A stretch of DNA of 64,000 nucleotides, taken from Halobacteriales archaeon QS_4_69_34. GTDB taxonomy: Archaea; Halobacteriota; Halobacteria; Halobacteriales; Halococcaceae. Shown here piece by piece: positions 1-64,000 of the stretch; the first letter of the stretch is position 1; every line of letters begins with the position of its first letter. The stretch lies in the NCBI GenBank assembly GCA_003021045.1, contig PXRN01000010.1, forward strand, positions 186,001 through 250,000, written 5' to 3'. Under the pieces are notes generated by a model that did no database searches, was not told where the DNA came from, and was given only the letters and a program-made list of their open reading frames with translations. The position numbers were made by a program, and so were the translations under genes.

Positions 1-16
1 GTATCGCCGGAGCACG

Positions 17-676
17 TCACTCGCTCGTCGGAACGATCTCTCGCATGAGCGTCACCTCGGCCTTCCGCAGGTGTTCGCCGACCGTGCCCGCCGTCCGGCC
101 GAGGGCAGCCGCGATGTCCTCGTAGGTCGCCTCACGCGGGTCGCGATAGTACCCCAGTTCGACGGCCGTCTTCAGCGTCTCCCGCTGGCGCTCAGTGAGG
201 AGCATGAACAGGCGTTCCGAACCCGGCTTGTACTCGCCTGTCGCCTCCATCGTCACCCCGATGTTTGCCGGGATGGCCCCCATCGCCCGCCGGATCGCCC
301 GTTCGTCGCCGATGAGCCGTATTCGCAGCTCGCCGCGATCGGTGAGGACCATCGGCGTGTCGAGGACGATCTCGTAGTCCTCCGGGATCGAGAGCAGCTC
401 CGCGACCGTCTCGTTGGGCTCGAACCGCGCGTACACCAGCGCGTTGTCGCCGAGCCGCGAGAGCTGGTGGACCATCGAGCCGTAGTACCGCTCGGTCATT
501 CGCTCCACCTGTTCGTACTCGCCAGAGAACTCGTAGAGCATGACGGCGGTACCGTCGTTCAGCAGCTTCATGTGATGAATCGCCTCCCGCGTCACTTCCA
601 GCTCTTCCGCGACGACTCGATCGAACGGATGGAACCACCCCCCTTCCGGAACGAGGGTGAACTCGGCGTACCTCAT
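17..676 (-). CDS. Bacterio-opsin activator-type HTH regulator
   Basis: A 219-residue DNA-binding regulator of the haloarchaeal bat family. The C-terminal third (about residues 155-215) begins LTERQRETLKTAVELGYY and continues into a second helix pair, DIAAALGRTAGTVGEHLRKAE, which is the typical HTH_10 layout. The N-terminal part matches the bacterioopsin-regulator sensor region found with such HTH domains, with no obvious ligand motif. I chose the ATG at 674-676, which gives the common start MRYAEF; an upstream in-frame start would add 25 basic, low-quality residues. It is divergent from the ceramidase-like gene at 877 and so may regulate the hydrolase cluster, but that link is inferred from position only. 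Confidence 0.85.
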   Translation of the reverse strand: MRYAEFTLVPEGGWFHPFDRVVAEELEVTREAIHHMKLLNDGTAVMLYEFSGEYEQVERMTERYYGSMVHQLSRLGDNALVYARFEPNETVAELLSIPEDYEIVLDTPMVLTDRGELRIRLIGDERAIRRAMGAIPANIGVTMEATGEYKPGSERLFMLLTERQRETLKTAVELGYYRDPREATYEDIAAALGRTAGTVGEHLRKAEVTLMREIVPTSE

Positions 677-876
677 GGACGATACGTACGAACAAGCGAC
701 GGTAGTTGGCTCTGTGGGTCGGCGGGCGCCACGACCCCGCTCCGATCCCACAGTGACTCCACCGACCCTTCGGACCGGGTGACCTCCCGGAACGGCGTTC
801 GAACCGACCGTGACATCATAAACATCCTCAGATATGTGGGGACAGACATTGGCGGTCTCGACGACGGACGGAACGT

Positions 877-1944
877 ATGCAACGACGGGAGTTCGTCGGG
901 GCCATCGGTGCTGGAGTAGCCGCTACCGGCGCGACTGTCGCGATGACGAGTGTGGACGGCGTGAGCGCCCTCGCTTCGAACCCGGGACGCGATCCGCCCG
1001 GCGCGCTGTTCGAGGCCGGCACCGCCGTCAGGTCCATCGACCCAGCCGATCCATCGCTGGCGACGCACGTCGGCGGGTTCGGCACCTGTGAGGGGTGCCC
1101 GACGACGCGGGTCCGCGAGGGCGATCAGCTCTCGGCGCGCTCGTTCGTCGTCGTCGACGAGGACCGCACTGCGGCCGCCGCGGTCGCCGTGGTCGACGTC
1201 CAGGGCTGGTTCGCCGGCTACAAGCAGGGGTCCTACGGCATCACCGACCTCCGCCGAGAGGTCGCGGCCACCCTCTCGAAGCCGCGCGAGGCGGGCGGTA
1301 TCGGCGTCGAAACGAGCCCGGGCGACGTCCTCGTGCAGGCGACACACGGCCACGCGACGCCTTCGATCGTCGGGATCTGGGGCGAGACGAACGAGGAGTA
1401 CCTCGACTACGTCTACGAGCAGACCCGCGACGCCATCGTCGAGGCCGCCCGGACGACGGAGCCGGCGCTCCTCGAAACCGCGACCGCCGGCGTGAAGTTC
1501 GTCAACAACGTCGTGCTCGGCCAGCCCAACTCGAACGAGGGCTGGCTGAAGGACGGCCAGCTCCCGATCGTCCGCGCCCGGAAGGGCGGCTACGGGACCG
1601 GAGAGACCGGCGTCGGGGAGACCCTCGGGATCTACACCCAAGTTCCGATCCGCGAGAACATCGCCTACGGGCCTGGCCTCTCGGAGATGACCACCGGCTA
1701 CTTCGGCGCGGCCGCCCGGTGGCTCGAAGCCGAACTCGGCGGGACCGCCGTCGTCGGCCCCAGCACGCTCGGCGATCAGGTCTCCCCGATGCAGGGCGAT
1801 CCCGGTCGGCTGCCCGACGCCGACGAGTCGTGGACGCTGACGGTCGAGATCGAGGACGCCCACCACGTCACCGCGAGCGCGGCGGCCCCGACCACGACCT
1901 GCGCGACGGCCGAGGAGCGGACGCTTCCGTCCATCACACCGTAG
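877..1944 (+). CDS. Degenerate neutral-ceramidase-like Tat protein
   Basis: A 355-residue member of the neutral/alkaline ceramidase-like hydrolase family, exported by Tat (RREF followed by a hydrophobic Ala/Gly stretch). The first metal-binding segment is present as ATHGHATPSIVGIWG near residue 155. The second segment, which reads VNYSPHPTVLGG or VNFAAHPTIVG in the two neighbouring paralogues, is replaced by a stretch without the HPT triad. The protein stops about 150 residues short of the paralogues, ending in an unrelated tail. A 6-bp stem hairpin (1941-1955) overlaps the stop. It is probably a decaying or non-catalytic paralogue; a divergent active enzyme is less likely. Confidence 0.7.
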   Translation: MQRREFVGAIGAGVAATGATVAMTSVDGVSALASNPGRDPPGALFEAGTAVRSIDPADPSLATHVGGFGTCEGCPTTRVREGDQLSARSFVVVDEDRTAAAAVAVVDVQGWFAGYKQGSYGITDLRREVAATLSKPREAGGIGVETSPGDVLVQATHGHATPSIVGIWGETNEEYLDYVYEQTRDAIVEAARTTEPALLETATAGVKFVNNVVLGQPNSNEGWLKDGQLPIVRARKGGYGTGETGVGETLGIYTQVPIRENIAYGPGLSEMTTGYFGAAARWLEAELGGTAVVGPSTLGDQVSPMQGDPGRLPDADESWTLTVEIEDAHHVTASAAAPTTTCATAEERTLPSITP

Positions 1945-2058
1945 CGCTGCGCTACTAGCGCGCTCACAGAGCGGGGCGCGCCGCCACCCCCTCACCGCTG
2001 ATAGTTACCCGCATATCGAAGGCACATCGCCCAATCGTCCGGCGAGCAAGGAACGAAC

Positions 2059-3633
2059 ATGCCACCAGATGGCACGCGCGCTCCCACGCGGCGGTCCGTA
2101 CTGCGGAGCTCCGCGATCGCGGGCGGCCTCGCGCTGGCACCGGGCTCCGCGACCGCAGCTGACGACCCGGAGCGACCGGACGAGCGGTTCCTCGTCGGTG
2201 CCGCGAAGGCGTCGATGAACCCCGAGCCACCCTTCGAGGACGTCTGCTTGGGCGGGTACGGGGCGTTCTGCGCGCGACCGATGGAGTCAGTCCGGAACGA
2301 CCTGTTCGCCCGCGCGCTCGCCGTCACGGGCGACGCGGCGGGCGGCCCACCGGCGAACGCGCGCGGACCGCCGGCCGGCCGCCCCGGTCGTGGCCCGCCC
2401 GAAGCGGAGACGTTGATCGTCGTCACGGCCACCGCCGCGGGCCTCTTCGCGGCCTACAAGGAGGCGGTCGGTCCGTACGGCTGCCAGCCCATCCGGGAGG
2501 GGATCGCCGCCGAGACGGGCGTGCCGGCGGGGAACGTGCTGGTGCAGGGCGACCACAGCCACGCCGCACCCGACACGATCGGCATCTGGGGCGGCGTGCC
2601 GGCCTCCTTTTTCGAGCGGTTGCACGACGCCGCCGTCAAGGCGGCGACGGCGGCGTTCCGGAGCCGGGAGGCGTGTGGCCTCTCCGTCGGCACCACCGAA
2701 GCGCCCATCGAGTCGCTGTACCGCGAGCCACCGGGAAGCGCGACGGACGACGAGTTCCGCGTGCTCTTCGCCGAGCGCGACGGGGAGCGGGTCGCCACGT
2801 TCGTCAACTACTCGCCACACCCGACCGTCCTCGGCGGCCAGCACTCGGGGGGCGCGAGCGGCGACTGGCCGGCGTGGGCTGCCGACCGAGTGGAGACGCG
2901 GGCCGGCGGGACGGGCGTCGCGGCGGTCGGCGCTCTCGGTGCGCAGGACTGGGGCCGGGGCAAGGCGGGCTCGTCCGACCGACGGGAGGCGAACGCCCGC
3001 GCTCGGCTGGACCGGGCGCTCGACGGCGCGTACGCGGCGCGTCGCCCGATCGAGGGATCGGTCGTCGGCGTCGAATCGACGTTCGTCCGCGAGCAGCTCG
3101 CCCAGCCCGTCCTGGCGGGGAACCTCCTGCCGGGCGCGCCGGGCGGCCCGTTCGCGGACGGCGAGCTGAGCATCGACCGGTCGATCACGCCGCCGTGGCT
3201 GACCGGCGACACGGTCGGCACGGTCGTCTCCGCGGCCCGGGTGGGCGACCTCTTCGTCGGCACCGCTCCGGGCGAGCCGTTCCCGGAGGTGTTCGACGCC
3301 GTCCGGGAGCGGGTCGACGCCCGCGAGCACATGCTGCTGGGCGTCACGAACGATTTCCTCGGCTACATGACCGTCGACCCCGAGACGTACGCACAGGTGA
3401 CCCGACAGGGAGCGGGCTTTCTCGCCGGCTGCCCCGAGGAGACGCTCCTCGAAGCGGTCGACAATCCCGACCCCGCCTGTCCCGACCACTGGACGCTGAT
3501 GGTGTCCCCGACGATCGGTCGCCACGTCGTCTGCTCGCTCCGCGACGGGGCCGCGTCGCTCGGGTTCGACACCGACGGCGAGTGGCCCGACTGTCCGGTA
3601 CTGACGGCGAGCGACGACGTGGCGGCCGACTGA
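2059..3633 (+). CDS. Neutral-ceramidase-like amidase, Tat-exported
   Basis: A 524-residue hydrolase of the neutral ceramidase family, whose characterised members cleave N-acyl amide bonds using a zinc site. The Tat signal is RRSVLR plus an Ala/Gly/Leu core ending near residue 35. Both family signatures are present: GDHSHAAPDTIGIWGG at about residues 168-183 and FVNYSPHPTVLGG at about 250. A Gly/Pro/Arg-rich insertion near residues 95-115 looks like a loop. It lies 114 bp after the degenerate paralogue on the same strand. Archaeal lipids contain no ceramide, so the natural substrate is unknown; an N-acyl amino acid, lipopeptide or acyl-lactone is possible. Confidence 0.85.
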   Translation: MPPDGTRAPTRRSVLRSSAIAGGLALAPGSATAADDPERPDERFLVGAAKASMNPEPPFEDVCLGGYGAFCARPMESVRNDLFARALAVTGDAAGGPPANARGPPAGRPGRGPPEAETLIVVTATAAGLFAAYKEAVGPYGCQPIREGIAAETGVPAGNVLVQGDHSHAAPDTIGIWGGVPASFFERLHDAAVKAATAAFRSREACGLSVGTTEAPIESLYREPPGSATDDEFRVLFAERDGERVATFVNYSPHPTVLGGQHSGGASGDWPAWAADRVETRAGGTGVAAVGALGAQDWGRGKAGSSDRREANARARLDRALDGAYAARRPIEGSVVGVESTFVREQLAQPVLAGNLLPGAPGGPFADGELSIDRSITPPWLTGDTVGTVVSAARVGDLFVGTAPGEPFPEVFDAVRERVDAREHMLLGVTNDFLGYMTVDPETYAQVTRQGAGFLAGCPEETLLEAVDNPDPACPDHWTLMVSPTIGRHVVCSLRDGAASLGFDTDGEWPDCPVLTASDDVAAD

Positions 3634-3719
3634 ACCGTTCGACGGGCCATCACCGCCGGTGGCTCCGTCTCGGCTTTTCGTCCGTGGTCGCTACGCCCTT
3701 CTGATTCCGTTGGGCACGA

Positions 3720-5228
3720 TCAGGGCGTCCCACCGACGTCGACGCCCATCGGGCCGTCGTCCGCGTCGAACCGTTGCCCGAACTCCCCGGCGAAGCTCTC
3801 GAACTGGGCCTGTCCCGCCGGACAGACGTTCTCGGTGCCGGGCGGGAGTCGCTCGTAGCGCGTCCGGTCGAGATCGTACAGCTCGGCGACCGTGTTGCGG
3901 TACAGCGGCGCGGTGTCCGGGCCGAGCGAGACGGTTTCCTCGTAGCCGTCCTCGTAGTGGGGCTTCGGGACGAGATACCCGATCGAGTTCTGTGTCAGCC
4001 CCGCGATTACCTGTTCGTCGCTGCCCGCACTACTCAGTACGTCCACGAGATCACGCCCGAGCCGAGTGACGGCTTCACCCGGCACGGTCAGGAGTTCGAC
4101 CGACCGGCGACGGTCACCGATGGTGAGCCGCACGACCGGCGAGTCGATGGCGAGCGCTCCCGCCTCGGGTGCCGACCCGAACACTCTCTCGGTGGCCGTT
4201 CCCGTAACCGTCTCCGCGTCGTAGTACGGCCGGAGCAGGCCGGACTCGAAGGCGGTCTTGAACAGGCAGTTGTCGATAGGCAGCCGAACCGACGCCTCGC
4301 GGGCCGCGAGACCGGCGTGGACGCGCCCCGCCTCGGCCAGCGCGTCGTCCGCTCGTGCCGCCAGCGACTCGCCGTAGCCGGCGGCCGCGGCGTAGTCGGT
4401 CGCCCCACCGCTGTCGTCGGCGCTCGCGTCGCCGATCGCGCCATTGAAATAGACCGCGACACCGCCCTGCTCGCGCTCGACCGCGCGCTCCAGCGGCCCG
4501 ACGTAATCCGTCGCGACGCGGGCGTTCCCGCTGCCGACGATCGTCGGGTGGGCAGCGAAGTTGACGAACGTGGCGACGGTGTCGTCGCCCCGCACTCGGC
4601 GGAACTGGAGCGCCGTGAGCGTCGAGACCGTCCCGAAGTCCTCGACGCGGCGGTTCGCCGCGAGGTCTGCCGCGTCGACCGAGCCGACGAACGCCCGCGC
4701 CGGTTCGCGCGCGGCGACGGCCCGCTCGATCGATCGGACGGTGCGCTCGACGAGGTACTCCCGGTAGGACGCGGGAACGCCACCCCAGAGCCCCTGGAAG
4801 TCGGGGCCGGCGTGGGTGTGCGTGACGCTAACGAGAACCTGTGAGGGGTCGAGCCCGGTCCGCTCGGCGGACCGGCGGCGGATCGCGCGCTGCTGTCTGT
4901 TGCCCAGTCCAGTGACGTCGAGCACCGCCATTGCGACCGCCTCGTCGCCCGCGGAGACGGCGAGCGCCCGTGCGGAGACGCCGTCGCGGTTGCCGATCGC
5001 CCGCCGCGACGGCTGCGGGCCGATGCCGAAGCCGCCGAGGTAGACCCCCTCCTCGAAGTGGCGCTGCTGTGGGCTGGCGTCCACGCGTGCTGCGCCGGCC
5101 TCGAAACGCTCCGCCGGCGGAGCGCCGGCCGTCGCGCCTACACCCGTGCCTACGAACCCAGCGAGCGCGGCCGCGCCAGCCGTCCCGCTCCGGAGCACCG
5201 CGCGCCGCGATAGCCGTTCCCGGGTCAT
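3720..5228 (-). CDS. Neutral-ceramidase-like amidase, Tat-exported (second intact copy)
   Basis: A 502-residue hydrolase of the same family as the gene ending at 3633, convergent with it. The start ATG at 5226-5228 gives MTRERLSRRAVLRSG, a good Tat signal. Longer upstream frames are basic and not halophile-like. Metal-site signatures are VSVTHTHAGPDFQGLWGG near residue 115 and TFVNFAAHPTIVGSGN near residue 205, closer to the canonical ceramidase motifs than in the other two paralogues. A TATA element lies at 5281-5290. It is likely active outside the cell on an amide-linked lipid or signal, with the substrate undetermined. Confidence 0.86.
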   Translation of the reverse strand: MTRERLSRRAVLRSGTAGAAALAGFVGTGVGATAGAPPAERFEAGAARVDASPQQRHFEEGVYLGGFGIGPQPSRRAIGNRDGVSARALAVSAGDEAVAMAVLDVTGLGNRQQRAIRRRSAERTGLDPSQVLVSVTHTHAGPDFQGLWGGVPASYREYLVERTVRSIERAVAAREPARAFVGSVDAADLAANRRVEDFGTVSTLTALQFRRVRGDDTVATFVNFAAHPTIVGSGNARVATDYVGPLERAVEREQGGVAVYFNGAIGDASADDSGGATDYAAAAGYGESLAARADDALAEAGRVHAGLAAREASVRLPIDNCLFKTAFESGLLRPYYDAETVTGTATERVFGSAPEAGALAIDSPVVRLTIGDRRRSVELLTVPGEAVTRLGRDLVDVLSSAGSDEQVIAGLTQNSIGYLVPKPHYEDGYEETVSLGPDTAPLYRNTVAELYDLDRTRYERLPPGTENVCPAGQAQFESFAGEFGQRFDADDGPMGVDVGGTP

Positions 5229-5280
5229 GTTCTCCTGCCAGAAGGGGCGGAGGGGTAGCGATTGCGTCTCAGACGTGAGA

Positions 5281-5290
5281 GTATTTAAAC
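5281..5290 (-). promoter_or_regulatory. TATA box of ceramidase-like gene
   Basis: On the minus strand this reads GTTTAAATAC, a strong haloarchaeal TATA element in otherwise GC-rich DNA. It lies about 55 bp upstream of the start at 5228, which would give a leader of roughly 30 nt. It belongs to the minus-strand hydrolase and not to the acylase gene that ends at 5386. Confidence 0.5.
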
Positions 5291-5385
5291 GAGCGCCGGC
5301 GTGTGCCGGGCGTATGCCTCCTCCCCCCGGGTCGCCGGGAGTCGAGCATGCTGGCCTGTCCACAGCCCGGCCTTTCGGAACCAAC

Positions 5386-8300
5386 TCAGAGCGCGTCGTC
5401 CCCCGAGAGCGTCCCATCGGTGCTCGTCTCGTCCGCGTCCGTCGATCCTCCGGATGTCGTATCGCCGAGAAGCTGTGCGAGCACCTCCGGCGGCGGGCTC
5501 CCGATCGGCACCAGCGGCGCGTCGGGACGCTCGGGCGTCGTCCGGATCGTCTCCGTCGTGTCGGCGACATCCTCGACCTGCCTCCGGGTGACCGGGTGGG
5601 GCTTGTAGACGTTGTTCACGTAGAGAGCGAGCTGGTCGGTCAGCCGATCGGGATACTCGCCGGTCGCCTGCCCGCGCGCGAGCTCCGCGGCGGTGAGCTG
5701 CCCGGAGTTCCCCGGCGGGAGAACATCGCCCGCGTAGGTCGCCCACTCGCCGACTTCCTCGCTCGCGAGGGCCGCCTCGGAGGGCTCCTTCTGGGCGCGC
5801 TCGATCTCGATTGCCTGGTTGTAGCTCGACCGATTGCGCATGTCGATCGTCGTCCGGGGTGTCGCGCCGATCGAGAGGAATTTGCTCTCGTGGACTTCCA
5901 TCAGCCACTCCTCGGGATCGGGCGTGCCGAACTCCGCTTCGAGCTCGCCGGCGGTACGCACGAGCGCCCGTTCGACGAGGTCGTCCGCGGACTCGGTCGC
6001 GCCGGTTCGAACGTCGTTGAACCAGTCGTAGACGGTTTCGCCGCGCAGCGCGTCGTAGAAGGTCACGTCGTCGAAGACCTCCCCGTGGTCGCCCGCGTGG
6101 AGACTGACGGGAACCTCGAAGTCGATGCCCGGGTACTGCTTGGGGACGTCGTCGGCGACGTCCCTCCGGTAGGAGACGTCGAGCTCGTCGCCGAACGTGA
6201 GTTCCTGGAGGCGCTTTCGCGCCCCGTCGTAGATGGCGTGACCGGCGTGGACGTACCGGTCGTCGCCGTCGGTCGGCGGGTCGTAGGGCTCGTCGGGACC
6301 GGGCGCTCGCTCGTCGTGCCACGCACAGTAGGAATCGCGCCAGTTCGTCAGGAGCTCGCCCATTCGCCGGAGCTGGGCATCGTCACTCTGGCGGGCGACG
6401 TCGGCCATATACGGCACGGTGAACTGCGCGCTGGCGTCGTGGAGCGCCGCCTGCGAGATGAGCGTCTTCACGTCTTCGACGGAGAGGTCGTCGCTCGCCG
6501 CGTCGGGGATCGCGCGGGCGGGCACGTTCTCGCCGACGCCGAGTGCCTCGCGCACCCAGTGGTCGAGCCCGTCGACGCGGTGGATCGACCCCCAGTTCTG
6601 CTCGCCGCGCCCGGCACGCCAGCCCGCCGCGGGGCCGTTGTTCCAGTTGACAGCGTAGCCCCGGGAGGGGTTGCGGACCGTGGTGGCGTCGCCGTCGGGA
6701 TCGCTCGGCGCTCCCTGCTGGGTGTAGAACGTGCCGTTCCACTCGTGTCCGTCCGAGGTGGCGGGCAGACGGTGATCGAGGGTGCCGCCGCGCCGGGGCA
6801 CCTTCCCGGTGTGGTAGTACTCGATGTCGCCCGACTCGCTCACGAGATGAAAGTTGAACGTAAAGGGGAACTCCGCGAACGCCCCCTCGAAGTCGTCGAG
6901 ATCGTCGAGCCGGCCGAACTCCGACCAGATGAGCGACCCGGCGAGCTCGTCGTTCCGGGAGGTGATTCGCTGACACCACGCGACCGGGTTCCCGCGGTCG
7001 ATCGGGTCGGGGTTCCACGCGATCACGGGCATCGACTGGTCGACGCCCGGCGGGCTGACGCGCGCGACTTCCTGCTCGACGACCGCCGCCTCGGGGTCGC
7101 CACCGACCGTCGGCGCGACCGGCGAGGCCGTGTGGGTGACCTGGTGGGTCTCCATCTCGTACCACTCGCCCTGCCAGTTGTACCGATGCTTGTCGTCGGG
7201 GTCGAGCTCGATGGCGATAGTGTCGATCATCTCGTCGCGCCCGCTCGTCACGGTCAGTGCGAGCGCGTCGCGGTCGGCTCCGGCCGCGTCGCCACCGGCA
7301 TCTCCTGCGTCGGCCTCGGTCCCGCTTGCGGTGCGCCCGATGATCACAGTGGGAGCGCATACGACGCCCATGCCCGTGACGTCGAAGCCGTCGCCGTGGA
7401 GGCCGATCTCGTAGGGCACCGGCGGCTTGAAGTAGCCCATCTGGGGGCCGCCACCGAGAAGCGGCGCGTCGGTCTCGCTCAGCTCGCCGTCGACCACCAC
7501 GGCGTTCGAGCCCCACTTGAACCCCTCCATGATCCCCTGGCCCTCCCGCAGGCCGGCCGCGACGTCCGCCGGGACGGAGACGTCGCCCTCGATCCCCCAC
7601 GTTTCGACGCCGTAGGCCTTCTCGCCGGCGTCGGTCTCGCTCCAGACCGCCTCGACGAGCGCCAACTGCTCGTCGGGCACGTCCTCGAACTCGGGGACGG
7701 TCTCGCCGCCCTCGACCACCTTGTCCGCTTCGGGGATCGAGGTGTAGTGCTCATCACGCGTGCGCAGCCAGTTGAGGTCCTCGTAGGCCGCGTGGGCTTC
7801 TTCCATGGAGCCGAGCGACTCCTGGAGCTGGACGAGCGTCTTCGCGCTGGCCAGCTCCTCGCCGCCCGAGACGCCGAAGAAGCCGATGAGGTAGTCGATC
7901 GCCGCGACCGAGTCCTCGGGCTTCCACGGTTCGGGGGCGTGCCCGAGCGCGGCGAACTCCGCGGGGAGCTCCCCCTGGGCGGCCATCTCGGTCATCCGGC
8001 GGTTCACGCCGTCCGTGTAGCCCCTGATGGCCGTCTTGATGGTTTCGGAGGCGTTCTCCCACTGGGCCTCGATCTGCTCTTTGCTGTAGAGGTCGCGCTT
8101 GACCTGGATGTCGGAGGGGAGCTGTGCCGGCCCGAGCACCTTCGCGGAGTTGCCATAGCCGATGTGCCGGACGATATCCATGATGAACAGCCGGTCGCGG
8201 GCCTGTACGTAGCCGTTTCCGTAGGAGAGCCCGTACAGCGAGTCGGCGTAGACGTGACTCTCGTTGTACTCGTCGGTGAGGATCTCGACCTCCTCGGGCA

Positions 8301-8400
8301 GGCTCCCCGACCCTGTACTGGCCGCCCCGGTCCCCGTGCCGAGCAGCCCTGCACCCGCCGCGCCGCCGAGCGCGGACTTGACGAATGTTCGTCGTTGCAT
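5386..8400 (-). CDS. Penicillin acylase family protein, Tat-exported
   Basis: A 1004-residue N-terminal-nucleophile hydrolase of the penicillin G acylase / acyl-homoserine-lactone acylase superfamily. The Tat signal is MQRRTFVKSALGG. The alpha-subunit motif YGNGYVQARDRLFIMD is at about residues 60-75. The beta subunit should begin at Ser298 in KWGSNAVVV, followed by the conserved GGPQMGYFKPP and YEIGLHGDGFDVTGMG segments, as in penicillin G acylase. This implies autocatalytic cleavage after export. I preferred ATG 8398-8400 over an upstream ATG at 8424 because it places the twin arginines at the N-terminus. The C-terminal 35 residues are Ser/Thr/Asp-rich. It sits next to three ceramidase-like amidases. 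Confidence 0.9.
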   Translation of the reverse strand: MQRRTFVKSALGGAAGAGLLGTGTGAASTGSGSLPEEVEILTDEYNESHVYADSLYGLSYGNGYVQARDRLFIMDIVRHIGYGNSAKVLGPAQLPSDIQVKRDLYSKEQIEAQWENASETIKTAIRGYTDGVNRRMTEMAAQGELPAEFAALGHAPEPWKPEDSVAAIDYLIGFFGVSGGEELASAKTLVQLQESLGSMEEAHAAYEDLNWLRTRDEHYTSIPEADKVVEGGETVPEFEDVPDEQLALVEAVWSETDAGEKAYGVETWGIEGDVSVPADVAAGLREGQGIMEGFKWGSNAVVVDGELSETDAPLLGGGPQMGYFKPPVPYEIGLHGDGFDVTGMGVVCAPTVIIGRTASGTEADAGDAGGDAAGADRDALALTVTSGRDEMIDTIAIELDPDDKHRYNWQGEWYEMETHQVTHTASPVAPTVGGDPEAAVVEQEVARVSPPGVDQSMPVIAWNPDPIDRGNPVAWCQRITSRNDELAGSLIWSEFGRLDDLDDFEGAFAEFPFTFNFHLVSESGDIEYYHTGKVPRRGGTLDHRLPATSDGHEWNGTFYTQQGAPSDPDGDATTVRNPSRGYAVNWNNGPAAGWRAGRGEQNWGSIHRVDGLDHWVREALGVGENVPARAIPDAASDDLSVEDVKTLISQAALHDASAQFTVPYMADVARQSDDAQLRRMGELLTNWRDSYCAWHDERAPGPDEPYDPPTDGDDRYVHAGHAIYDGARKRLQELTFGDELDVSYRRDVADDVPKQYPGIDFEVPVSLHAGDHGEVFDDVTFYDALRGETVYDWFNDVRTGATESADDLVERALVRTAGELEAEFGTPDPEEWLMEVHESKFLSIGATPRTTIDMRNRSSYNQAIEIERAQKEPSEAALASEEVGEWATYAGDVLPPGNSGQLTAAELARGQATGEYPDRLTDQLALYVNNVYKPHPVTRRQVEDVADTTETIRTTPERPDAPLVPIGSPPPEVLAQLLGDTTSGGSTDADETSTDGTLSGDDAL

Positions 8401-8621
8401 CGCCGTCGTGTCGCGGCGGAACACACCAATGCTTTCTCCCAGTTATGTGAGGTCATTTATTACCGAGCCCGCTAGCGACGAGTGTCCGAGGAGTCGAAAG
8501 AGGCACGACGGGTCGAATCGTCGAACCAGCCGGAGAGTCGACGGAGGCCGGCGGATCGACGGCCCCCGGGGTCCGCTCCCGAGAGCGGAGCACGGCTCCT
8601 GACCCACTCCGATACCGACTT

Positions 8622-8642
8622 TTGAAGACGAAATGTTTTCAA
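8622..8642 (+). promoter_or_regulatory. Near-palindrome upstream of nadABC (candidate operator)
   Basis: TTGAAGAC, a 5-bp spacer, then GTTTTCAA form a 21-bp inverted repeat matching at 7 of 8 arm positions. It lies 42 bp before the nadA start, where a promoter-proximal operator is expected, and the AT-rich arms stand out from the surroundings. No known haloarchaeal NAD regulator site is claimed; the assignment rests on symmetry and position. Confidence 0.45.
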
Positions 8643-8683
8643 TACTCCCATCCATAGAGATTCGTGACGAGGAGTGACCGACG

Positions 8684-9817
8684 ATGCCACAGATGGAAAC
8701 AGCCACCCTCGACACGGACCTCAGCCTCTTCAAGTACGATAACTTAGAGCAACTTCCCCCTCGATACCGCGAACTCTCGGAGGGCGAGCGCGCGGAACGG
8801 ATCGACGCCGCGCGCGAGGCCCTCGGCGACGACCTCCTGATCCTCGGACACAACTACCAGCGCCGGGAGATCGTCGAGCACGCCGACTTCGTGGGCGACT
8901 CCTACGCGCTCTCGAAACACGCCGCCGCGGCCGACGCGCCCTACGTGGTGTTCTGTGGCGTGACGTTCATGGCCGAGTCCGCGGACGTCATCACCGACGA
9001 CTCTCAAACTGTCCTCCTTCCCTCGATGGAGGCGTCCTGTCCGATGGCGGGGATGGCCGAGGCCCTGCAAGTGGACGCCGCGTGGGCCGAGATCACCGGA
9101 GCCGCGCCCGAGCAGGAGATCGTCCCGATCACGTATATGAATTCCTACGCCGACCTGAAGGCGTTCTGTGCCGAGCAGGGCGGGCTCGTCTGCACGTCCT
9201 CGAACGCCCACCGCGCCTTCGAGTGGGCGTTCGAGCGCGGCGACAAGGTGCTCTTTCTGCCCGACAAGCACCTCGGGGAGAATACCGCCCACCGGCTGGG
9301 CATGGACGACGAGACGGCGGTGTGGGACCCCTGGGACCCCGAGGGGAAAGGCGCCGCCGCGGTCGCCGACGCGGACGTCGTGCTCTGGGACGGCTACTGT
9401 CAGGTCCACGAGCGCTTCCGGGTCGAACACGTCGAGCGCGTGCGCGAGGAACACCCCGACGCGAACGTCGTCGTCCACCCCGAGTGCCGTCGCGAGGTCG
9501 TCGAGAGTGCGGACGTGGTCGGGAGCACCGCGACGATCACCGAGACGGTCGAGGACGCCGCGCCCGGCGAGACGTGGGCCATCGGTACGGAGATCCACCT
9601 CGCCGAGCACCTCGCACGCTGGCATCCCGAGGTCGACGTACTCCCGCTCTGTGGCGACGCCTGCATGGACTGCAACGCGATGCGTCAGATCGACCCCAAC
9701 TACCTGACGTGGGTGCTCGAAGGGCTGATCGAGGGCGAGGAACGAAACGCCATCGAGGTCGCTCCCCGGGAGAAGGAGCTCGCCGGGATCGCCCTCGACC
9801 GAATGCTGGAGGTCTGA
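8684..9817 (+). CDS. nadA: Quinolinate synthase NadA
   Basis: Condenses iminoaspartate with dihydroxyacetone phosphate to quinolinate, the second step of de novo NAD synthesis, using an oxygen-sensitive [4Fe-4S] cluster. It has 377 residues, the family's usual archaeal length. Visible motifs include LILGHNYQR (about 53-60), Cys91 in VFCGVTFMAESAD, Cys170 in GLVCTSSNAH, and the C-terminal LCGDACMDCNAM, which supplies the cluster cysteines. First gene of nadA-nadB-nadC, with only one base between its stop and the nadB start. Confidence 0.96.
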   Translation: MPQMETATLDTDLSLFKYDNLEQLPPRYRELSEGERAERIDAAREALGDDLLILGHNYQRREIVEHADFVGDSYALSKHAAAADAPYVVFCGVTFMAESADVITDDSQTVLLPSMEASCPMAGMAEALQVDAAWAEITGAAPEQEIVPITYMNSYADLKAFCAEQGGLVCTSSNAHRAFEWAFERGDKVLFLPDKHLGENTAHRLGMDDETAVWDPWDPEGKGAAAVADADVVLWDGYCQVHERFRVEHVERVREEHPDANVVVHPECRREVVESADVVGSTATITETVEDAAPGETWAIGTEIHLAEHLARWHPEVDVLPLCGDACMDCNAMRQIDPNYLTWVLEGLIEGEERNAIEVAPREKELAGIALDRMLEV

Positions 9818-9818
9818 G

Positions 9819-11579
9819 ATGGGCGAGACGACCGACGGCACGGCGAGCAGCGACGGTGGCACGGGCGGCGACGCCGCGGACACCGCGGACGCCGCCGGTG
9901 TGACGGAGGAGGGCGGGTCGGACGCCACCACGACGGACGTGCTCGTGCTCGGCAGCGGCATCGCGGGCTGTGCGGCGGCGCTCGCGGCCGCCCGCGCCGG
10001 GAGCGAGGTGGTCGTGGCGACGAAGGCCGAGCGACCCGAGGAATCGACGAGCTGGTGGGCACAGGGCGGGATCGCCGTTTCGAGGAGCGATCCGGAGGGG
10101 TTCAAGCGGGACGTCCTGGCGGCGAGCGACGGCACGGCCGATCCCGACGCGGTCGACGTGCTGGTCGAGAACGCCGACGACGCCGTCGCGGACGTGTTGC
10201 TCGACGCGCTCGGCGTCCCGTTCGACACCGCGACTCGCGGTGGCGAGGGCAGCGCGGACGGCAGGGACGGCGGGGACCGCGGGGGCGGGACGCCCGGCAC
10301 GAGCGAGCGCTTCGACTACGGCCTGGAGGCCGCCCACGGCGACCGGCGGGTGCTCCACGTGAACGCGAGCACCGGCAAGCACGTGCTTGGTCCTTTCCTC
10401 GCCCGCCTCGACGACCACGAGAGCGTCGAGCTTCTGGAGGACACGGCGGCGCTCGACCTCCTGACCCACGAGGGGCGCGTTCACGGCGCGCTGTGTGAGT
10501 CCGATGGGAGCGTCGCGCCGATCCACGCGGGCGCGACCGTGCTCGCCACCGGCGGCATCGGCGCGCTCTACGGACGCTCGACGAATCCCGATGGCGCGAC
10601 GGGCGACGGGATCGCGATGGCCGCGCTCGCCGGTGCGGACGTCGCCGACATGGAGTACGTCCAGTTCCACCCGACGGCCTACGCCGGCGACGACGAGCCT
10701 TTCCTCCTCAGCGAGGCCGTCCGCGGAGAGGGCGCGCTTCTCAGAAACGACGACGACGAGCGGTTCATGCTCGAACGCCACCTGGACGCCGAGCTGGCGC
10801 CCCGGGACGTGGTCGCCCGAGCCGTCGCCGAGGAACGCGAGCGGACGGGCGACGTCCGCCTCGACGTGTCGCCGCTCGACTTCGAGACCGAGTTCCCCGA
10901 CCTCGCCGCGGCGTGTGCCGAACGCGGCGTCGACTGGCGTACGGGGATTCCGGTCGCGCCGGCCGAGCACTTCCTCTGTGGAGGGATCGCCGTCGACTCC
11001 CGGGGCCGGGCGAGCCTCGACCGGCTGTTCGCCGTCGGCGAGTGCGCCCGTACCGGGGTCCACGGCGCGAACCGGCTGGCCTCGACGAGCCTGCTCGAAG
11101 GGCTCGTCTGGGGGCTCCGGGCGGGCGGGACGGCCGCCGGGTTCGAGCCCGACGTCGTCGAGACCCCCGAACTCCGCGACAGCGACCCCGCCCTCCCCGA
11201 AGGGTTCGCCCGCGAGAAGTTCGTCCGCCTCCGGCGCGTGATGGACGAGTGCGTGGGACTCGAACGCACGCCCGGGGACCTCCGACGAGCGGGGGCGGTG
11301 CTCCGCCGGCTCAAGGGCGAGGTCGACGCCTACGCCCGCACGCGGACCTCCCGGAGCCTCTACGAGCTCCGCGCGGCGAGCGTCACGGGGCTGCTGATCG
11401 CACGGGCGGCGAGCGAGAACCCCGAGTCGCGGGGCTGTCATCACCTCGTCGGGGACCCCTCGGCCGAAATCGCCCCCGGCGGAAACACGAACGCGGACAC
11501 GCCATCCGACGCCGACGAACGGACCGGTATCGACGAGCGAGCCGACAGCGAGGTCGAAGCCAGTGTCCGTCAGTCGTAA
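9819..11579 (+). CDS. nadB: L-aspartate oxidase NadB
   Basis: FAD-dependent oxidation of L-aspartate to iminoaspartate, which feeds NadA. It has 586 residues. The dinucleotide fold VLVLGSGIAGCAAALAAARAG follows an unusual 38-residue Gly/Asp/Thr-rich N-terminal extension. Flavoprotein signatures are SSWWAQGGIAV-like TSWWAQGGIAV, QFHPTAYAG, RDVVARAV and GANRLASTSLLEGLVWG. A Gly/Asp-rich loop is inserted near residues 140-165. The last 17 nt overlap nadC, implying coupled translation. The C-terminus past residue 545 is acidic linker-like sequence. Confidence 0.95.
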   Translation: MGETTDGTASSDGGTGGDAADTADAAGVTEEGGSDATTTDVLVLGSGIAGCAAALAAARAGSEVVVATKAERPEESTSWWAQGGIAVSRSDPEGFKRDVLAASDGTADPDAVDVLVENADDAVADVLLDALGVPFDTATRGGEGSADGRDGGDRGGGTPGTSERFDYGLEAAHGDRRVLHVNASTGKHVLGPFLARLDDHESVELLEDTAALDLLTHEGRVHGALCESDGSVAPIHAGATVLATGGIGALYGRSTNPDGATGDGIAMAALAGADVADMEYVQFHPTAYAGDDEPFLLSEAVRGEGALLRNDDDERFMLERHLDAELAPRDVVARAVAEERERTGDVRLDVSPLDFETEFPDLAAACAERGVDWRTGIPVAPAEHFLCGGIAVDSRGRASLDRLFAVGECARTGVHGANRLASTSLLEGLVWGLRAGGTAAGFEPDVVETPELRDSDPALPEGFAREKFVRLRRVMDECVGLERTPGDLRRAGAVLRRLKGEVDAYARTRTSRSLYELRAASVTGLLIARAASENPESRGCHHLVGDPSAEIAPGGNTNADTPSDADERTGIDERADSEVEASVRQS

Positions 11580-12372
11580 TCAGGTCGAGGCGTGGCTCCG
11601 CGAGGACCTCGGCCACCACGACGTGACCAACCACCTCCCCGGCGACACGGACGGGAGACTGGTCGCCACCGAACCGGGCGTCGCCGCAGGGCTTTCGGCC
11701 GCCATCGCCGTCTTCGAGTACCTCGGCGTCGAGGTCGGGACGTCGGTCGACGCCGGGAAGCGGGTCGAACCGGGCGAGACAGTGCTCGACGTCGCCGGCC
11801 CGGTACGGGAGGTCCTCCGGGGCGAGCGGAGCGCCGTGAACGTCGCGGGCCACGCCTCCGGGGTGGCGACCCGGACCCGCACGGCGGTCGCCGCCGCCCG
11901 CGAGGTCGACGACGCGGTACGGATCGCCGGGACGCGCAAGACCACGCCCGGGCTGCGGGGCGTCGAGAAGCGCGCGATCGCCGCGGGTGGCGGCGACACT
12001 CATCGACTCGGCCTCTCGCATATGGCGATGGTGAAGGACAACCACGTCGCCGAGCTGGGTTTCGCGGACGCCATCGCGCACGTCCGCGGGCAGGTCTCCT
12101 TCGCCACGAAGGTCGAGGTCGAGGTCGAGCGGCCCGAGGACGGCCGGCGGGCGGCCGACGCGGGCGCGGACATCGTGTTGTTCGACAACCTCGCGCCCGA
12201 GGCGGTGGCCGAGGGCTGTAGAGTCCTTCCCGAGGACGTGCTCGCCGAGGCCAGCGGCGGAATCGCGCTCGACGACGTGCCCGCCTACGCCGCCACCGGC
12301 GTCGACGTGATCTCGCTGGGATCGCTCACCCACTCCGCGCCCGCACTCGATTACTCGTTCCGGACGGGCTGA
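11563..12372 (+). CDS. nadC: Nicotinate-nucleotide pyrophosphorylase NadC
   Basis: Converts quinolinate and PRPP to nicotinate mononucleotide, completing the three-enzyme route encoded here. It has 269 residues with a GTG start at 11563 inside the 3' end of nadB. Family motifs are present: REDLGHHDVT near the N-terminus, the central RIAGTRKTTPGLR (phosphoribosyl site), HRLGLSHMAMVKDNHV, and the TIM-barrel end DVISLGSLTHSAPALDYS. The quality of these motifs leaves little doubt. Confidence 0.96.
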   Translation: MSVSRNQVEAWLREDLGHHDVTNHLPGDTDGRLVATEPGVAAGLSAAIAVFEYLGVEVGTSVDAGKRVEPGETVLDVAGPVREVLRGERSAVNVAGHASGVATRTRTAVAAAREVDDAVRIAGTRKTTPGLRGVEKRAIAAGGGDTHRLGLSHMAMVKDNHVAELGFADAIAHVRGQVSFATKVEVEVERPEDGRRAADAGADIVLFDNLAPEAVAEGCRVLPEDVLAEASGGIALDDVPAYAATGVDVISLGSLTHSAPALDYSFRTG

Positions 12373-12421
12373 TCGGTTCTCGCCCCCCAAGAGCAAAGAA
12401 CGCCCGCCCCGTAGCTCTCCC

Positions 12422-14356
12422 GTGTCCGGAACCGTCGCGGAGAAGCTCATCCAGGACCACCTCGTGGCGGGGGAGATGGAGCCCGGCGAGGAGATCGCCA
12501 TCGAGATCGACCAGACGCTGACCCAGGACGCCACCGGGACGCTGGTGATGCTCGAACTCGAAGCGATGGGCGTCGAGCGCACGGCGACCGAGCTCTCCGC
12601 CCAGTACGTCGATCACAACCTGATCCAGGAGGACAACAAGAACCCCGACGACCACCTCTTTCTCGACAGCGCCTGCGAGAAGTGGGGCATCTGGTACTCG
12701 GCAGCCGGCAACGGGGTCTCCCACCCCGTCCACCAGCAGCGCTTCGGCATCCCGGGAAAGACGCTTCTCGGGTCCGATTCGCACACCCCAGCCGCGGGCG
12801 CGATGGGGATGTTGGCGATCGGCTCCGGTGGGTTGGACGTTGCGATGGCGATGGCCGGCGAGCCCTACCACGTGACGATGCCCGAAGTGTGGGGCATCGA
12901 ACTCGAAGGCGAGCTCCCCGACTGGTGTAGCGCCAAGGACGTGATCCTCGAGATGTTGCGCCGCCACGACGTCGACGGCGGCGTCGGGCGCGTGATCGAA
13001 TATTACGGCCCCGGGCTGGAGGATCTGAGCGCGATGGATCGGCACGTGATCGCCAACATGGGCACCGAGCTGGGCGCGACATCTACCGTCTTCCCGGCCG
13101 ACGACGCGGTGGCGGCGTTCCTCACCCGGCAGGGCCGCGGGGACGACTTTCAGGCGCTACACGTCGAAGACGACGCCGAATACCACGTTACCGAGACGAT
13201 CGACCTCGGCGAGATCGAGCCGCTGATCGCCACGCCCTCCAGTCCCGGCAACGTCGTTCCGGTGACCGAGGTCGCGGGCGATGGGCTCTATCAGGCCTAC
13301 ATCGGGTCGAGCGCGAACCCGGGGCTGCGTGACTTCGCGGTGCCGGCGATGCTGGTCGAGGGGCGGCGCGTCCCGTCGGGGGTGAGCTTCGACGTGAACC
13401 CTACCTCCAGGCAGATGGTCGAGAACCTCGCCGACATGGGACATCTCGGCGACCTGTACGCGAGCGGCGCTCGCGTCCACCAAGCGGGGTGTAACGGCTG
13501 TATCGGGATGGGGCAGGCACCGGCCACCGGCCGGAACAGCCTGCGGACCGTCCCTCGAAACTTCCCCGGGCGCACCGGCACCCGCGAGGACAGCGTGTTC
13601 CTCTGTAGCCCCGAGACCGCGACCGCGAGCGCGCTCAGAGGGGAAATCACGGACCCGCGCACGCTCGAAGAGAGCCACGACATGACCTACCCCGACTGGA
13701 GCGAGCCCGAAGAAATCGTCGTCGACGCGGCGGCGCTGAGCGCCCCGCCCGGGGAACCCGGCGGCGAGCTCGAGAAGGGCCCCAACGTCGCGTCGCTGCC
13801 GGAGTTCGAGCGCGTTCCCGACGCCATCGCCGGCCCCGTGCTCATGAAGGTCGGCGACGACATCTCGACCGACGAGATCATGCCCGCGGGCTCGGACGTG
13901 CTTCCCTACCGGTCGAACATCCCGAAGATCAGCGAGTGGGTGTTCGATCAGGTCGAGCAAGGCTTCTACGAGCGCGCCGAGGAGGCGGGCGCGCCGTGGA
14001 TGGTGGTCGGCGGGTCGAACTACGGACAGGGAAGCTCGCGCGAGCACGCCGCCGTCGCCCCCTACTATCTGGGGCTGCGGGCCGCGCTGGCGGTCAGCTA
14101 CGCCCGCATCCACTGGCAGAACCTCGTGAACTTCGGGATCGTCCCCCTCGAGTTCGCCGACCGGGCCGACTACGAGGCCATCGAGCAGGGCGACGACCTC
14201 GAACTGCCCGCGGTCCGCGAGGAGATACAGGAGGGCTCGGCGGTCACGGTCGACAACGCGACACAGGACACCACGTTCACGGCCGAACACACGCTGAGTC
14301 CGCGCCAGGTCGAGATCGTGCTCCAAGGTGGGTTGATCGAGGACTACAAGAACTGA
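12422..14356 (+). CDS. acn: Aconitate hydratase
   Basis: A 644-residue aconitase of the citric acid cycle, of the mitochondrial-like/LeuC-related single-chain type common in haloarchaea. It starts with GTG at 12422, 49 bp after nadC. Substrate and cluster motifs include FGIPGKTLLGSDSHTPAAGAMG (shown in part as LLGSDSHTPAAGA), the [4Fe-4S] cysteines in AGCNGCIGMGQAP with a third in VFLCSPETA, and the C-terminal swivel-domain signature GGSNYGQGSSREHAAV. An acidic linker at about residues 430-465 joins the catalytic and swivel domains. Confidence 0.94.
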   Translation: MSGTVAEKLIQDHLVAGEMEPGEEIAIEIDQTLTQDATGTLVMLELEAMGVERTATELSAQYVDHNLIQEDNKNPDDHLFLDSACEKWGIWYSAAGNGVSHPVHQQRFGIPGKTLLGSDSHTPAAGAMGMLAIGSGGLDVAMAMAGEPYHVTMPEVWGIELEGELPDWCSAKDVILEMLRRHDVDGGVGRVIEYYGPGLEDLSAMDRHVIANMGTELGATSTVFPADDAVAAFLTRQGRGDDFQALHVEDDAEYHVTETIDLGEIEPLIATPSSPGNVVPVTEVAGDGLYQAYIGSSANPGLRDFAVPAMLVEGRRVPSGVSFDVNPTSRQMVENLADMGHLGDLYASGARVHQAGCNGCIGMGQAPATGRNSLRTVPRNFPGRTGTREDSVFLCSPETATASALRGEITDPRTLEESHDMTYPDWSEPEEIVVDAAALSAPPGEPGGELEKGPNVASLPEFERVPDAIAGPVLMKVGDDISTDEIMPAGSDVLPYRSNIPKISEWVFDQVEQGFYERAEEAGAPWMVVGGSNYGQGSSREHAAVAPYYLGLRAALAVSYARIHWQNLVNFGIVPLEFADRADYEAIEQGDDLELPAVREEIQEGSAVTVDNATQDTTFTAEHTLSPRQVEIVLQGGLIEDYKN

Positions 14357-14409
14357 GTTCGCTGCCGGTCACTGCAGTCGGGTCCGACGCCGTACTCACG
14401 AGCAGTCCA

Positions 14410-15939
14410 TCACGCGCTCACGAGCAGCGTCTCGCCGGTCATCGCCGCGGGCACCGCGACGTCGAGCAGCGCGAGCAGCGTCGGCGCGAGGTCCGCGAGC
14501 TCGCCGCCCGGACGAATCAGCTTACCGCCGTCGGTCCCGTCGGGCGCGAGATAGACGACGGGGACGGGGTTCAGGGTATGAGCGGTGTGGGGATCTTCGG
14601 GGGTGCCCATGTCCTCGGCGTTGCCGTGGTCGGCGGTGACGAGAACGTCCGCGCCCGCGGCCCGACAGGCCCCGACGAGTCGTCTCAACTGGGTATCGAC
14701 GGCCTCGACCGCAGCCATCGCCGCCGCGACGTCGCCGGTGTGGCCCACCATGTCCGGGTTCGCGTAGTTCAGCACGAGCGCGTCCGGATCAGCGCGCTCG
14801 ACGATCCCGATGGCCGCGTCCGTCACGGCGTCGGCGCTCATCTCGGGTCGCTGGTCGTAGGTCGCCACGTCGGGGCTCGCGATTATCTCTCGAATCTCGC
14901 CCGCGAACTCGATTTCGCGTCCGCCATTGAGGAAGTAGGTGACGTGGGGGTACTTCTCGGACTCGGCGATGCGGAGCTGGGTCTTCCCCGCGCCGGCGAG
15001 AATCTCGCCCACGGTGTCCACGGGCTCGCGGGGCTCGAACGCCACCGGGAACGGAAACTCCCGATCGTACTCGGTCATCGTCACCAGCCGGATATCGGGG
15101 GGGCTGGTCTCGAAGCCCCACACGGGGTCGACATCACCCAGCATCCGGACGAGCTGGCGGGCGCGGTCGGCACGGAAGTTGAAAAACACCACCGCATCGC
15201 CGTCGGCGAGCGCCGGCCCGCCCTCGATCAGCGTCGGCTCGACGAACTCGTCCGTGTCCCCGCGCCCGTAAGACTGCTCGACCGCCGCGACGGCGGATCG
15301 GGCCTCGTAGGCTGCCTCGCGTGCGGCGATGGCCTCGTGAGCTCGCCGCGTGCGCTCCCAGTTCTCGTCTCTGTCCATCGCGTAGTACCGGCCCGACACC
15401 GTGGCTACGCCGCCGGTTCCACACTCCGCGACGACGCGTTCGAGTTCGCGCAGGTAGCCGATCCCGCTTCGGGGGGGCGTGTCCCGGCCGTCGGTGAACG
15501 CGTGAGTGACGGCCTCCAAGCCGTGGTCGGCCGCCCCCCGGAGCAGCGCGTGGAGGTGGCGCCCGTGGGAGTGGACGCCGCCGTCGCTGACCAGCCCCAT
15601 GTAGTGGACGCGCCCGCCGTGCGCTCTCGCGTACGCGAACGCCGACTCGATGGCTCCGTTCGCGGCGAGCGATCCGTCGGTGATGGCGTCCTCGATGCGG
15701 GTATAGCTCTGGGCGATCACGCGCCCCGCACCGATCGTGAGGTGGCCGACCTCGCTGTTGCCCATCTGACCGTCGGGGAGGCCGACCGACCGCCCCGCGG
15801 TGGCGAGCCGTCCCGTCGCGCCCCGCTCGGCGAGCGCGTCGAACGTCGGGGTGTCGGCCACCGCGACGGCGTTCCGGCGCTCCGGCGAGTCGGGCTCGCC
15901 GATCCCCCACCCGTCGAGGATCAGCAGGGCTGCGTCCAT
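14410..15939 (-). CDS. gpmI: 2,3-bisphosphoglycerate-independent phosphoglycerate mutase
   Basis: Interconverts 3- and 2-phosphoglycerate in glycolysis and gluconeogenesis. It has 509 residues, the full family length. It shows LLILDGWGIGEP at the N-terminus, the phospho-serine loop DGQMGNSEVGHLTIGAGR near residue 57, the DGRDTPP phosphate site, and the metal ligands in NYANPDMVGHTGDVAAA and VTADHGNAEDMGTPEDPHT. Convergent with acn across a 53-bp spacer. Confidence 0.96.
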   Translation of the reverse strand: MDAALLILDGWGIGEPDSPERRNAVAVADTPTFDALAERGATGRLATAGRSVGLPDGQMGNSEVGHLTIGAGRVIAQSYTRIEDAITDGSLAANGAIESAFAYARAHGGRVHYMGLVSDGGVHSHGRHLHALLRGAADHGLEAVTHAFTDGRDTPPRSGIGYLRELERVVAECGTGGVATVSGRYYAMDRDENWERTRRAHEAIAAREAAYEARSAVAAVEQSYGRGDTDEFVEPTLIEGGPALADGDAVVFFNFRADRARQLVRMLGDVDPVWGFETSPPDIRLVTMTEYDREFPFPVAFEPREPVDTVGEILAGAGKTQLRIAESEKYPHVTYFLNGGREIEFAGEIREIIASPDVATYDQRPEMSADAVTDAAIGIVERADPDALVLNYANPDMVGHTGDVAAAMAAVEAVDTQLRRLVGACRAAGADVLVTADHGNAEDMGTPEDPHTAHTLNPVPVVYLAPDGTDGGKLIRPGGELADLAPTLLALLDVAVPAAMTGETLLVSA

Positions 15940-16880
15940 GCGCCGGCGAACGCCCCCGGCCCGTAACTACCCTTTCGATGGTGTCGACGTGACGGGCCAT
16001 ATCGTGACGCACGATGAGAGGGGGGGGGTGCCGAAGAGCGCGTCGCGGTGGTGCCGTGCGAGGCGGTGCTGTCGTGGTGGCGTGCGGAGCCGTGCGGTCC
16101 GCGGCTACGTCCTCGGCAGCGATGCTCACACGATGGACAACGAGGTCTGAGCCGTGAGCAGTTCGCTGCAAGTGGAGTGAAACGACCCGTGCGGAGGGGC
16201 AGGCTGCGGTGCGTTGTGGTGGCCCGAGCGAAGGAATCGATCGGGTGTAGCGCGGTTACAGTCGCGCCATCGTGGCGTCGGTCCCTCGGTACCGCTGCCG
16301 TATCCGATGTCGTCACGATCGCGTCGCCCCCGCTCGTGAGGATCGCTTTCCGCTCGGCGAGAGCGCCGTTTGCTCCCCGCCCCCGAGCGGGCCGCTGCCA
16401 TCCGCCATCCGGCGGCGATCGACGCGTGAACGTCTTACCGCCATCGGTCCCGTGTGGGTCGTCCCGAACCGTCGAGCGTAGACACGCGAACCGGGATCGA
16501 CGAGACGACGTAGCCGGCGATCACCCGTCGAACACCCTCGTTGGGTCGTGTTCAGATAATACTGTAAGTAATAGTCATGGCGGCCGTCGAGTGTCACTGA
16601 ATTCCAGCATCGCCACGTTCGCTGTCGTCGGCTCGTTTTATCGAGCTCTCCTCTCCGCGGCGGCTGCTCACCACGACCACAGTATCTATGTCTCTCGAAA
16701 CGAGGGGAATCAGCCGCTGCAGCTCCGAATATTACTCTGGGGCTTATCTGAACACCACCCCTCGTTGCACCCGAAGTATTATTACCCCCGCCCCAGAAAG
16801 TAGCTACCGTACCTCCGGTAGGGAGCCGACTACCGGGTGACCGAGAAGACGCACACGGCTCAACGGACATCAGACACACA
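15940..16880. other. Long intergenic region, no convincing gene
   Basis: About 940 bp lie between gpmI and the secreted-protein gene. Open frames here are basic and lack halophile composition or recognisable domains, so I call no gene. The left half (16020-16250) is rich in GGTGGTGC/ACCGC-like microrepeats resembling the core of the dispersed repeat family, but without its two boxes. The right half (16540-16800) is relatively AT-rich. It ends in a TATTATTAC element (16777-16785) and an inverted repeat CTACCG/CGGTAG (16804-16821) in the probable leader of the gene at 16881. Confidence 0.5.
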
Positions 16881-17696
16881 ATGACGACACAGAAACGCGC
16901 ACTGACGGTACTGATCCTCGCCGCGGTGGCAATCGCCGCGGTCGGGGGCTTTGGAATGCTCGCCGGCGCACAGGAAAGCGACACAGCCAACGGAACGGCG
17001 ACGGTGACCTTCGAGAACCAGAGTTCGGACGGGACGACGGTGACGGTCGCGTCGGCGGAGACGAGCGAGGGCGGCTTCATGGCGATGCACACGGCGGCGC
17101 TGCTCGACGGCGAAGTGCTCGACAGCACGCTCGGCCAGGCCCAGATCGAGAGCGGCCAGGTCTCGGACGTCGAGGTGCCGCTGTTCAACGTGCCGGGCCA
17201 GACGGCCTTCGGCGACCAGAGCGCGCTCCAGGAGGACCAGACGCTCATCGCCATGCCCCACAAGGACACGAACGACAACGGTAACTACGACTTCATCACC
17301 TCGAACGGCAGCGAGGACGGCCCCTACACCGCCAACGGCAGCGCGGTCGTCGACCCCGCCTTCATCACCCTCGAAAGTGAGGACGGCGGCGACGAGCAGG
17401 GTCAGGCCCAAGATCAGGACGCCGACGGCAAGGCCAAACAGCAGGACGACGGCGACGGCGCAGCGGCTGACGACGGCGACGGCAAGGCCAAACAGCAGGA
17501 CGACGGCGACGGTGCCGCTGACGGCGGCGACGGCAAGGCCAAACAGCAGGACGACGGCGACGGTGCCGCTGACGGCGACGGTGCCGGCGGCAAGGCCAAG
17601 CAGGGCGGCGACGGCGGTCAGCAACAACAGCAGCAACAGCAGGACGGCGACGACGGTGCAGCCGACGGCGGCAACGGCAAGGCGAAGCTGGCGTGA
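16881..17696 (+). CDS. Exported DUF7282-type protein with acidic Gln repeat tail
   Basis: A 271-residue surface or secreted protein of unknown function. Residues 1-31 form a Sec-type signal/anchor (VLILAAVAIAAVGGFGML) ending in GAQES. Residues 38-155 match the haloarchaeal DUF7282 pattern: VTFENQSSDGTTVTV, an LLDGEVLDSTLG segment, a VPLFNVPG turn, TLIAMPHKDTNDNGNYDF and EDGPYTANGSAVVD. The last 100 residues are near-identical repeats centred on GKAKQQDDGDGAA, then a poly-Gln run. The promoter region at 16777-16821 suggests a leader of about 70 nt. The tail may be a hydrophilic spacer or interact with the cell surface. Confidence 0.8.
   Translation: MTTQKRALTVLILAAVAIAAVGGFGMLAGAQESDTANGTATVTFENQSSDGTTVTVASAETSEGGFMAMHTAALLDGEVLDSTLGQAQIESGQVSDVEVPLFNVPGQTAFGDQSALQEDQTLIAMPHKDTNDNGNYDFITSNGSEDGPYTANGSAVVDPAFITLESEDGGDEQGQAQDQDADGKAKQQDDGDGAAADDGDGKAKQQDDGDGAADGGDGKAKQQDDGDGAADGDGAGGKAKQGGDGGQQQQQQQQDGDDGAADGGNGKAKLA
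17424..17602 (+). repeat. In-frame tandem repeats in the DUF7282 protein tail
   Basis: Near-identical units beginning GGCAAGGCCAAACAGCAGG start at about 17427, 17481, 17532 and, diverged, 17589. The spacing is 54, 51 and 57 bp, always a multiple of three, so repeat number can change without breaking the frame. Confidence 0.85.
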
Positions 17697-17699
17697 TCG

Positions 17700-17800
17700 G
17701 CTCCCCGATCGATCGGGAGTAGTCACGACGGCCGAGCAATCCACGGCCGCCCGTTCGGCGGCCAGCCGAACCGAAGCGGTTTCGGTCTTTCGGCAATTTT
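17700..17800 (+). terminator. Candidate transcription terminators
   Basis: Directly after the stop codon of the DUF7282 gene is the palindrome CCCGATCGATCGGG with flanking CT/AG pairs (17701-17719). A second hairpin, ACCGAA-GCGGT-TTCGGT (17770-17786), is followed by CTTTCGGCAATTTT. Either could end the transcript. The rest of the 307-bp convergent gap to topA shows no gene. Confidence 0.45.
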
Positions 17801-18003
17801 ATCGCATCAGTCCGGCAGAGCCGTCTCCACGCCGATCGTGGATCGACGGCTAGCTCCGACCCAGTCAGATACGTGGGCCGTGGCCGAAATGCCGAGAGCT
17901 ACTCGCCGGTGGTCCAGCTCTCGGCGATCGAGGACGATCGCTTCCCCCTCCCCCCGATCCGGCGTCCGACGGCGTGAGTCGGATAAAAAATGGAGAGGCG
18001 GCT

Positions 18004-20580
18004 TCAGTCCGCGTCCGCGCCCGCGCTCGCGTCCGTCTGCCACTTGCGGACGGCCTCGGCACTCACGCCGGAGACGGCGTCGGCGACGCCCTCCGCCGTC
18101 GCGCCCCGGAGGTCGGCGAGGCTCTCGACGCCGGCGTCGGCGAGCTTGTCCGCCGTCTTCTCGCCGATTCCGTCGATGGCTTCGAGGCCGTCAGCCGAAC
18201 GGCGCTGTTCGTACGTCGCGAAGTTACAGATCGGACAGCCGAGTTCCCACGGGTCGTCATCGTCCTCGTCGTGGACGACGAGCTCGGGGAGGGCGTGCTC
18301 CCCACACCGTTCGTCGGTGACTTCGATGTCCCCCCGGCGGGGCAGCGGCAGCGAGTACTCGCAGTCGGGATAGCGGGTGCAGCCGACGAGCCGCGAGCCC
18401 GTCCGGAGGCTCTTGATCGCGAGTTCGCCGCCTGCCGTCTCGCCACAGTCGGGACAGTCGCCGATGAGCCGATCGGGCTCGGCGTCGGCTGCGGCGGCCC
18501 GACACATCGGGCAGCCGTGGACGAACGTCTTGGAGCCGGCCAGCAGCTTCACGTGCCTGAGGTCGTGCTCCTCGCAGGTCGCCTCCAGCAGCGTGGGCTC
18601 GCCGGTCGAGGGCAGCGGGAGGGTGTACTCACAGTCCGGATAGCCATCACAGCCCACGAAATGGGAGCCGTGTCGGCTCCGGCGCACGAGCAGGTCCGAG
18701 CCACACTCCGGACACGGGCCGAGCGTCGCGTCGGTCCGCAGCGATTCCCGGAGGAGGTCGCCGACGTCCTCACGCGAGGCCTCGAGCTCCGCGAAGACGG
18801 CTTCGAGCAGCTCGCGGGACTCCTCGGTCACCTCCTCTAGACTACTTTCGCCGCGGGCGATGGCGTCCATATCCGCCTCGAGCCGACTGGTCATCGCCTC
18901 GCTCACCATCTGCTCGGCGAACGTCTCGGCCGCGTCGACGACCGCCTTCGCCAGCGTGGTCGGGCGGGGCGGGTCGTCCTCGACGTAGCCCCGCTCGTAG
19001 AGACGTTCGATGGTCTCGTGGCGGCTCGACTTCGTGCCGATGCCCATCTCCTCCATCGTCTCGATCAGCGCCGACTGGCCCCGCCGACCCGGCGGCTGGG
19101 TCCGCTTCTCTTCGCGCCGAACCTCCCGCACCGATAGCCGCTCGCCCTCGCTCACGTCCGGAAGGTGGGTCTCCGCCGACGAGGCGTAGGGATAGACCGC
19201 GAGATAGCCGGGGTCGAGCAGACGTTTGCCGTTGGCCTTCAGCCGATGGTTGCCGACCGCCACCGTGACTCTCAACTGCTCCCACTCGGCCGGCTCGGCG
19301 AGCGTAGCGAAGAAGCGCCGGGCGACGAGCTCGTAGATCGACGCCTCCGCGTCGCCCAGCTCGGCGGCCGAGGGGAGTTCGTCCGTCGGGTGGATCGGCG
19401 GGTGGTCGGTCGTCTCCTCGTCGCCCTCGGTGGGGGTGAGGTCGCGGTCGCCCTCCAGCAGGGCCCCGGCGTCCGCGCCGAACTCCGGGTGGTCGAGAAA
19501 GGCCGACAGGCGCTCCTCGACGTCGAGGTCTGTGGGGTAGACGGTGTTGTCGGTGCGTGGATAGGAGATGTAGCCGGCGGTGTAGAGGTCCTCGGCGAGG
19601 CTCATCGCGCGGCTCGCCGAGTAGCCCAGCGAGCCGGCGGCGCTGATGAACTGGGTCGTGTCGAACGGGTGGGGCGGGTCGTCGGTCCGCGTGTGCCGGG
19701 CGACGCCCACGACCTCGGCGTTCGTGGCCTCCCGGAGCGCGCCGTCGACGCGCTCGGCGGTCGCCGCCTCCCACACGCGATCGCTCCCGCGGCCCGCCTC
19801 GGCGTCGAAGTACTGGGCCTCGAAGCTTCCCTCGCTCGCTCCGGTCTCCTCGGAGCCGCTCGCCTCGCCGGCGCTGTCCCCGCTCCGCGTGTCCCCGTCG
19901 TCGGTTTCGAGGGCGGCAGAGAGCTCCCAGTACGTCTCGGGCTCGAAGGCTTCGATCTCGCGCTCGCGGTCGACGATCAGCTTGAGGGTCGGTGACTGCA
20001 CCCGGCCGACGCTGATGAACTCCTGCCCGCGTCGGCCCGAAACCAGCGAGAGAAAGCGCGTCAGCGCCGCCCCCCACCGGAGGTCGATCTCCTGGCGGGC
20101 CTCGCCCGCCGCCGCGAGGTCGTCGTCGAGCGCCGTGAGCTCCGCGAAGGCCGCGCGCACCTCGCGCTCGGTCATCGAGGAGTACCGGGCTCGCTCGACC
20201 GGCGCGTCCGTGACCTCCCGGACGATGTCGACGGCCTCCTTGCCGATGAGCTCGCCCTCGCGGTCGTAGTCGGTGGCGATCACGACACCGTCGGCGTCCC
20301 GGGCGAGCAGGCGCAGCGTGCGGACGATGTTTTCCGCGCGCTCGATCGTTCGCTTCTCGATCGGGGCGTCGGCCAGCTCGACCGGCTCGACGTCCCGCCA
20401 GTTCGAGTACTCCGTGGGAAAGTCGCTCTCGACGACGTGGCCCGACAGCCCCATGCAGCGTCGCCCGCCCCACGCGTAGACGTTCACCCCGTTTCGCTGT
20501 TCGACCGTCGCGCTCCCGCCGCTCAGGATATCGGCGATGTTCCTGGCGGCGATCTCCTTCTCGGTGACGATCAGCTCCAC
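18004..20580 (-). CDS. topA: DNA topoisomerase I (type IA)
   Basis: Relaxes negative supercoils through a 5'-phosphotyrosyl intermediate. It has 858 residues from the GTG at 20578-20580, which gives the family start VELIVTEKEIAARNIADILS; an ATG 33 bp upstream is less typical. The Toprim acidic motif is DYDREGELIGKEAVDIV (about 95-110), and the active tyrosine lies in YISYPRTDNTVYP near residue 310. The C-terminus holds three Cys-rich zinc-ribbon modules (CPECGSDLLV, CPDCGETAGG and intervening CxxH/CPMC pairs). A helix-hairpin-helix segment, IDGIGEKTADKLADAGV, follows. It has an acidic loop at about 235-265. Confidence 0.95.
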   Translation of the reverse strand: MELIVTEKEIAARNIADILSGGSATVEQRNGVNVYAWGGRRCMGLSGHVVESDFPTEYSNWRDVEPVELADAPIEKRTIERAENIVRTLRLLARDADGVVIATDYDREGELIGKEAVDIVREVTDAPVERARYSSMTEREVRAAFAELTALDDDLAAAGEARQEIDLRWGAALTRFLSLVSGRRGQEFISVGRVQSPTLKLIVDREREIEAFEPETYWELSAALETDDGDTRSGDSAGEASGSEETGASEGSFEAQYFDAEAGRGSDRVWEAATAERVDGALREATNAEVVGVARHTRTDDPPHPFDTTQFISAAGSLGYSASRAMSLAEDLYTAGYISYPRTDNTVYPTDLDVEERLSAFLDHPEFGADAGALLEGDRDLTPTEGDEETTDHPPIHPTDELPSAAELGDAEASIYELVARRFFATLAEPAEWEQLRVTVAVGNHRLKANGKRLLDPGYLAVYPYASSAETHLPDVSEGERLSVREVRREEKRTQPPGRRGQSALIETMEEMGIGTKSSRHETIERLYERGYVEDDPPRPTTLAKAVVDAAETFAEQMVSEAMTSRLEADMDAIARGESSLEEVTEESRELLEAVFAELEASREDVGDLLRESLRTDATLGPCPECGSDLLVRRSRHGSHFVGCDGYPDCEYTLPLPSTGEPTLLEATCEEHDLRHVKLLAGSKTFVHGCPMCRAAAADAEPDRLIGDCPDCGETAGGELAIKSLRTGSRLVGCTRYPDCEYSLPLPRRGDIEVTDERCGEHALPELVVHDEDDDDPWELGCPICNFATYEQRRSADGLEAIDGIGEKTADKLADAGVESLADLRGATAEGVADAVSGVSAEAVRKWQTDASAGADAD

Positions 20581-21013
20581 GGTCGCGTCCCTCCTCGTTC
20601 GACGGTCATACACGTCGGTAGGCCGGGGGCGCTTCTAAACCCTTCGAGGAATCCACACGAGTGGGCGTGAGAGGTCGCGGCTTCCCTGACGTTCCTCACG
20701 GCTCGAGCTCCCACGCCGCCCGGACACACTCGATGGGTGGCGATTTCAGCCACTTCAATCCCACTTCACCCCGCAGCCGTCGTCCGAGCGCGCGACAGCG
20801 TCCCTCCCACCCCAACTGGCAGTCCCATCGTAACGGACGTCGGCCGGCCTCTACCATCAGGACTGATTGGGAGGTCGTGGTTCCCCCGCTCCGGGCCGTC
20901 GTCCCGCTCGAACTCGCGTGCTCCCTCCACACTACGGACTCGGGCTAGCGAGGTGCGAGTCCGCTCCACCCGAAGCCCTGCTCTAGCCACCCCGGCCCGA
21001 GCGATCGACGATC
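20581..21013. other. Intergenic region between topA and fumC
   Basis: These 433 bp hold the topA upstream region, with a minus-strand TATA-like GTTTAGAAG near 20632-20641. The remainder has scattered low-quality frames on both strands and no recognisable protein. Two CTAG tetramers, otherwise scarce in this window, fall here (near 20945 and 20985), as expected of DNA not under coding selection. No repeat or RNA was recognised. Confidence 0.4.
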
Positions 21014-22432
21014 CTACTCCCCGGGGCCCGGGATGCCGCGCTCGGTCATCGCCCGGGGGTCGAGCACCGTCTCGGCCTCTTGTTCGCTCAGGTATCCCTC
21101 CTCGACGGCGACCTCTCGGACCGTCTTGTCCTCGGCGAGCGCTTTCTTCGCGGCCGTGCTAGCCTCGTCGTAGCCCAGGTGGGCGTTCAGCGCGGTGGCG
21201 AGCGCCATGCTCCGCTCGACTTGAGTCTCGCAGGTCCCGCGGTTCGCCTCCAACCGTCGGACGAACTTCCCGGCGAAGGTTTCGCTGACGTTGGCGAGCA
21301 GGTCGGTCGACTGGAGGAACGTATGGGCGAGCACCGGCTTGTAGAGATTGAGGTCGAGCTGGCCGCCCGCCGCACCCGCGCTCATCGTGGCGTCGTTGCC
21401 GACCACCCGGGCGTACACCTGATTGACCGACTCCGCCACGACGGGGTTGACCTTGCCGGGCATGATCGAGGAGCCGGGCTGGTTTTCGGGCTGGGTGATC
21501 TCGCCGAGGCCGTTGCGGGGCCCGGAGGCCAGCAGCCGGAGGTCGTTGGCGATCTTGTGCAACGAACCCGCCACGGTGCGCAGCGCGCCGTGGGCCTCGC
21601 CCATCGCGTCGTGGGCGGCCTGGGCCGCGAAGTGATTACCGGTCTCCTCGAAGGCCAGTCCCGTCTCGTCGGCGACGTACTCCGCGGCGAGCGCGGGGAA
21701 ATCGGGGTGGGTGTTGAGGCCCGTACCCACGGCGGTGCCCCCGAGCGCGAGCTCGGTGAGGTCGCCCGAATCGCGGCTCACTCGCGAGATCCCCTTCTCG
21801 ACCTGCGCTCGGTAGCCCGAGAACTCCTGGCCCAGCCGGACGGGCGTCGCGTCCTGGAGGTGGGTGCGACCGGTCTTGACCACGTCGTCGAACGCCTCTT
21901 CCTTGGCGGCGAGCGCCTCCCGGAGCGTTTCGAGGGCGGGCACGAGGTCGCGCTGGAGCGCTCCGAGGGCACTCACGTGCATCGCCGTCGGAATCACGTC
22001 GTTCGAGGACTGCCCGAAGTTGACGTGATCGTTGGGATGGACAGTCCGAGAACCGACCTCCCCGCCCGCGAGCTCGGCCGCGCGGTTGGCGATCACCTCG
22101 TTGGCGTTCATGTTCGTCGAGGTGCCCGACCCGGTCTGGAAGACGTCGACCGGGAACTGGTCGTCGTGTTCTCCCTGCGCGACCTCCTCAGCGGCGTCGA
22201 CGATCGCGTCGGCGATCCCCGCCTCGACGAGCCCGAGGTCGCGGTTGGCCTGTGCGCTCGCCTTCTTGACGATCCCGAGCGCGCGGACGAACCGTCGCTC
22301 GAACGTCGCTCCGCTGATCGGGAAGTTCTCGACCGCGCGCTGGGTCTGGGCCCCCCAGTAGGCGTCCTCCGGCACGCGCACCTCCCCCAAGCTGTCCGCC
22401 TCGATCCGGTAGTCGCCCTCCTCGTCGCTCAT
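21014..22432 (-). CDS. fumC: Fumarate hydratase class II
   Basis: Reversible hydration of fumarate to malate in the citric acid cycle. It has 472 residues from ATG 22430-22432, giving MSDEEGDYRIEADSLG. The family motifs are AYWGAQTQRAVENFPIS, FQTGSGTSTNMNANEVIANR, the catalytic TGRTHLQDATPVRLGQEFSG, and the superfamily signature GSSIMPGKVNPVVAESVNQV. A C-terminal extension after TVLDPRAMTERG is short. Oxygen-stable, unlike class I enzymes. Confidence 0.96.
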   Translation of the reverse strand: MSDEEGDYRIEADSLGEVRVPEDAYWGAQTQRAVENFPISGATFERRFVRALGIVKKASAQANRDLGLVEAGIADAIVDAAEEVAQGEHDDQFPVDVFQTGSGTSTNMNANEVIANRAAELAGGEVGSRTVHPNDHVNFGQSSNDVIPTAMHVSALGALQRDLVPALETLREALAAKEEAFDDVVKTGRTHLQDATPVRLGQEFSGYRAQVEKGISRVSRDSGDLTELALGGTAVGTGLNTHPDFPALAAEYVADETGLAFEETGNHFAAQAAHDAMGEAHGALRTVAGSLHKIANDLRLLASGPRNGLGEITQPENQPGSSIMPGKVNPVVAESVNQVYARVVGNDATMSAGAAGGQLDLNLYKPVLAHTFLQSTDLLANVSETFAGKFVRRLEANRGTCETQVERSMALATALNAHLGYDEASTAAKKALAEDKTVREVAVEEGYLSEQEAETVLDPRAMTERGIPGPGE

Positions 22433-22553
22433 GCCCGCGCCTCGCGCCGGCCGGCGTAAAAGCCACCGGAACCGGCCGCGTCGACGAGAGTCCACTTCGG
22501 CCGACCGGCCGACCGCACCCGGCGTCGCCGTGTTCTCCGGCCTCCTCGGGGTG

Positions 22554-22793
22554 CTATCGGTCGTACTGCTCGGGCGTGTGGGTTTTCAGCTCGATGGCGT
22601 GGATGTCCTCGGTCATGTGCTCGCCGAGGGCGTCGTAGACGAGCCGGTGCTGGTCGACGAGCGTCCTGTCCGCGAACGCCGGCGACACCACCACCGCGGC
22701 GAGGTGGTCGTCGTCGCCGCGCGGACGGGTGACGGTCGCCCGTGCGTCCTCGATGTTCGATTCGATGAGCCGCTCGACCTCGTCGATCTCCAT
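22554..22793 (-). CDS. BolA family protein
   Basis: A 79-residue BolA-like protein. It has the alpha-beta core with DDHLAAVVVSPAFADRTLVDQHRLVYDALGEHM (key residues His29, the FADRTLVDQHRLVY helix and the terminal TEDIHAIELKT strand). BolA proteins partner with monothiol glutaredoxins in iron-sulfur handling, but no glutaredoxin gene is in the neighbourhood. It lies between fumC and fen1 on the same strand with short gaps. Confidence 0.87.
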   Translation of the reverse strand: MEIDEVERLIESNIEDARATVTRPRGDDDHLAAVVVSPAFADRTLVDQHRLVYDALGEHMTEDIHAIELKTHTPEQYDR

Positions 22794-22870
22794 GACCGTC
22801 CTTCGTCCCGGGCCGGATTAAACGACAGGTCCAGCACGAAGCGAACTGTCTTCGGTTGCTCGCTGTAAGG

Positions 22871-23851
22871 TCACGTCCACCGATCGAGCCCGGACTGCAC
22901 CACCGACTCCTCGATGCGCTCGAGGCCCCGTGCCACCTCGCTCGCGGGGATCTCCCACTCCTCGACTACGTACGTGCGGGCGGCCGCCACGTCGGGATCT
23001 AACTCCGCGTCGAAGCCGTCGACGTCGGTCGCGTCCGGATTCAAGAACAGCTCGCGGACGAGGTCTGCACCCTCGACGTAGGCCTCGCGGGCCTCCAGGG
23101 CCCCCCAGAGGTCGCCGTGCTCGCGGACGAGCTCGACTGCGGTCTTGGGCCCGACGCCCGCGACACCCTCGTTGAAGTCCGTCCCACAGAGGAGTCCTAC
23201 GTCGACCAGCTGCTCCCACGTGAGACCGTGCTCGTCGAGCGTCCCCCGAAGGCTCATGCACTCGGGATCGCCCTTGCTCGTGAGCCCGCGCAGCGTTCGG
23301 GGCGCGCCGAAGAGGAGTGCGTCGTAGTCCTCGGTGCCGGCGTACTCCACAGTTCCGGCGCGGGCCATGTGGGCGGCTTGAGCTTCGCCCTCGGCGGGCG
23401 CTTCCACCACGGGGACGTCGAGCAGCGAGAGGAGTTCGCGGGAGGTCTCGTGGATGGTGTCGGTCAGGCGCTGGGTGCGCGCTTCCAGCCGGGCGGCCTC
23501 GATGGCGTCGCCCGCCTCGCGCGCCTCGGCCGCGCGCTCTGCCGCCCGCTCGCGCTCGGCGCGGCGGCGCTCGACTTCCTTGCTCTTGAGGCCGGTGACG
23601 CCGCCGTCGAAGACGAACACCGGTGTGATCCCGTGTGCGAAGAGCTTCGGGAGACCTTGGACGACGCCGATCAGGTTGGCGACCTCCGCGCCCGTGCTCG
23701 TGGTGTAGACCGACTCGCTCGTCCACTTCACGGTCGTGGTGAGGTAGCGATAGAGCCAGTTGTGGGCGTCGACGGCCACCACCGAGCCGGCGATCTCCTC
23801 GAACGTGGTCGGCTCGATCGCGGCGAGCTCCCGGAGGTCCGCGTTTCCCAT
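22871..23851 (-). CDS. fen1: Flap endonuclease 1
   Basis: Structure-specific nuclease that removes 5' flaps during Okazaki-fragment maturation and repair. It has 326 residues. The N-domain carries [13 protein letters not shown] and [18 protein letters not shown]; the I-domain carries [27 protein letters not shown] and the helix-hairpin-helix [20 protein letters not shown] with the catalytic Asp/Glu ligands. The last residues, QSGLDRWT, form a PCNA-interacting (PIP) box. An Ala/Glu/Arg-rich helical arch at residues 95-125 is typical. Confidence 0.95.
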
Positions 23852-23968
23852 CGGCTTCCGTAGGTCCGGTCGTCGCTTGAATCCCCCGGACGGCCGGGCC
23901 GAGCGTCTCCGGGAAGCGACGTGGTGTCCGTCTCCCGTACGCGACGGCGAGGATCGGTCGACGCACGA

Positions 23969-24550
23969 TCACTCCGGCGGTTCGACCACCGCCGGCGGGG
24001 CGGCATCGGCTCTGGCTGCGAGGAACCGTTTCTCTCTCCCGGTGAGATCGCGCTCCCGGAAGACGTCGAGCCCCTCCTGATACTGTCCGCGCGAGCGCTC
24101 TCCCGGCTTCTCTACGGGGCGCTCGAGGACGAGCTCCGCGAGGCCGGTTTCCTCGCCCGTGAACGCGAACCCGGCCTTCGAGAGTGCCTCGTAGGCGAAG
24201 GGGTTGTTGACCGCGATGCGGGCCCGCTCGTAGCCGCGCGCCGCCGCGCGCTCGACGGTGAAGGTGGCGAGGCGCGGGCCGATCCCGTCGCCGCGGCGGT
24301 CCGCACGCACGGTGATATACCGGAGTACGAGCGTGCGCGGGTCGGTGCGGTCGGCGTCGAACGCGACCGCCGCGAGCACCCCCTCCGCGTACCCCTCGCG
24401 CGCGTCCGGCTGCTCGCGGGGTGCGCCGTCGGCCAGTACGACCGCCGTGCCGGTCGCGGACGTCACGAACTTCCCGGCGTAGGCGAACGTTCGATGGTCG
24501 AGCCGGAGGGTGGGGCCCTCGGCAGACCACCCGAGCACCGCGTACTTCAT
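23969..24550 (-). CDS. GNAT family N-acetyltransferase
   Basis: A 193-residue acetyltransferase of the GNAT superfamily. The acetyl-CoA-binding segment is VLRYITVRADRRGDGIGPRLATF (pyrophosphate loop RRGDGIG), followed by the C-terminal ARIAVNNPFAYEALSKAGFAFTGEE strand-helix. The ATG at 24548-24550 gives MKYAVLGWS; an upstream extension would be basic and unlikely. Substrate unknown. Divergent from the methyltransferase gene at 24670. Confidence 0.82.
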   Translation of the reverse strand: MKYAVLGWSAEGPTLRLDHRTFAYAGKFVTSATGTAVVLADGAPREQPDAREGYAEGVLAAVAFDADRTDPRTLVLRYITVRADRRGDGIGPRLATFTVERAAARGYERARIAVNNPFAYEALSKAGFAFTGEETGLAELVLERPVEKPGERSRGQYQEGLDVFRERDLTGREKRFLAARADAAPPAVVEPPE

Positions 24551-24640
24551 ACGGTCAATTCGAGTCCCGGCGACATGGCTCCTGTGTTGGTCCGGTCGAC
24601 GGCCCCTCTTTCCTCCGGATGGGCCCTGCCTGCCGGGCGA

Positions 24641-24647
24641 TTTATCC
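24641..24647 (+). promoter_or_regulatory. TATA box of methyltransferase gene
   Basis: TTTATCC centred 26 bp before the ATG at 24670. At this spacing transcription would begin at or next to the start codon, indicating a leaderless mRNA and supporting the short start choice. Confidence 0.5.
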
Positions 24648-24669
24648 GGGGGCCGGTCGTCGTACGGCC

Positions 24670-25242
24670 ATGCACACACCGGGCGACATCGCGCTGTTCG
24701 ACCGGTTCGCACGCCTCTACGGGGCGCTGATGCCGGCGGCGAACGACCGGCCGCTCCGGGCGGGACTGGCGCTCGCCGAGCGCGACGTCGAGCGCGTCCT
24801 CGACGTGGGCGGGGGCACCGGCCGGGCAGCGCGGGCCGTCGACGCCCCGGTCAGGGTCGTCGTCGATCCCTCGGCGGGGATGCTCGCCGGAGCCCGCGCC
24901 GCCGGCCTCGACTGCGTTCGCGCCGACGGCGCGGCTCTTCCGATCCCCGCCGCGAGCGTCGATGCCGTCGTGATCGTCGACGCGCTCCACCACGTGGCCG
25001 ACCAGACCGGACTCCTCGACGAGACCCGGCGCGTCCTCCGGCCGGGGGGCGTGCTCGTCGTCCGTGAGTTCGACCGCGCCACGCTGCCCGGGCGAGCGCT
25101 GGTCGCCGCCGAGCACCTCGTGGGCTTCGACTCGCAGTTTTTCACGCCCGAGGAGCTCGCCGCGCGGGTCGAGCGCGCGGGCCTCGACGCGGCCGTCCCC
25201 GACCGCGGCTTCGGGTTCACGGTCGTCGGGATCGCTCGGTGA
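24670..25242 (+). CDS. SAM-dependent methyltransferase (class I)
   Basis: A 190-residue Rossmann-fold methyltransferase of the UbiE/COQ5-like type. Motif I is VLDVGGGTGRAAR near residue 42; the acidic ribose contact is VVVDPSAGML, followed by ADGAALPIPAASVDAVVIVDALHHV and the post-motif RVLRPGGVLVVREFDR. The start at 24670 is supported by a TATA box at leaderless spacing. Substrate is not evident; quinone or small-molecule methylation are possibilities. Confidence 0.85.
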   Translation: MHTPGDIALFDRFARLYGALMPAANDRPLRAGLALAERDVERVLDVGGGTGRAARAVDAPVRVVVDPSAGMLAGARAAGLDCVRADGAALPIPAASVDAVVIVDALHHVADQTGLLDETRRVLRPGGVLVVREFDRATLPGRALVAAEHLVGFDSQFFTPEELAARVERAGLDAAVPDRGFGFTVVGIAR

Positions 25243-25585
25243 TCGCCGCGAGCGGACGCTGCTTGAACGATCGGGAGAACGGGCGTCGAGACCACAGATC
25301 CCCGATCGCACACGGCTGCAACCGGCCACACGTTTCTCGGACCGATCAGCGCGTCTCGTGTTCGGTGGGTCGATCGAACCGAGATGCGAACTACGGACCG
25401 CGAGTAGAGCGAGACGACGACCGCGACTGCCGATACACACGAGAGACCGCACCCACACCGCAGCCGCCCCGCGACCACAACACACCACACGCCTCCCCGA
25501 CCGATGCACTCCGCTCGGACCACTGCAACGTACCGCCGGTCCTCGCGTCGTTCATCCCTCGCGGGGGCGTGCGCGCCGGACAGCG
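25243..25585. other. Convergent intergenic region carrying dispersed repeat copy A
   Basis: No gene is supported in these 343 bp between two convergent genes. The central 100 bp is a copy of the dispersed repeat described at 25421-25520; the flanks show no recognised element. Confidence 0.5.
25421..25520 (+). repeat. Dispersed intergenic repeat, copy A
   Basis: Box 1 TGCCGATACACACGAG is at 25428-25443, followed by an ACCGC/CCACA-rich core and a diverged box 2 with GCCTCCCC at 25491-25498. Sequence and order match copies near 41.7, 45.8 and 58.5 kb. It lies between convergent genes in plus orientation. Confidence 0.75.
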
Positions 25586-26188
25586 TCACTCCCGGCTCAC
25601 GTCGACGGTGATCCGGTAGCTGACGGCGCCGGCGTTGTTCGGCCCGCCGACGAAGCCGTAGGGCTGCTCGCGGTCGATGGTGTAGGTGCCCGAGGCGAGC
25701 CCCCGTTCGCCGATCTCGAACGTCTCGCTCACGGTCTCGCCCACGCCGATCCGTGTTCGGTAGCCGACGTCGGCCGTCTCCAGTCCCCAGCCGGAGACGT
25801 CGATCTCGTCGCTCGCGGCGTAGGCGTCCCGCCAGAGGGGGTAGTCCCCGCCGTAGAACTGGCCGCTCGCGACCCGCTCGCCCATCGCCGCGAGCTGCCA
25901 GGGGTCCCAGAGGGTCGGGCTCGCGTAGACGACGCCGAAGGGTGGCAGCGGCCCGCTGTGGAGCACGACCGGCTCGTCGCCGGTGTTCGTCGCCGAGAGC
26001 TCGAGGACTGCGGGATCGCCGTCGGTCGCGCGCTCGTCGAGAATCGTTGCACTGAACGCGAGCGGCGAGTCCGCCGCGCCGCTCCGTTTGACGACCGGCT
26101 CGTCGACTGTGTGGCCGCCGCCGAGCACCGACCCCCCGACGAGGAGGGCGATCGCGATCGCGCCGACGGCGACGATCTTTCGGTTCAC
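25586..26188 (-). CDS. Membrane-anchored haloarchaeal protein of unknown function
   Basis: A 200-residue protein with one N-terminal transmembrane or signal segment, KIVAVGAIAIALLVGGSVLGGG, then an extracellular beta-rich domain. VLELSATNTGDEPVVLHSGPLPPFG resembles an immunoglobulin-like fold, with later WGLETADVGYRTRIGVGETVSETFEI and GTYTIDREQPYGF strands. I chose GTG 26186-26188 because it starts just before the hydrophobic segment; an ATG at 26248 would add 20 basic residues. No catalytic motif is visible. Convergent with the methyltransferase. Confidence 0.7.
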   Translation of the reverse strand: MNRKIVAVGAIAIALLVGGSVLGGGHTVDEPVVKRSGAADSPLAFSATILDERATDGDPAVLELSATNTGDEPVVLHSGPLPPFGVVYASPTLWDPWQLAAMGERVASGQFYGGDYPLWRDAYAASDEIDVSGWGLETADVGYRTRIGVGETVSETFEIGERGLASGTYTIDREQPYGFVGGPNNAGAVSYRITVDVSRE

Positions 26189-26374
26189 GAGCGGCGGACG
26201 CGAGCTCGGTGGAGGGCGTTCATGGGCCGGCTTGGACCACCGACGCACTTAAGCCTGCGTCAGACACGCGTCAGCAGCGGTTCGTGACGCTCTCGGCCGT
26301 GTGATCCATCGCGCTCCCCACTCCTCCCATCGCCACACCGCGGGCTATTTGCCCGCTCGTCCCGAGTGCGTCCC

Positions 26375-26803
26375 ATGAACAGCACCGTCGCGTCGCTCCG
26401 GGCGCGCGTCGAGCCCTCGCCGACCTCGGCGGGGCTGGCCTTCGGGGACGGGGCGCTCATCGCCGCCTTCGTGCTCCTCGGCGAGCTGCGACACGGCTAC
26501 GGCCTGCTGGCCGATCCGCTCCGTGTGCTCGACACGGCGCTCCCCTTCTTCCTCGGGTGGGCGCTCGCGGCCGTCCTCGCGGGCGTCTACGCCCCGCGTG
26601 CCCGTCGGTCGACCCGGGTGGCGGCCCGTGCGACTACGTTCGCGTGGATCGGTGCGGCGCTCCTTGGACAGGCGCTGCGCGCGAGTCCCCTGTTCCACGG
26701 CGGGTTCGCGCTGCCGTTCGTGCTCGTCTCGTTCGGTGTCGGCCTCCTGCTCCTCGTTCCCTGGCGCGTGGCGGTCGCCTACGGCCTCAGCGGCCGCGCC
26801 TGA
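26375..26803 (+). CDS. DUF3054 family membrane protein
   Basis: A 142-residue protein with four predicted membrane segments (about residues 20-40, 55-75, 85-105 and 110-135). The pattern GDGALIAAFVLLGELRHG, an LPFFLGWALAAVLAGVY segment and the closing FGVGLLLLVPWRVA matches the DUF3054 family. Function unknown. Its last 17 nt overlap the 3' end of the convergent MFS gene. The ATG at 26375 is preferred to a GTG three codons upstream. Confidence 0.8.
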   Translation: MNSTVASLRARVEPSPTSAGLAFGDGALIAAFVLLGELRHGYGLLADPLRVLDTALPFFLGWALAAVLAGVYAPRARRSTRVAARATTFAWIGAALLGQALRASPLFHGGFALPFVLVSFGVGLLLLVPWRVAVAYGLSGRA

Positions 26804-28085
26804 GCAGGGCGAGTCCCAGCACTACCCCGAGTCCCGCGATGCCGGCGAGGGTGGCGAACAGCGCCGCCGGCGAGAGGGCATCGAGGAGCACGCCCGCCAG
26901 CGTCGCACCGAGCGCGCCGACGCCGAACACGCCGAGGTAGGTGTAGCCGTAGGAGAGCCCGCGCGTTCCCGGCGGGGTGTACTCCGCGACGGTCGCCTGG
27001 TAGAGGGGCTGGACGGAAAAGAGGGTGAACCCGAGCGCGGCCCCGAGCGCGAGCAGGGGCCCGAGGCCGGCGCGCGCGACCGGCAGGAAGACCACCGCGA
27101 GCGCCGAGAGCACGCCGAAAGCGGCGACGATCGCCCGCTCCGGGCGGATCCGGTCGGTGAGCCGGCCGCCGACGTACTGGCCGAGGACGCCGACCATCAG
27201 GAGGCCGCTGTAGGCGTAGTCGGCGGGCTGGAACTCCCGGCCGGCGAACGTGACGGGCGAGAGCGCCGGCAGGTCGCCGAACAGCGTCGGCAGGAAGGTG
27301 AGTACGCCCCGGTAGTACAGCCCGGAGGCGATCACGACGCCGAAGACGACGGCGAACCAGCCGGCGAACAGCGCCTTCGAGTCGGCGACCAGCTCGGGAA
27401 CCGAGGCGACGCCGCCGGCCCGGGGGCCACCGCCGGCTTCGTCGACGCCGCCGTCGGTCGCGCTCTCGGCGGCGTCGCTCGCCGGAGGGTCGTCGTCGGT
27501 CGCCGCACCGCCGTCGGTCGCGCGCGCGGCGGCCGTCTCGTCGACGTCGATCCCGAGCGCGAGCGCGCCGGCGAGCAGCGCCGGCACGGCGAGCAGCCCG
27601 GCGACGACGTGCCAGTCGAGGACGACCAGAAGGAGGGTCGTCATCAGGGGGCCGAGCGCGATGCCGAGATTGCCGGCCACACCGTGGTAGGCGAAGGCGC
27701 TGCCCCTGGCCTCGACGCCCGTGCTGATGAGCGAGAGCCCCGAGGGGTGATAGACGCTGGCCGCCGTGCCCCAGACGAGGAGCGCGAGCGCGATCACCGG
27801 GAGGCTCGGCGCGAGGCCCAACAGGAGGAAGGCCCCGCCCATACCGAAGAGACAGGCGACGATGAGCCGGTGCGAGCCGACCGCGTCGGCGAGGATCCCG
27901 CCCGGGAGCGCGCCGAGGCCGAACAGCCCGTAGCCCGCGGTCAGCACGAGCCCGAGCAGCGCCGTCCCGACGTCGAACTCGACGAGCCACACGGTCACGA
28001 ACACCGGTAGCGAGAGCTCGTAGGTGTGGACCATCGCGTGGGCGACCGCGACGAGCCCGACGATCGACCGGTCGTTCCCGTTCAC
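26787..28085 (-). CDS. Major facilitator superfamily transporter
   Basis: A 432-residue secondary transporter with about 12 membrane segments and a GTG start. The N-half has AVAHAMVHTYELSLPVFVTVWL and the loop LPGGILADAVGSHRLIVAC. A Gly/Asp/Glu-rich cytoplasmic loop (about residues 185-225) separates the halves, a halophile-style insertion. The C-half ends with FGVGALGATLAGVLLDAL and a Leu/Gly-rich helix. The HTYELSLP start resembles fosmidomycin-resistance-like MFS members, but substrate cannot be assigned. Convergent with and overlapping the DUF3054 gene. Confidence 0.88.
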   Translation of the reverse strand: MNGNDRSIVGLVAVAHAMVHTYELSLPVFVTVWLVEFDVGTALLGLVLTAGYGLFGLGALPGGILADAVGSHRLIVACLFGMGGAFLLLGLAPSLPVIALALLVWGTAASVYHPSGLSLISTGVEARGSAFAYHGVAGNLGIALGPLMTTLLLVVLDWHVVAGLLAVPALLAGALALGIDVDETAAARATDGGAATDDDPPASDAAESATDGGVDEAGGGPRAGGVASVPELVADSKALFAGWFAVVFGVVIASGLYYRGVLTFLPTLFGDLPALSPVTFAGREFQPADYAYSGLLMVGVLGQYVGGRLTDRIRPERAIVAAFGVLSALAVVFLPVARAGLGPLLALGAALGFTLFSVQPLYQATVAEYTPPGTRGLSYGYTYLGVFGVGALGATLAGVLLDALSPAALFATLAGIAGLGVVLGLALLRRGR

Positions 28086-28328
28086 GCCCGACGGTTCGCT
28101 GCCGGCGGTTTGAACCCGTCGATGGCCGGCGTCGCGCCCCGGCGATCGGCCCCGACCAGCGAAACACCCCTCGTGCGCCCGTCCGAGCGCTCACCGAAAG
28201 GGCGCTGTCGGCCGGCGTTCCATAACTTACGACAAATACACGTGAAGGTTCCTTCCGGCCTACTCTTGGCCACTGAACCACTCACCGGAAACACTTATGA
28301 GGGTGTCACACCTACTCGAAGACACCCC

Positions 28329-28538
28329 ATGTCTCGTTACTACGATCTGATCCTCGGGCTCATCCCGGTCGCACTGGGCGGTATCACCACACTGCTCGCC
28401 ACCATCGGGGTTTCGCTGACCGCCGCGGTTCCGATCGCGGCCGCCGTCGCGGCCGGCCTCATCGGTCACGGGGTACTCGTCAACGCACCGATCGACGGGA
28501 CCGAATCGGCGGTTCCACCGGCCAACGCCGCCGACTGA
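28329..28538 (+). CDS. Small haloarchaeal membrane protein
   Basis: A 69-residue protein with two hydrophobic helices: YYDLILGLIPVALGGITTLLATIG and the Ala/Val-rich LTAAVPIAAAVAAGLIGHGVLV. It ends in a short Ser/Pro/Asp tail. The upstream ACACTTATGAGG (around 28288-28299) can serve as TATA element. No function is known to me. Confidence 0.7.
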   Translation: MSRYYDLILGLIPVALGGITTLLATIGVSLTAAVPIAAAVAAGLIGHGVLVNAPIDGTESAVPPANAAD

Positions 28539-28713
28539 GCCCGTCTTCGTCTTCCAGCAACGAACTCCCGCGCCGGTCCCGCATCCGGTCGTTTCCGCCG
28601 GTGGTTTCGTCGTCCGTCGCCGCCCGCGAACGTGCCCGTCGCGGCCAGTGTGCGCCCGAGGAGCACGCGAAAAGGACGTGCCGATGATCGTCCGAGAGAG
28701 CGCAGCGAGCGCG

Positions 28714-29172
28714 TCAGTCGGCCCCGCTGGATCCGCCGGTCCCAGTTCTCACTCTCCCCTCGGCGTCGAGCAGCGCGCACGCGTCGGCCTCGGGTGCGAA
28801 ACAGTCCGGACACTGTGGCTCGCGGTCGATGATCGTGTCCAGACGCTCGGCGACCGTCTCGTCGATCACTCCTTCCAGCTGTCTGGCCTCCGTGCGGAAC
28901 TCCCCGACGTCGAGCACCTCGAACAGGAACCGCTCGATGATGCAGTAGGTCTGGAGCGACTCGCGGGCGCTCTCGATGCCCTCGTCGGTGAGGGTCACCC
29001 CTTTGTACTTCTCGTGCTCGCAGAGCCCGCGGGTTTCGAGCTTGCCGATCATCTCGTTGGCGCTCGCCGGACTCACGTCGAGGCGCTCGGCGAGCGTGCC
29101 CGTCGCGGCCGGGCCGTCCTCGACGCGCTGGAGGAGGTAGATCGCCTTGAGGTACTGCTCGGCCGTGTTCAC
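28714..29172 (-). CDS. sirR: DtxR/SirR-family metal-dependent regulator
   Basis: A 152-residue iron- or manganese-responsive repressor. The winged helix is AEQYLKAIYLLQRVEDGPAAT followed by LAERLDVSPASANEMIGKLETRG, and the dimerisation region is RFLFEVLDVGEFRTEARQLEG with metal-ligand Glu/Cys/His positions. The C-terminus has CPDCFAPEADAC, a possible extra metal site. Two in-frame GTG starts are close together. GAGGTG, a Shine-Dalgarno-like sequence, covers the first, so I chose the second at 29172 (VNTAEQYL). It sits beside a ferritin-like gene on the same strand, fitting iron homeostasis. Confidence 0.87.
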   Translation of the reverse strand: MNTAEQYLKAIYLLQRVEDGPAATGTLAERLDVSPASANEMIGKLETRGLCEHEKYKGVTLTDEGIESARESLQTYCIIERFLFEVLDVGEFRTEARQLEGVIDETVAERLDTIIDREPQCPDCFAPEADACALLDAEGRVRTGTGGSSGAD

Positions 29173-29287
29173 CGGAACCACCTCGCGTGGCGACGGCGAG
29201 TTCGAAACGGCGAGACCGGTTCAGCGTTCACGCGGCTCCCGTCCTCCCGGTGGGCGGACGTCCCGAGCGGCTCCGCTGGCTCGGCGT

Positions 29288-29773
29288 TCATGTTCGCGTC
29301 TCCATGAGCCGCGTGACCTCCTCTGCGCCGTCTGCCTCCTCGGCGCGAATCTCGGCGAGCGTCTCCAGCAACCGGTCGCGCTCGATACCGAACGCCGCCT
29401 CGCTCCCCTCGATGGCGGCGATGAGGTCGTCGTAGAACTTGTAAGCCGTCTCCTCGTTGCACAGCTGATCGTAGAGCACGCCGTCGGTGTCTTCCTCGTT
29501 TCCGTAGCGTTCGGCGACGAGTGGCTCGATTCGCTCGAAGGGGATCTGCTCGGCGTCGAGTGCCTCGACCAGCGCCGACAGTCGGTCGCGGTGCTCGGCC
29601 GACTCCTCGGCGGCGTGTTCGAGCAGCGCCTCGATTTCGGGGTCGACTGCCGTTTCGTCGAGCAGCTGGTACTGCTGGTGAGCGCGCGCCTCGACGACCT
29701 CCTCCAGGACGACGCCGATCTGGAGGAGCCGCGCGAGCTGATGGTCGGAGGCGACCGGCTGGGTGAGGCTCAC
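29288..29773 (-). CDS. Ferritin-like domain protein
   Basis: A 161-residue four-helix protein of the ferritin/rubrerythrin superfamily, with a GTG start. Candidate diiron ligands lie in EEVVEARAHQQY, HAAEESAEHRDRL, NEETAYKFYDDLIAAIE and the last helix LAEIRAEEADGAEE, in the E...ExxH pattern. There is no rubredoxin domain. It is immediately upstream (same strand) of the DtxR-type regulator, with a 115-bp gap, suggesting co-regulated iron storage or oxidative-stress defence. Confidence 0.8.
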   Translation of the reverse strand: MSLTQPVASDHQLARLLQIGVVLEEVVEARAHQQYQLLDETAVDPEIEALLEHAAEESAEHRDRLSALVEALDAEQIPFERIEPLVAERYGNEEDTDGVLYDQLCNEETAYKFYDDLIAAIEGSEAAFGIERDRLLETLAEIRAEEADGAEEVTRLMETRT

Positions 29774-29936
29774 GTCGCCGGGCTCCGTGCGTGGGGGTTC
29801 GCCATTCTCGCTCTCGGCCCTACTGGGGAACGCGCCGGCTTAAACGGTTTGCCCGATCGGCCGCGCGTCGCCGACCGATACTGCCGACGCGAAAAGGGAC
29901 CGAACCCTGATGCCGCCGCCGACGAACTCTCCCTCT

Positions 29937-31085
29937 ATGGGCCTCGCGGAGGAGTTCAGGAACTATGCAGCGTGGGCAGAGGGGGCCACACCGCTGTACG
30001 CGCGTCTGGCTCGGGACACTGCCGACGATCCGGCGCTACTCGACCTCGCCGCGGGCGCACCCGCGGGACAGCCGGCCCCGCAGCTCCTCCTCGCCGCCGT
30101 CCACTCGCTGCTGCTCGCCAGCTCCGAGCACCCGCTCGCGGAGCACTACCCGACGTGCGCCGACGGCTCCACGGACGAGCGTCGGACGGCTGAATGCTCC
30201 ACTACTAATGATGCTTCCACCCGCGGCCCCGCGACGGTCGACCCGTTTCCGACTTTCCGGGAGTTCTGTCTTGAACGCGGGGACGCGATCCGCGAAATCG
30301 TCGGCACGCGGCGCGTCCAGACGAACGCCGTCGGTCGCTCGGCAGTACTCCTGCCGGCGTTCGAGCACGTCGTCCACGAGGCGCGACGCGCCTCGGGACG
30401 GGGAGCGGCGTCCCCGCGAGCCCGCGAGAGTGGTGGAGAACCGCTCGCGCTCGTCGAGATCGGGACGAGTGCCGGACTCAATCTCTACTGGGACCGTTTC
30501 CGCTACGAGTACGCAGGTCGCGGTCGCTACGGCGACCCCGGTTCACCCGTACGGATCGAGTCGGCGGTGCGGGGCGACGCCGATCCGCCCCTGCCTGACC
30601 CCACTCCATCGGTTACTTCCCGACTCGGGATCGACCGCCACCCGCTCGATGCGACCGACCCCGACGACCGGTGCTGGCTGCGGGCGCTGGTCCCCCCGGA
30701 TCACGCCGAGCGCCACGAGCGCCTCGCGGCCGCCCTCGAACTCGTCGCCGAGGACCCGCCCGCGCTCGTCGCCGGCGACGCCCTCGACGTGCTCCCGAGC
30801 GTGCTCGACGATGCGCCCGCGAACGCGGCCCTCTGTGTGTTCAGCACTCTCACGCTCTATCAGCTGGGTGAGGCGAAGATCGAACGGCTGAGGGATCTCC
30901 TCGCGGCGCACAGCCACGAGCGCACGGTCCACTGGCTCTCGGGCGATCCCAGTGTGGATACTGATGCGCCGGCCTACCGGCACGTCGTCCTCTCGAACGG
31001 CAAGGCGACCGAGATCCGACTGGCCGCGTTCGAGGCTTACGGCCGCTGGATCGAGTGGCTGGCTAGCGACGCGGCCATAGGGTGA
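29937..31085 (+). CDS. DUF2332 family protein
   Basis: A 382-residue protein of the DUF2332 family, cytosolic and without a known reaction. The segment LVEIGTSAGLNLYWDRFRYEY has a Rossmann-like glycine turn reminiscent of methyltransferases. Other motifs are GIDRHPLDATDPDDRCWLRAL, a VVAGDAL-like ALVAGDALDVLPSVL, and VFSTLTLYQL. Two ATGs nine codons apart are possible; I chose the downstream one (MGLAEEFRNYAAWAEG), which matches the family start. An acidic/Thr-rich loop at 75-105 is probably a halophile insertion. Confidence 0.8.
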   Translation: MGLAEEFRNYAAWAEGATPLYARLARDTADDPALLDLAAGAPAGQPAPQLLLAAVHSLLLASSEHPLAEHYPTCADGSTDERRTAECSTTNDASTRGPATVDPFPTFREFCLERGDAIREIVGTRRVQTNAVGRSAVLLPAFEHVVHEARRASGRGAASPRARESGGEPLALVEIGTSAGLNLYWDRFRYEYAGRGRYGDPGSPVRIESAVRGDADPPLPDPTPSVTSRLGIDRHPLDATDPDDRCWLRALVPPDHAERHERLAAALELVAEDPPALVAGDALDVLPSVLDDAPANAALCVFSTLTLYQLGEAKIERLRDLLAAHSHERTVHWLSGDPSVDTDAPAYRHVVLSNGKATEIRLAAFEAYGRWIEWLASDAAIG

Positions 31086-31133
31086 GATGCAGCTACGGAT
31101 GGAGGAGCGGGTGCGATGCCGACTGCCGGCCTT

Positions 31134-32402
31134 TCAGCTCCGCAAGCGCTCGCCGACGAGCCCGTCGAGGTCTTCGCGGAACTCCTCGACGTCGATCTCC
31201 TCTAGCACCGGAACGAAAAATCCCTCGACGAGCATGTTCCGTGCGCGCCGCGGGTCCACCCCGCGAGAGGTCATATAGAAGAGGTCCTCGGCGTCGACCT
31301 GTCCGACGGTCGCGGAGTGGGAGGCCTCGGTGTCGTGGTTGTTGATGATCAGCTTCGGGGAGGCGTCGGCCTCGCTCTCGTCGGAGAGCATGAGGGTGTT
31401 CTCGCGCTGGTAGGAGCTCGTGTTCCACGCGCTCGGTCCGACGTCCTGGACGCCCTCGTAGACCGAGCGGGCGACGTCGTCGAGCACGCCCCGCGTGACG
31501 AGGTCGGCGGTGGTGTGCTCGGCCTCGTGCCACACTCTGGAGGCGACATCGAAGTGCTGGTCGCCGTGGCCGAAGAAGGCCCCGACGATCTTCGTCTCCG
31601 AGGCCTCCCCGAGGAGGCGGGTCTCGACCGACGATTTGGTGAGCCGGGAGCCGAAATTCCCCTCGATCCAGTTGACGGTCGCGTAGGTGTCGGCGTGGCC
31701 GCGCTTGAGCGTGTAGTCGTAGGTCTCCGCCGAGAGGTTCTGGAGCGAGCCGTACTGGACGTGGGAGTTCTCGCCGGCGTCGACCTCGACGAGCCCCGAG
31801 TAGTAGCGCTCGCCCTCCACCTCGTCTCGCGGCTCGTCCCGCTCGCCGCTCGACCGTCCCGAGGCGCGTTGCGCCTCGCTGTCGCCGGTCGTCTGCCGTT
31901 CGAGGATCGTCACCGAGCTCGATTTTTCAGTAATGACGAGCGTGTAGTTGAACAGCGACCGCGAGTTCATCCGCGTCCGGATGGTGACGTCCTCGGCGTC
32001 CACCCCTTCGGGGACGTACACCACCGTCCCGGTCGAGAACAGCGCCGTCGAGAGCGCCGTCAGGTAGTTCTCCTGGGGGTCGATCACGGAGCCGAAGGCC
32101 TCCCGGACGAGCTCCTCGCGCTCGGCGAGTGCCTCCCGGATCGACAGCACCTCGACCTCCTCGGGGCCGACCTGGTCCTTCTCCTCGGCCGCGTTCAGCG
32201 GATCGACGAGCGACTCGAAGTCGAGCTCGTGGAGGTTCGTCCAGCTGCGTCCCGGGGTGCGGATGACGTCGGGCATGTCGAGCCCGTCGAGTGCGTCGAG
32301 GGCGTCGAGACGGCGCTCCAGCAGCCAGTCGGGTTCGTCGAGGCCCTCGGAAATCTCCCGCACCTGCTCCTCGGTGAGGTTCGCGCGTACCTGCGTGCTC
32401 AT
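31134..32402 (-). CDS. sufD: Fe-S cluster assembly protein SufD
   Basis: A 422-residue component of the SufBC2D scaffold that builds iron-sulfur clusters. The start ATG at 32400-32402 gives MSTQVRANLTEEQVREISEG. The family C-terminus is present: SSYQRENTLMLSDESEADASPKLIINNHDTEASHSATVGQVD (key motif NNHDTEASHSAT), then EDLFYMTSRGVDPRRARNMLVEGFF. A hydrophilic Arg/Glu/Ser loop interrupts the beta-helix near residues 165-185. It is 1.5 kb from sufB, separated by a cold-shock gene and two plus-strand small genes. Confidence 0.94.
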   Translation of the reverse strand: MSTQVRANLTEEQVREISEGLDEPDWLLERRLDALDALDGLDMPDVIRTPGRSWTNLHELDFESLVDPLNAAEEKDQVGPEEVEVLSIREALAEREELVREAFGSVIDPQENYLTALSTALFSTGTVVYVPEGVDAEDVTIRTRMNSRSLFNYTLVITEKSSSVTILERQTTGDSEAQRASGRSSGERDEPRDEVEGERYYSGLVEVDAGENSHVQYGSLQNLSAETYDYTLKRGHADTYATVNWIEGNFGSRLTKSSVETRLLGEASETKIVGAFFGHGDQHFDVASRVWHEAEHTTADLVTRGVLDDVARSVYEGVQDVGPSAWNTSSYQRENTLMLSDESEADASPKLIINNHDTEASHSATVGQVDAEDLFYMTSRGVDPRRARNMLVEGFFVPVLEEIDVEEFREDLDGLVGERLRS

Positions 32403-32980
32403 TGCTACACGCAAGTGCCCACAGGTAGTAGGGTCTTCGGATTGCGCCCGAGGTGTCGATCCTGTCGGGTCGGTCTCGCCGGCGTCGGTCCCGTTGGTGG
32501 AGGGCGATGTCGAACGCGAAGGGCGGATCGGTGCTGTGTGAATCCGCCAGCGTTGACGGACTCGTCCAGTCGGCGGCTTCGTCGTCGGTGAACCACCCGA
32601 TGATCGCATCGCGCTGACTCGGCATGCCGGTGGGCTGCTTCGCCGTGGAGGCGCGGACGGAGGTGGCGCGGGAGCCATCCTTTGGAGTGGTCTCGGTTAC
32701 CGGACTCGCTGTAATAAGTGATCGAGGGTTCTCTACAGGCTCTTTACAGTCGTAGTGGCCGGCGGGCGTGACGCTGCATCCTCCGACACTCAGTGGCGTA
32801 TCGACTGCTCAACGGGGAGAGCAACACTGTAAGACGTACCGGAGCGTCTCCGGCACGCGACGATCAAGACGACCGGGCGGGGTGTATCCGGAGTTCGATC
32901 GGGTTCGAGGCCGTCGCTCTCGGGGGAGCTAAAAAGTGGCTCTCGACCGGTTCTGTCCGTTCGATCGAGGGGCCCGGGAG
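32403..32980. other. Intergenic region upstream of sufD
   Basis: These 578 bp between csp and sufD contain no supported gene. A short acidic frame on the minus strand (start near 32625) is not recognised and overlaps sufD. Near 32836-32856 is a hairpin, CCGGAG-CGT-CTCCGG, with outer CGT/ACG pairs. GTAATAAGTG near 32711 and AGCTAAAAAG near 32927 are the only AT-rich spots. The region must hold the promoter of sufD if that gene is transcribed independently. Confidence 0.4.
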
Positions 32981-33175
32981 TTAGACGCGGGTGAGCTGAG
33001 CCGCTCGGGGGCCTTTTTGAGCCTGTTCGATAGTGAATTCGACTTCGGTTCCCTCTTCGAGATCGTCGCCGCCGACGTCTTCCATGTGGAAGAAGACGTC
33101 GTCGTCGGAGTCCTCAGTGTCGATGAAACCGTATCCGCCCATCTGGTTGAAGAAATCAACCGTGCCTTCTGACAT
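32981..33175 (-). CDS. cspA: Cold-shock domain protein
   Basis: A 64-residue single-stranded nucleic-acid-binding OB-fold protein. It shows the RNP1-like GGYGFIDTEDSDDDVFFHMED (RNP1 YGFI, RNP2 VFFHM), then EEGTEVEFTIEQAQKGPRAAQLTRV. The acidic substitutions are typical of haloarchaeal Csp proteins. The start ATG 33173-33175 gives MSEGTVDFFNQ. It sits between sufB and sufD, divergent from a zinc-ribbon gene. Confidence 0.93.
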   Translation of the reverse strand: MSEGTVDFFNQMGGYGFIDTEDSDDDVFFHMEDVGGDDLEEGTEVEFTIEQAQKGPRAAQLTRV

Positions 33176-33354
33176 TGCATCCGAAGATAGCAGCGGTCGA
33201 CGTATAACGCTTCCGAGAGTCACGATACCACGACCGTCGGTGGTGGGACGATCCGTAGAGGGAGGACGTCCTCGTCTCGCCTCGTCGGTGGCGAGCTCGG
33301 AGAGCACGTACAGCTGGCGAACGGTTATCACGGTCGGTCGCCTCCCATATATGG

Positions 33355-33546
33355 ATGAGTGGAATCTTCACGAAACTCGGACGGCAGGTCGAGCAGTTCA
33401 AGCAGGACGTGGATACGGCTGCGGCGGAGAACGCGGACTACGAGTGTCCGGCGTGTGAAACACGGTTCGTCGTCGAACACGAGGAGTGTTCGAACTGTGG
33501 GTCGGCGGAGATAGCACCGAGGGAACCCAAACAGGAGTCGGAGTGA
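33355..33546 (+). CDS. Small zinc-ribbon protein
   Basis: A 63-residue protein with a predicted N-terminal amphipathic helix (MSGIFTKLGRQVEQFKQDVD) and a four-cysteine zinc ribbon, YECPACETRFVVEHEECSNCG. Such proteins are widespread in haloarchaea with unknown role; protein or RNA contacts are plausible. Its stop overlaps the GTG start of the next gene (GTGA), so the two are likely translated together. Confidence 0.82.
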   Translation: MSGIFTKLGRQVEQFKQDVDTAAAENADYECPACETRFVVEHEECSNCGSAEIAPREPKQESE

Positions 33547-33845
33547 CTCCACGAGTAGCTGTGACCGACGCCGCCGACACCGGCCCGCTCCCGGCGAGCG
33601 CGAACGAACACATCACCGAGAACCCGACCGCGACGCCCGACGAAGTGCTCCGCGAGGCCGGCCTCGACGAGTCCCGGCGCGAGCAGGTCGAACACCTGTG
33701 TGCCGTCACCCGGTTCACGCTGTACCAGTGCGAGGACGGCGTCTCCGATGCGCTTGACGACCTCGTCGCCGAGGGGACCGTCGAATGGAAGGAGATCGAG
33801 CGAGGGGACGGCGAACCGGACGTCTACTACCGGCTCGCTGATTGA
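33543..33845 (+). CDS. Conserved small protein translationally coupled to zinc ribbon
   Basis: A 100-residue acidic protein. The GTG at 33543 overlaps the preceding stop as GTGA and follows a GGAG sequence, which decides the start; a second GTG at 33561 is possible. Helical segments TPDEVLREAGLDESRREQVEHL and LYQCEDGVSDALDDLVAEGTVEWKEIE followed by PDVYYRL suggest a degenerate winged-helix or small alpha/beta fold. I do not recognise the family. Context with a zinc ribbon hints at a two-protein module. Confidence 0.65.
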   Translation: MTPRVAVTDAADTGPLPASANEHITENPTATPDEVLREAGLDESRREQVEHLCAVTRFTLYQCEDGVSDALDDLVAEGTVEWKEIERGDGEPDVYYRLAD

Positions 33846-33887
33846 CGCCCGCTGCGCCGGATCACCCGAAATCGACGTGGGGTCGGA

Positions 33888-35321
33888 CTACCCGAGACTG
33901 CCTTCCATTTCGAGCTCGATCAGCCGGTTGAGCTCGACCGCGTACTCGATGGGCAGCTCCTCGGTGATGGGCTCGATGAAGCCCGCGACGATCATCTGTT
34001 TCGCGTCGTCGTCGTCCAGCCCCCGGCTCTGGAGGTAGAAGACGTCCTCGTCGCCGATCTTCCCGACGGTGGCCTCGTGGGCGACGTCGACCTTCGATTC
34101 CTCGATCTCCATGTACGGCATCGTGTCCGACGTGGACTCGTTGTCGAACATCAGCGCGTCGCACTCCACACTGGTACTGGAGTCCTCCGCGCCGTCGGCG
34201 ATGTGGACCAGTCCCCGGTAGTTGGTGCGGCCGCCGTCCTTCGAGATCGACTTCGACTCGATGGTGGACTTGGTGTCGGGCGCGTTGTGGTAGACCTTCG
34301 CGCCGGTGTCGATGTTCTGGCCCTCGCCCGCGAAGGCGATCGTGATGTGGTTGTCCGTCGCGCCGCGGCCCTTGAGGATCGTACAGGGATAGAGCATCGT
34401 GGCCTTCGAGCCCATCGAGCCCGAGACCCACTCCATCGTGGCGTTCTCTCCGGCGATGGCGCGTTTGGTGTTGAGATTGTAGGTGTTCTTCGACCAGTTC
34501 TGGACCGTGGAGTACTGGACGTGAGCGTCCTCCTCGACGAACACCTCGACACAGCCCGAGTGGAGGTTGAACTTCGAGTACTTCGGGGCCGAACAGCCCT
34601 CGATGTAGTGGACCTCCGAACCCGCTTCGGCGACGATGAGCGTGTGCTCGAACTGGCCCATCCCCTCCGAGTTCATCCGGAAGTACGCCTGCACGGGCAT
34701 CTCCACCGTCACGTCTTCGGGCACGTAGACGAACGAACCGCCCGACCAGATCGCGCCGTGCAGCGCCGCGAACTTGTTGTCGCTCGGCGGCACGCACTTC
34801 GTCATGAAGTACTCCTCGACGATCTCGGGGTGTTCCTGGACCGCCTCGTCCATGTCACAGAAGACCACGCCCTTCTCCTGCCAGCGCTCCTGCATGTTCT
34901 GGTAGACGACCTCCGACTCGTACTGGGCTCCCACGCCCGACAGCGAGTTCTTCTCGGCTTCGGGGATGCCGAGCTTGTCGAAGGTGTCCTTGATTTCCTC
35001 GGGAAGCTCCGTCCAGTCGTCGACGCCGCCGCGGACGTCGGTGTCCGGCCGGATGTAGGGGACGATCTCCGCGATGTCGACCTCCGAGAGGTCGGGCTGG
35101 CCGGGCCAGTCGGTCGGCATCGGCATCGCGTGGAACTGCCGGAGCGCGCGCAGGCGGCGTTCGAGCATCCAGTCGGGCTCGCCCTTGTCCTCGCTTATCA
35201 GGCGGATGGTCTCCTCGTCGAGCTCGCCCTTCTCGGCGCGGAACGCCGAGGACTCCTCTTTTTTGAACTCGAAGCGTGCCTCCGTGTTGGTCTCGTGCAG
35301 CTGGTCTTGTTCTGAGCTCAT
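33888..35321 (-). CDS. sufB: Fe-S cluster assembly protein SufB
   Basis: A 477-residue core scaffold subunit of the SUF system. It carries GVGAQYESEVVYQNM, the beta-helix region with HYIEGCSAPKYSKFNLHSGCVEVFVEEDAHVQYSTVQNW (key GCSAP and VQYSTVQNWSKN), and the C-terminal EESKVDVAHEATVGKIGDEDVFYLQSRGLD (conserved Glu/His for cluster formation). N-terminal FEFKKEES is charged. It follows sufC by 115 bp on the same strand. SufB plus SufD form the SufC-bound scaffold. Confidence 0.96.
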   Translation of the reverse strand: MSSEQDQLHETNTEARFEFKKEESSAFRAEKGELDEETIRLISEDKGEPDWMLERRLRALRQFHAMPMPTDWPGQPDLSEVDIAEIVPYIRPDTDVRGGVDDWTELPEEIKDTFDKLGIPEAEKNSLSGVGAQYESEVVYQNMQERWQEKGVVFCDMDEAVQEHPEIVEEYFMTKCVPPSDNKFAALHGAIWSGGSFVYVPEDVTVEMPVQAYFRMNSEGMGQFEHTLIVAEAGSEVHYIEGCSAPKYSKFNLHSGCVEVFVEEDAHVQYSTVQNWSKNTYNLNTKRAIAGENATMEWVSGSMGSKATMLYPCTILKGRGATDNHITIAFAGEGQNIDTGAKVYHNAPDTKSTIESKSISKDGGRTNYRGLVHIADGAEDSSTSVECDALMFDNESTSDTMPYMEIEESKVDVAHEATVGKIGDEDVFYLQSRGLDDDDAKQMIVAGFIEPITEELPIEYAVELNRLIELEMEGSLG

Positions 35322-35436
35322 GGTAATGCCGTGGTGGTTTCTTGGAGTCGAAGCCTTATCAGGATTCGCTTCGCGCCCGTCGCGTGGGATCCTCTCGTCC
35401 TTCCGTCCGGGTTCGATTGCGTCGGGCCGGTCGGCC

Positions 35437-36357
35437 TCAGGCGGTTTCGTAGGCCTCCTCGCGAACCCAGTCGTAGCCCTCGTCTTCGAGCTTGCGCGCG
35501 AGCTCGGGGCCGCCGCTCTTGACGGCCTTGCCGTCGAGCATGATGTGGACGTGATCGGGCTCGACGTAGTCGAGGATGCGCTGGTAGTGGGTGATCTGGA
35601 GGATGCCCGCGCCCTGCTCGTCGCGCAGCGCGTTGATCCCCTTCGAGACGTCCTGGAGGCGGTCGATGTCGAGCCCCGAGTCGATCTCGTCGAGTACGGC
35701 GATCTCGGGTTCGAGGATCGCGGCCTGGAGCACCTCGTTCTGTTTCTTCTCGCCGCCGGAGAAACCGGCGTTGAGGTAGCGCCGGGCGAACTGTTCGTCC
35801 ATGTCCAGAAGCTCCATCGTCTCGGCCATGAGCTCCTGGAACTCCGCGACCCCGACGGCGCCCTCCTCGACGTCGCCCTCCATCGGACTGGTGTCGTAGC
35901 CCGCTTCCTCGTCTCCGTCGTCGGCGTCCGCCGCTTCGCCCTCCTCGTCCTCGAAGAGCTCCTCGCGCTCGTCGAGCTTGGCGTTCAGCGCGGTGCGCAG
36001 GAAGTTCACCATCGTGACGCCCTCGATCTCGGCGGGGTACTGGAAACCGAGGAACACGCCGAGCGCGGCGCGTTCGTTCGGTTCGAGCTCCAAGAGGTTC
36101 CACGTCCGCTCGTCCTCGGGGATTTCGATGCCCTCGAACTCCCCGCCAGCGAGGTGGACGAGCACCTCCCCGCCGGTGACCTCGTAGGCGGGGTGGCCGG
36201 CGATCACCTTCGCCAGCGTCGACTTCCCGCTCCCGTTGGGCCCCATCAGCGCGTGGATCTCGCCCGACCCCACCTCGAGGTCGACCCCCCGGAGGATCTC
36301 CTCGCCCCCCTCCTCGGCGACCGACGCCCGGAGGTCGCGTATCTCTAATCGTGCCAT
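35437..36357 (-). CDS. sufC: Fe-S assembly ATPase SufC
   Basis: A 306-residue ABC-type ATPase that drives SufBD during cluster assembly. Walker A is MGPNGSGKSTLAK near residue 38; the ABC signature is NAGFSGGEKKQNEVLQ; Walker B is IAVLDEIDSGLDID; the switch region is THYQRILDY. A long acidic insertion (about residues 130-165, DEEGEAADADDGDEE) is absent from bacterial SufC and looks like a halophile adaptation. Start ATG 36355-36357 (MARLEIRDL). Upstream AT-rich DNA at 36395-36460 probably holds the operon promoter. Confidence 0.95.
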   Translation of the reverse strand: MARLEIRDLRASVAEEGGEEILRGVDLEVGSGEIHALMGPNGSGKSTLAKVIAGHPAYEVTGGEVLVHLAGGEFEGIEIPEDERTWNLLELEPNERAALGVFLGFQYPAEIEGVTMVNFLRTALNAKLDEREELFEDEEGEAADADDGDEEAGYDTSPMEGDVEEGAVGVAEFQELMAETMELLDMDEQFARRYLNAGFSGGEKKQNEVLQAAILEPEIAVLDEIDSGLDIDRLQDVSKGINALRDEQGAGILQITHYQRILDYVEPDHVHIMLDGKAVKSGGPELARKLEDEGYDWVREEAYETA

Positions 36358-36717
36358 ATTTTCGATCACCCTGGTGTTCGCCCGTCGCCGTAATAATGGT
36401 TTCGGGTTCGTCCCTCTCGGTTTATCGTCCAAAAAGATAAATTCCTATATCACGAACCGAGGGGTCGAGCGACGGTCCAAGGGCCGATCGGTCGGCGTCC
36501 ACGGCGGCGTGTTCGTCGCCGAGAAGGAGGGTACTGTCCCGTTCGCCGTTTCGCTCGAGCGCTCGTTTCGCGATGCGTTCGGCGACGCGGAGCTCGCGGG
36601 TCGGCGGCGATCGTGCGCTCAGGCCCGCTCTTCGCGACCCTCTGCCCGCGGACGTACCCCGCGCTGGGAGGAGCGGCCGCAGGCACGAGCACGGCGGTCC
36701 CGGGGAAGAGGATGGTG
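36358..36717. other. Upstream region of the suf genes
   Basis: In 360 bp there is an AT-rich block (about 36395-36460), on the minus strand GATATAGGAATTTATC and GACGATAAACCGAG, which likely supplies TATA elements for sufC. The rest, to 36717, contains short protein-like frames on both strands without start codons or recognisable domains. These may be a gene remnant; no call is made. Confidence 0.45.
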
Positions 36718-37179
36718 TCAGAGCCCTTCGAGCGAGCGGAGCTTCTGTTCGATCTCGGGGGGTGCAGCGCTCGGACCGTCGCGGACGCGGTGATCGGGGA
36801 CGAACAGCGGTGCGGGGTTCTCGTCGAGGGCGGTCCGGACGAGCTCGCGATCGTCCTCCGTGTCGGCGTCGAGGCCGGGCGTCCGCCGGACGAGCCGCTC
36901 GACCGAGAGCTGCTCGCCGTAGGGGATCTCTCGGGCGGTCTCGAGCACCGTGCGTCGGTCGGTCGCCATCGTGAGCGCGACCCGCACGTCGGCGAAGTCG
37001 TCCTCGACGCCCTCGAGGTACTCGAAGACCCGGCCGAACAGCTCGTGGTCGGGCTCGGCGTCGGCCGCAGGGCTGGTGGGGAAAGCCACCGAGAGCACGC
37101 GCTCGCCCGCGACGCCGAACTGGATCCACCGGCCGAGGAAGTCGGACTCGCGGGCGTAGATACCGGCCGACTCGTCCAT
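36718..37179 (-). CDS. Alkyltransferase-like (ATL) protein of the MGMT family
   Basis: A 153-residue relative of O6-alkylguanine-DNA alkyltransferase. The DNA-binding winged helix is visible as EIPYGEQLSVERLVRRTPG, followed by the active-site loop region NPAPLFVPDHRVRDG. In active enzymes the loop reads PCHRV; here the alkyl-accepting cysteine is replaced by Asp. It therefore cannot be a normal suicide repair enzyme. By analogy with ATL proteins it may bind alkylated DNA and flag it for excision repair. The N-domain is reduced and acidic. Confidence 0.8.
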   Translation of the reverse strand: MDESAGIYARESDFLGRWIQFGVAGERVLSVAFPTSPAADAEPDHELFGRVFEYLEGVEDDFADVRVALTMATDRRTVLETAREIPYGEQLSVERLVRRTPGLDADTEDDRELVRTALDENPAPLFVPDHRVRDGPSAAPPEIEQKLRSLEGL

Positions 37180-37316
37180 GGCTCCCCTACGCCCACGGAG
37201 GACTTGAGTATTCGCCCGTCGGTCCCCGTCGTCCCGGTCCGTTCTTTCGACAGCGAACCGCCGGCGGGGCCAAGACGACGGCGGGTTTTATCGGTCCCCG
37301 GGGAGCACGGCTCGAC

Positions 37317-38480
37317 ATGACCGACGACACGCGTCGGACGAACCCGAACGACGCGGTCCTCGACTGGCCGCTCGCGGCGGGCGAGCCCGGCCGCGAGGTC
37401 TGGTACGGGCTCGTGGGCCGCCCCACGGGCGGACTCGCGTTCTGGTTTCGCTATACCCTCCTCTCGACGCGGGCCGGCCACCGCGAGGCGCGCGTCTGGG
37501 CGGCGCTCACCGACGCCGAGCGGCTCGAACGGTCGTTTCTCGCCACGCGACGCTATCCGCTCGACGCGGTGAGCGCCGGGGAAGGTCCGTTTCGGCTGGC
37601 GGTCGCCGCGGACGGGACGATCGACGGTTCGACCACCGACGACACGGGCGACTCGGACGCCGAGCTGACCTCGCGCTCGGCGCGCGGCCGGGTGACGGTC
37701 GGGGATGGGACGGTCGTCGACGGCGAAAGGGCCGACGACGGGACGACCGACGGCTCGACGGACCCCGGCATCGGCTCGACCCTCGACGGGGCGACGGTCG
37801 AGTGGGAGCTCGGCTACGACCCCGATGCAGTGACGTTCACGCCGCTGCGGAGCCGCCGGCTCACCGACCTCGCAGTGCGAGTCCTCGGTACGGGTCGCCA
37901 CTGGAGCGCCAACGAGTCGGTGTGGATAGACGGCCGGCTCGACCTCGGGAATGAAAGCGTCGCGTTCGAGGACGCGCCCGGCCATCAGGGTCATACGGTG
38001 GGGACGAACGCACCGACCGAGTGGTCGTGGGTCCAGTGCAACGCCTTCGAGACCCCCGACGTGGCGCTCGAAGCGCTCTCGACGGGGGGTTCGCTCTCGA
38101 TCTGTTTTCGGCACGACGGCGAGACTCACTTCCTCAACCGCCTCCACCACGTCGTCGGACCGCGCGCCAACGCCACCTCCCGGAACGAGCCCGGTTCGTG
38201 GGCGTTCCGGGGGCGGGGCGAGGGCGTCTACCTCGAAGCCCGCGTCGAGAGCGAGGGGCACTGGCAGCGCGCCGCGTACTTCGCGCCCGACGACGCCCGG
38301 CGGTACGTCGCCCACTGCTCGCTGAGCCGGGTCGCGGTACGCTATCGCGTCCGCGAGGGCGGTCGCCGGGGCGAGTGGGGCCCACCCCGCCGGGCCGACA
38401 GCGACGCCGGCCGTGCGGAGTGGGGCAGCACGGAACGACCGGTCCCGGGCACATACCGGCCGACGGACTGGCCGGCCTGA
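37317..38480 (+). CDS. Uncharacterised lipocalin/AttH-like protein
   Basis: A 387-residue protein without signal peptide. The segments REVWYGLVGRPTGGLAFWFRYTLLS and DAPGHQGHTVGTNAPTEWSWVQCNAF, with beta-strand-rich spacing, resemble the tocopherol-cyclase / hydroxyneurosporene-synthase / AttH barrel group. If so it might act on an isoprenoid, but this is a fold-level guess. A disordered acidic insert covers residues 95-145. TTTTATC at 37286-37292 lies about 28 bp before the ATG, suggesting a leaderless transcript. Confidence 0.6.
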   Translation: MTDDTRRTNPNDAVLDWPLAAGEPGREVWYGLVGRPTGGLAFWFRYTLLSTRAGHREARVWAALTDAERLERSFLATRRYPLDAVSAGEGPFRLAVAADGTIDGSTTDDTGDSDAELTSRSARGRVTVGDGTVVDGERADDGTTDGSTDPGIGSTLDGATVEWELGYDPDAVTFTPLRSRRLTDLAVRVLGTGRHWSANESVWIDGRLDLGNESVAFEDAPGHQGHTVGTNAPTEWSWVQCNAFETPDVALEALSTGGSLSICFRHDGETHFLNRLHHVVGPRANATSRNEPGSWAFRGRGEGVYLEARVESEGHWQRAAYFAPDDARRYVAHCSLSRVAVRYRVREGGRRGEWGPPRRADSDAGRAEWGSTERPVPGTYRPTDWPA

Positions 38481-38505
38481 TGTCCAACCCCGCTCGGGCT
38501 CGTGG

Positions 38506-39273
38506 TTATATCGCCAGCGCCCGGAAGACGAGGATCGGGGCGAGCCCGAGCAGCGTGAGTCCGAGGACGACCGTCAGCCGGGCGGCGTCGACGCGGTGGG
38601 CGACGCGCCAGCCGCCCACGACGCCGAGGAGGTAGCTCCCGCCGACGACGAACACGAGCGGTGCGACGACCGTTCCGCGGGCGAGATAGGAGACCGTCGC
38701 CGCCGATGAAATAAAGGCGACGACGACCTGCGTGGCGGCGAGTGCGGGCACCAACGGGACGCCCACGAGGACGAGCGCGGGGGGAACGAGAGCAGCGCCG
38801 CCGATGCCGAACAGCCCGCCGGCAGTCCCGACGGCGAGACCGATGACTCCGAGCCCGGCGAGGCCGGTGCGGGTCGTCGAGTTGAATCGGACGAACGGCT
38901 CGACGTTCCGGCGCTCGTAGAACAGGACGACGAGCCCGACGAGCCCGAGCAACAGCCCGAGCAGCACGCCGAATAGCCGCCGGGAGACGAGGACGTTGAG
39001 CCACACGCCGAGACGGGTCCCGATCACGCCGCCGAGTCCGACGGTGACGGCGAGCGGCCAGTCCATGTCGCCCGACCGGACGTAGACGAGCGCTCCCAGG
39101 AGAGCGCCGCCGACGAACGTCGCGCTCGCCGTCCCGGCGACCTGCGCTTCGGAGAGCGACGTCCCGACGTAGAGCGCGGCCAGCACGAAGATGCCGCCCG
39201 GCCCCACGGACGTGACGACGACGCCGCCGACGAAGGCGACGGCGGCGAGGACGAACAGGAGCTCGATCTCCAC
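38506..39273 (-). CDS. TauE/SafE family anion exporter
   Basis: A 255-residue membrane protein with about eight helices in two repeats. LFVLAAVAFVGGVVVTSVGPGGIF and AVGTAGGLFGIGGAALVPPALVLVGVP show the duplicated G-G-G-(I/G)-P motif of the TauE/SafE (sulfite or organosulfonate export) family. The GTG at 39271-39273 precedes the first helix. Its start region faces trpC, leaving a 126-bp divergent promoter interval. Substrate is not determinable. Confidence 0.85.
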   Translation of the reverse strand: MEIELLFVLAAVAFVGGVVVTSVGPGGIFVLAALYVGTSLSEAQVAGTASATFVGGALLGALVYVRSGDMDWPLAVTVGLGGVIGTRLGVWLNVLVSRRLFGVLLGLLLGLVGLVVLFYERRNVEPFVRFNSTTRTGLAGLGVIGLAVGTAGGLFGIGGAALVPPALVLVGVPLVPALAATQVVVAFISSAATVSYLARGTVVAPLVFVVGGSYLLGVVGGWRVAHRVDAARLTVVLGLTLLGLAPILVFRALAI

Positions 39274-39370
39274 ACAGCCGGTCGCGTTCGCGGTGGGAAT
39301 AGCCCTCCCGGTTGCGAGACGCCGCCCGTCGACGGGCGGGCCGCCGTGCCGCTCTACGACACAAGCCTTA

Positions 39371-39397
39371 TGTACAGATCGGGACGCTAGTGTACAG
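39371..39397 (+). promoter_or_regulatory. Paired TGTACA boxes before trpC
   Basis: TGTACAG occurs at 39371-39377 and again at 39391-39397, exactly 20 bp apart, the second ending 2 bp before the trpC ATG at 39400. TGTACA is the half-site I recall for the archaeal tryptophan repressor TrpY (TRP box). GCCTTATGT just upstream can act as TATA element, so repressor binding would cover the transcription start. Confidence 0.5.
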
Positions 39398-39399
39398 CA

Positions 39400-40293
39400 A
39401 TGAACGGTAGCGACGGGGACGACCTCGCGCCGGCGGTCGCGTCGATCCTCGCGGCGGCCCGCGAGCGCGGTCCGGAGGGCTCCGAGGATCGTGGGGTGGC
39501 GGACCAGGAGAGCGCCGCCGATCCCGGCCGCCCCGAGCGCGTCTCGGTCGAGGCGCGCTCGCTCTCCGGGGCGCTCGGGGCGGCCGCGGCCGACGGGCGC
39601 GTCCCCCTGATCGCGGAGATCAAGCCCACCAGCCCGACGACCGACGGCGAGCGCCGGGGCGACCCGACGGCGTACGCGCAAGCGATGGTCGACGGCGGCG
39701 CGGCGGCGCTGTCGGTGCTCACCGAGCCGGAGCACTTCGGCGGCTCGCCGGCGGCCCTCGAAGCGGTCCGTGCGGCCGTGGACGTGCCCGTCCTCCGCAA
39801 GGACTTCCTCCTCGACGAGACGCAGCTCGACGCCGTGGCGGCCGACTGCGTCCTGCTGATCGCGCGGTTCGTCGACGACCTCGATCACCTGATCGACGCG
39901 GCGCGCGACCGGGGCTTTCAGGTCCTCGTCGAGGTCCACGACCGGGACGAACTCGACCGTGCGCTCGACGGTGGCGCGTCGATCGTGGGCGTGAACAACC
40001 GCGACCTCGCCCGGCTGGAGGTCGATCTCGACACGTTCGAACGAGCCGTGTCGGGAGTTCCGAGCGACGCTCGTGAGGGCGTCACCCTGATCGCCGAGAG
40101 CGGTATCAGTACCACCGCGGACGCCGCGCGAATGCGCCGCGCGGGCGCTGACGGGCTGCTCGTCGGCTCGGCGATCATGAACGACGATCCCGCGGCCGTG
40201 CGGGCGAACACGCGACGGCTGACGACGCCGGCGGAGGAGCCGGCGTCCGCTGTGGAGCCGGACGCGCCGGAGCTCTCGGAGGTGGGGCGGTGA
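39400..40293 (+). CDS. trpC: Indole-3-glycerol-phosphate synthase TrpC
   Basis: Ring-closing decarboxylation of CdRP to indole-3-glycerol phosphate. It has 297 residues. Barrel motifs include [67 protein letters not shown] and LIAESGIST, with catalytic Lys/Glu residues in these loops, and the phosphate site [12 protein letters not shown] 40-residue acidic tail follows the barrel. The stop overlaps the trpB start (GTGA), with GGAGG just upstream. Confidence 0.95.
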
Positions 40294-41588
40294 GCCGGAG
40301 CGGGGGGAGCCGTAGGGACGACGGGAGCGATGGAAACGACGGGAGCGACGGCAGCTTCGGAGCGTACGGCGGCCAGTACGTCCCCGAAGCGCTGATGCCG
40401 GCGGTCTCGGAGCTCGCCGACGCCTACGAGCGCTACGTCCGCGACGGCGCGGACGGTTTTCCCGACGACCTCCGGGACCGGTTGCGGGAGTTCGGCGGGC
40501 GACCCACCCCGATCCAGCACGCCGAGCGGTTGAGCGAGCGCCACGACTGTGAGGTGTATCTCAAGCGGGAGGACCTGCTCCACGGCGGGGCCCACAAGCT
40601 AAACAACGCGCTCGGGCAGGTCCTCCTCGCTCAGTACATGGGCAAAGAGCGCATCGTCGCCGAGACCGGCGCGGGCCAGCACGGCACGGCGACCGCGATG
40701 GCCGCCGCCCACCTCGGAATGGACTGTGAGATCTACATGGGTCGGCGCGACATCGACCGCCAGCGTCCGAACGTCTTCCGGATGCGTCTCAACGGGGCCG
40801 AAGTGACCCCCGTCGACGCCGGGCGCGGCACCCTGAAGGAGGCCATCTCGGAGACGATGCGGGACTGGGCCACCACGGTCGAGACCACCCACTACGTCAT
40901 CGGTTCGGTCGTCGGACCCCACCCGTTCCCGGCGATGGTCCGGGACTTTCAAGCGATCATCTCCGAGGAGGCCCGCCGGCAGCTGCGCGAGCGGGTCGGC
41001 CGCCTCCCCTCCAGCGTGGTGGCGTGTGCCGGCGGTGGGTCGAACACGATGGGGAGCTTCCAGGAGTTCATCGACGACGACGTCGCCCTCTACGCCGTCG
41101 AGGCCGGCGGGAGCTCGCTGGGGGTAGACGAAAAACGGGGCGTCGCACCGAACTCGGCGTCGCTCGCGACGGGGAGCGAGGGCGTGCTCCACGGCGCGCG
41201 CACGAAGCTTCTGCAGGACGGGGACGGGCAGGTCGCGGAATCCCACAGCGTCTCCTCGGGGCTGGACTACGCCGGCGTCGGCCCCGAGCTCGCCCACCTC
41301 GTCGAGGAGGGGCGGGTGATCCCGACGACCGTCGACGACGACGCCGCGCTCGAGGGGTTCCACCGGCTCTCGCGGACCGAGGGGATCATCCCGGCGCTCG
41401 AGACTGCCCACGCGGTCGCGTGGCTCGAACGGGCGACCCCGGACCAGCTCGGCGAGTGCGTTCTGCTCACGGTCTCCGGGCGCGGCGACAAGGACCTCGA
41501 ATCGGTCGTCGAGGAGACCGAGCGACGGGAGATCGAGCAAGCGCCCGCGATGGACGTCTTCGAGCGCGGGAGCGGGGAGCAGCCGTGA
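40290..41588 (+). CDS. trpB: Tryptophan synthase beta chain TrpB
   Basis: PLP-dependent condensation of indole and serine. It has 432 residues from a GTG at 40290 overlapping trpC. It opens with a 30-residue Gly/Asp/Ser extension, then [17 protein letters not shown]. The PLP lysine is in [19 protein letters not shown], the phosphate cup in [12 protein letters not shown], with [17 protein letters not shown] and the closing [14 protein letters not shown]. TrpB1 type, pairing with TrpA. Confidence 0.96.
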
Positions 41589-41670
41589 GCCGTACGAGCG
41601 CACGGTCGGGGCTGCTGCCCCGGCAGACGACGCGGCGACGGCTGCAGGTGCCGGACCGAGCGGGACCACG

Positions 41671-41765
41671 AGGACCGCGAATGCCGGTACACACGAGAGC
41701 CGCGACCGCACCGCCACCGCGACCGCAGTCAGCCACGGCCCTCCCCAGCCGACTCGCACGCATGG
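41671..41765 (+). repeat. Dispersed intergenic repeat, copy B
   Basis: Box 1 TGCCGGTACACACGAG (41682-41697), then an ACCGC-rich core, then box 2 CTCCCCAGCCGACTCGC (41741-41757). It is in the same direction as the trp genes. Confidence 0.8.
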
Positions 41766-41813
41766 GCCGACGACCGCACCGCAGTCGGCCCGGCGTACTC
41801 GTCGCTCGCACGG

Positions 41814-41846
41814 GAGAGCGCGCTTTCCACACCGCAGCGCGCTCTC
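41814..41846 (+). promoter_or_regulatory. Perfect hairpin 25 nt before trpA
   Basis: GAGAGCGCGCT and AGCGCGCTCTC form a perfect 11-bp stem around an 11-nt loop. In the mRNA it would be very stable and lies just before the trpA Shine-Dalgarno, where it could pause, terminate, process or protect the transcript. Confidence 0.6.
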
Positions 41847-41871
41847 CGCGCGCCGACAGCGGAGGACAGCC

Positions 41872-42903
41872 GTGAGCGACGCGACGGACCCGACGAACGC
41901 GGAGGAGGCGGAGGACAGAGGAGACGGCGAGAACGGCGAACGCTCCGTCGCGGGCGGAAGCAGGATTCGAGAGGCGTTCGCCGACGGCCCGGCGTTCGTC
42001 CCCTATCTCGCGCTCGGTGACCCGGACCTCGAATCCAGCCTCGGATACGTCGAAGCGCTCGCGCGCGGCGGCGCGGATGTCATCGAGCTCGGCCTCCCGT
42101 TCTCCGAGCCCATCGCGGAGGGACCGACGATCCAGCGCGCGATCGCCCGGTCGCTGGCGGGTGGGATGACACCGGAGAGGTTCTTCGAGGGCGTCGAGCG
42201 TCTCGACGTAGACGTGCCGCTGGTCTGTATGACCTACTACAACCTCGTCTACCAGTACGGACGGCCCGGGGGGCAAAGCGCCTCGGAATCCGCGAACGGC
42301 GAAGCCACGAGCACCGACGCCGGCGATCGGGGTCCCGAGGCGTTCGTCCGCCGGGCCGCGGCGGCGGGCATCGACGGCTTCGTCGTGCCCGACCTCCCCG
42401 CCGAGGAGGCAACTCCCCTCCGGACGGCCTGCGACGAACACGGATGCGATCTGATCTTCATCGTCGCACCCACGACGCGGGGCGAGCGCCTCGAACGGAT
42501 CATGGCCCGCACCTCGGGCTACGTCTACGTGCAGGCCCGCCTCGGCGTCACCGGCGCGCGCGAGGACGTGAGCGGGCAGACGAGTGCGAGCCTCGACCGG
42601 CTGGCCGGCTACGACGTCCCGACGGCGGTCGGGTTCGGGATCAGCAGCCGCGAGCAGGCCCGCGAGGTCGTCGCTATGGGCGCGGACGGGATCATCGTCG
42701 GCAGCGCGCTCGTCGACACCGTCGCCGAGGGTCACGAGGCCGGCGACGACGCGGCGACCGTGGCCGACCGGCTGGAGGCGAACGCGCGCGAGCTGAAGGC
42801 GGGCGCGCTCGCGGGAGCGGAAGAGAGCGACGACGAGCGCTCGGCGACAGGGGAGGACCCGCGAACGGGCGACGAAGATACGCCGCGACCGGAACGGACA
42901 TAA
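41872..42903 (+). CDS. trpA: Tryptophan synthase alpha chain TrpA
   Basis: Cleaves indole-3-glycerol phosphate to indole, which is channelled to TrpB. It has 343 residues, longer than the usual ~270 because of acidic N- and C-terminal extensions and a Ser/Ala/Asp loop near residue 140. The GTG at 41872 follows GGAGG by 6 nt. It shows [10 protein letters not shown]-like [13 protein letters not shown], the catalytic Glu in [35 protein letters not shown] and the phosphate loop [13 protein letters not shown]. Confidence 0.95.
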
Positions 42904-42930
42904 CCGGCCCGTGGCGGAGTTTCACACACT

Positions 42931-43725
42931 ATGAGTCTCGGCACCGACGCACGCCTCGAACGTATCGGCACAGGGGGAAAGTACGTGATCGTCCCGATGG
43001 ATCACGGGATCACGCTCGGCGCAGTCAGGGGGTTGGAGCAGATCGAGTCGACGATCGACGCGGTGACACGAGGCGGCGCGGACGCCGTGCTGACCCAGAA
43101 GGGCATCGCCCCGCGGGTCCACTCCAACAAGAACGGCGCGGGCTTCGTCGTCCACCTCAATGGCTCGACGGCCGCCGGCCCGGACGTCAACGACAAGCGG
43201 CCGACCGGAACAGTCGAGGAGGCGGTGCGGCTGGGCGCGGACGCGGTCTCCTTCCATATCAACGTCGGCGGCGAGTCCGAGCCCGAACAGATCGAGGGGC
43301 TCGCCGCACTCACCGAACGGGCCGGACGGCTGGGGATGCCGGTGCTGGCGATGACGTACGCGCGCGGGCCCGGCATCGACGAGACCGACCCCGAAGCCCT
43401 CGGTCGCGCCGTCCGGCTGGGCGAGGAGCTGGGGGCCGATCTCGTCAAGACCGGGTACTCCGGGGACGCGGCGAGCTTCGAGCGCGTCGTCGACTCCACT
43501 CGACTGCCGGTGGTGATCGCGGGTGGCGAGCCCGAGGACGACAAGGCAAGTCTGGAGGGGGTCCGCGGCGCGATAGACGCCGGCGCGGCCGGAGTGTCGA
43601 TGGGCCGGACGATCTTCCAGCACGAGGACCCGCGTGCGATGACCCGCGCCGTCTCGGGGATCGTCTACGATGATCGCGACGTGAGCGAGGCGCTCGAACG
43701 CGCCGGGCTCGCGGTCGAGGCCTGA
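42931..43725 (+). CDS. aroA': 2-amino-3,7-dideoxy-D-threo-hept-6-ulosonate synthase
   Basis: Fructose-bisphosphate-aldolase-like enzyme that makes the seven-carbon precursor for the archaeal shikimate pathway from aspartate semialdehyde and a ketose phosphate. It has 264 residues. Signatures are VIVPMDHGITLGAVRGLE, the Schiff-base lysine in GADLVKTGYSG, VVIAGGEPEDD, and GAAGVSMGRTIFQHEDP. It lies 27 bp after trpA and 2.9 kb before aroB', its pathway partner, with methylase, HAD and wHTH genes between. Confidence 0.93.
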   Translation: MSLGTDARLERIGTGGKYVIVPMDHGITLGAVRGLEQIESTIDAVTRGGADAVLTQKGIAPRVHSNKNGAGFVVHLNGSTAAGPDVNDKRPTGTVEEAVRLGADAVSFHINVGGESEPEQIEGLAALTERAGRLGMPVLAMTYARGPGIDETDPEALGRAVRLGEELGADLVKTGYSGDAASFERVVDSTRLPVVIAGGEPEDDKASLEGVRGAIDAGAAGVSMGRTIFQHEDPRAMTRAVSGIVYDDRDVSEALERAGLAVEA

Positions 43726-43757
43726 TCGGTTCTCCAGCCACCGCCCGCAGACGGGCC
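43690..43757 (+). repeat. Left copy of imperfect direct repeat bracketing the methylase gene
   Basis: The 3' end of aroA' plus 32 bp beyond it matches 44967-45040. The core (43702-43727 versus 44983-45008) has one mismatch in 26 bp, and similarity continues through the C-terminal codons of the HAD gene on the other side. Indels of 2 and 3-4 bp separate the copies. Confidence 0.7.
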
Positions 43758-43780
43758 CCGGCGGTCGAGGGGCTGTGGCG

Positions 43781-44854
43781 TCAGCTCCTCGGCCGCGGTC
43801 CTTCGAGGTCGCTCCTGTCGACGGGCTCGTGAACGGCGCGATAGCCGTCCTCGGTCCGCTGTACGCTCTCGACGGCGTAGAGCTGCATCCGTCGCTCCTG
43901 GGTCGTAGTTACAGGGAAGTCGTAGTTCTCGGCCGCGTACTCGAACTCGTCCCCGGATTCGAGCTCCTCTTCGACGAACTCGCGGTGGTCGTTCAACCGC
44001 CGACGAACGACGTCCCGGGAGATGGCGGGCGCGGCCGCCGCGCGCTCGGCGAAGGCCCGTGCGAACTCCCCCTCGATCTCGCACCCGATGGAGTGGCGGG
44101 CGGCGGTCATCGCGGCGAGACCCGTCGTGCCGGTTCCCCAGAACGGATCGAGAACGGTGTCCCCGTACACGCTGTACATGTTGACGAGACGGTAGGGGAT
44201 CTCGAAGGGGTACGCCGCGGAGCGACGCCGCAGCTCGCCGCGCTCCAGTTCCTGTAGTTCCCCCGTGATCTCCGTCCAGACGTCGGAGAACCACCGGTTT
44301 CGCTCCTCCCAGAAGTACGCAGCGCCGTAGCGGCGCTCGGCCCCCGGCTCGAACCGGCGTCGTTCCGTCCCGTTACGAAAGACGAGGATATACTCGTGTT
44401 CGAGGGTGACGTAGGCGTTCGGCGGGAGCATTCCACTCCCCATGAACTTCGCCGCCGAGTTCACCGGCTTCCGCCAGAGGAGTTCGGGAAGCGGCTCGAA
44501 GCCGAGCCGCTCGAACGCGTCGATGACGCGGGAGTGGTTCTGATAGACCCGGAAACTCTCTTCTACCGTCCGCGTCGCATCCCCGACGTTGATGCACGCG
44601 ATGCCGCCGTCGACGAGGACCCGGTCCAGCTCCTTCCAGACCTCGTCGAGCTGCTCGTGCATCAGCTCGAACGCCTCCCGTCCCTCACCCGCTTCGAGTT
44701 CGTCCGCGATCGCGGGATCGAGGGCGGCGAAGAGTTCGTCCCACATCTCGATCATCGGGTACGGGGGCGACGTGACGACGAGCTCGACCGCGTCGTCGTC
44801 CACCGCCCCGAGCTGCCGAGAATCTCCGACGGCGACGCGATGCTCGGTTTCCAT
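43781..44854 (-). CDS. zim: DNA methyltransferase, probable CTAG-specific Zim
   Basis: A 357-residue amino-methyltransferase of the N4-cytosine/N6-adenine class. The catalytic motif is VTSPPYPMIEMWDEL near residue 28, and the SAM-binding motif is DTVLDPFWGTGTTGLAAM near residue 240, so the order is the beta class. The TSPPYPMIEMWD motif is what I associate with the haloarchaeal orphan CTAG N4-cytosine methylase Zim. No restriction endonuclease gene is adjacent. Bracketed by the direct repeat at 43690 and 44967. Specificity is inferred, not read from sequence. Confidence 0.8.
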   Translation of the reverse strand: METEHRVAVGDSRQLGAVDDDAVELVVTSPPYPMIEMWDELFAALDPAIADELEAGEGREAFELMHEQLDEVWKELDRVLVDGGIACINVGDATRTVEESFRVYQNHSRVIDAFERLGFEPLPELLWRKPVNSAAKFMGSGMLPPNAYVTLEHEYILVFRNGTERRRFEPGAERRYGAAYFWEERNRWFSDVWTEITGELQELERGELRRRSAAYPFEIPYRLVNMYSVYGDTVLDPFWGTGTTGLAAMTAARHSIGCEIEGEFARAFAERAAAAPAISRDVVRRRLNDHREFVEEELESGDEFEYAAENYDFPVTTTQERRMQLYAVESVQRTEDGYRAVHEPVDRSDLEGPRPRS

Positions 44855-44966
44855 CGACTGCTACTCTCCACCCCGGTTCAATGAGCGTTTTCCCGAACGA
44901 CCGTTCTCGCGCCCCGAACCGTACTGCTGGCTCATCGTAGCGGCCATCGGCGAGATCGCCGTGCTC

Positions 44967-45040
44967 GCGCTCGTACGCGAGCGCCGGGCTCGCAGTCGAG
45001 GCCTGATCAGCTCTTCAGCGCCGCCGCCCGCAGATCGGCC
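44967..45040 (+). repeat. Right copy of imperfect direct repeat bracketing the methylase gene
   Basis: Partner of 43690-43757. It contains a decayed copy of the aroA' C-terminal codons (AGLAVEA then stop) joined to the genuine 3' end of the HAD gene, so each copy holds one true gene end and one relic. Confidence 0.7.
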
Positions 45041-45681
45041 AGCGAGTCGAGCGTATGCGTCGGCGTCGGACCGTCGCTCGCCCCGCCGCTGCCCCCGGCG
45101 TTCGACTCGCCGTGTGACACCCACGCCGACCGGAGGCCCATCGCGTTCGCACCGGCCACGTCCGCATGGAGCGAGTCGCCGACGTGGACGGCCTCCGCGG
45201 GTGCAGCGTCGAGGGCGTCGAGCGCACGCTCGAAGGGATACGGGTCGGGCTTCACTCCCCGCTCGGGCGTGGCGAACACGAGCGCGTCGAGCTTGCGTTC
45301 TTGGGTGGCCCGAGCGCCGTTCGTGACCAGCCCGAGCGCGTACTCGTCCCGGAGGGCGGCGAGGGTCGTCTCGGCTCCGGGACGGTACCGGACGTTCGCG
45401 TGGTCGACGGCCCCCTCGTAGGCGCGGGCGACGGCGGCACAGTCCTCGCGGGCGACCGCGCGACCGCACCGCTCGGCGGCCGCCGCCAGGCAGAGCGTGT
45501 AGAACTCGACGTCCGACTCGGCGGTCGGCACCTCGTCGGCGACCGCGCCGACGTCCTCGCGCGCACAGAACTGCTCGACGCCGGCGCGCTCGAACGCGGC
45601 CGCGAGCAGTTCCTCGCCGGAGTGGCGGTACTCACAGAGCGTGCGATCGAGGTCGAGGAGGACGGTCGTAACGGCGGTCAT
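45007..45681 (-). CDS. HAD family hydrolase
   Basis: A 224-residue haloacid-dehalogenase-superfamily phosphatase. Motif I is VLLDLDRTLCEYR with the nucleophile Asp9, motif II is LGLVTNGA, the conserved lysine lies in ERGVKPDPYPFERAL, and motif IV is VHVGDSLHADVAGANAMGLRSAWV. A helical cap separates motifs I and II. The start ATG 45679-45681 gives MTAVTTVLL. Substrate unknown. It ends inside the direct repeat that flanks the methylase gene. Confidence 0.88.
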   Translation of the reverse strand: MTAVTTVLLDLDRTLCEYRHSGEELLAAAFERAGVEQFCAREDVGAVADEVPTAESDVEFYTLCLAAAAERCGRAVAREDCAAVARAYEGAVDHANVRYRPGAETTLAALRDEYALGLVTNGARATQERKLDALVFATPERGVKPDPYPFERALDALDAAPAEAVHVGDSLHADVAGANAMGLRSAWVSHGESNAGGSGGASDGPTPTHTLDSLADLRAAALKS

Positions 45682-46111
45682 TCTGCTCCCGTCGGTCCGT
45701 GGCCGTCGAAAGCCTTGCGTCCCGAGGCCATGCTGCAGCACGAACGGAGCCGCGAGTGCGCGCTGCGAACGGAGGTGGTTGGAGCGGTCGAGCTGCGGCG
45801 CGGACCGCGAGTGCCGATACACGCGAGCGACCACATCCGCACCGCAGCCACCCCGCGACCGTACCGCACCGCCCACGCGCCTCCCCAGCCGATTCGCGTG
45901 CTCGGGCCTCCCCACCGCGACCCTCGCGCGCTCGCGGGTCGCTGCCCCGCTCGCATCGAGGTGCTCCTCCGTCGCATCTCACACCCCCATCCCTCGCCGG
46001 TGTCACGGGTCGCGTGCTCGCGGGCGGCTCGCACGCGATCCGCGAGCGCGTGCCGACCGCAAGACCGGTGCACGACGGCAACACTCCCTCCCTGAGATGC
46101 CGACTCCCCGA
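45682..46111. other. Intergenic region with dispersed repeat copy C
   Basis: No gene is supported in 430 bp between two minus-strand genes. It holds repeat copy C and, after it, CG-rich sequence with several short inverted repeats of CGCGAG/CTCGCG type (about 45920-46060) that look like further repeat-element sequence. Confidence 0.5.
45801..45905 (+). repeat. Dispersed intergenic repeat, copy C
   Basis: Box 1 TGCCGATACACGCGAG (45812-45827), the core ACCGCAGCCACCCCGCGACC-type sequence, and box 2 CTCCCCAGCCGATTCGC (45881-45897). Orientation is opposite to both flanking genes, so it is not tied to their reading direction. Confidence 0.8.
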
Positions 46112-46519
46112 TCAGGAGCGCGTAGGACGCTCGGCGCGCTCGATCTTGCGTATCCTGGGGGGCGTTTCGTCCGGGTCGTCGAGGCTCGCGCGCCCGCCCA
46201 GCCGGTCGTCGCGCTCCGCGAGGTCGCGCCCGCGTCCGGTGAACGCGTAGAACGTCCGTGGGATGTCGTGGGGACGCCCGCTCCGGGCGACCGTGCGCTT
46301 CTCGGCGAGCCCCCGCTCGACGAGCTTCTCGAGGTGGTACTCGACCGCCCGCTCGGTAAGCGAGCCCGCGTGGGCCAGTTCGGGAACGGTCACGAACGCC
46401 TCCGAGTGGGCGAGCAGCGCCCGTACGACCGTCGCGCGCGCCGGCTGGGAGAGAAACCACAGCGCCTTCCAGTCCCCGTCCAGCCCTCCCTTCCGGTCGC
46501 CCGTACTCTTTTGCCCCAT
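46112..46519 (-). CDS. Winged-helix transcriptional regulator
   Basis: A 135-residue ArsR-like DNA-binding protein. LWFLSQPARATVVRALLAHSEA forms the first helices and VPELAHAGSLTERAVEYHLEKLVERGLAEKR gives the recognition helix, with a wing at SGRPHDIPRTFYAFTGRG. The C-terminus is Arg/Asp-rich. No ligand residues are evident. It is divergent from aroB' at 46663, whose promoter it could control. Confidence 0.8.
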   Translation of the reverse strand: MGQKSTGDRKGGLDGDWKALWFLSQPARATVVRALLAHSEAFVTVPELAHAGSLTERAVEYHLEKLVERGLAEKRTVARSGRPHDIPRTFYAFTGRGRDLAERDDRLGGRASLDDPDETPPRIRKIERAERPTRS

Positions 46520-46662
46520 CCCGATCGGGCGTTGATAACAACGCCCACATCAGTGTGGTGGCTAGCTATGAAACCCCACTCGCCGGCCAGCGAACCGTTC
46601 GCCGGCGTCTCGCCGACCGATGGTTCCGCCACGTTCAAGCCCGGGGACCGCGAGCCTCGGCC

Positions 46663-47967
46663 ATGACGCGCTCGGTCTGGCTGAAAGCCGACGGCTCGGT
46701 CGGCGACTGGGAGCGGAGAAGAGAGCGGATCACCGCCGGACTCGAAGCCGGGGTGGACTGGGTGCTCGTCGACAGCGGGGACGTCGAGCGCGTCCGCGAG
46801 CTCGGCGCGATGGACGTCGCCGCCTTCGCCGACCCCTCCATCGAGGTTGCCGACGATCTCGTCGAGAGCGCGGACGGAGACGAGGGGGTCGCCGACGTGG
46901 ACGACGACTCGCCCGGTGGCGAGGCCGGGGCGGGACCGGACGCCCGGATCGTCGGCAAGGACGGCGAGGGCGACGGTACTGTGGAACTCCCCCCGGATCT
47001 CTCGGGCTCGGCGGACCTCTCGACGCTGCGCCGCAGCGACGGCCGCGCCGACGGCGCGTACGTGCGTGTGCTCGGCGAGGAGTACGAGGCGTTCGCCGAG
47101 GCGGCCGCCAGCGACGCAGCGTACACGATCGTCGTCGGCGAGGACTGGACGATCATCCCCCTCGAGAACCTGATCGCGCGCATCGGCGGGGAGACGGAGC
47201 TGGTGGCGGGCGTCGCCGACGCCGCCGAGGCCCGCACGGCCTTCGAGACCCTCGAACGCGGCGTCGACGCCGTGTTGCTCGACAGCGACGATCCCGACGA
47301 GATTCGACGTACCGTCGAGGTCCGCGAGGAGACACGGCAGGAACGGCTCGACCTCAGGTGGGCGACGGTGACGGCCGTCGAGCCGGTCGGCTCCGCGGAT
47401 CGGGTCTGTGTCGACACCGGCTCGCTGATGGACGGCGACGAGGGAATGCTCGTCGGGTCGATGAGCCGGGGGCTCTTTTTCGTCCACGCCGAGACCGCGG
47501 AGTCGCCCTACGTCGCCTCGCGTCCCTTCCGGGTGAACGCCGGTGCGGTCCACGCCTACGTCCGGACCCCTGGCGGCGGGACGAACTACCTCGCCGAGTT
47601 GGGCAGCGGCGACGAGATCTCGATAGTGGACACCGCGGGTCGCACCCGCGGGGCGGTCGTCGGGCGCGCGAAGATCGAGAAACGACCGATGTTCCGCGTC
47701 GAGGCCGCGATCGAACCCCCCGATGCCGACTCCACGGAGGACGGAGCCGACGACCCCGGGAGCGATTCGGCAGACGACGCGGACGTCGACGGGGCGGGCG
47801 ACCGGATCGAGACGCTCCTCCAGAACGCCGAGACGATCAAAATCGAAACCCGCGACGGCCCGCGGGCGGTCACGGATCTCGAACCGGGCGTGGAGGTGCT
47901 GGTCTACTACGAGGAAACTGCCAGACACTTCGGCGAGGCGGTCGAGGAGAGCATCATCGAGCAGTGA
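46663..47967 (+). CDS. aroB': 3-dehydroquinate synthase II
   Basis: Converts the ADH-synthase product to 3-dehydroquinate by oxidative deamination and cyclisation, the second step of the archaeal route. It has 434 residues. It starts MTRSVWLKADGSVGDWERR and carries VGEDWTIIPLENLIA, LRWATVTAVEPVGSADRVCVDTGSL (part), GMLVGSMSRGLFFVHAE, SRPFRVNAGAVHAYV and GGGTNYLAELGSGDE, all family hallmarks. Acidic loops at residues 65-110 and 350-380 are halophile-type. ATG 46663 is preferred to an upstream frame. Confidence 0.93.
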   Translation: MTRSVWLKADGSVGDWERRRERITAGLEAGVDWVLVDSGDVERVRELGAMDVAAFADPSIEVADDLVESADGDEGVADVDDDSPGGEAGAGPDARIVGKDGEGDGTVELPPDLSGSADLSTLRRSDGRADGAYVRVLGEEYEAFAEAAASDAAYTIVVGEDWTIIPLENLIARIGGETELVAGVADAAEARTAFETLERGVDAVLLDSDDPDEIRRTVEVREETRQERLDLRWATVTAVEPVGSADRVCVDTGSLMDGDEGMLVGSMSRGLFFVHAETAESPYVASRPFRVNAGAVHAYVRTPGGGTNYLAELGSGDEISIVDTAGRTRGAVVGRAKIEKRPMFRVEAAIEPPDADSTEDGADDPGSDSADDADVDGAGDRIETLLQNAETIKIETRDGPRAVTDLEPGVEVLVYYEETARHFGEAVEESIIEQ

Positions 47968-48427
47968 CGACGCTCCTCTCGTCGACCCCCTCGTAGCACT
48001 CCTCGGCCGACACGCCGTCGAGCTCGTCCACCGCCGGCACCGGACACCCCTCGACGCCCCGGCGACCTCCTGGGCCGTCGTGTTCAGCACCGTGGTGTAG
48101 CACTGTTCGAGCCGGGACGGACCGCCGCGGGGTCGTCCTCGACTGACGGTCACCGCGTCCGCCCGGACGAGAGGCCCGGGTCGGCTCCCCCGCGTACTCG
48201 ATGTGGTGCTCGTCGCGATCGGTCGCCGCGTCCTCACCTCGATCACGTCCCCCTGGACCGTCGATCGGCGAGTGACGTGGATCGACTGGTGGCTGAAAAC
48301 GTACTGGCGGCATCGCGCGGGTCGCCCGGTTCGGCCCGGCTGGATCGCCGAGCCGGTCCGTTCGTCGTGCCGTCCGGCGCACTCACGCCCCAACCCTAAT
48401 ACGGGCCGGCCCGACTACGGCCGTGCC
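47968..48427 (-). other. Possible decayed gene between aroB' and subtilase
   Basis: A 460-bp gap. On the minus strand, acidic protein-like stretches occur in different frames: DRDEHHIEYAGEPTRA, then LEQCYTTVLNTTAQEV, then GCPVPAVDELDGVSAEECYEGVD. Read in order from about 48240 to 47965, they look like a single small protein broken by frameshifts. I do not recognise it and do not call a CDS. The subtilase promoter must lie near CCCTAATACGG (48393-48403). Confidence 0.3.
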
Positions 48428-49522
48428 ATGCACGAGCGCATCGTCTTCTGCCGGGAGCCGGCGACGTTCCTCCGGGGGATGGACTGTGAGGTCCTCGAGA
48501 CCTACGACTTCGGGAGCGCCGGCGGGGCGGCCCACGTCGAGTGCGAGCCCGAAACGGAGTCGACCATCGCCGCGGACGACCGCGTTCTCGGCGTGGAGCC
48601 AAACCGCACCGTCGAGCCGTGTCTCGAACCGGCCCACGTGAGCGACGATCCCGACACTGTAGCCACCATCGAGGACGTCCGACGGCTCCACGACGTGCCC
48701 GCGGACGACGCCACCGGTGCGGGGCTCACGGTGGTGGCGATGGACTCGGGCGTCGACGCGACCCATCCGGTCTTCGAGGGCGTCGCCGTCGAGTGGATCG
48801 ACGTGACGGGTGCGGGCGGGGGTGACGCGGTCGGTCACGGGACGGCCGTACTGGGACAGATCACTCGGCTCGCGCCCGGCGCGGACCTCGTGGCGCTGCG
48901 TATCTTCGGCGCAGAGGGCCGAACGAAGGACAACGTCGTCATGCGGGCCTACGAGTGGCTTCACGGCAACACCGACGCCTACGAGGTCGTGAACATGTCG
49001 TGGGGATCGAGCGAGCGTTCGGCGGGCATCGACCGCGTTCACGACGAACTCGTCGCGGCGGGCGTTCGGGACGTGACCGCGGCAGGAAACTCGGGGACCG
49101 AGGGCGGCAGCCCGGCGACGGCCGAGCGCGCGTTCAGCGTCGCCGCCTGCACCGAGTCGGGGGACATCGCGGACTTCTCGTCGTACAACCCCGAGCGGGA
49201 CAACCCCGACGTGGCGGCGATCGGCACGGACAACCGGCTCGCCCGGGCTCCGGGGACCGAGATGGGCCAGCCGCTCGATGGCCCGTGGGTGAAGGCCTCC
49301 GGGACCTCCTTTTCGGCTCCGGAGGTGGCCGGCATGGTGGCGAAGTACCTCTCAGTCCACGAGGAGGCCACGCCGGAGCGCGTCGTGGCGGATTTCGAGG
49401 CGGCGGCCAGGGACATCGAGGGCCAGCCCCGCGACGGGGCCGGGCTGGCCGACTACGAGGCGGCGGTGGCGAACGACGAACGAGCGACGAGCGGCGAACG
49501 GGAATCGAGCGACGTGCGGTAG
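48428..49522 (+). CDS. Subtilisin-like serine protease, cytoplasmic
   Basis: A 364-residue S8 family protease. The catalytic triad is visible: Asp in VVAMDSGVDATHPVF, His in GHGTAVLGQI and Ser in SGTSFSAPEVAGM. The oxyanion Asn lies in AAGNSGTEGG. There is no signal peptide or Tat motif; residues 1-85 form a short acidic N-domain where the pro-region would be. It is therefore probably an intracellular protease. CCCTAATACGG 25-35 bp before ATG 48428 suggests a leaderless transcript. Confidence 0.9.
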   Translation: MHERIVFCREPATFLRGMDCEVLETYDFGSAGGAAHVECEPETESTIAADDRVLGVEPNRTVEPCLEPAHVSDDPDTVATIEDVRRLHDVPADDATGAGLTVVAMDSGVDATHPVFEGVAVEWIDVTGAGGGDAVGHGTAVLGQITRLAPGADLVALRIFGAEGRTKDNVVMRAYEWLHGNTDAYEVVNMSWGSSERSAGIDRVHDELVAAGVRDVTAAGNSGTEGGSPATAERAFSVAACTESGDIADFSSYNPERDNPDVAAIGTDNRLARAPGTEMGQPLDGPWVKASGTSFSAPEVAGMVAKYLSVHEEATPERVVADFEAAARDIEGQPRDGAGLADYEAAVANDERATSGERESSDVR

Positions 49523-49546
49523 TCCAGTCGGCGGGTCGACGTTCGC

Positions 49547-50062
49547 TCATTCCGTCGCGTCGCGGACCATCACGAGCGCGTCCTCGCCGTCGACGTAGTA
49601 GCCGGGCACGGTGTTGCGGACGGTAAAGCCGAAGCGCCGGTAGAGCGCGAGCGCGGGCTCGTTGTCCGCGCGGACTTCGAGCTTGACCGCGTGCGCGGCG
49701 AGCGTCGCCAGAACGCGTTCGAGCAGCGTCGCGCCGATGCCCGCCCCGCGCCGGTCGGGCGCGACCGCGAGGTCCTTGAGGTGGCCGAGCGGCCGGCCGT
49801 GGTTCGGGGTGGCGTCGGCGACGACGTAGCCGGCGATCCCGTCGCCCGCTCCGCTCCCCGTGCCCTCCGTGCCGTCGGTCCCCGCGGTCGCGGCTCCCCC
49901 GCCGGTGGCGACCAGAAACCCCGGCTCGCCGAGGAAGCGCTCGAACGCCCGGTAGGGCCACGGCTGGGGGAACGAGGCCTTCTCGATCCGGAAGACCCCG
50001 AGCAGGTCCGCCCGCGTCGCCTCGCGAACCGTCACGGGTCCACCGGGTTGGACCGAGGTCAC
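49547..50062 (-). CDS. rimI: Ribosomal-protein/N-terminal acetyltransferase RimI
   Basis: A 171-residue GNAT enzyme that acetylates protein N-termini. It has FRIEKASFPQPWPYRAFERFL, an acetyl-CoA loop LKDLAVAPDRRGAGIGATLLE, KLEVRADNEPALALYRRFGF and the closing NTVPGYYVDGEDALVMVRD. A Thr/Gly-rich loop (about 55-75) is inserted. GTG at 50062 is used; a second GTG at 50035 would give a start nearer the family consensus (VTVREATRAD). A DUF389 gene fragment lies directly upstream. Confidence 0.9.
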   Translation of the reverse strand: MTSVQPGGPVTVREATRADLLGVFRIEKASFPQPWPYRAFERFLGEPGFLVATGGGAATAGTDGTEGTGSGAGDGIAGYVVADATPNHGRPLGHLKDLAVAPDRRGAGIGATLLERVLATLAAHAVKLEVRADNEPALALYRRFGFTVRNTVPGYYVDGEDALVMVRDATE

Positions 50063-50094
50063 GCGCTCGGTACGCCCCGGAGCTACTTAGCGGC

Positions 50095-50450
50095 TCCGAG
50101 GACTCCCGACGCGGCCGCCCGGCGTCGCCCTCCGGCCCCTCCGCGTAGCGCTCCTCGATCGCGTCGAGGTCCATGCCCCGGGTCTCGGCGTCGGTGACGA
50201 CGGTGCGGGCGCTCTGATCGAGGCCCGCCTCTCGGAGTTCGTCGAGGACCGGCTCGACCCCACCACCCGGCACCGGCACGTGGGCGATGACCGCGTCCCG
50301 GCCGCCCGCCTCCTCGGCCAGCAGGTACTCGACGCCCAGCCCGTCGAGCGCCCCGACCACGGCCGCCCGGCGGTCGCTCGGCACCGGCGTCTGGATGGGT
50401 CGCACGGCTTCCCGTCGAAACGCGCCGAAAAGGAGGCTCGGGTCCGTCAT
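50095..50450 (-). pseudogene. Truncated DUF389 (TIGR00341) membrane-protein gene
   Basis: Only the soluble N-terminal domain of a DUF389 protein remains: VRPIQTPVPSDRRAAVVGALDG, then EYLLAEEAGGRDAVIAHVPVP, GGVEPVLDELREAGLDQSA and VVTDAETRGMDLDAIEERYAEG. After about 110 residues the frame runs into non-halophile sequence and through rimI in a wrong frame. The hydrophobic C-terminal domain of the family (several hundred residues) is missing. The ATG at 50448-50450 begins MTDPSLLFGAFRRE. A free-standing domain protein is possible, but no stop follows the domain. Confidence 0.6.
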
Positions 50451-50643
50451 GGGCGCTCCGGAGTCGTCGGGCGCGAGAGCACTCTCGTGTCCCGCGTTGC
50501 TTCCTCCCCTCGGCCGTTTCGGAGTGGCGTCGATCGGCAGCGTGGTCGATCCTCCTCGCTGTTCCCAAGCCACAGGCCGTCGCCTCGCTCACCGGCCAGA
50601 ACACGACCACGACGCTTATCATGACATTCACTCACGAACGAGC

Positions 50644-51372
50644 ATGTCCCGACTGATCGTAGCCACCCTCCTCGTCGCGGTGGTCGTCCTCGCCGGCTGT
50701 GTCGGCGGCTTCGGCGGGCAGGAGACGGCGACTCCGGCGACGACATCCGAGCCGACGGTCGATTCCACAGCTGTGCCGGTGACGACCGCTCCCGGCGCAC
50801 AGGAGACGACGTCGGCAGTCACGTCGACGGCAACGGTTGAATCCACTGACGGGTCGACGGGAGCCGCGACGGCGACGACGAGCGAGCAAATACCGCCAGT
50901 AACGTTCCTCTCGCAGGGGTATCCCACCGGCGGCAGTGGCCTCGTGTCGCAGGCGGGCGGACCGAGGGGCGAGCCGGTTCTCGCGGCAGGAGAGCCAGTC
51001 GAAGTGACGGTGCGGATCGAGAACCGTGAGCGCCGGCCGATGAACTACACGGCCGTCGTCCAGATCAAGCGCTTGAAACTCACCGACGCCGGCCCCAACG
51101 TGACCGAGCGCTGGACCCTCGCCCAGTTTCCGGTTAGCGTGGATGCGGGCGAGAGCAACGAGACGGTCCAGACCATCACCCCGAACATGAGCGGCGAGAA
51201 GTATCTCCGGCTGGACACTCTCGTGTACGCGGGCGACACGCCGGCGACGCCGACCCGCGAGAACGCGTACAACAACTCCGATATGCAGCAGCCGGCCTTC
51301 AGCTCGATACCGATCAACGTCACGACCGACGACCTGACTCCCGCCGCCGTCACGACGAACCAGTCAGGCTGA
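50644..51372 (+). CDS. Haloarchaeal lipoprotein with Ig-like domain
   Basis: A 242-residue exported lipoprotein. The signal peptide is MSRLIVATLLVAVVVLAGC, with the lipobox LAGC giving lipidated Cys19. A Thr/Ser/Ala-rich linker (about 25-85) follows, then a beta domain from PPVTFLSQGYPTGG to SIPINVTTDDL. Its EVTVRIENRERRPMNYTAVVQIKRL segment resembles the C-terminal domain of DUF1616 proteins. Several NxT/S sites could be glycosylated. Probably attached to the outer membrane face; role unknown. Confidence 0.8.
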   Translation: MSRLIVATLLVAVVVLAGCVGGFGGQETATPATTSEPTVDSTAVPVTTAPGAQETTSAVTSTATVESTDGSTGAATATTSEQIPPVTFLSQGYPTGGSGLVSQAGGPRGEPVLAAGEPVEVTVRIENRERRPMNYTAVVQIKRLKLTDAGPNVTERWTLAQFPVSVDAGESNETVQTITPNMSGEKYLRLDTLVYAGDTPATPTRENAYNNSDMQQPAFSSIPINVTTDDLTPAAVTTNQSG

Positions 51373-51396
51373 GCCGCCGGGCGGAGACGGGACGGC

Positions 51397-51783
51397 TCAG
51401 CGGTAGCGCTCCACCTCCAGCCCGTCGACGCGCTCGAAGTGCGGGTCGGCCGTGACGAGCGTCCCGCCCACCGCGCGGACGATCCCGGCGATGAGGTAGT
51501 CGAACTTCGCGATCGCCTCGCCCCGGTCGACGAGCGTCGCCTCGACGACTGCCGCCTCGCGGGCGGCGGCCTCGGTGAGCGGCTGCGGGGTCACCCAGTC
51601 GAGGCGCTCGCCGAGGTCGGCGACGGTTTCCGGGCCGGCCGACAGTGCCGCGCCGCGGTAGGCCTCGTAGAGGGCGGGCGTCGGTGTACCGAAGGGTTCG
51701 TGATCGCGGGTGTCGAGAAACGCCTCCGCCCCGGGGCGGCCCGTGAGGTAGTCGATCAGGTAGCTCCCGTCGAGCGAATACAT
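51397..51783 (-). CDS. vapC: VapC-type PIN-domain ribonuclease toxin
   Basis: A 128-residue PIN-domain protein, the toxin of a type II toxin-antitoxin pair. Acidic metal ligands are visible: Asp5 in YSLDGSYLIDYL, a glutamate in LYEAYRGAALS, an aspartate in AKFDYLIAGI and Asp in LVTADPHFERVDGLEVERY. It begins 2 bp after the antitoxin stop, so the pair is one transcript. VapC toxins cleave tRNA or rRNA; the target is unknown here. Confidence 0.88.
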   Translation of the reverse strand: MYSLDGSYLIDYLTGRPGAEAFLDTRDHEPFGTPTPALYEAYRGAALSAGPETVADLGERLDWVTPQPLTEAAAREAAVVEATLVDRGEAIAKFDYLIAGIVRAVGGTLVTADPHFERVDGLEVERYR

Positions 51784-51785
51784 TC

Positions 51786-52046
51786 TCACTCCTCGGGCTC
51801 GGGCGCGAGCGGCTCGCCGTAGCGGCGCTCCTCGCGCTCCCTGAAGTCCGCCTCGAACTCCTCGCGGAAGTCCTCGACCGCCTCGGCGAACCCCTCGACG
51901 TCCTCCATCGCGCCGAAGCCCTTCCATACGTCGCGCTCGCCGCCCGTGAGCCGGACGATGGTGTCCGTGAAACTCTCGTCCTCGCGTTTGTAGGCCTTCA
52001 GCCGGTCGTAGGCTGTCTCGGTGACGGTAATTGTCTTCGTCGCCAT
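51786..52046 (-). CDS. vapB: VapB-type antitoxin
   Basis: An 86-residue antitoxin. The N-terminus [22 protein letters not shown] is a ribbon-helix-helix DNA-binding segment; the remainder ([13 protein letters not shown], then a Glu/Arg-rich helix) would wrap the VapC active site. The antitoxin gene comes first, as usual. A palindromic operator at 52049-52064 touches its start codon, and a TATA box is at 52077-52083, implying autorepression of a leaderless transcript. Confidence 0.87.
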
Positions 52047-52048
52047 GT

Positions 52049-52064
52049 GTACACGTCCGTGTAC
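52049..52064 (-). promoter_or_regulatory. Perfect inverted-repeat operator of vapBC
   Basis: GTACACG-TC-CGTGTAC is a perfect 16-bp inverted repeat ending 2 bp before the antitoxin ATG, exactly where transcription should begin given the TATA box GTTTATAC 30 bp upstream. A ribbon-helix-helix antitoxin dimer is the expected ligand. Confidence 0.65.
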
Positions 52065-52076
52065 TTCGTCATCCCG

Positions 52077-52083
52077 TATAAAC
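52077..52083 (-). promoter_or_regulatory. TATA box of vapBC
   Basis: On the minus strand TTTATAC, centred about 34 bp before the antitoxin ATG. It places the start site within the operator repeat, consistent with a very short leader. Confidence 0.5.
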
Positions 52084-52181
52084 CGTCGGGTCGCCCGGCT
52101 GCCGGACGGACGATGCACGCGCTCCGTGCAGGAGAAGTGCAGTGCGACGAGAGGACCGAGAGACGGGAGCGAACGCGGCGG

Positions 52182-53321
52182 CTACGGCAGCGAGAACTCG
52201 ATGGCCGCGCCCTGCCCGAAGCCGACGCACTCGGTGGCGATGCCCTGTTCGGCTCCCCGCTTTTGCATCTCGTGGACCAGGGTCACCGGCAGGCGTGCGC
52301 CGCTCGCGCCGAGGGGATGGCCGATGGCGATCGCACCGCCGTTGACGTTGAAAATGTCGTCGTCGATGCCGAGCTCGCGCTGGCTGTAGAGGGCCTGAGA
52401 GGCGAAGGCCTCGTTGAGCTCGACGAGGTCGTACTCCTCGATCGAGCTGTTCGAGCGCTCCAGGAGGCCCTGGGTCGCGGGCACGGGGCCGATGCCCATG
52501 ACGGTGGGATCGACGCCGGCGACGTTGTTGTTGCCCACCTCGGCGAGCACGTCCAGCCCGTGATCGTCGGCGAAGCCACGGCTCGTGATCAGGGTGGCGG
52601 CCGCCCCATCAGAGATCTGTGAGGAGTTGCCGGGCGTGACGCTGCCGTCCGATTTGAACACCGTCGGGAGCTCGGCGAGCTTCTCGGCGGTGGTGCCGGG
52701 CCGGAGGCCCTCGTCTTCCTCGACGCGCTCCTCGCCGTTGTCGACGGGGACGATCTCGTCGCCGAAGCGCCCCGCCTCGGTCGCCTCGACCGCCCGCTGC
52801 TGGCTCCGGGCGGCGTACTCGTCTTGGTCTTCCCGCGAGACGTCGAACTCCTCGGCGACCTTCTCGGCGGTCATGCCCATCTGGAGTTCGCTCACGTTGT
52901 AGCGCTCGTTCATCCGTGGGTGGACGTTCGCGGTGTTCTCGCCCATCTTCGTCCGGCTCATGTTCTCGACGCCGCCCGCGATGATCGCGTCGCGCTGGCC
53001 CGCCCGGATCGCGTCCGCGGCGGAGATGATCGACTGCGCCGAGGAGGCACACCAGCGGTTGATCGTCGTGCCCGGGACGTCCTCGCCCAGATCCGAGAGC
53101 AGCGTGATGACGCGCGCGAGGTTGTTGCCCTGCTCGCCGCGCTGCTGGGCACAGCCCCACATCAGGTCGTCGACGTCCGCGCCGGCCAGTCCCGTGTCCG
53201 CGAGGATCTCGTCGATCAGCGGAACCGAGAGGTCCTCGCTCCGGACGTCGGCGTAGACGCCGTCCTCTTTGCCCTGTGGGGTGCGGTACGCCGCCGCGAC
53301 TACCGGTGTCGTGTCGACCAT
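52182..53321 (-). CDS. Acetyl-CoA C-acyltransferase (thiolase)
   Basis: A 379-residue thiolase that cleaves or forms 3-ketoacyl-CoA. The acyl-accepting Cys91 lies in [12 protein letters not shown]. The base residues are His335 in [14 protein letters not shown] and Cys365 in [23 protein letters not shown] motif precedes the active-site loop. The sequence is complete and highly family-like. It stands alone, without adjacent beta-oxidation genes, so degradative or biosynthetic use is not resolved. Confidence 0.93.
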
Positions 53322-53576
53322 ACCCGTCCACGTTCGTCTCGCCGTGTTAAATCCTGTCGAATCCGCCGGTTTTCGCTCCCGCCCGCTGGATCGGCTGTCT
53401 CCCTCGCTTCCTTCTCCCCGTCACCCCCCGACCCGTCTCGGGAGCGTTCGGACGCGAGACGCGGCCCGGACACGTGACCGTCGGATGTCGGTCCCGCCCG
53501 CGCGAGCCGTCGCCTGCGGGACGCGACGGCCGTCGTTCGACGGGATTATGACGCTCGATGCCGTATCGAGGGGGGA

Positions 53577-55028
53577 ATGAGCAGTCCGGAGCTCGACGCC
53601 GTCGAACTGTTGCTCACAGCACACGTCTACGGCGAGGATCGAGCGCGCGACGCCGACGACCTCCCGCCGCGATATCGCCGCGCGTTCTTCGAGGGAGGGA
53701 GCATCGAGCGGCCGCTCTCGGTCACGAAGAGCGCCGCGACGACCGCAACCGGTCTCACCGACCCGTGGGAGGCGGTCTCGGAGCTGCTGTTCACCGAGCA
53801 CGACGAGTTCTCGGGGACGCTCTCGCTCTCCCAGCCCGACATGGCCGCCGAGTGGTTCGCCGAGCGGGCCGACGCCGACCGCCTTCGGGAGAACCCGACG
53901 CTCGCCGCGTACTTCGAGGACCGCGAGGCGTTCCCGGACGTCGACTACGAGACCGCGCGCGCCGAGAACCGCCCCATGCACGCCGACCGGGTCTGGATCG
54001 ACGGACTTCTGGAGGAGTTCTTCGGCAGCGACGAGGAGAGCGAGGAGGACGGGGAGGGTGAGGCGATGCTCGACCTCGTTGAGGTCCGTGCGCCCGAGGA
54101 GATCGAGCTGACCCTGGAGGACCTCGTGTTGACGACCGACCAGGAGGACGAGATCGAGAAGATCATGAAGGCGATCGAGCACCGCGAGTACCTCGCCTCG
54201 ATCGGCCTCCGGGAGATCGGCAAGCTCCTCTTTGTGGGGCCGCCCGGCACGGGCAAGACCACCACCGCGCGGGCGCTCGCCCACGAGCTCGACCTTCCGT
54301 TCGTCGAGGTCAAGCTGTCGATGGTGACGAGCCAGTATCTCGGCGAGACCGCGAAGAACGTCGAGCGAACCTTCGAGGTCGCAAAGCGTCTCTCGCCCTG
54401 TATCCTGTTCATCGACGAGTTCGACTTCGTCGCAAAGACCAGGGCGTCCGACGAGCACGCCGCGCTCAAGCGCGCCGTCAACACCCTCCTGAAGTCGATC
54501 GACGAGGTCAGCCTCGTCCAGGACGACGTGCTGTTGATCGGCGCGACCAACCACCCCGATCAGCTCGACGCGGCGGCGTGGCGGCGGTTCGACGAGATCG
54601 TCAACTTCCCCAAGCCCGACGAGCTCATGCGTGCGGACATCCTCCGGGTCGTCACCCGCGAGATGGACATCGCGGAGTTCGATCCCGCGGCGCTCGCCGA
54701 CGCGACCGAAGGGCTCACCGGAAGCGACCTCCGGATGGTCCTGCGCGAAGCGGTGCTAGAGGCGCTCACCGAGGAGCGCACCACGCTCACCCAAGCGGAC
54801 CTCCTGGCGGCGATCGCGGACTTCGAGGAGCGAGATAGTTTGAAAGATCTCGATATGATCGAGGGCGACCACGACGCGCTCGTCGCGGGCGGCGACCTCG
54901 GGGCCGGCCGGACCGACGGTGGCAGTCCCGATGCCGACGACGCCCGCGCCGACGGTGACCACGCACACACCGATCACGATCACGATCACGGACACGCCGA
55001 GGGCGACGGCGGCGACCACGGCGACTGA
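53577..55028 (+). CDS. AAA family ATPase with His/Asp-rich tail
   Basis: A 483-residue ATPase. Residues 1-165 are an acidic N-domain; Walker A is LFVGPPGTGKTTTARAL (about 218-230), Walker B is CILFIDEFDFVAK (about 275), sensor 1 is LLIGATNHPDQLD, and the arginine-finger region and lid end with EGLTGSDLRMVLREA. This is a classical AAA (FtsH/Cdc48-like) module without protease motif. The last 30 residues are a His/Asp/Gly run (HTDHDHDHGHAEG), a likely metal-binding tail. The stop overlaps the next ATG (TGATG), so it is coupled to the metallo-hydrolase. Confidence 0.87.
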   Translation: MSSPELDAVELLLTAHVYGEDRARDADDLPPRYRRAFFEGGSIERPLSVTKSAATTATGLTDPWEAVSELLFTEHDEFSGTLSLSQPDMAAEWFAERADADRLRENPTLAAYFEDREAFPDVDYETARAENRPMHADRVWIDGLLEEFFGSDEESEEDGEGEAMLDLVEVRAPEEIELTLEDLVLTTDQEDEIEKIMKAIEHREYLASIGLREIGKLLFVGPPGTGKTTTARALAHELDLPFVEVKLSMVTSQYLGETAKNVERTFEVAKRLSPCILFIDEFDFVAKTRASDEHAALKRAVNTLLKSIDEVSLVQDDVLLIGATNHPDQLDAAAWRRFDEIVNFPKPDELMRADILRVVTREMDIAEFDPAALADATEGLTGSDLRMVLREAVLEALTEERTTLTQADLLAAIADFEERDSLKDLDMIEGDHDALVAGGDLGAGRTDGGSPDADDARADGDHAHTDHDHDHGHAEGDGGDHGD

Positions 55029-55852
55029 TGGAGGTCACGCTGCTGGGGACGGGCGACACCACGGGCACGCCCACGCCCGGCTGTGGCTGTGACACTTGTC
55101 GAACCGCCCGCGAACGGGACATCGAGCGCTCGCGCTTCTCGGTCCACGTCCACAACGAGCACACCGACGAGTCGCTGCTCGTGGACGCGAGTCCCGATCT
55201 CCGGGCGCAGTTTCTCGCCCGCGAGGTGGCACTGCCCGACGCCGCCGTCATCACCCACATCCACTTCGATCACCTCGACGGACTCGGCAACGCCTTCCGG
55301 CTGTTCGCCGACCTGCCGGTCTACGCGGCGAACGAGACCGATCCCGAAACCGGGGAGAGCGTCGGTGACACGGTAGCGCGGAAGTACGACTACCTCGACG
55401 CCGTCTCGACCCGCGCGGTCGCGCCGTTCGAGTCCTTCCGTACCTGTGGGTTCGATGTCACGATCGTGCCCGTCGAGCACCCACCGCTCGCGTGTTACGG
55501 CGTCGTCATCGCGAACTCGGCGACGGGCGCGAAACTTTCCATCACTGGCGATACGAACTTCGGGATTCCCGAGCGCTCGCGCGCGGCGCTCGCCGACCCG
55601 GACCTCCTGGTCGCCGACGCCATCGTGCCAGCCCACCTCTGTGAGTACCATCCGCTCGGCGGTGACCACCACGATTCGGCGGGGGTGCCAAGAACCTTCG
55701 GCACCAAGCACATGACCCGCGAGGGCGCACTCTCGCTGGCCGACGAGCTCAACGCGGACGAAACGCGGCTGGTCCACGTCTCGCATTTCTTCCCCGCCGA
55801 GGAGGCCTTCGCGGAGCCGCTGGCCGTCGACGGTGAGCGTTACGTGTTGTAA
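55028..55852 (+). CDS. MBL-fold metallo-hydrolase, PhnP-like
   Basis: A 274-residue metallo-beta-lactamase-fold hydrolase. It begins MEVTLLGTGDTTGTPTPGCGCDTC, the N-terminal pattern of the PhnP / PqqB-like phosphodiesterase branch including the structural Cys pair. The dimetal site HIHFDHLDG is near residue 77, with VEHPPLACYGVV, SITGDTNFG and HLCEYHPLGGDHH supplying further ligands. Translationally coupled to the AAA ATPase. No C-P lyase genes are visible, so phosphonate metabolism is not implied; cyclic phosphodiester hydrolysis is plausible. Confidence 0.87.
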   Translation: MEVTLLGTGDTTGTPTPGCGCDTCRTARERDIERSRFSVHVHNEHTDESLLVDASPDLRAQFLAREVALPDAAVITHIHFDHLDGLGNAFRLFADLPVYAANETDPETGESVGDTVARKYDYLDAVSTRAVAPFESFRTCGFDVTIVPVEHPPLACYGVVIANSATGAKLSITGDTNFGIPERSRAALADPDLLVADAIVPAHLCEYHPLGGDHHDSAGVPRTFGTKHMTREGALSLADELNADETRLVHVSHFFPAEEAFAEPLAVDGERYVL

Positions 55853-55977
55853 GCGCGGTGGTACCGATAGCCATTGATGGACGCCACGACCGCGAGGACG
55901 AGCAGAACGAGCGAGAGCCGGACGAAGCCGTTTAGCACGACGTCAACGAAGGCGAGAAACACCGCGAACGCGGCCAT
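55840..55977 (-). CDS. Tiny single-span membrane protein
   Basis: A 45-residue frame reading MAAFAVFLAFVDVVL, then a 20-residue hydrophobic stretch NGFVRLSLVLLVLAVVASIN and a polar end YRYHRAYNT. Its ATG overlaps the stop of the preceding gene (TAATG), which supports real, coupled translation. The last 13 bp overlap the 3' end of the convergent metallo-hydrolase. Function unknown. Confidence 0.5.
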   Translation of the reverse strand: MAAFAVFLAFVDVVLNGFVRLSLVLLVLAVVASINGYRYHRAYNT

Positions 55978-56174
55978 TACGAGGAACGTCGGCCGACGTA
56001 GCGCTTGCCGCCTGCGGGAGCTGCGACGCCGGTGAAGGCGATGACGCCGAAGAACGCCACGAACGGGAGAAAGCCATACACGAGAAAGGGTGCCGCTCCG
56101 AGCGTGCCGACGAGTGCCATCGTACCGAAGGCGATCCGGTACCTGGCCCCCGGTTCACGAGCGGTCCTCGTCAC
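55977..56174 (-). CDS. Small two-span membrane protein
   Basis: From the GTG at 56174 it is 65 residues: a basic lead VTRTAREPGARYRIAFG, two hydrophobic stretches (TMALVGTLGAAPFLVYG and FLPFVAFFGVIAFTGVAAP) and a basic end. The frame is open to 56285, but that extension is very basic and runs through the HTH/VapC remnant, so I used the downstream GTG. It ends in the TAATG overlap with the 45-residue membrane protein. Not recognised. Confidence 0.45.
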   Translation of the reverse strand: MTRTAREPGARYRIAFGTMALVGTLGAAPFLVYGFLPFVAFFGVIAFTGVAAPAGGKRYVGRRSS

Positions 56175-56241
56175 AGTCCGGAATACCGCTTGTGGCGTTC
56201 GCAGGAGCAGACGACGACGGTACGCGCTCGTTCGATGAACG

Positions 56242-56677
56242 CTAGTACGTCTCGACGTCGAGTCCGTCGATCCGCTCGAACTCACTGACGTTGCGGGTGA
56301 CCACGCCCTCGCCGCGCTCGCGTCCCGGCTCCTCGCCGAATACCTCGCGATCGAAGCGCTCGCGAACCGCTCCGGTTCGTTGCTCGAAGCGCTCGGCTTC
56401 CTCGGCGTCGAGCATCCCCACGAGCCGCTTCAGAGGAGCGGCCGGGGCCGCGGGCTCGTCGGGGACCCACCACACCCGCCCGCGCGCCGACCTTCTTCGA
56501 GGCGACCGCGCCGCGGTCGTGGAGCGCGTCGAGCCGGTCGAACACCGTCCGGCGCGAGGCACCCAGCGCGTTGGCGATCTCGGGCGCGGTGAGGGGCTCC
56601 GTGCCGTCATCGCGCTCCTCGAACACGGTGAGGACGTCCTCGGGCGGGACCCCGTGTGTCGATCCGGTATCGCCCAT
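56242..56677 (-). pseudogene. Decayed HTH antitoxin fused to VapC remnant
   Basis: An N-terminal HTH domain starts at 56677: VPPEDVLTVFEERDDG, LTAPEIANALGASRRTVFDRLDALHDRGAVASKKVGAR. Near 56475-56485 the frame breaks; the expected continuation RVWWVPDEPAA is in another frame. The second frame goes on through LKRLVGMLDAEEAERFEQRTGAVRERFD and ends GEGVVTRNVSEFERIDGLDVETY, which is the last strand of a PIN-domain VapC. Most of the PIN domain is missing. This is a toxin-antitoxin locus reduced by a frameshift and an internal deletion. Confidence 0.7.
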
Positions 56678-57089
56678 CGTGAGTTCCGTTGTGGGCGAAG
56701 CGGTGTTATAGTCGCCGGACATCTAGACTACGGATACGGTATCATTGCCCTCGTTGCGCCCAGTAGCCGGCATTAGATTCCTATGCCGTCGTCGGCGAGT
56801 GCTACTCTCCTTTGGTGTGCTGAACGCCGACGTGTGCTCCGGATCGTGCTGTCGAGCGGAACGGGTTTGCAACTGGAGCGTCCGACAGGTCTATGCGGGC
56901 TCCGGGAAGTGAGGGAGTCGCCGCGGCGGTGACCGGGGCGTTCGTCGTGGCCGTCGCCGTCTCCTCTGTCACCGAGGGACGGGTGAACTGGGCCTCCGTC
57001 GCCGGCGTACGGTCGGAATCGCCGGTGTGCAAGCTATCGCGTTCGCTTGGGCGACGCGACTCCGGATCGTCGACTCGGCGGTCGCCCCC
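56678..57089. other. Intergenic region, possible small membrane-protein relic
   Basis: A 412-bp gap. On the plus strand from 56893, a frame reads MRAPGSEGVAAAVTGAFVVAVAVSSV then loses hydrophobic character; it could be a degenerate small membrane protein. ATCTAGACTA at 56722-56731 and the AT-rich TACGGATACGGTATCATTG just after it could serve as promoter for the minus-strand HTH remnant. Nothing else is recognised. Confidence 0.35.
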
Positions 57090-57638
57090 TCAGCCCGTGA
57101 ACTGGTGGTACTCCATGCCGTCGCTTTCGAGTTCGTTGTGCTTGCGTTCGAGAAACGAGTAGACCGCGCCGTGGGGGGCTCCGTCCAGCAGCATCTCCGC
57201 GGCCCCGCGGACGGCTTCGACCTCCTCGGGCTCGCCGATCGCGCCCAGCGTCGACCCGTAGATCACCACCGACGCACCAGTGAGCTCTTCCATCAGCTGG
57301 CGCGTGCGGCCGTCCTCGCCGATCAGCCGGCCCTTCTGGCGCGTGAGGTCCTTTCCGTTCCGTGTCGCGGCGTCGAGGTCGATCAGCTCGAGCATCGAGA
57401 GTTCGCTGTCGAGCAGGGTGAGCGCCTCCTCGGGGGCGAACCCGCGCCCGATCGCCCGCACGATGTCCGGTCCCTTGAGTCCCTGTACTGGGTCGCCCAC
57501 GGTGTCGACCTCGACCGCGCCGGTCTCGGAGTCGATGTCGAGTCTGACCTCCGCGCGCTCCTCGATCTCGCGCATCGTCGCCCCGCCAGCGCCGATCAGC
57601 ACGCCGATGCGGTCCTGCGGAACCTTCACGTGCTGCAT
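57090..57638 (-). CDS. KH-domain RNA-binding protein (Pno1/Dim2-like)
   Basis: A 182-residue protein with two KH domains: IGVLIGAGGATMREIEER (GxxG loop GAGG) near residues 10-28 and KGRLIGEDGRTRQLMEELTG near residue 105. The archaeal homologues of eukaryotic Pno1/Dim2 act in small-subunit rRNA maturation. The start ATG 57636-57638 gives MQHVKVPQDR. It is not next to the RIO kinase gene that often accompanies it. The C-terminus (SFLERKHNELES) is helical. Confidence 0.88.
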   Translation of the reverse strand: MQHVKVPQDRIGVLIGAGGATMREIEERAEVRLDIDSETGAVEVDTVGDPVQGLKGPDIVRAIGRGFAPEEALTLLDSELSMLELIDLDAATRNGKDLTRQKGRLIGEDGRTRQLMEELTGASVVIYGSTLGAIGEPEEVEAVRGAAEMLLDGAPHGAVYSFLERKHNELESDGMEYHQFTG

Positions 57639-57712
57639 ACCTGTTCTCGGTGCCACCCGGTTTTCAAGGCTTCGCCGTCGGCTGCAACCATCCGCGCGTT
57701 CGCCGTCCAGTC

Positions 57713-58231
57713 TCAGATCTCGCTCGCGTACGTCACGACGGGCCGTGTCTCGCCGAAGAGGTCGTCGGCGCTCTCCGCGGCGACCTCGAAGCCCCGCGAC
57801 TCGTAGAACGACCGGCCGACCGCGTTCTCGGCGAGTACCCGTATCGTGACGCGGGTTACACCCTGTTCCCGGCGGGTATCGAGCGCGCGCTCGAACAGCC
57901 GCGTGCCGATTCCCGCGCCCCGGCGGTCGGGATCGACGTAGAGCGCCCCGACGACGCCGCGCTCGGGATCGTCAGCGTCGGGGAGCCAGCCGCCCGCGTC
58001 GCCGACGACCGCGCCGTTCCTGCCGCTCTCGTCGACCGCGACGAGGTGGACGACATCCTCCCGCTCGACGCTCTCCCGGACGAACGCGGGCGCGTACCAC
58101 TCCTCCAGTGCGCGCTCGATCGTCGCCGGATCGAGGACGTCGCCGTAGGCGGCCTCCCAGCCGCGGCGCGCGACTCGCCGGACGCCGGGCACGTCGTCGG
58201 GCGTCGGCTCGCGGACCGCGATGATGGCCAT
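57713..58231 (-). CDS. GNAT family N-acetyltransferase
   Basis: A 172-residue acetyltransferase. The N-terminus AIIAVREPTPDDVPGVRRVARRGWEAAYGDVL is GNAT-like, the acetyl-CoA site is VGALYVDPDRRGAGIGTRLFERAL, and NAVGRSFYESRGFEVAAES completes the fold. It belongs to the broad small-molecule GNAT group with no assignable substrate. Same strand as the KH gene, 75 bp upstream. Confidence 0.84.
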   Translation of the reverse strand: MAIIAVREPTPDDVPGVRRVARRGWEAAYGDVLDPATIERALEEWYAPAFVRESVEREDVVHLVAVDESGRNGAVVGDAGGWLPDADDPERGVVGALYVDPDRRGAGIGTRLFERALDTRREQGVTRVTIRVLAENAVGRSFYESRGFEVAAESADDLFGETRPVVTYASEI

Positions 58232-58464
58232 GCGCGGCCCTTCGCGGCGGTAGCGAATCAGGTTTGTGTGCCATACGTTCTCGCGGAGAGCAGAGTCACA
58301 CCCACAGTCGTACGGCGGTGCGACGACCGAGTGCTACACCAATCGCGGGAAGACCGGCCGACCGGTGCAGTCGGCGATAGCCAGCGGTGCAGTTGGCGCG
58401 GCGGGCGTACCGCGAGTGGGCACACCCGCTCGTGCGAGGGACGAGTGAGCGGAGGGCTCCGCCC

Positions 58465-58595
58465 GGAACGAGCGAGTCGGCTGGGGAGGCGTGTGGCCTG
58501 CGGTGGTGCGTGGCCTGCGGTGGTGCGTGGCCTGCGGTGGTGCGTGGCCTGCGGTGGCGGTGGCGGTCTCTCGTGTGTACCGGCACTCGCAGCCC
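58465..58595 (-). repeat. Dispersed intergenic repeat, copy D
   Basis: On the minus strand: box 1 TGCCGGTACACACGAG (58585 to 58570), an expanded ACCGC-rich core, then box 2 CTCCCCAGCCGACTCGC (58488 to 58472), identical to box 2 of copy B. The core is longer than in other copies because of a tandem array at 58493-58560. Confidence 0.8.
58493..58560 (+). repeat. 17-bp tandem repeat inside copy D
   Basis: GTGGCCTGCGGTGGTGC is repeated at 58493, 58510 and 58527 exactly, and at 58544 with changes in the last bases. Perfect identity implies recent expansion. Confidence 0.85.
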
Positions 58596-58718
58596 TCGTC
58601 GCCCCGCTCTCTCGGTAGCCGTGATTCGCTCCGCATCGCTCGGCTCGACACCACGATCGCGGGGCCAGCGCACACTCGTCGATCCCGCGACTACGGGCGG
58701 ATCGGTCCTCTGGAGCTC

Positions 58719-59591
58719 TCACTGGACGCGGGCGGCCGCCGTCGTGTCGTCCTCGCTGCCCGCGACCACCCGGGTCCGCTCGGTGGCGGTGGTGCCGGCC
58801 TGATCGGTCGGGGCGACGACGACCTCGTAGGCGGTCCCGAGCGAGCCGTTCTCGACGGTGAACGTCGCAGTATTGGTGGCGGTGTCGAACGCCTGTACGT
58901 CGACCACCCGCGAGCCGTCGGCCTCGATCAGTCGCACGGCGACCTGCCTGAGGTCGCCGTCGGGGTCCGAGACGCTCCAGTCGACCGCGAAAGCCACTGT
59001 GGGATCGTCGCCGCCGGCGCTCCGATCGGCGACGTCGATCGCGTCGATCACCGGCGGGCGACCCGCTTGCGTCCCGTTTCCGCCCGGAGTGGCGTTCGCG
59101 CCGGCCGTCCCGGCGGCCGTCGTCCCGGCCCCGGCGGTCGGCGTTTCGTCGGTCGCCGGCGGAGCGGTCGTTCCGGCGGCTCCCGTGGCGGTCGTTCCAC
59201 CGGTCGTCGCTCCGGTGGCCGTCCCGCCCGGGGCGCTCGTCTCGCCCGGGCTGCCGGTCTCGGCCGTGCCGGTCGAGGGCTGTCCGGCGGCTCCGGTTCC
59301 GGCGTCGGTCGCCGCCCCCGCGTCCGACGAACCCCCACCCCCGCCACCGAGGAGGCCGAACGGCTGGAGCAGGACGACCACGACGAGCACGGCCACGACG
59401 ACCAGCCCGACCGCCACGGCGAGGCCCACTCCGTCGTCCCCGATCGTCGTGTCGTCCGACCGGCGGTCGGCTCCGGCGGCCTCGCTACCGGCCGCACTCG
59501 CCGTGCTCTCCTCTCCCGTCGTGTCCTCGTTCCCGAAGACGAACTCCTCGCCCGAGCGCCCGCCGTCCGCCTCGATCCGATCGTCCCTCAT
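58719..59591 (-). CDS. Membrane-anchored surface protein, Thr/Gly-rich
   Basis: A 290-residue type II membrane protein from ATG 59589-59591 (MRDDRIEADGG); an ATG at 59630 would add 13 residues. An acidic cytoplasmic head precedes one membrane span, VGLAVAVGLVVVAVLVVVVLLQPFG. A long Thr/Gly/Ala linker (about 80-165) follows, then an extracellular beta domain, PVIDAIDVADRSAGGDDPTVAFAVDWSVSDPDGDLR (part), of fibronectin/PKD type. The linker resembles O-glycosylated spacers of haloarchaeal surface proteins. Function unknown. Confidence 0.7.
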   Translation of the reverse strand: MRDDRIEADGGRSGEEFVFGNEDTTGEESTASAAGSEAAGADRRSDDTTIGDDGVGLAVAVGLVVVAVLVVVVLLQPFGLLGGGGGGSSDAGAATDAGTGAAGQPSTGTAETGSPGETSAPGGTATGATTGGTTATGAAGTTAPPATDETPTAGAGTTAAGTAGANATPGGNGTQAGRPPVIDAIDVADRSAGGDDPTVAFAVDWSVSDPDGDLRQVAVRLIEADGSRVVDVQAFDTATNTATFTVENGSLGTAYEVVVAPTDQAGTTATERTRVVAGSEDDTTAAARVQ

Positions 59592-59771
59592 GGTCCGCGT
59601 TCGTGTCGGCGTCTCCTCGCCGGTGCCCATCTCGTCGTGCCGCGCTGCTTCCGTCCGCCCCGTCCCGCCCCCCTCGGAGCACCCCCAAGAGCGGCGATCA
59701 CGTCGGGGACCGTCCCATCCCCCATCCCATCCGTGGCGAGCGATCCGTCCGGACTGCCGTCGGGGCCACTG

Positions 59772-60992
59772 TCACGATCCGCCCGCGCTGCCCCCGAGGA
59801 CGTCGGAGACGCGCCTGCGCCACGCTTCGAGCTCCTCGACTTCCGTGCGGAGCGCGGCGAGTTCGTCGGCGTCGGCCCCGCCAGCCTCCTCCCGGACCGT
59901 CTCGACGTCTTCCCGAACTGCCTCGACGTCTTCCCGAACTGCCTCGACGTCCTCCCGAACTGTCTCGACGTCCGCCTGAAGCGCGTCGAGGTCGGCGTCC
60001 TCGACCTCCGTGCGGAGCGCGTCGACGTCCGCCCGGACCGTCTCGAGGCTCGCGTCGAGCGACTCGACCGCCTCTGCGTTGCCGGCCACTCGGGTATCGA
60101 GGTCGTCGACGCGCTCGTCGAGGGCCGCGACGCGCCCGTCGATCTCGCCGACGCGCTCGTCGAGGTCGTCGAGAACCTGGCGGGCCGGCCCCGTTCCCTC
60201 GATGAACTCCTCCAGCGCGTCGCTGTAGGCCTCGATGTCGCTCACCCGCGACTGGAGGTGCTTGATACGCGCGTCGGTGCCGTCGCCTCCCTCGCCGGTT
60301 CCCGCTTCGTCGCCGAGTGCAGAGGCGATGCGCTCGCGGTCGTCCCGGTCGACCTCGCCGTCACGGAGCTCGGCCGCGAGCGCCGCCGCGACGCCGCCGG
60401 CAGCCGCCGAGGCGGCCGCCCCGCCCGTCGCGGTGTCCCTGTTCTCCGCCGACGGGACGTCGACCGATGCATCGCCACCGGTCCCGGCGGTCGCGTCCGT
60501 TCGGTCCGTCGCCCCGCCCCCGCTCGCGGTCGTTTCCGCCGCCGTGGACGTCCCCCCGCTCCCGGTCGAGGCGGACCCGGCCGCCGGCTCGCTCGTTGAG
60601 TCCGGCTCCGTCGCCGGGTCCGCCCCGGACCCCTCGCCCGCGACGCTGAGTGCGGGTTCGGTGATGAAGCGCTCGATCGTGTCCTCGTCGACGGCGCGAA
60701 CGCCGTAGACGGTGAGGTCCTCCTCGCCGGCGTCGAGGTCGCGCTCGAAGACCGCATCGCGCCCGTCGACCTCCCAGTGCTCGCGGCCGTACTCGGGGTG
60801 GAAGCCGATGTCGTCCACCGAGACGCCCTCCGGGATGGTGTCGAGGATCCGGACCGTCGCCGGCGCGTCGCGCTCCGAGCGGATCCCGAAGGCGATCGCC
60901 GGCACGGAGAAGCGCTCGGGTTCGTAGGACTTCGTGACGGTCACGCCGTCGGCGGCGACGGTCACTTCGGACGCCGCGTCTGCATCGCTCAT
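59772..60992 (-). CDS. Coiled-coil protein with adhesin-like N-domain
   Basis: A 406-residue acidic protein. Residues 10-105 form a beta-rich domain (VTVTKSYEPERFSVPAIAFG, TIPEGVSVDDIGFHPEYG). A Thr/Ser/Gly-rich linker follows (110-200), then a long coiled coil from about 245 to 395 made of LDERVGEIDGRVAALDERVDD-type heptads. Three near-identical 7-residue repeats (DVEAVRE) match 21-bp DNA repeats at about 59905-59970. No membrane span or nuclease motif is visible; probably a structural or scaffold protein. Divergent from the TrkA gene. Confidence 0.7.
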   Translation of the reverse strand: MSDADAASEVTVAADGVTVTKSYEPERFSVPAIAFGIRSERDAPATVRILDTIPEGVSVDDIGFHPEYGREHWEVDGRDAVFERDLDAGEEDLTVYGVRAVDEDTIERFITEPALSVAGEGSGADPATEPDSTSEPAAGSASTGSGGTSTAAETTASGGGATDRTDATAGTGGDASVDVPSAENRDTATGGAAASAAAGGVAAALAAELRDGEVDRDDRERIASALGDEAGTGEGGDGTDARIKHLQSRVSDIEAYSDALEEFIEGTGPARQVLDDLDERVGEIDGRVAALDERVDDLDTRVAGNAEAVESLDASLETVRADVDALRTEVEDADLDALQADVETVREDVEAVREDVEAVREDVETVREEAGGADADELAALRTEVEELEAWRRRVSDVLGGSAGGS

Positions 60993-61076
60993 GTCCGCAG
61001 TATCCACACATGGGACTATAAAAACCGGGGACGGTCTCGGGTGAACGTTTTTATCGCCGGCGGCGCAGGAAGGGCC

Positions 61077-61745
61077 ATGAGATGCGTCATCGTCGGCTAC
61101 GGCCGCGTCGGCATCCGCACCGCCCAGATCCTCGGCTCGGAGGGCCACGAGGTCTGCGTCGTCGACGAGGACCCCCGGAAGGTCGAGCGCGCCCGCGAGG
61201 CGGGCTTTGCCGTCATCGAGGGCGACGGCGCGAGGCCGGGCGTGCTCGAAGCGGCCGATCTGGACACCGCCGACGCGCTCGGCGGGCTCACGGGCGATCC
61301 CGACGTCAACTACGAGGCCTGCGCGATCGGCAAGGAACACGGCTGTCGGGTCGTGCTCCGGATCGAGGAGGACTACGAGGAGGAGACCTACCAGTACTAC
61401 GCCGGCGCAGTAGACGAGATCATCTACCCCGAGCGCCTCGGCGCGGCGGGCGCCAAGACCGCTCTCTTGGGCGGGGACTTCAACGTGCTCGCCGACCTCA
61501 CCGAGAAGCTCTCGGCGGCGACGATCCGGATTCCGGAGGGGTCGCCGGCGATCGGCGAGCGCGTCGTGGGCCTCGACATCCCGGAGAGCACGCGGATCTA
61601 CGCTCACGGGCGGGCCAACGAGCCGATGGAGATCCCCCTCCCACGCACCGTCGTCGAAGCGGGCGACGAGATCGCGCTCATCGGCGACCCCGGGGCGGTG
61701 GCGGCCGTCCGCGAGCGGCTGTCGGGAGCGGACGCGGCAGCGTAA
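61077..61745 (+). CDS. trkA: TrkA-type NAD-binding potassium-channel regulator
   Basis: A 222-residue RCK protein. The Rossmann motif CVIVGYGRVGIRTAQIL and the acidic ribose contact VVDEDPRKVERA open the N-domain; ADALGGLTGDPDVNYEACAI is the dimer loop; the C-domain (about 145-218) has RIPEGSPAIGERVVGLDIP and AGDEIALIGDPGAV, the RCK_C pattern. No membrane subunit is adjacent. Such free-standing TrkA proteins regulate K+ or other cation uptake in response to NAD(H). Confidence 0.87.
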   Translation: MRCVIVGYGRVGIRTAQILGSEGHEVCVVDEDPRKVERAREAGFAVIEGDGARPGVLEAADLDTADALGGLTGDPDVNYEACAIGKEHGCRVVLRIEEDYEEETYQYYAGAVDEIIYPERLGAAGAKTALLGGDFNVLADLTEKLSAATIRIPEGSPAIGERVVGLDIPESTRIYAHGRANEPMEIPLPRTVVEAGDEIALIGDPGAVAAVRERLSGADAAA

Positions 61746-62148
61746 GCGCGCGTCGCCCCGTCCGTCAGGAATCTGAAATGGGCAGCCGGCAGGGAGGAAG
61801 AACGGCGGAGAAAGGAGAGGAGGGTAGCGAGCCCCGAAGCGATGCCGACTCGGCGGTGGGCGAGGGTCGACGGAAAGGAGGGCGGCCGCACAGCGGGGAC
61901 GGGAGGGTTCTGGGGCGCGCAGTGGGAGGATGGGGAATGAGGCCGTCGGTGCGCGCCCACTTCCGTTCGGGGGCCATGATCACTTAAATCCGCGTCAGAC
62001 GAGCGTGTGACGGCCGTCGTCGGCCGCTCTGGACTCCAGAGCGGGCCGTCGATGCCACGCCAGCCGCAGGCCTCAGTGGTCGCCCGACCGGCGGTCGAGA
62101 GACGGGAGGAAGGGTCGTCCGGCGTCCCACGTCCCGCGTTTGCCGCCG
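61746..62148. other. Purine-biased intergenic region
   Basis: A 403-bp gap between convergent genes. From 61776 to 61930 the plus strand is almost continuously purine-rich (GGGAGGAAGAACGGCGGAG, GAAAGGAGAGGAGGG and later runs). On the minus strand a TATA-like GGATTTAAGTG at 61982-61992 faces into it, followed by an ATG frame of 72 residues rich in Pro/Arg/Ser that does not look like a halophile protein. A 17-bp palindrome sits at 62026-62042. A non-coding RNA transcribed from the minus strand is possible. Confidence 0.35.
62026..62042. repeat. Perfect palindrome between trkA and hjc
   Basis: GCTCTGGA-C-TCCAGAGC is a perfect 8-bp-arm inverted repeat with a 1-bp centre, tight for an RNA hairpin and more like a protein-binding site or a recombination site. 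Confidence 0.5.
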
Positions 62149-62664
62149 TCAATCGAGCATCGCCGCGGCCTCCTCGACCGACAGCGCGCCCCGCTCGACG
62201 GCGGCGACGATCTCGGCGACCTCCCGCCGTCGGTCGTCGGCGACGCCGACCTCGCCGAGCGTGACCTTTGTCGAGTCGCCGACCAGCTCGGGGAAATCGG
62301 TGCCCTTGGCGAGGGCGGTCTCGCGCTTGACGCGGTAGTTCCCGCCGTCGGTCGTATAGCAGTCGCCGGGATGGAAGAAGTACCAGCCCTCGCGGTCGAA
62401 TCGCACCCCGATGCGGGGCTTCGCGCCGAAGTTTCGCGCGAAGTAAACGAGCGCTGTAACCTCCTCGCCGGTCAGGTAGATCGGGTCGCCCGCCGAGGAC
62501 TTGGCCTCGATGGCGTAGAAGGTTTCGCCGTCTCCGGCGAGCACGTCCGGGAGCTCGCGATCGGTGGCCGAGCCCGATGCGGGCGCGCGCATCACCGCAA
62601 AGCCCGCCCCGTCGAGCCGGTCGACGAGCTCGCGCTCGCGCCGGTCGCCCTTCGCGTTCGACAT
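62149..62664 (-). CDS. hjc: Holliday junction resolvase Hjc
   Basis: A 171-residue archaeal resolvase. The nuclease motif is present: [27 protein letters not shown] with the N-terminal Glu, then [20 protein letters not shown], giving the Asp...Glu-x-Lys catalytic set. It has [23 protein letters not shown] near the middle. A C-terminal extension (about residues 125-171) ending [18 protein letters not shown] is longer than in crenarchaeal Hjc. It resolves recombination intermediates in replication and repair. Confidence 0.94.
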
Positions 62665-62962
62665 CGCCTGCCCTCCGAGCGCGTGGTACTAAACGGCACC
62701 ACTTTGGGTCCTCGATCGGTTCTCGCCCGGCAATCGAGTGCACCCGAAACGGCTACTCGGCCACCGGGGTCGCCACGGCCCGGCACCGATAGGAAAGACG
62801 AGCACAATTCCCGCGCCCGAGAGGCGTTCCTTCCCGACGAGTGGGGGCGTGATGACGAAACGATTCACGCCCGATGGTCGGTCTCCGCTGGAGGCGATGG
62901 AGCGACCGTGAGTCGTCGATCTCGATACGAGACGTCGGGTGGTGAGTGGCTTCGCCGTGTAG

Positions 62963-63184
62963 CTCGTCATCGGGCCGTTGTTCTCGTATATCTCGGAGAT
63001 CGTCGCCCCGACGGTCCGGACCACGGCCGTCTCGATGCTGACGAGAGGGCTGCTCGGCGCGTTCGTCGTCCCGATCGTCGTCGGTGGATGAGCGGGCGGG
63101 CTACGGCCGGCGTTCCTGCTCAGGGCTGGCATCGCGCTGCTCGGGGTCGTCTTGGCATACTGGGCACCCGAACCGAGTGGGTGA
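62963..63184 (+). pseudogene. Remnant of an MFS transporter C-terminus
   Basis: The frame reads LVIGPLFSYISEIVAPTVRTTAVSMLTRGLLGAFVVPIVVGG, stops at TGA, and resumes in frame as AGGLRPAFLLRAGIALLGVVLAYWAPEPSG. This is the tail of a major-facilitator protein (the R-T-T-A-x-S/M loop and last two helices), with a TAG directly before it and an internal stop. The upstream 680 residues' worth of gene is gone. Clearly non-functional. Confidence 0.65.
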
Positions 63185-63375
63185 TCGGCGGGCCGACGTC
63201 GTATTCCTGTAATATCTGCCCACCACCGTCCCTCGCTGTCACTCGAACGATAGGTCTGTCCGGAGCATCGGACGATCGGCGGTCAGCAGAGCCCTCGTCC
63301 ATCCGGTAGCTACTACCGATCCACGATGCCGATCGTTGCCGGACGTTTATCGGTCGTCCGGCCCGCTGTGCAACC

Positions 63376-63840
63376 GTGTCCGACCCGAACTTCGACGACT
63401 TTGATCACGAGTCACACATGCGAAGCGCCTTCGAGCTCGCCCGTGAGGCCGCCGACCGCGGTGATCGACCGTTCGGCTCCGTTCTCGTCCGCGGCGATTC
63501 GATCGTCTTCGCCGACTCGAACCGCGTGTTGTCGGAAGACGACATTCGCCACCATCCCGAACTCCATCTCGCATACCGCGCGTGCCGGCAGGTCGATCCC
63601 GACGAACGAGCCGAGATGGTGATGTACACGAGTACGGAGCCATGTCCGATGTGTGCCGGAGGGATGGTTGAAGCCGGCTTTGGGCAGGTCGTCTACGGCG
63701 TTAGTGGGGCGCAACTCGCGGCGTGTGCCGGAGACGACCCCCCGGTCCGATCGTCCGAGATTCTTACCGGGACGACCACCGTTGTCGGCCCGGTCCTAAA
63801 CGAAGAAGGGCGAGAGATCCACCACGAATTCGACTGGTGA
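63376..63840 (+). CDS. Nucleoside/guanine deaminase-like zinc enzyme
   Basis: A 154-residue member of the cytidine-deaminase-like superfamily with a GTG start at 63376. It has RPFGSVLVRGDSIVFADSNRVLSE, the zinc and proton-shuttle motif HHPELHLAYRAC (HxE as H-P-E) and the second zinc site STEPCPMCAGGMVEAGF. Length and motifs fit guanine deaminase/TadA-like enzymes of base salvage. Without the tRNA anticodon-binding features a small-molecule role is more likely. Its codon usage and AT content are slightly unlike neighbours. Confidence 0.83.
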   Translation: MSDPNFDDFDHESHMRSAFELAREAADRGDRPFGSVLVRGDSIVFADSNRVLSEDDIRHHPELHLAYRACRQVDPDERAEMVMYTSTEPCPMCAGGMVEAGFGQVVYGVSGAQLAACAGDDPPVRSSEILTGTTTVVGPVLNEEGREIHHEFDW

Positions 63841-63845
63841 CCTCA

Positions 63846-64000
63846 CTACAGAAAAACCCGGTTTATCAGCGTGAGAGCGACCGTCGAGAGAAACCCGACA
63901 GTAGTGGCGATGGCAGCGCCGGACCGCCTTTGGCGAAGGCTTCGGGCATTGGCATCGGCGAGTGTAGCGAGAACAGTCCCGCCGACGAACGAGTGAATCA
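63846..64000 (-). pseudogene. Frameshifted ZIP-like transporter C-terminus, cut by window edge
   Basis: Reading inward from the right edge: IHSFVGGTVLATLADA, then in the next frame MPEAFAKGGPAL, then back in the first frame AIATTVGFLSTVALTLI and a stop at 63846-63848. The MPEAF...GGP...GF pattern is the last part of ZIP-type metal transporters. Two compensating shifts garble about 15 residues. The gene begins outside the window. Confidence 0.5.

Follow-up and report, generated by a model that had tools for sequence, protein, structure and literature searches.

Why does a haloarchaeal genome hold, next to one another, four exported proteins from two unrelated families of amide hydrolases, and do these serve a single purpose? 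The stretch of DNA analysed, here called the window, covers 64 kb (C10:186001-250000) of a 2.57 Mb genome that is 79% complete and in 38 contigs; 55 genes were called in it. The cluster and its regulator lie at the left end:

17-676, minus strand: P0005, regulator with HVO_0513_N and HTH_10 domains (Pfam matches)
677-876: divergent intergenic region of 200 bp between P0005 and P0001, candidate operator (proposed from its position only)
877-1944, plus strand: P0001, 355 aa, truncated ceramidase-fold protein with Tat signal (homology to P0003)
2059-3633, plus strand: P0002, 524 aa, ceramidase-fold protein with Tat signal, zinc-site residues complete (alignment)
3720-5228, minus strand: P0003, 502 aa, ceramidase-fold protein with Tat signal, zinc-site residues complete (alignment to 2zws and structural model)
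5386-8400, minus strand: P0004, 1004 aa, penicillin-acylase-type Ntn hydrolase with Tat signal, predicted self-cleavage at G297/S298 (PF01804)

After P0004 come nadA (at 8684), nadB and nadC, named by eye from their translations. Far to the right in the window (51397-52046, minus strand), a 128-aa PIN-like protein and an adjacent 86-aa partner on the same strand resemble, by eye, a VapBC-type toxin-antitoxin pair.

A first-pass annotation had described four neighboring genes of two unrelated amide-hydrolase families, all with twin-arginine signals, and this description holds. P0004 scores 294.3 bits against PF01804 (cut-off 21.3), and the other three share the ceramidase fold. The Tat motifs of P0001 to P0004 are QRREFV, TRRSVL, SRRAVL and QRRTFV, and Tat signals are kept in the orthologues P0006 (of P0003) and P0007. 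A scan of all 55 window genes for the motif gave five matches, the fifth being a 69-aa ORF that matches solely in its upstream extension; P0001-P0004 are the only four credible predicted Tat substrates. The chance that four such genes fall consecutively among 55 is 52/C(55,4), about 1.5e-4, a post hoc figure framed after the cluster had been seen. The cluster's four upstream regions were found to have no motif in common, with none scoring above shuffles.

Our preferred explanation, to which we give about an even chance, is that the exported amide hydrolases form an accessory cluster, specific to this lineage, which scavenges N-acylated compounds from brine outside the cell. The sequence shows Tat signals, two folds and a neighboring regulator, and three of the four enzymes have their catalytic residues. 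Export of nearby genes would not by itself prove a joint function, and the claim of a multi-enzyme system is weak.

The three ceramidase-fold proteins are mutually homologous (P0002 with P0003, E 6e-17; P0003 with P0001, E 3e-9). The neutral ceramidase family PF04734 matches P0003 at 29.3 bits, under the Pfam cut-off of 32.1, and gave no match to P0001 or P0002, the latter having no Pfam match of any kind; the C-terminal domain PF17048 gave no match in any of the three. Among P0003 orthologues, P0006 scores 27.4 bits for PF04734 and the protein from genome G368 passes with 35.4. The predicted structure of P0003 (pLDDT 68.6) matches 2zws (E 2.1e-20) and 4wgk (E 7.5e-20), and only neutral ceramidases match it convincingly. 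H139, H141, E387 and Y420 align on H97, H99, E411 and Y448 of 2zws, whose zinc ligands we take to be H97, H204, E411 and Y448, so that alignment positions agree for three; H229 was paired with H204 by motif rather than by direct alignment. P0002 retains the same zinc-site residues in alignment, and we infer that P0002 and P0003 are zinc amidohydrolases. Sequence and model together indicate that the trio are very divergent members of the neutral ceramidase fold. The first-pass label of three ceramidase-like proteins can be kept because of the mutual homology, the 2zws match and the Pfam pass of the G368 orthologue, although PF04734 itself is below cut-off or absent here and P0001 is truncated.

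P0001 ends at profile position 325 of 512, its C-terminal part missing; the HxH motif is kept, and the alignment gives no equivalents of H229, D243, E387 or Y420. The loss of metal-binding residues, which the first-pass annotation had named as evidence against its reading, is found in P0001, while P0002 and P0003 keep their zinc ligands. A weak model of P0001 still matches ceramidases at E 1e-6. Codon usage in P0001 is gene-like through to its end; we therefore rejected an old pseudogene, and P0001 appears to be either recently truncated or functional as a short protein. It is most simply read as a truncated duplicate that probably has no zinc hydrolase activity.

In a tree of ceramidase proteins, P0003, P0006 and the G368 protein group together with support 99/99, apart from both the short signal-less and the long haloarchaeal forms described below; their sister is a Teredinibacter plasmid protein, weakly supported. 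P0001 and P0002 are on long branches with unsure placement, and a four-member profile search for P0002 found no orthologue in 394 haloarchaeal genomes. No paper on haloarchaeal ceramidases turned up in a literature search.

P0003 orthologues were sought in one genome per species, across the order, and in the family of G368. The first search found P0006 in Halobacteriales archaeon QH_7_69_31 (51% identical), the second added the one in G368, and the third found none beyond these two, its hit G435 agreeing with QH_7_69_31 in contig number and position. The QH_7_69_31 contig carries, in this order, a longer ceramidase-like ORF with a broken frame, P0006, the regulator P0008, which shares 45% identity with P0005, and a hydrolase of S15 peptidase type. 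The G368 orthologue, which loses frame before E387, is flanked by genes for chromosome segregation and haem biosynthesis (identified by eye), with neither regulator nor acylase beside it. The broken frames of the long QH_7_69_31 gene (L076:1-2532) and of the G368 orthologue (L111:14990-16300) may be assembly error or decay.

P0005 matches PF24278 (HVO_0513_N, a sensor-like domain) with 132 bits and PF04967 (HTH_10) with 59 bits. It had been called a bat-type regulator at the left end of the cluster; the position and the HTH_10 domain agree with this, but the N-terminus is HVO_0513_N instead of the PAS/GAF domains that we take Bat regulators to carry. A regulator of the same type is found beside P0006, and in three genomes of another genus (g41) an HVO_0513_N/HTH_10 regulator and a Tat-exported ceramidase of 760 aa are divergent neighbors. 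A ceramidase-type gene with an HVO_0513-type regulator is a recurring element, shared by the window, QH_7_69_31 and genus g41; no such regulator is adjacent to the ceramidase-type gene in genera g44, g77 and g24, nor in G368. Most of the genomes relevant to the pairing have a few full-length HVO_0513-type regulators, and some have more; because copies are few in most genomes, repeated adjacency is unlikely to arise by chance. The tree of ceramidase-adjacent regulators is weak, and a single clade was not rejected (p-AU 0.238).

P0004 belongs clearly to PF01804. Its match to penicillin G acylase (PGA) places beta Ser1 at S298 and beta 23 at Q320, 22 positions further on, a Gln as in PGA. With NWNN at 585-588 and HR at 607-608, the Ntn Ser after the cleavage site, the oxyanion Asn and the Arg (R608) are all present. 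At E<=1e-3, a relative is present in 143 of the 245 haloarchaeal genomes searched, which weakens the surprise, voiced in the first-pass annotation, at a penicillin acylase with no known use in archaea. The close subfamily (E<=1e-100) is found in 16/394 genomes across the order and, within the G368 family, in 25/148.

The same annotation had suggested degradation of N-acyl amino acids, lipopeptides or acyl-homoserine-lactone-like signals. Quorum quenching, with acylase and ceramidases breaking down acyl-homoserine lactones or related signals, is compatible with the amide chemistry, and PvdQ is a distant relative of P0004. The NCBIfam model for PvdQ, however, scores P0004 at 30.1 bits against a cut-off of 950, on which score we rejected P0004 as an AHL acylase. 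PvdQ is taken by us to carry His at beta 23, against the PGA-type Gln of the P0004 pocket; a literature search found no paper joining haloarchaea, acylase and quorum quenching. We consider this explanation hardly credible, and nothing specific supports it.

Could acylase and ceramidases instead form one dedicated pathway, successively attacking one kind of extracellular N-acyl amide, such as lipopeptides or aminolipids from bacteria? P0004 is encoded on the strand of P0003, 157 bp upstream of it, and a P0004-type acylase is present in each of the three genomes that carry a P0003-type ceramidase (the window's, QH_7_69_31 and G368). The QH_7_69_31 acylase (58% identical to P0004) is on a separate 4.6-kb contig where the match ends 4 bases before the contig end, and the ceramidase contig begins inside the long ceramidase-like gene; linkage is possible there, on contigs too short to judge it. 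Against such a pathway, the two P0004-type acylases of G368 are on a different contig from the ceramidase, and neither the acylases nor the ceramidase lie near a contig end. Only 2/25 carriers of the close acylase subfamily in the 148 genomes of the G368 family have the ceramidase as well, leaving 23/25 without. The acylase is present in both ceramidase carriers of that family with p = 25/148 x 24/147 = 0.028, uncorrected for relatedness and with acylase already common in the genera concerned, for which reason strict functional coupling from co-occurrence was rejected. The acylase neighborhoods read in other genomes, including a survey of fourteen scanned by similarity of which eight were printed, showed no ceramidase and no common partner. 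Inspection of acylase and ceramidase neighborhoods in many genomes led us to reject a conserved four-gene island, and the single extracellular process proposed for such a set is not borne out. We judge a dedicated pathway improbable.

Gene order around the acylase is unconserved, the very pattern that the first-pass annotation had said would count against it, and contexts are unrelated between genomes; it is probably only locally part of the set. The genome has a second acylase, 55% identical and about 73 kb away, among other exported hydrolases, S15 and M14 peptidases included. These facts, with the degenerate appearance of P0001, favor a further alternative: unrelated exported hydrolases gathered at an insertion-tolerant spot, with no function in common. 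It must contend with the adjacency of the only four Tat genes in 64 kb and with the recurring regulator-ceramidase pairing, and we regard it as unlikely.

Two further observations concern acylase neighbors. Beside the second acylase (outside the window, on the same contig C10; L058:4448-6067 and 9004-10848) are two exported alpha/beta-hydrolases with C-terminal dockerin type I matches of 23.6 bits, just above the cut-off of 22.9, and 19.9 bits, below it. In genome G371 (L195:2715-11088), a P0004-type acylase directly adjoins an operon that, by eye, encodes a peptide-type ABC transporter and a binding protein, possibly a hint of product uptake.

Scavenging by the accessory cluster, the explanation that we prefer, would proceed as follows. 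The folded enzymes would leave the cell through Tat; P0002 and P0003 would release fatty acids outside the cell from N-acyl lipids, ceramide-like ones or others, of bacteria or algae that share the habitat, with P0001 a truncated and probably inactive duplicate. P0004 would cleave itself at G297/S298, its new N-terminal Ser then hydrolyzing acyl or aryl-acyl amides, and the freed acids and amines would be imported as carbon and nitrogen. P0005 may control at least the ceramidase genes, by analogy with SphR and the Pseudomonas ceramidase. The recurring core would be ceramidase plus regulator, the acylase being an independent gene placed here by chance. In Pseudomonas, SphR mediates induction of the ceramidase, and together they allow growth on sphingomyelin/sphingolipid as carbon source (PMC5150637).

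Scavenging may also take a specific form, in which the food source is the sulfonolipids, lipids resembling ceramide that the halophilic bacterium Salinibacter contains. QH_7_69_31, one of the ceramidase carriers, is presumably a halite-derived MAG. Sulfonolipids are sulfur analogues of ceramide-1-phosphate (PMC9304779), and S. ruber holds at least ten of them (PMC2596770). Because such ceramide-like lipids are present in brines (PMC2596770, PMC9304779), they are a conceivable substrate for an archaeon without ceramide of its own. The argument is ecological inference only, and the Salinibacter acyl group may be amide- or ester-linked; we think this form very unlikely. A broader version is a long shot: an archaeal ceramidase subfamily, exported by Tat and under an HVO_0513-type regulator, would let some haloarchaea graze on the ceramide-like lipids of halophilic bacteria, sulfonolipids among them, and the acylase would carry out a second step. 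If true, lipids would here be scavenged across domains by an archaeon that does not produce them. The divergent exported ceramidase subfamily and its recurrent regulator type offer a small, testable starting point for asking how haloarchaea might use N-acyl lipids from bacteria and which signals the numerous HVO_0513-type regulators respond to.

Among known systems, the ceramidase PaCDase/CerN of Pseudomonas aeruginosa (2zws, PF04734) with SphR resembles the locus in its N-terminal catalytic fold, in the zinc-site residues of P0002 and P0003, in export and in having a dedicated regulator. It differs in that identity in the structural match is about 19%, its C-terminal domain was not found here, export here is by Tat, the regulator is HVO_0513_N/HTH_10 where SphR is AraC, and ceramidase activity here is predicted. 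The long (~760 aa) haloarchaeal ceramidases of genera g41, g44 and g77 are alike in ceramidase fold and Tat-type signals, those of g41 also in the divergent HVO_0513-type regulator, but they are longer, match PF04734 clearly (141.7 bits in the one tested), and form a separate well-supported clade. The short (~440 aa) haloarchaeal ceramidase-domain proteins likewise have the ceramidase domain without the C-terminal domain, yet have no signal peptide, occur among sugar-catabolism-like genes, and form another clade; by eye, they recur beside similar aminotransferases, dehydrogenases and amidohydrolases (L062, L064, L065, L069), which suggests a different, intracellular pathway. From penicillin G acylase (PF01804; 7reo, 6nvy), P0004 differs in its 1004-aa length with insertions, its Tat signal and its membership of a haloarchaeal subfamily, while sharing the Ntn Ser, the Gln at beta 23, NWNN, the Arg and the two-part architecture.
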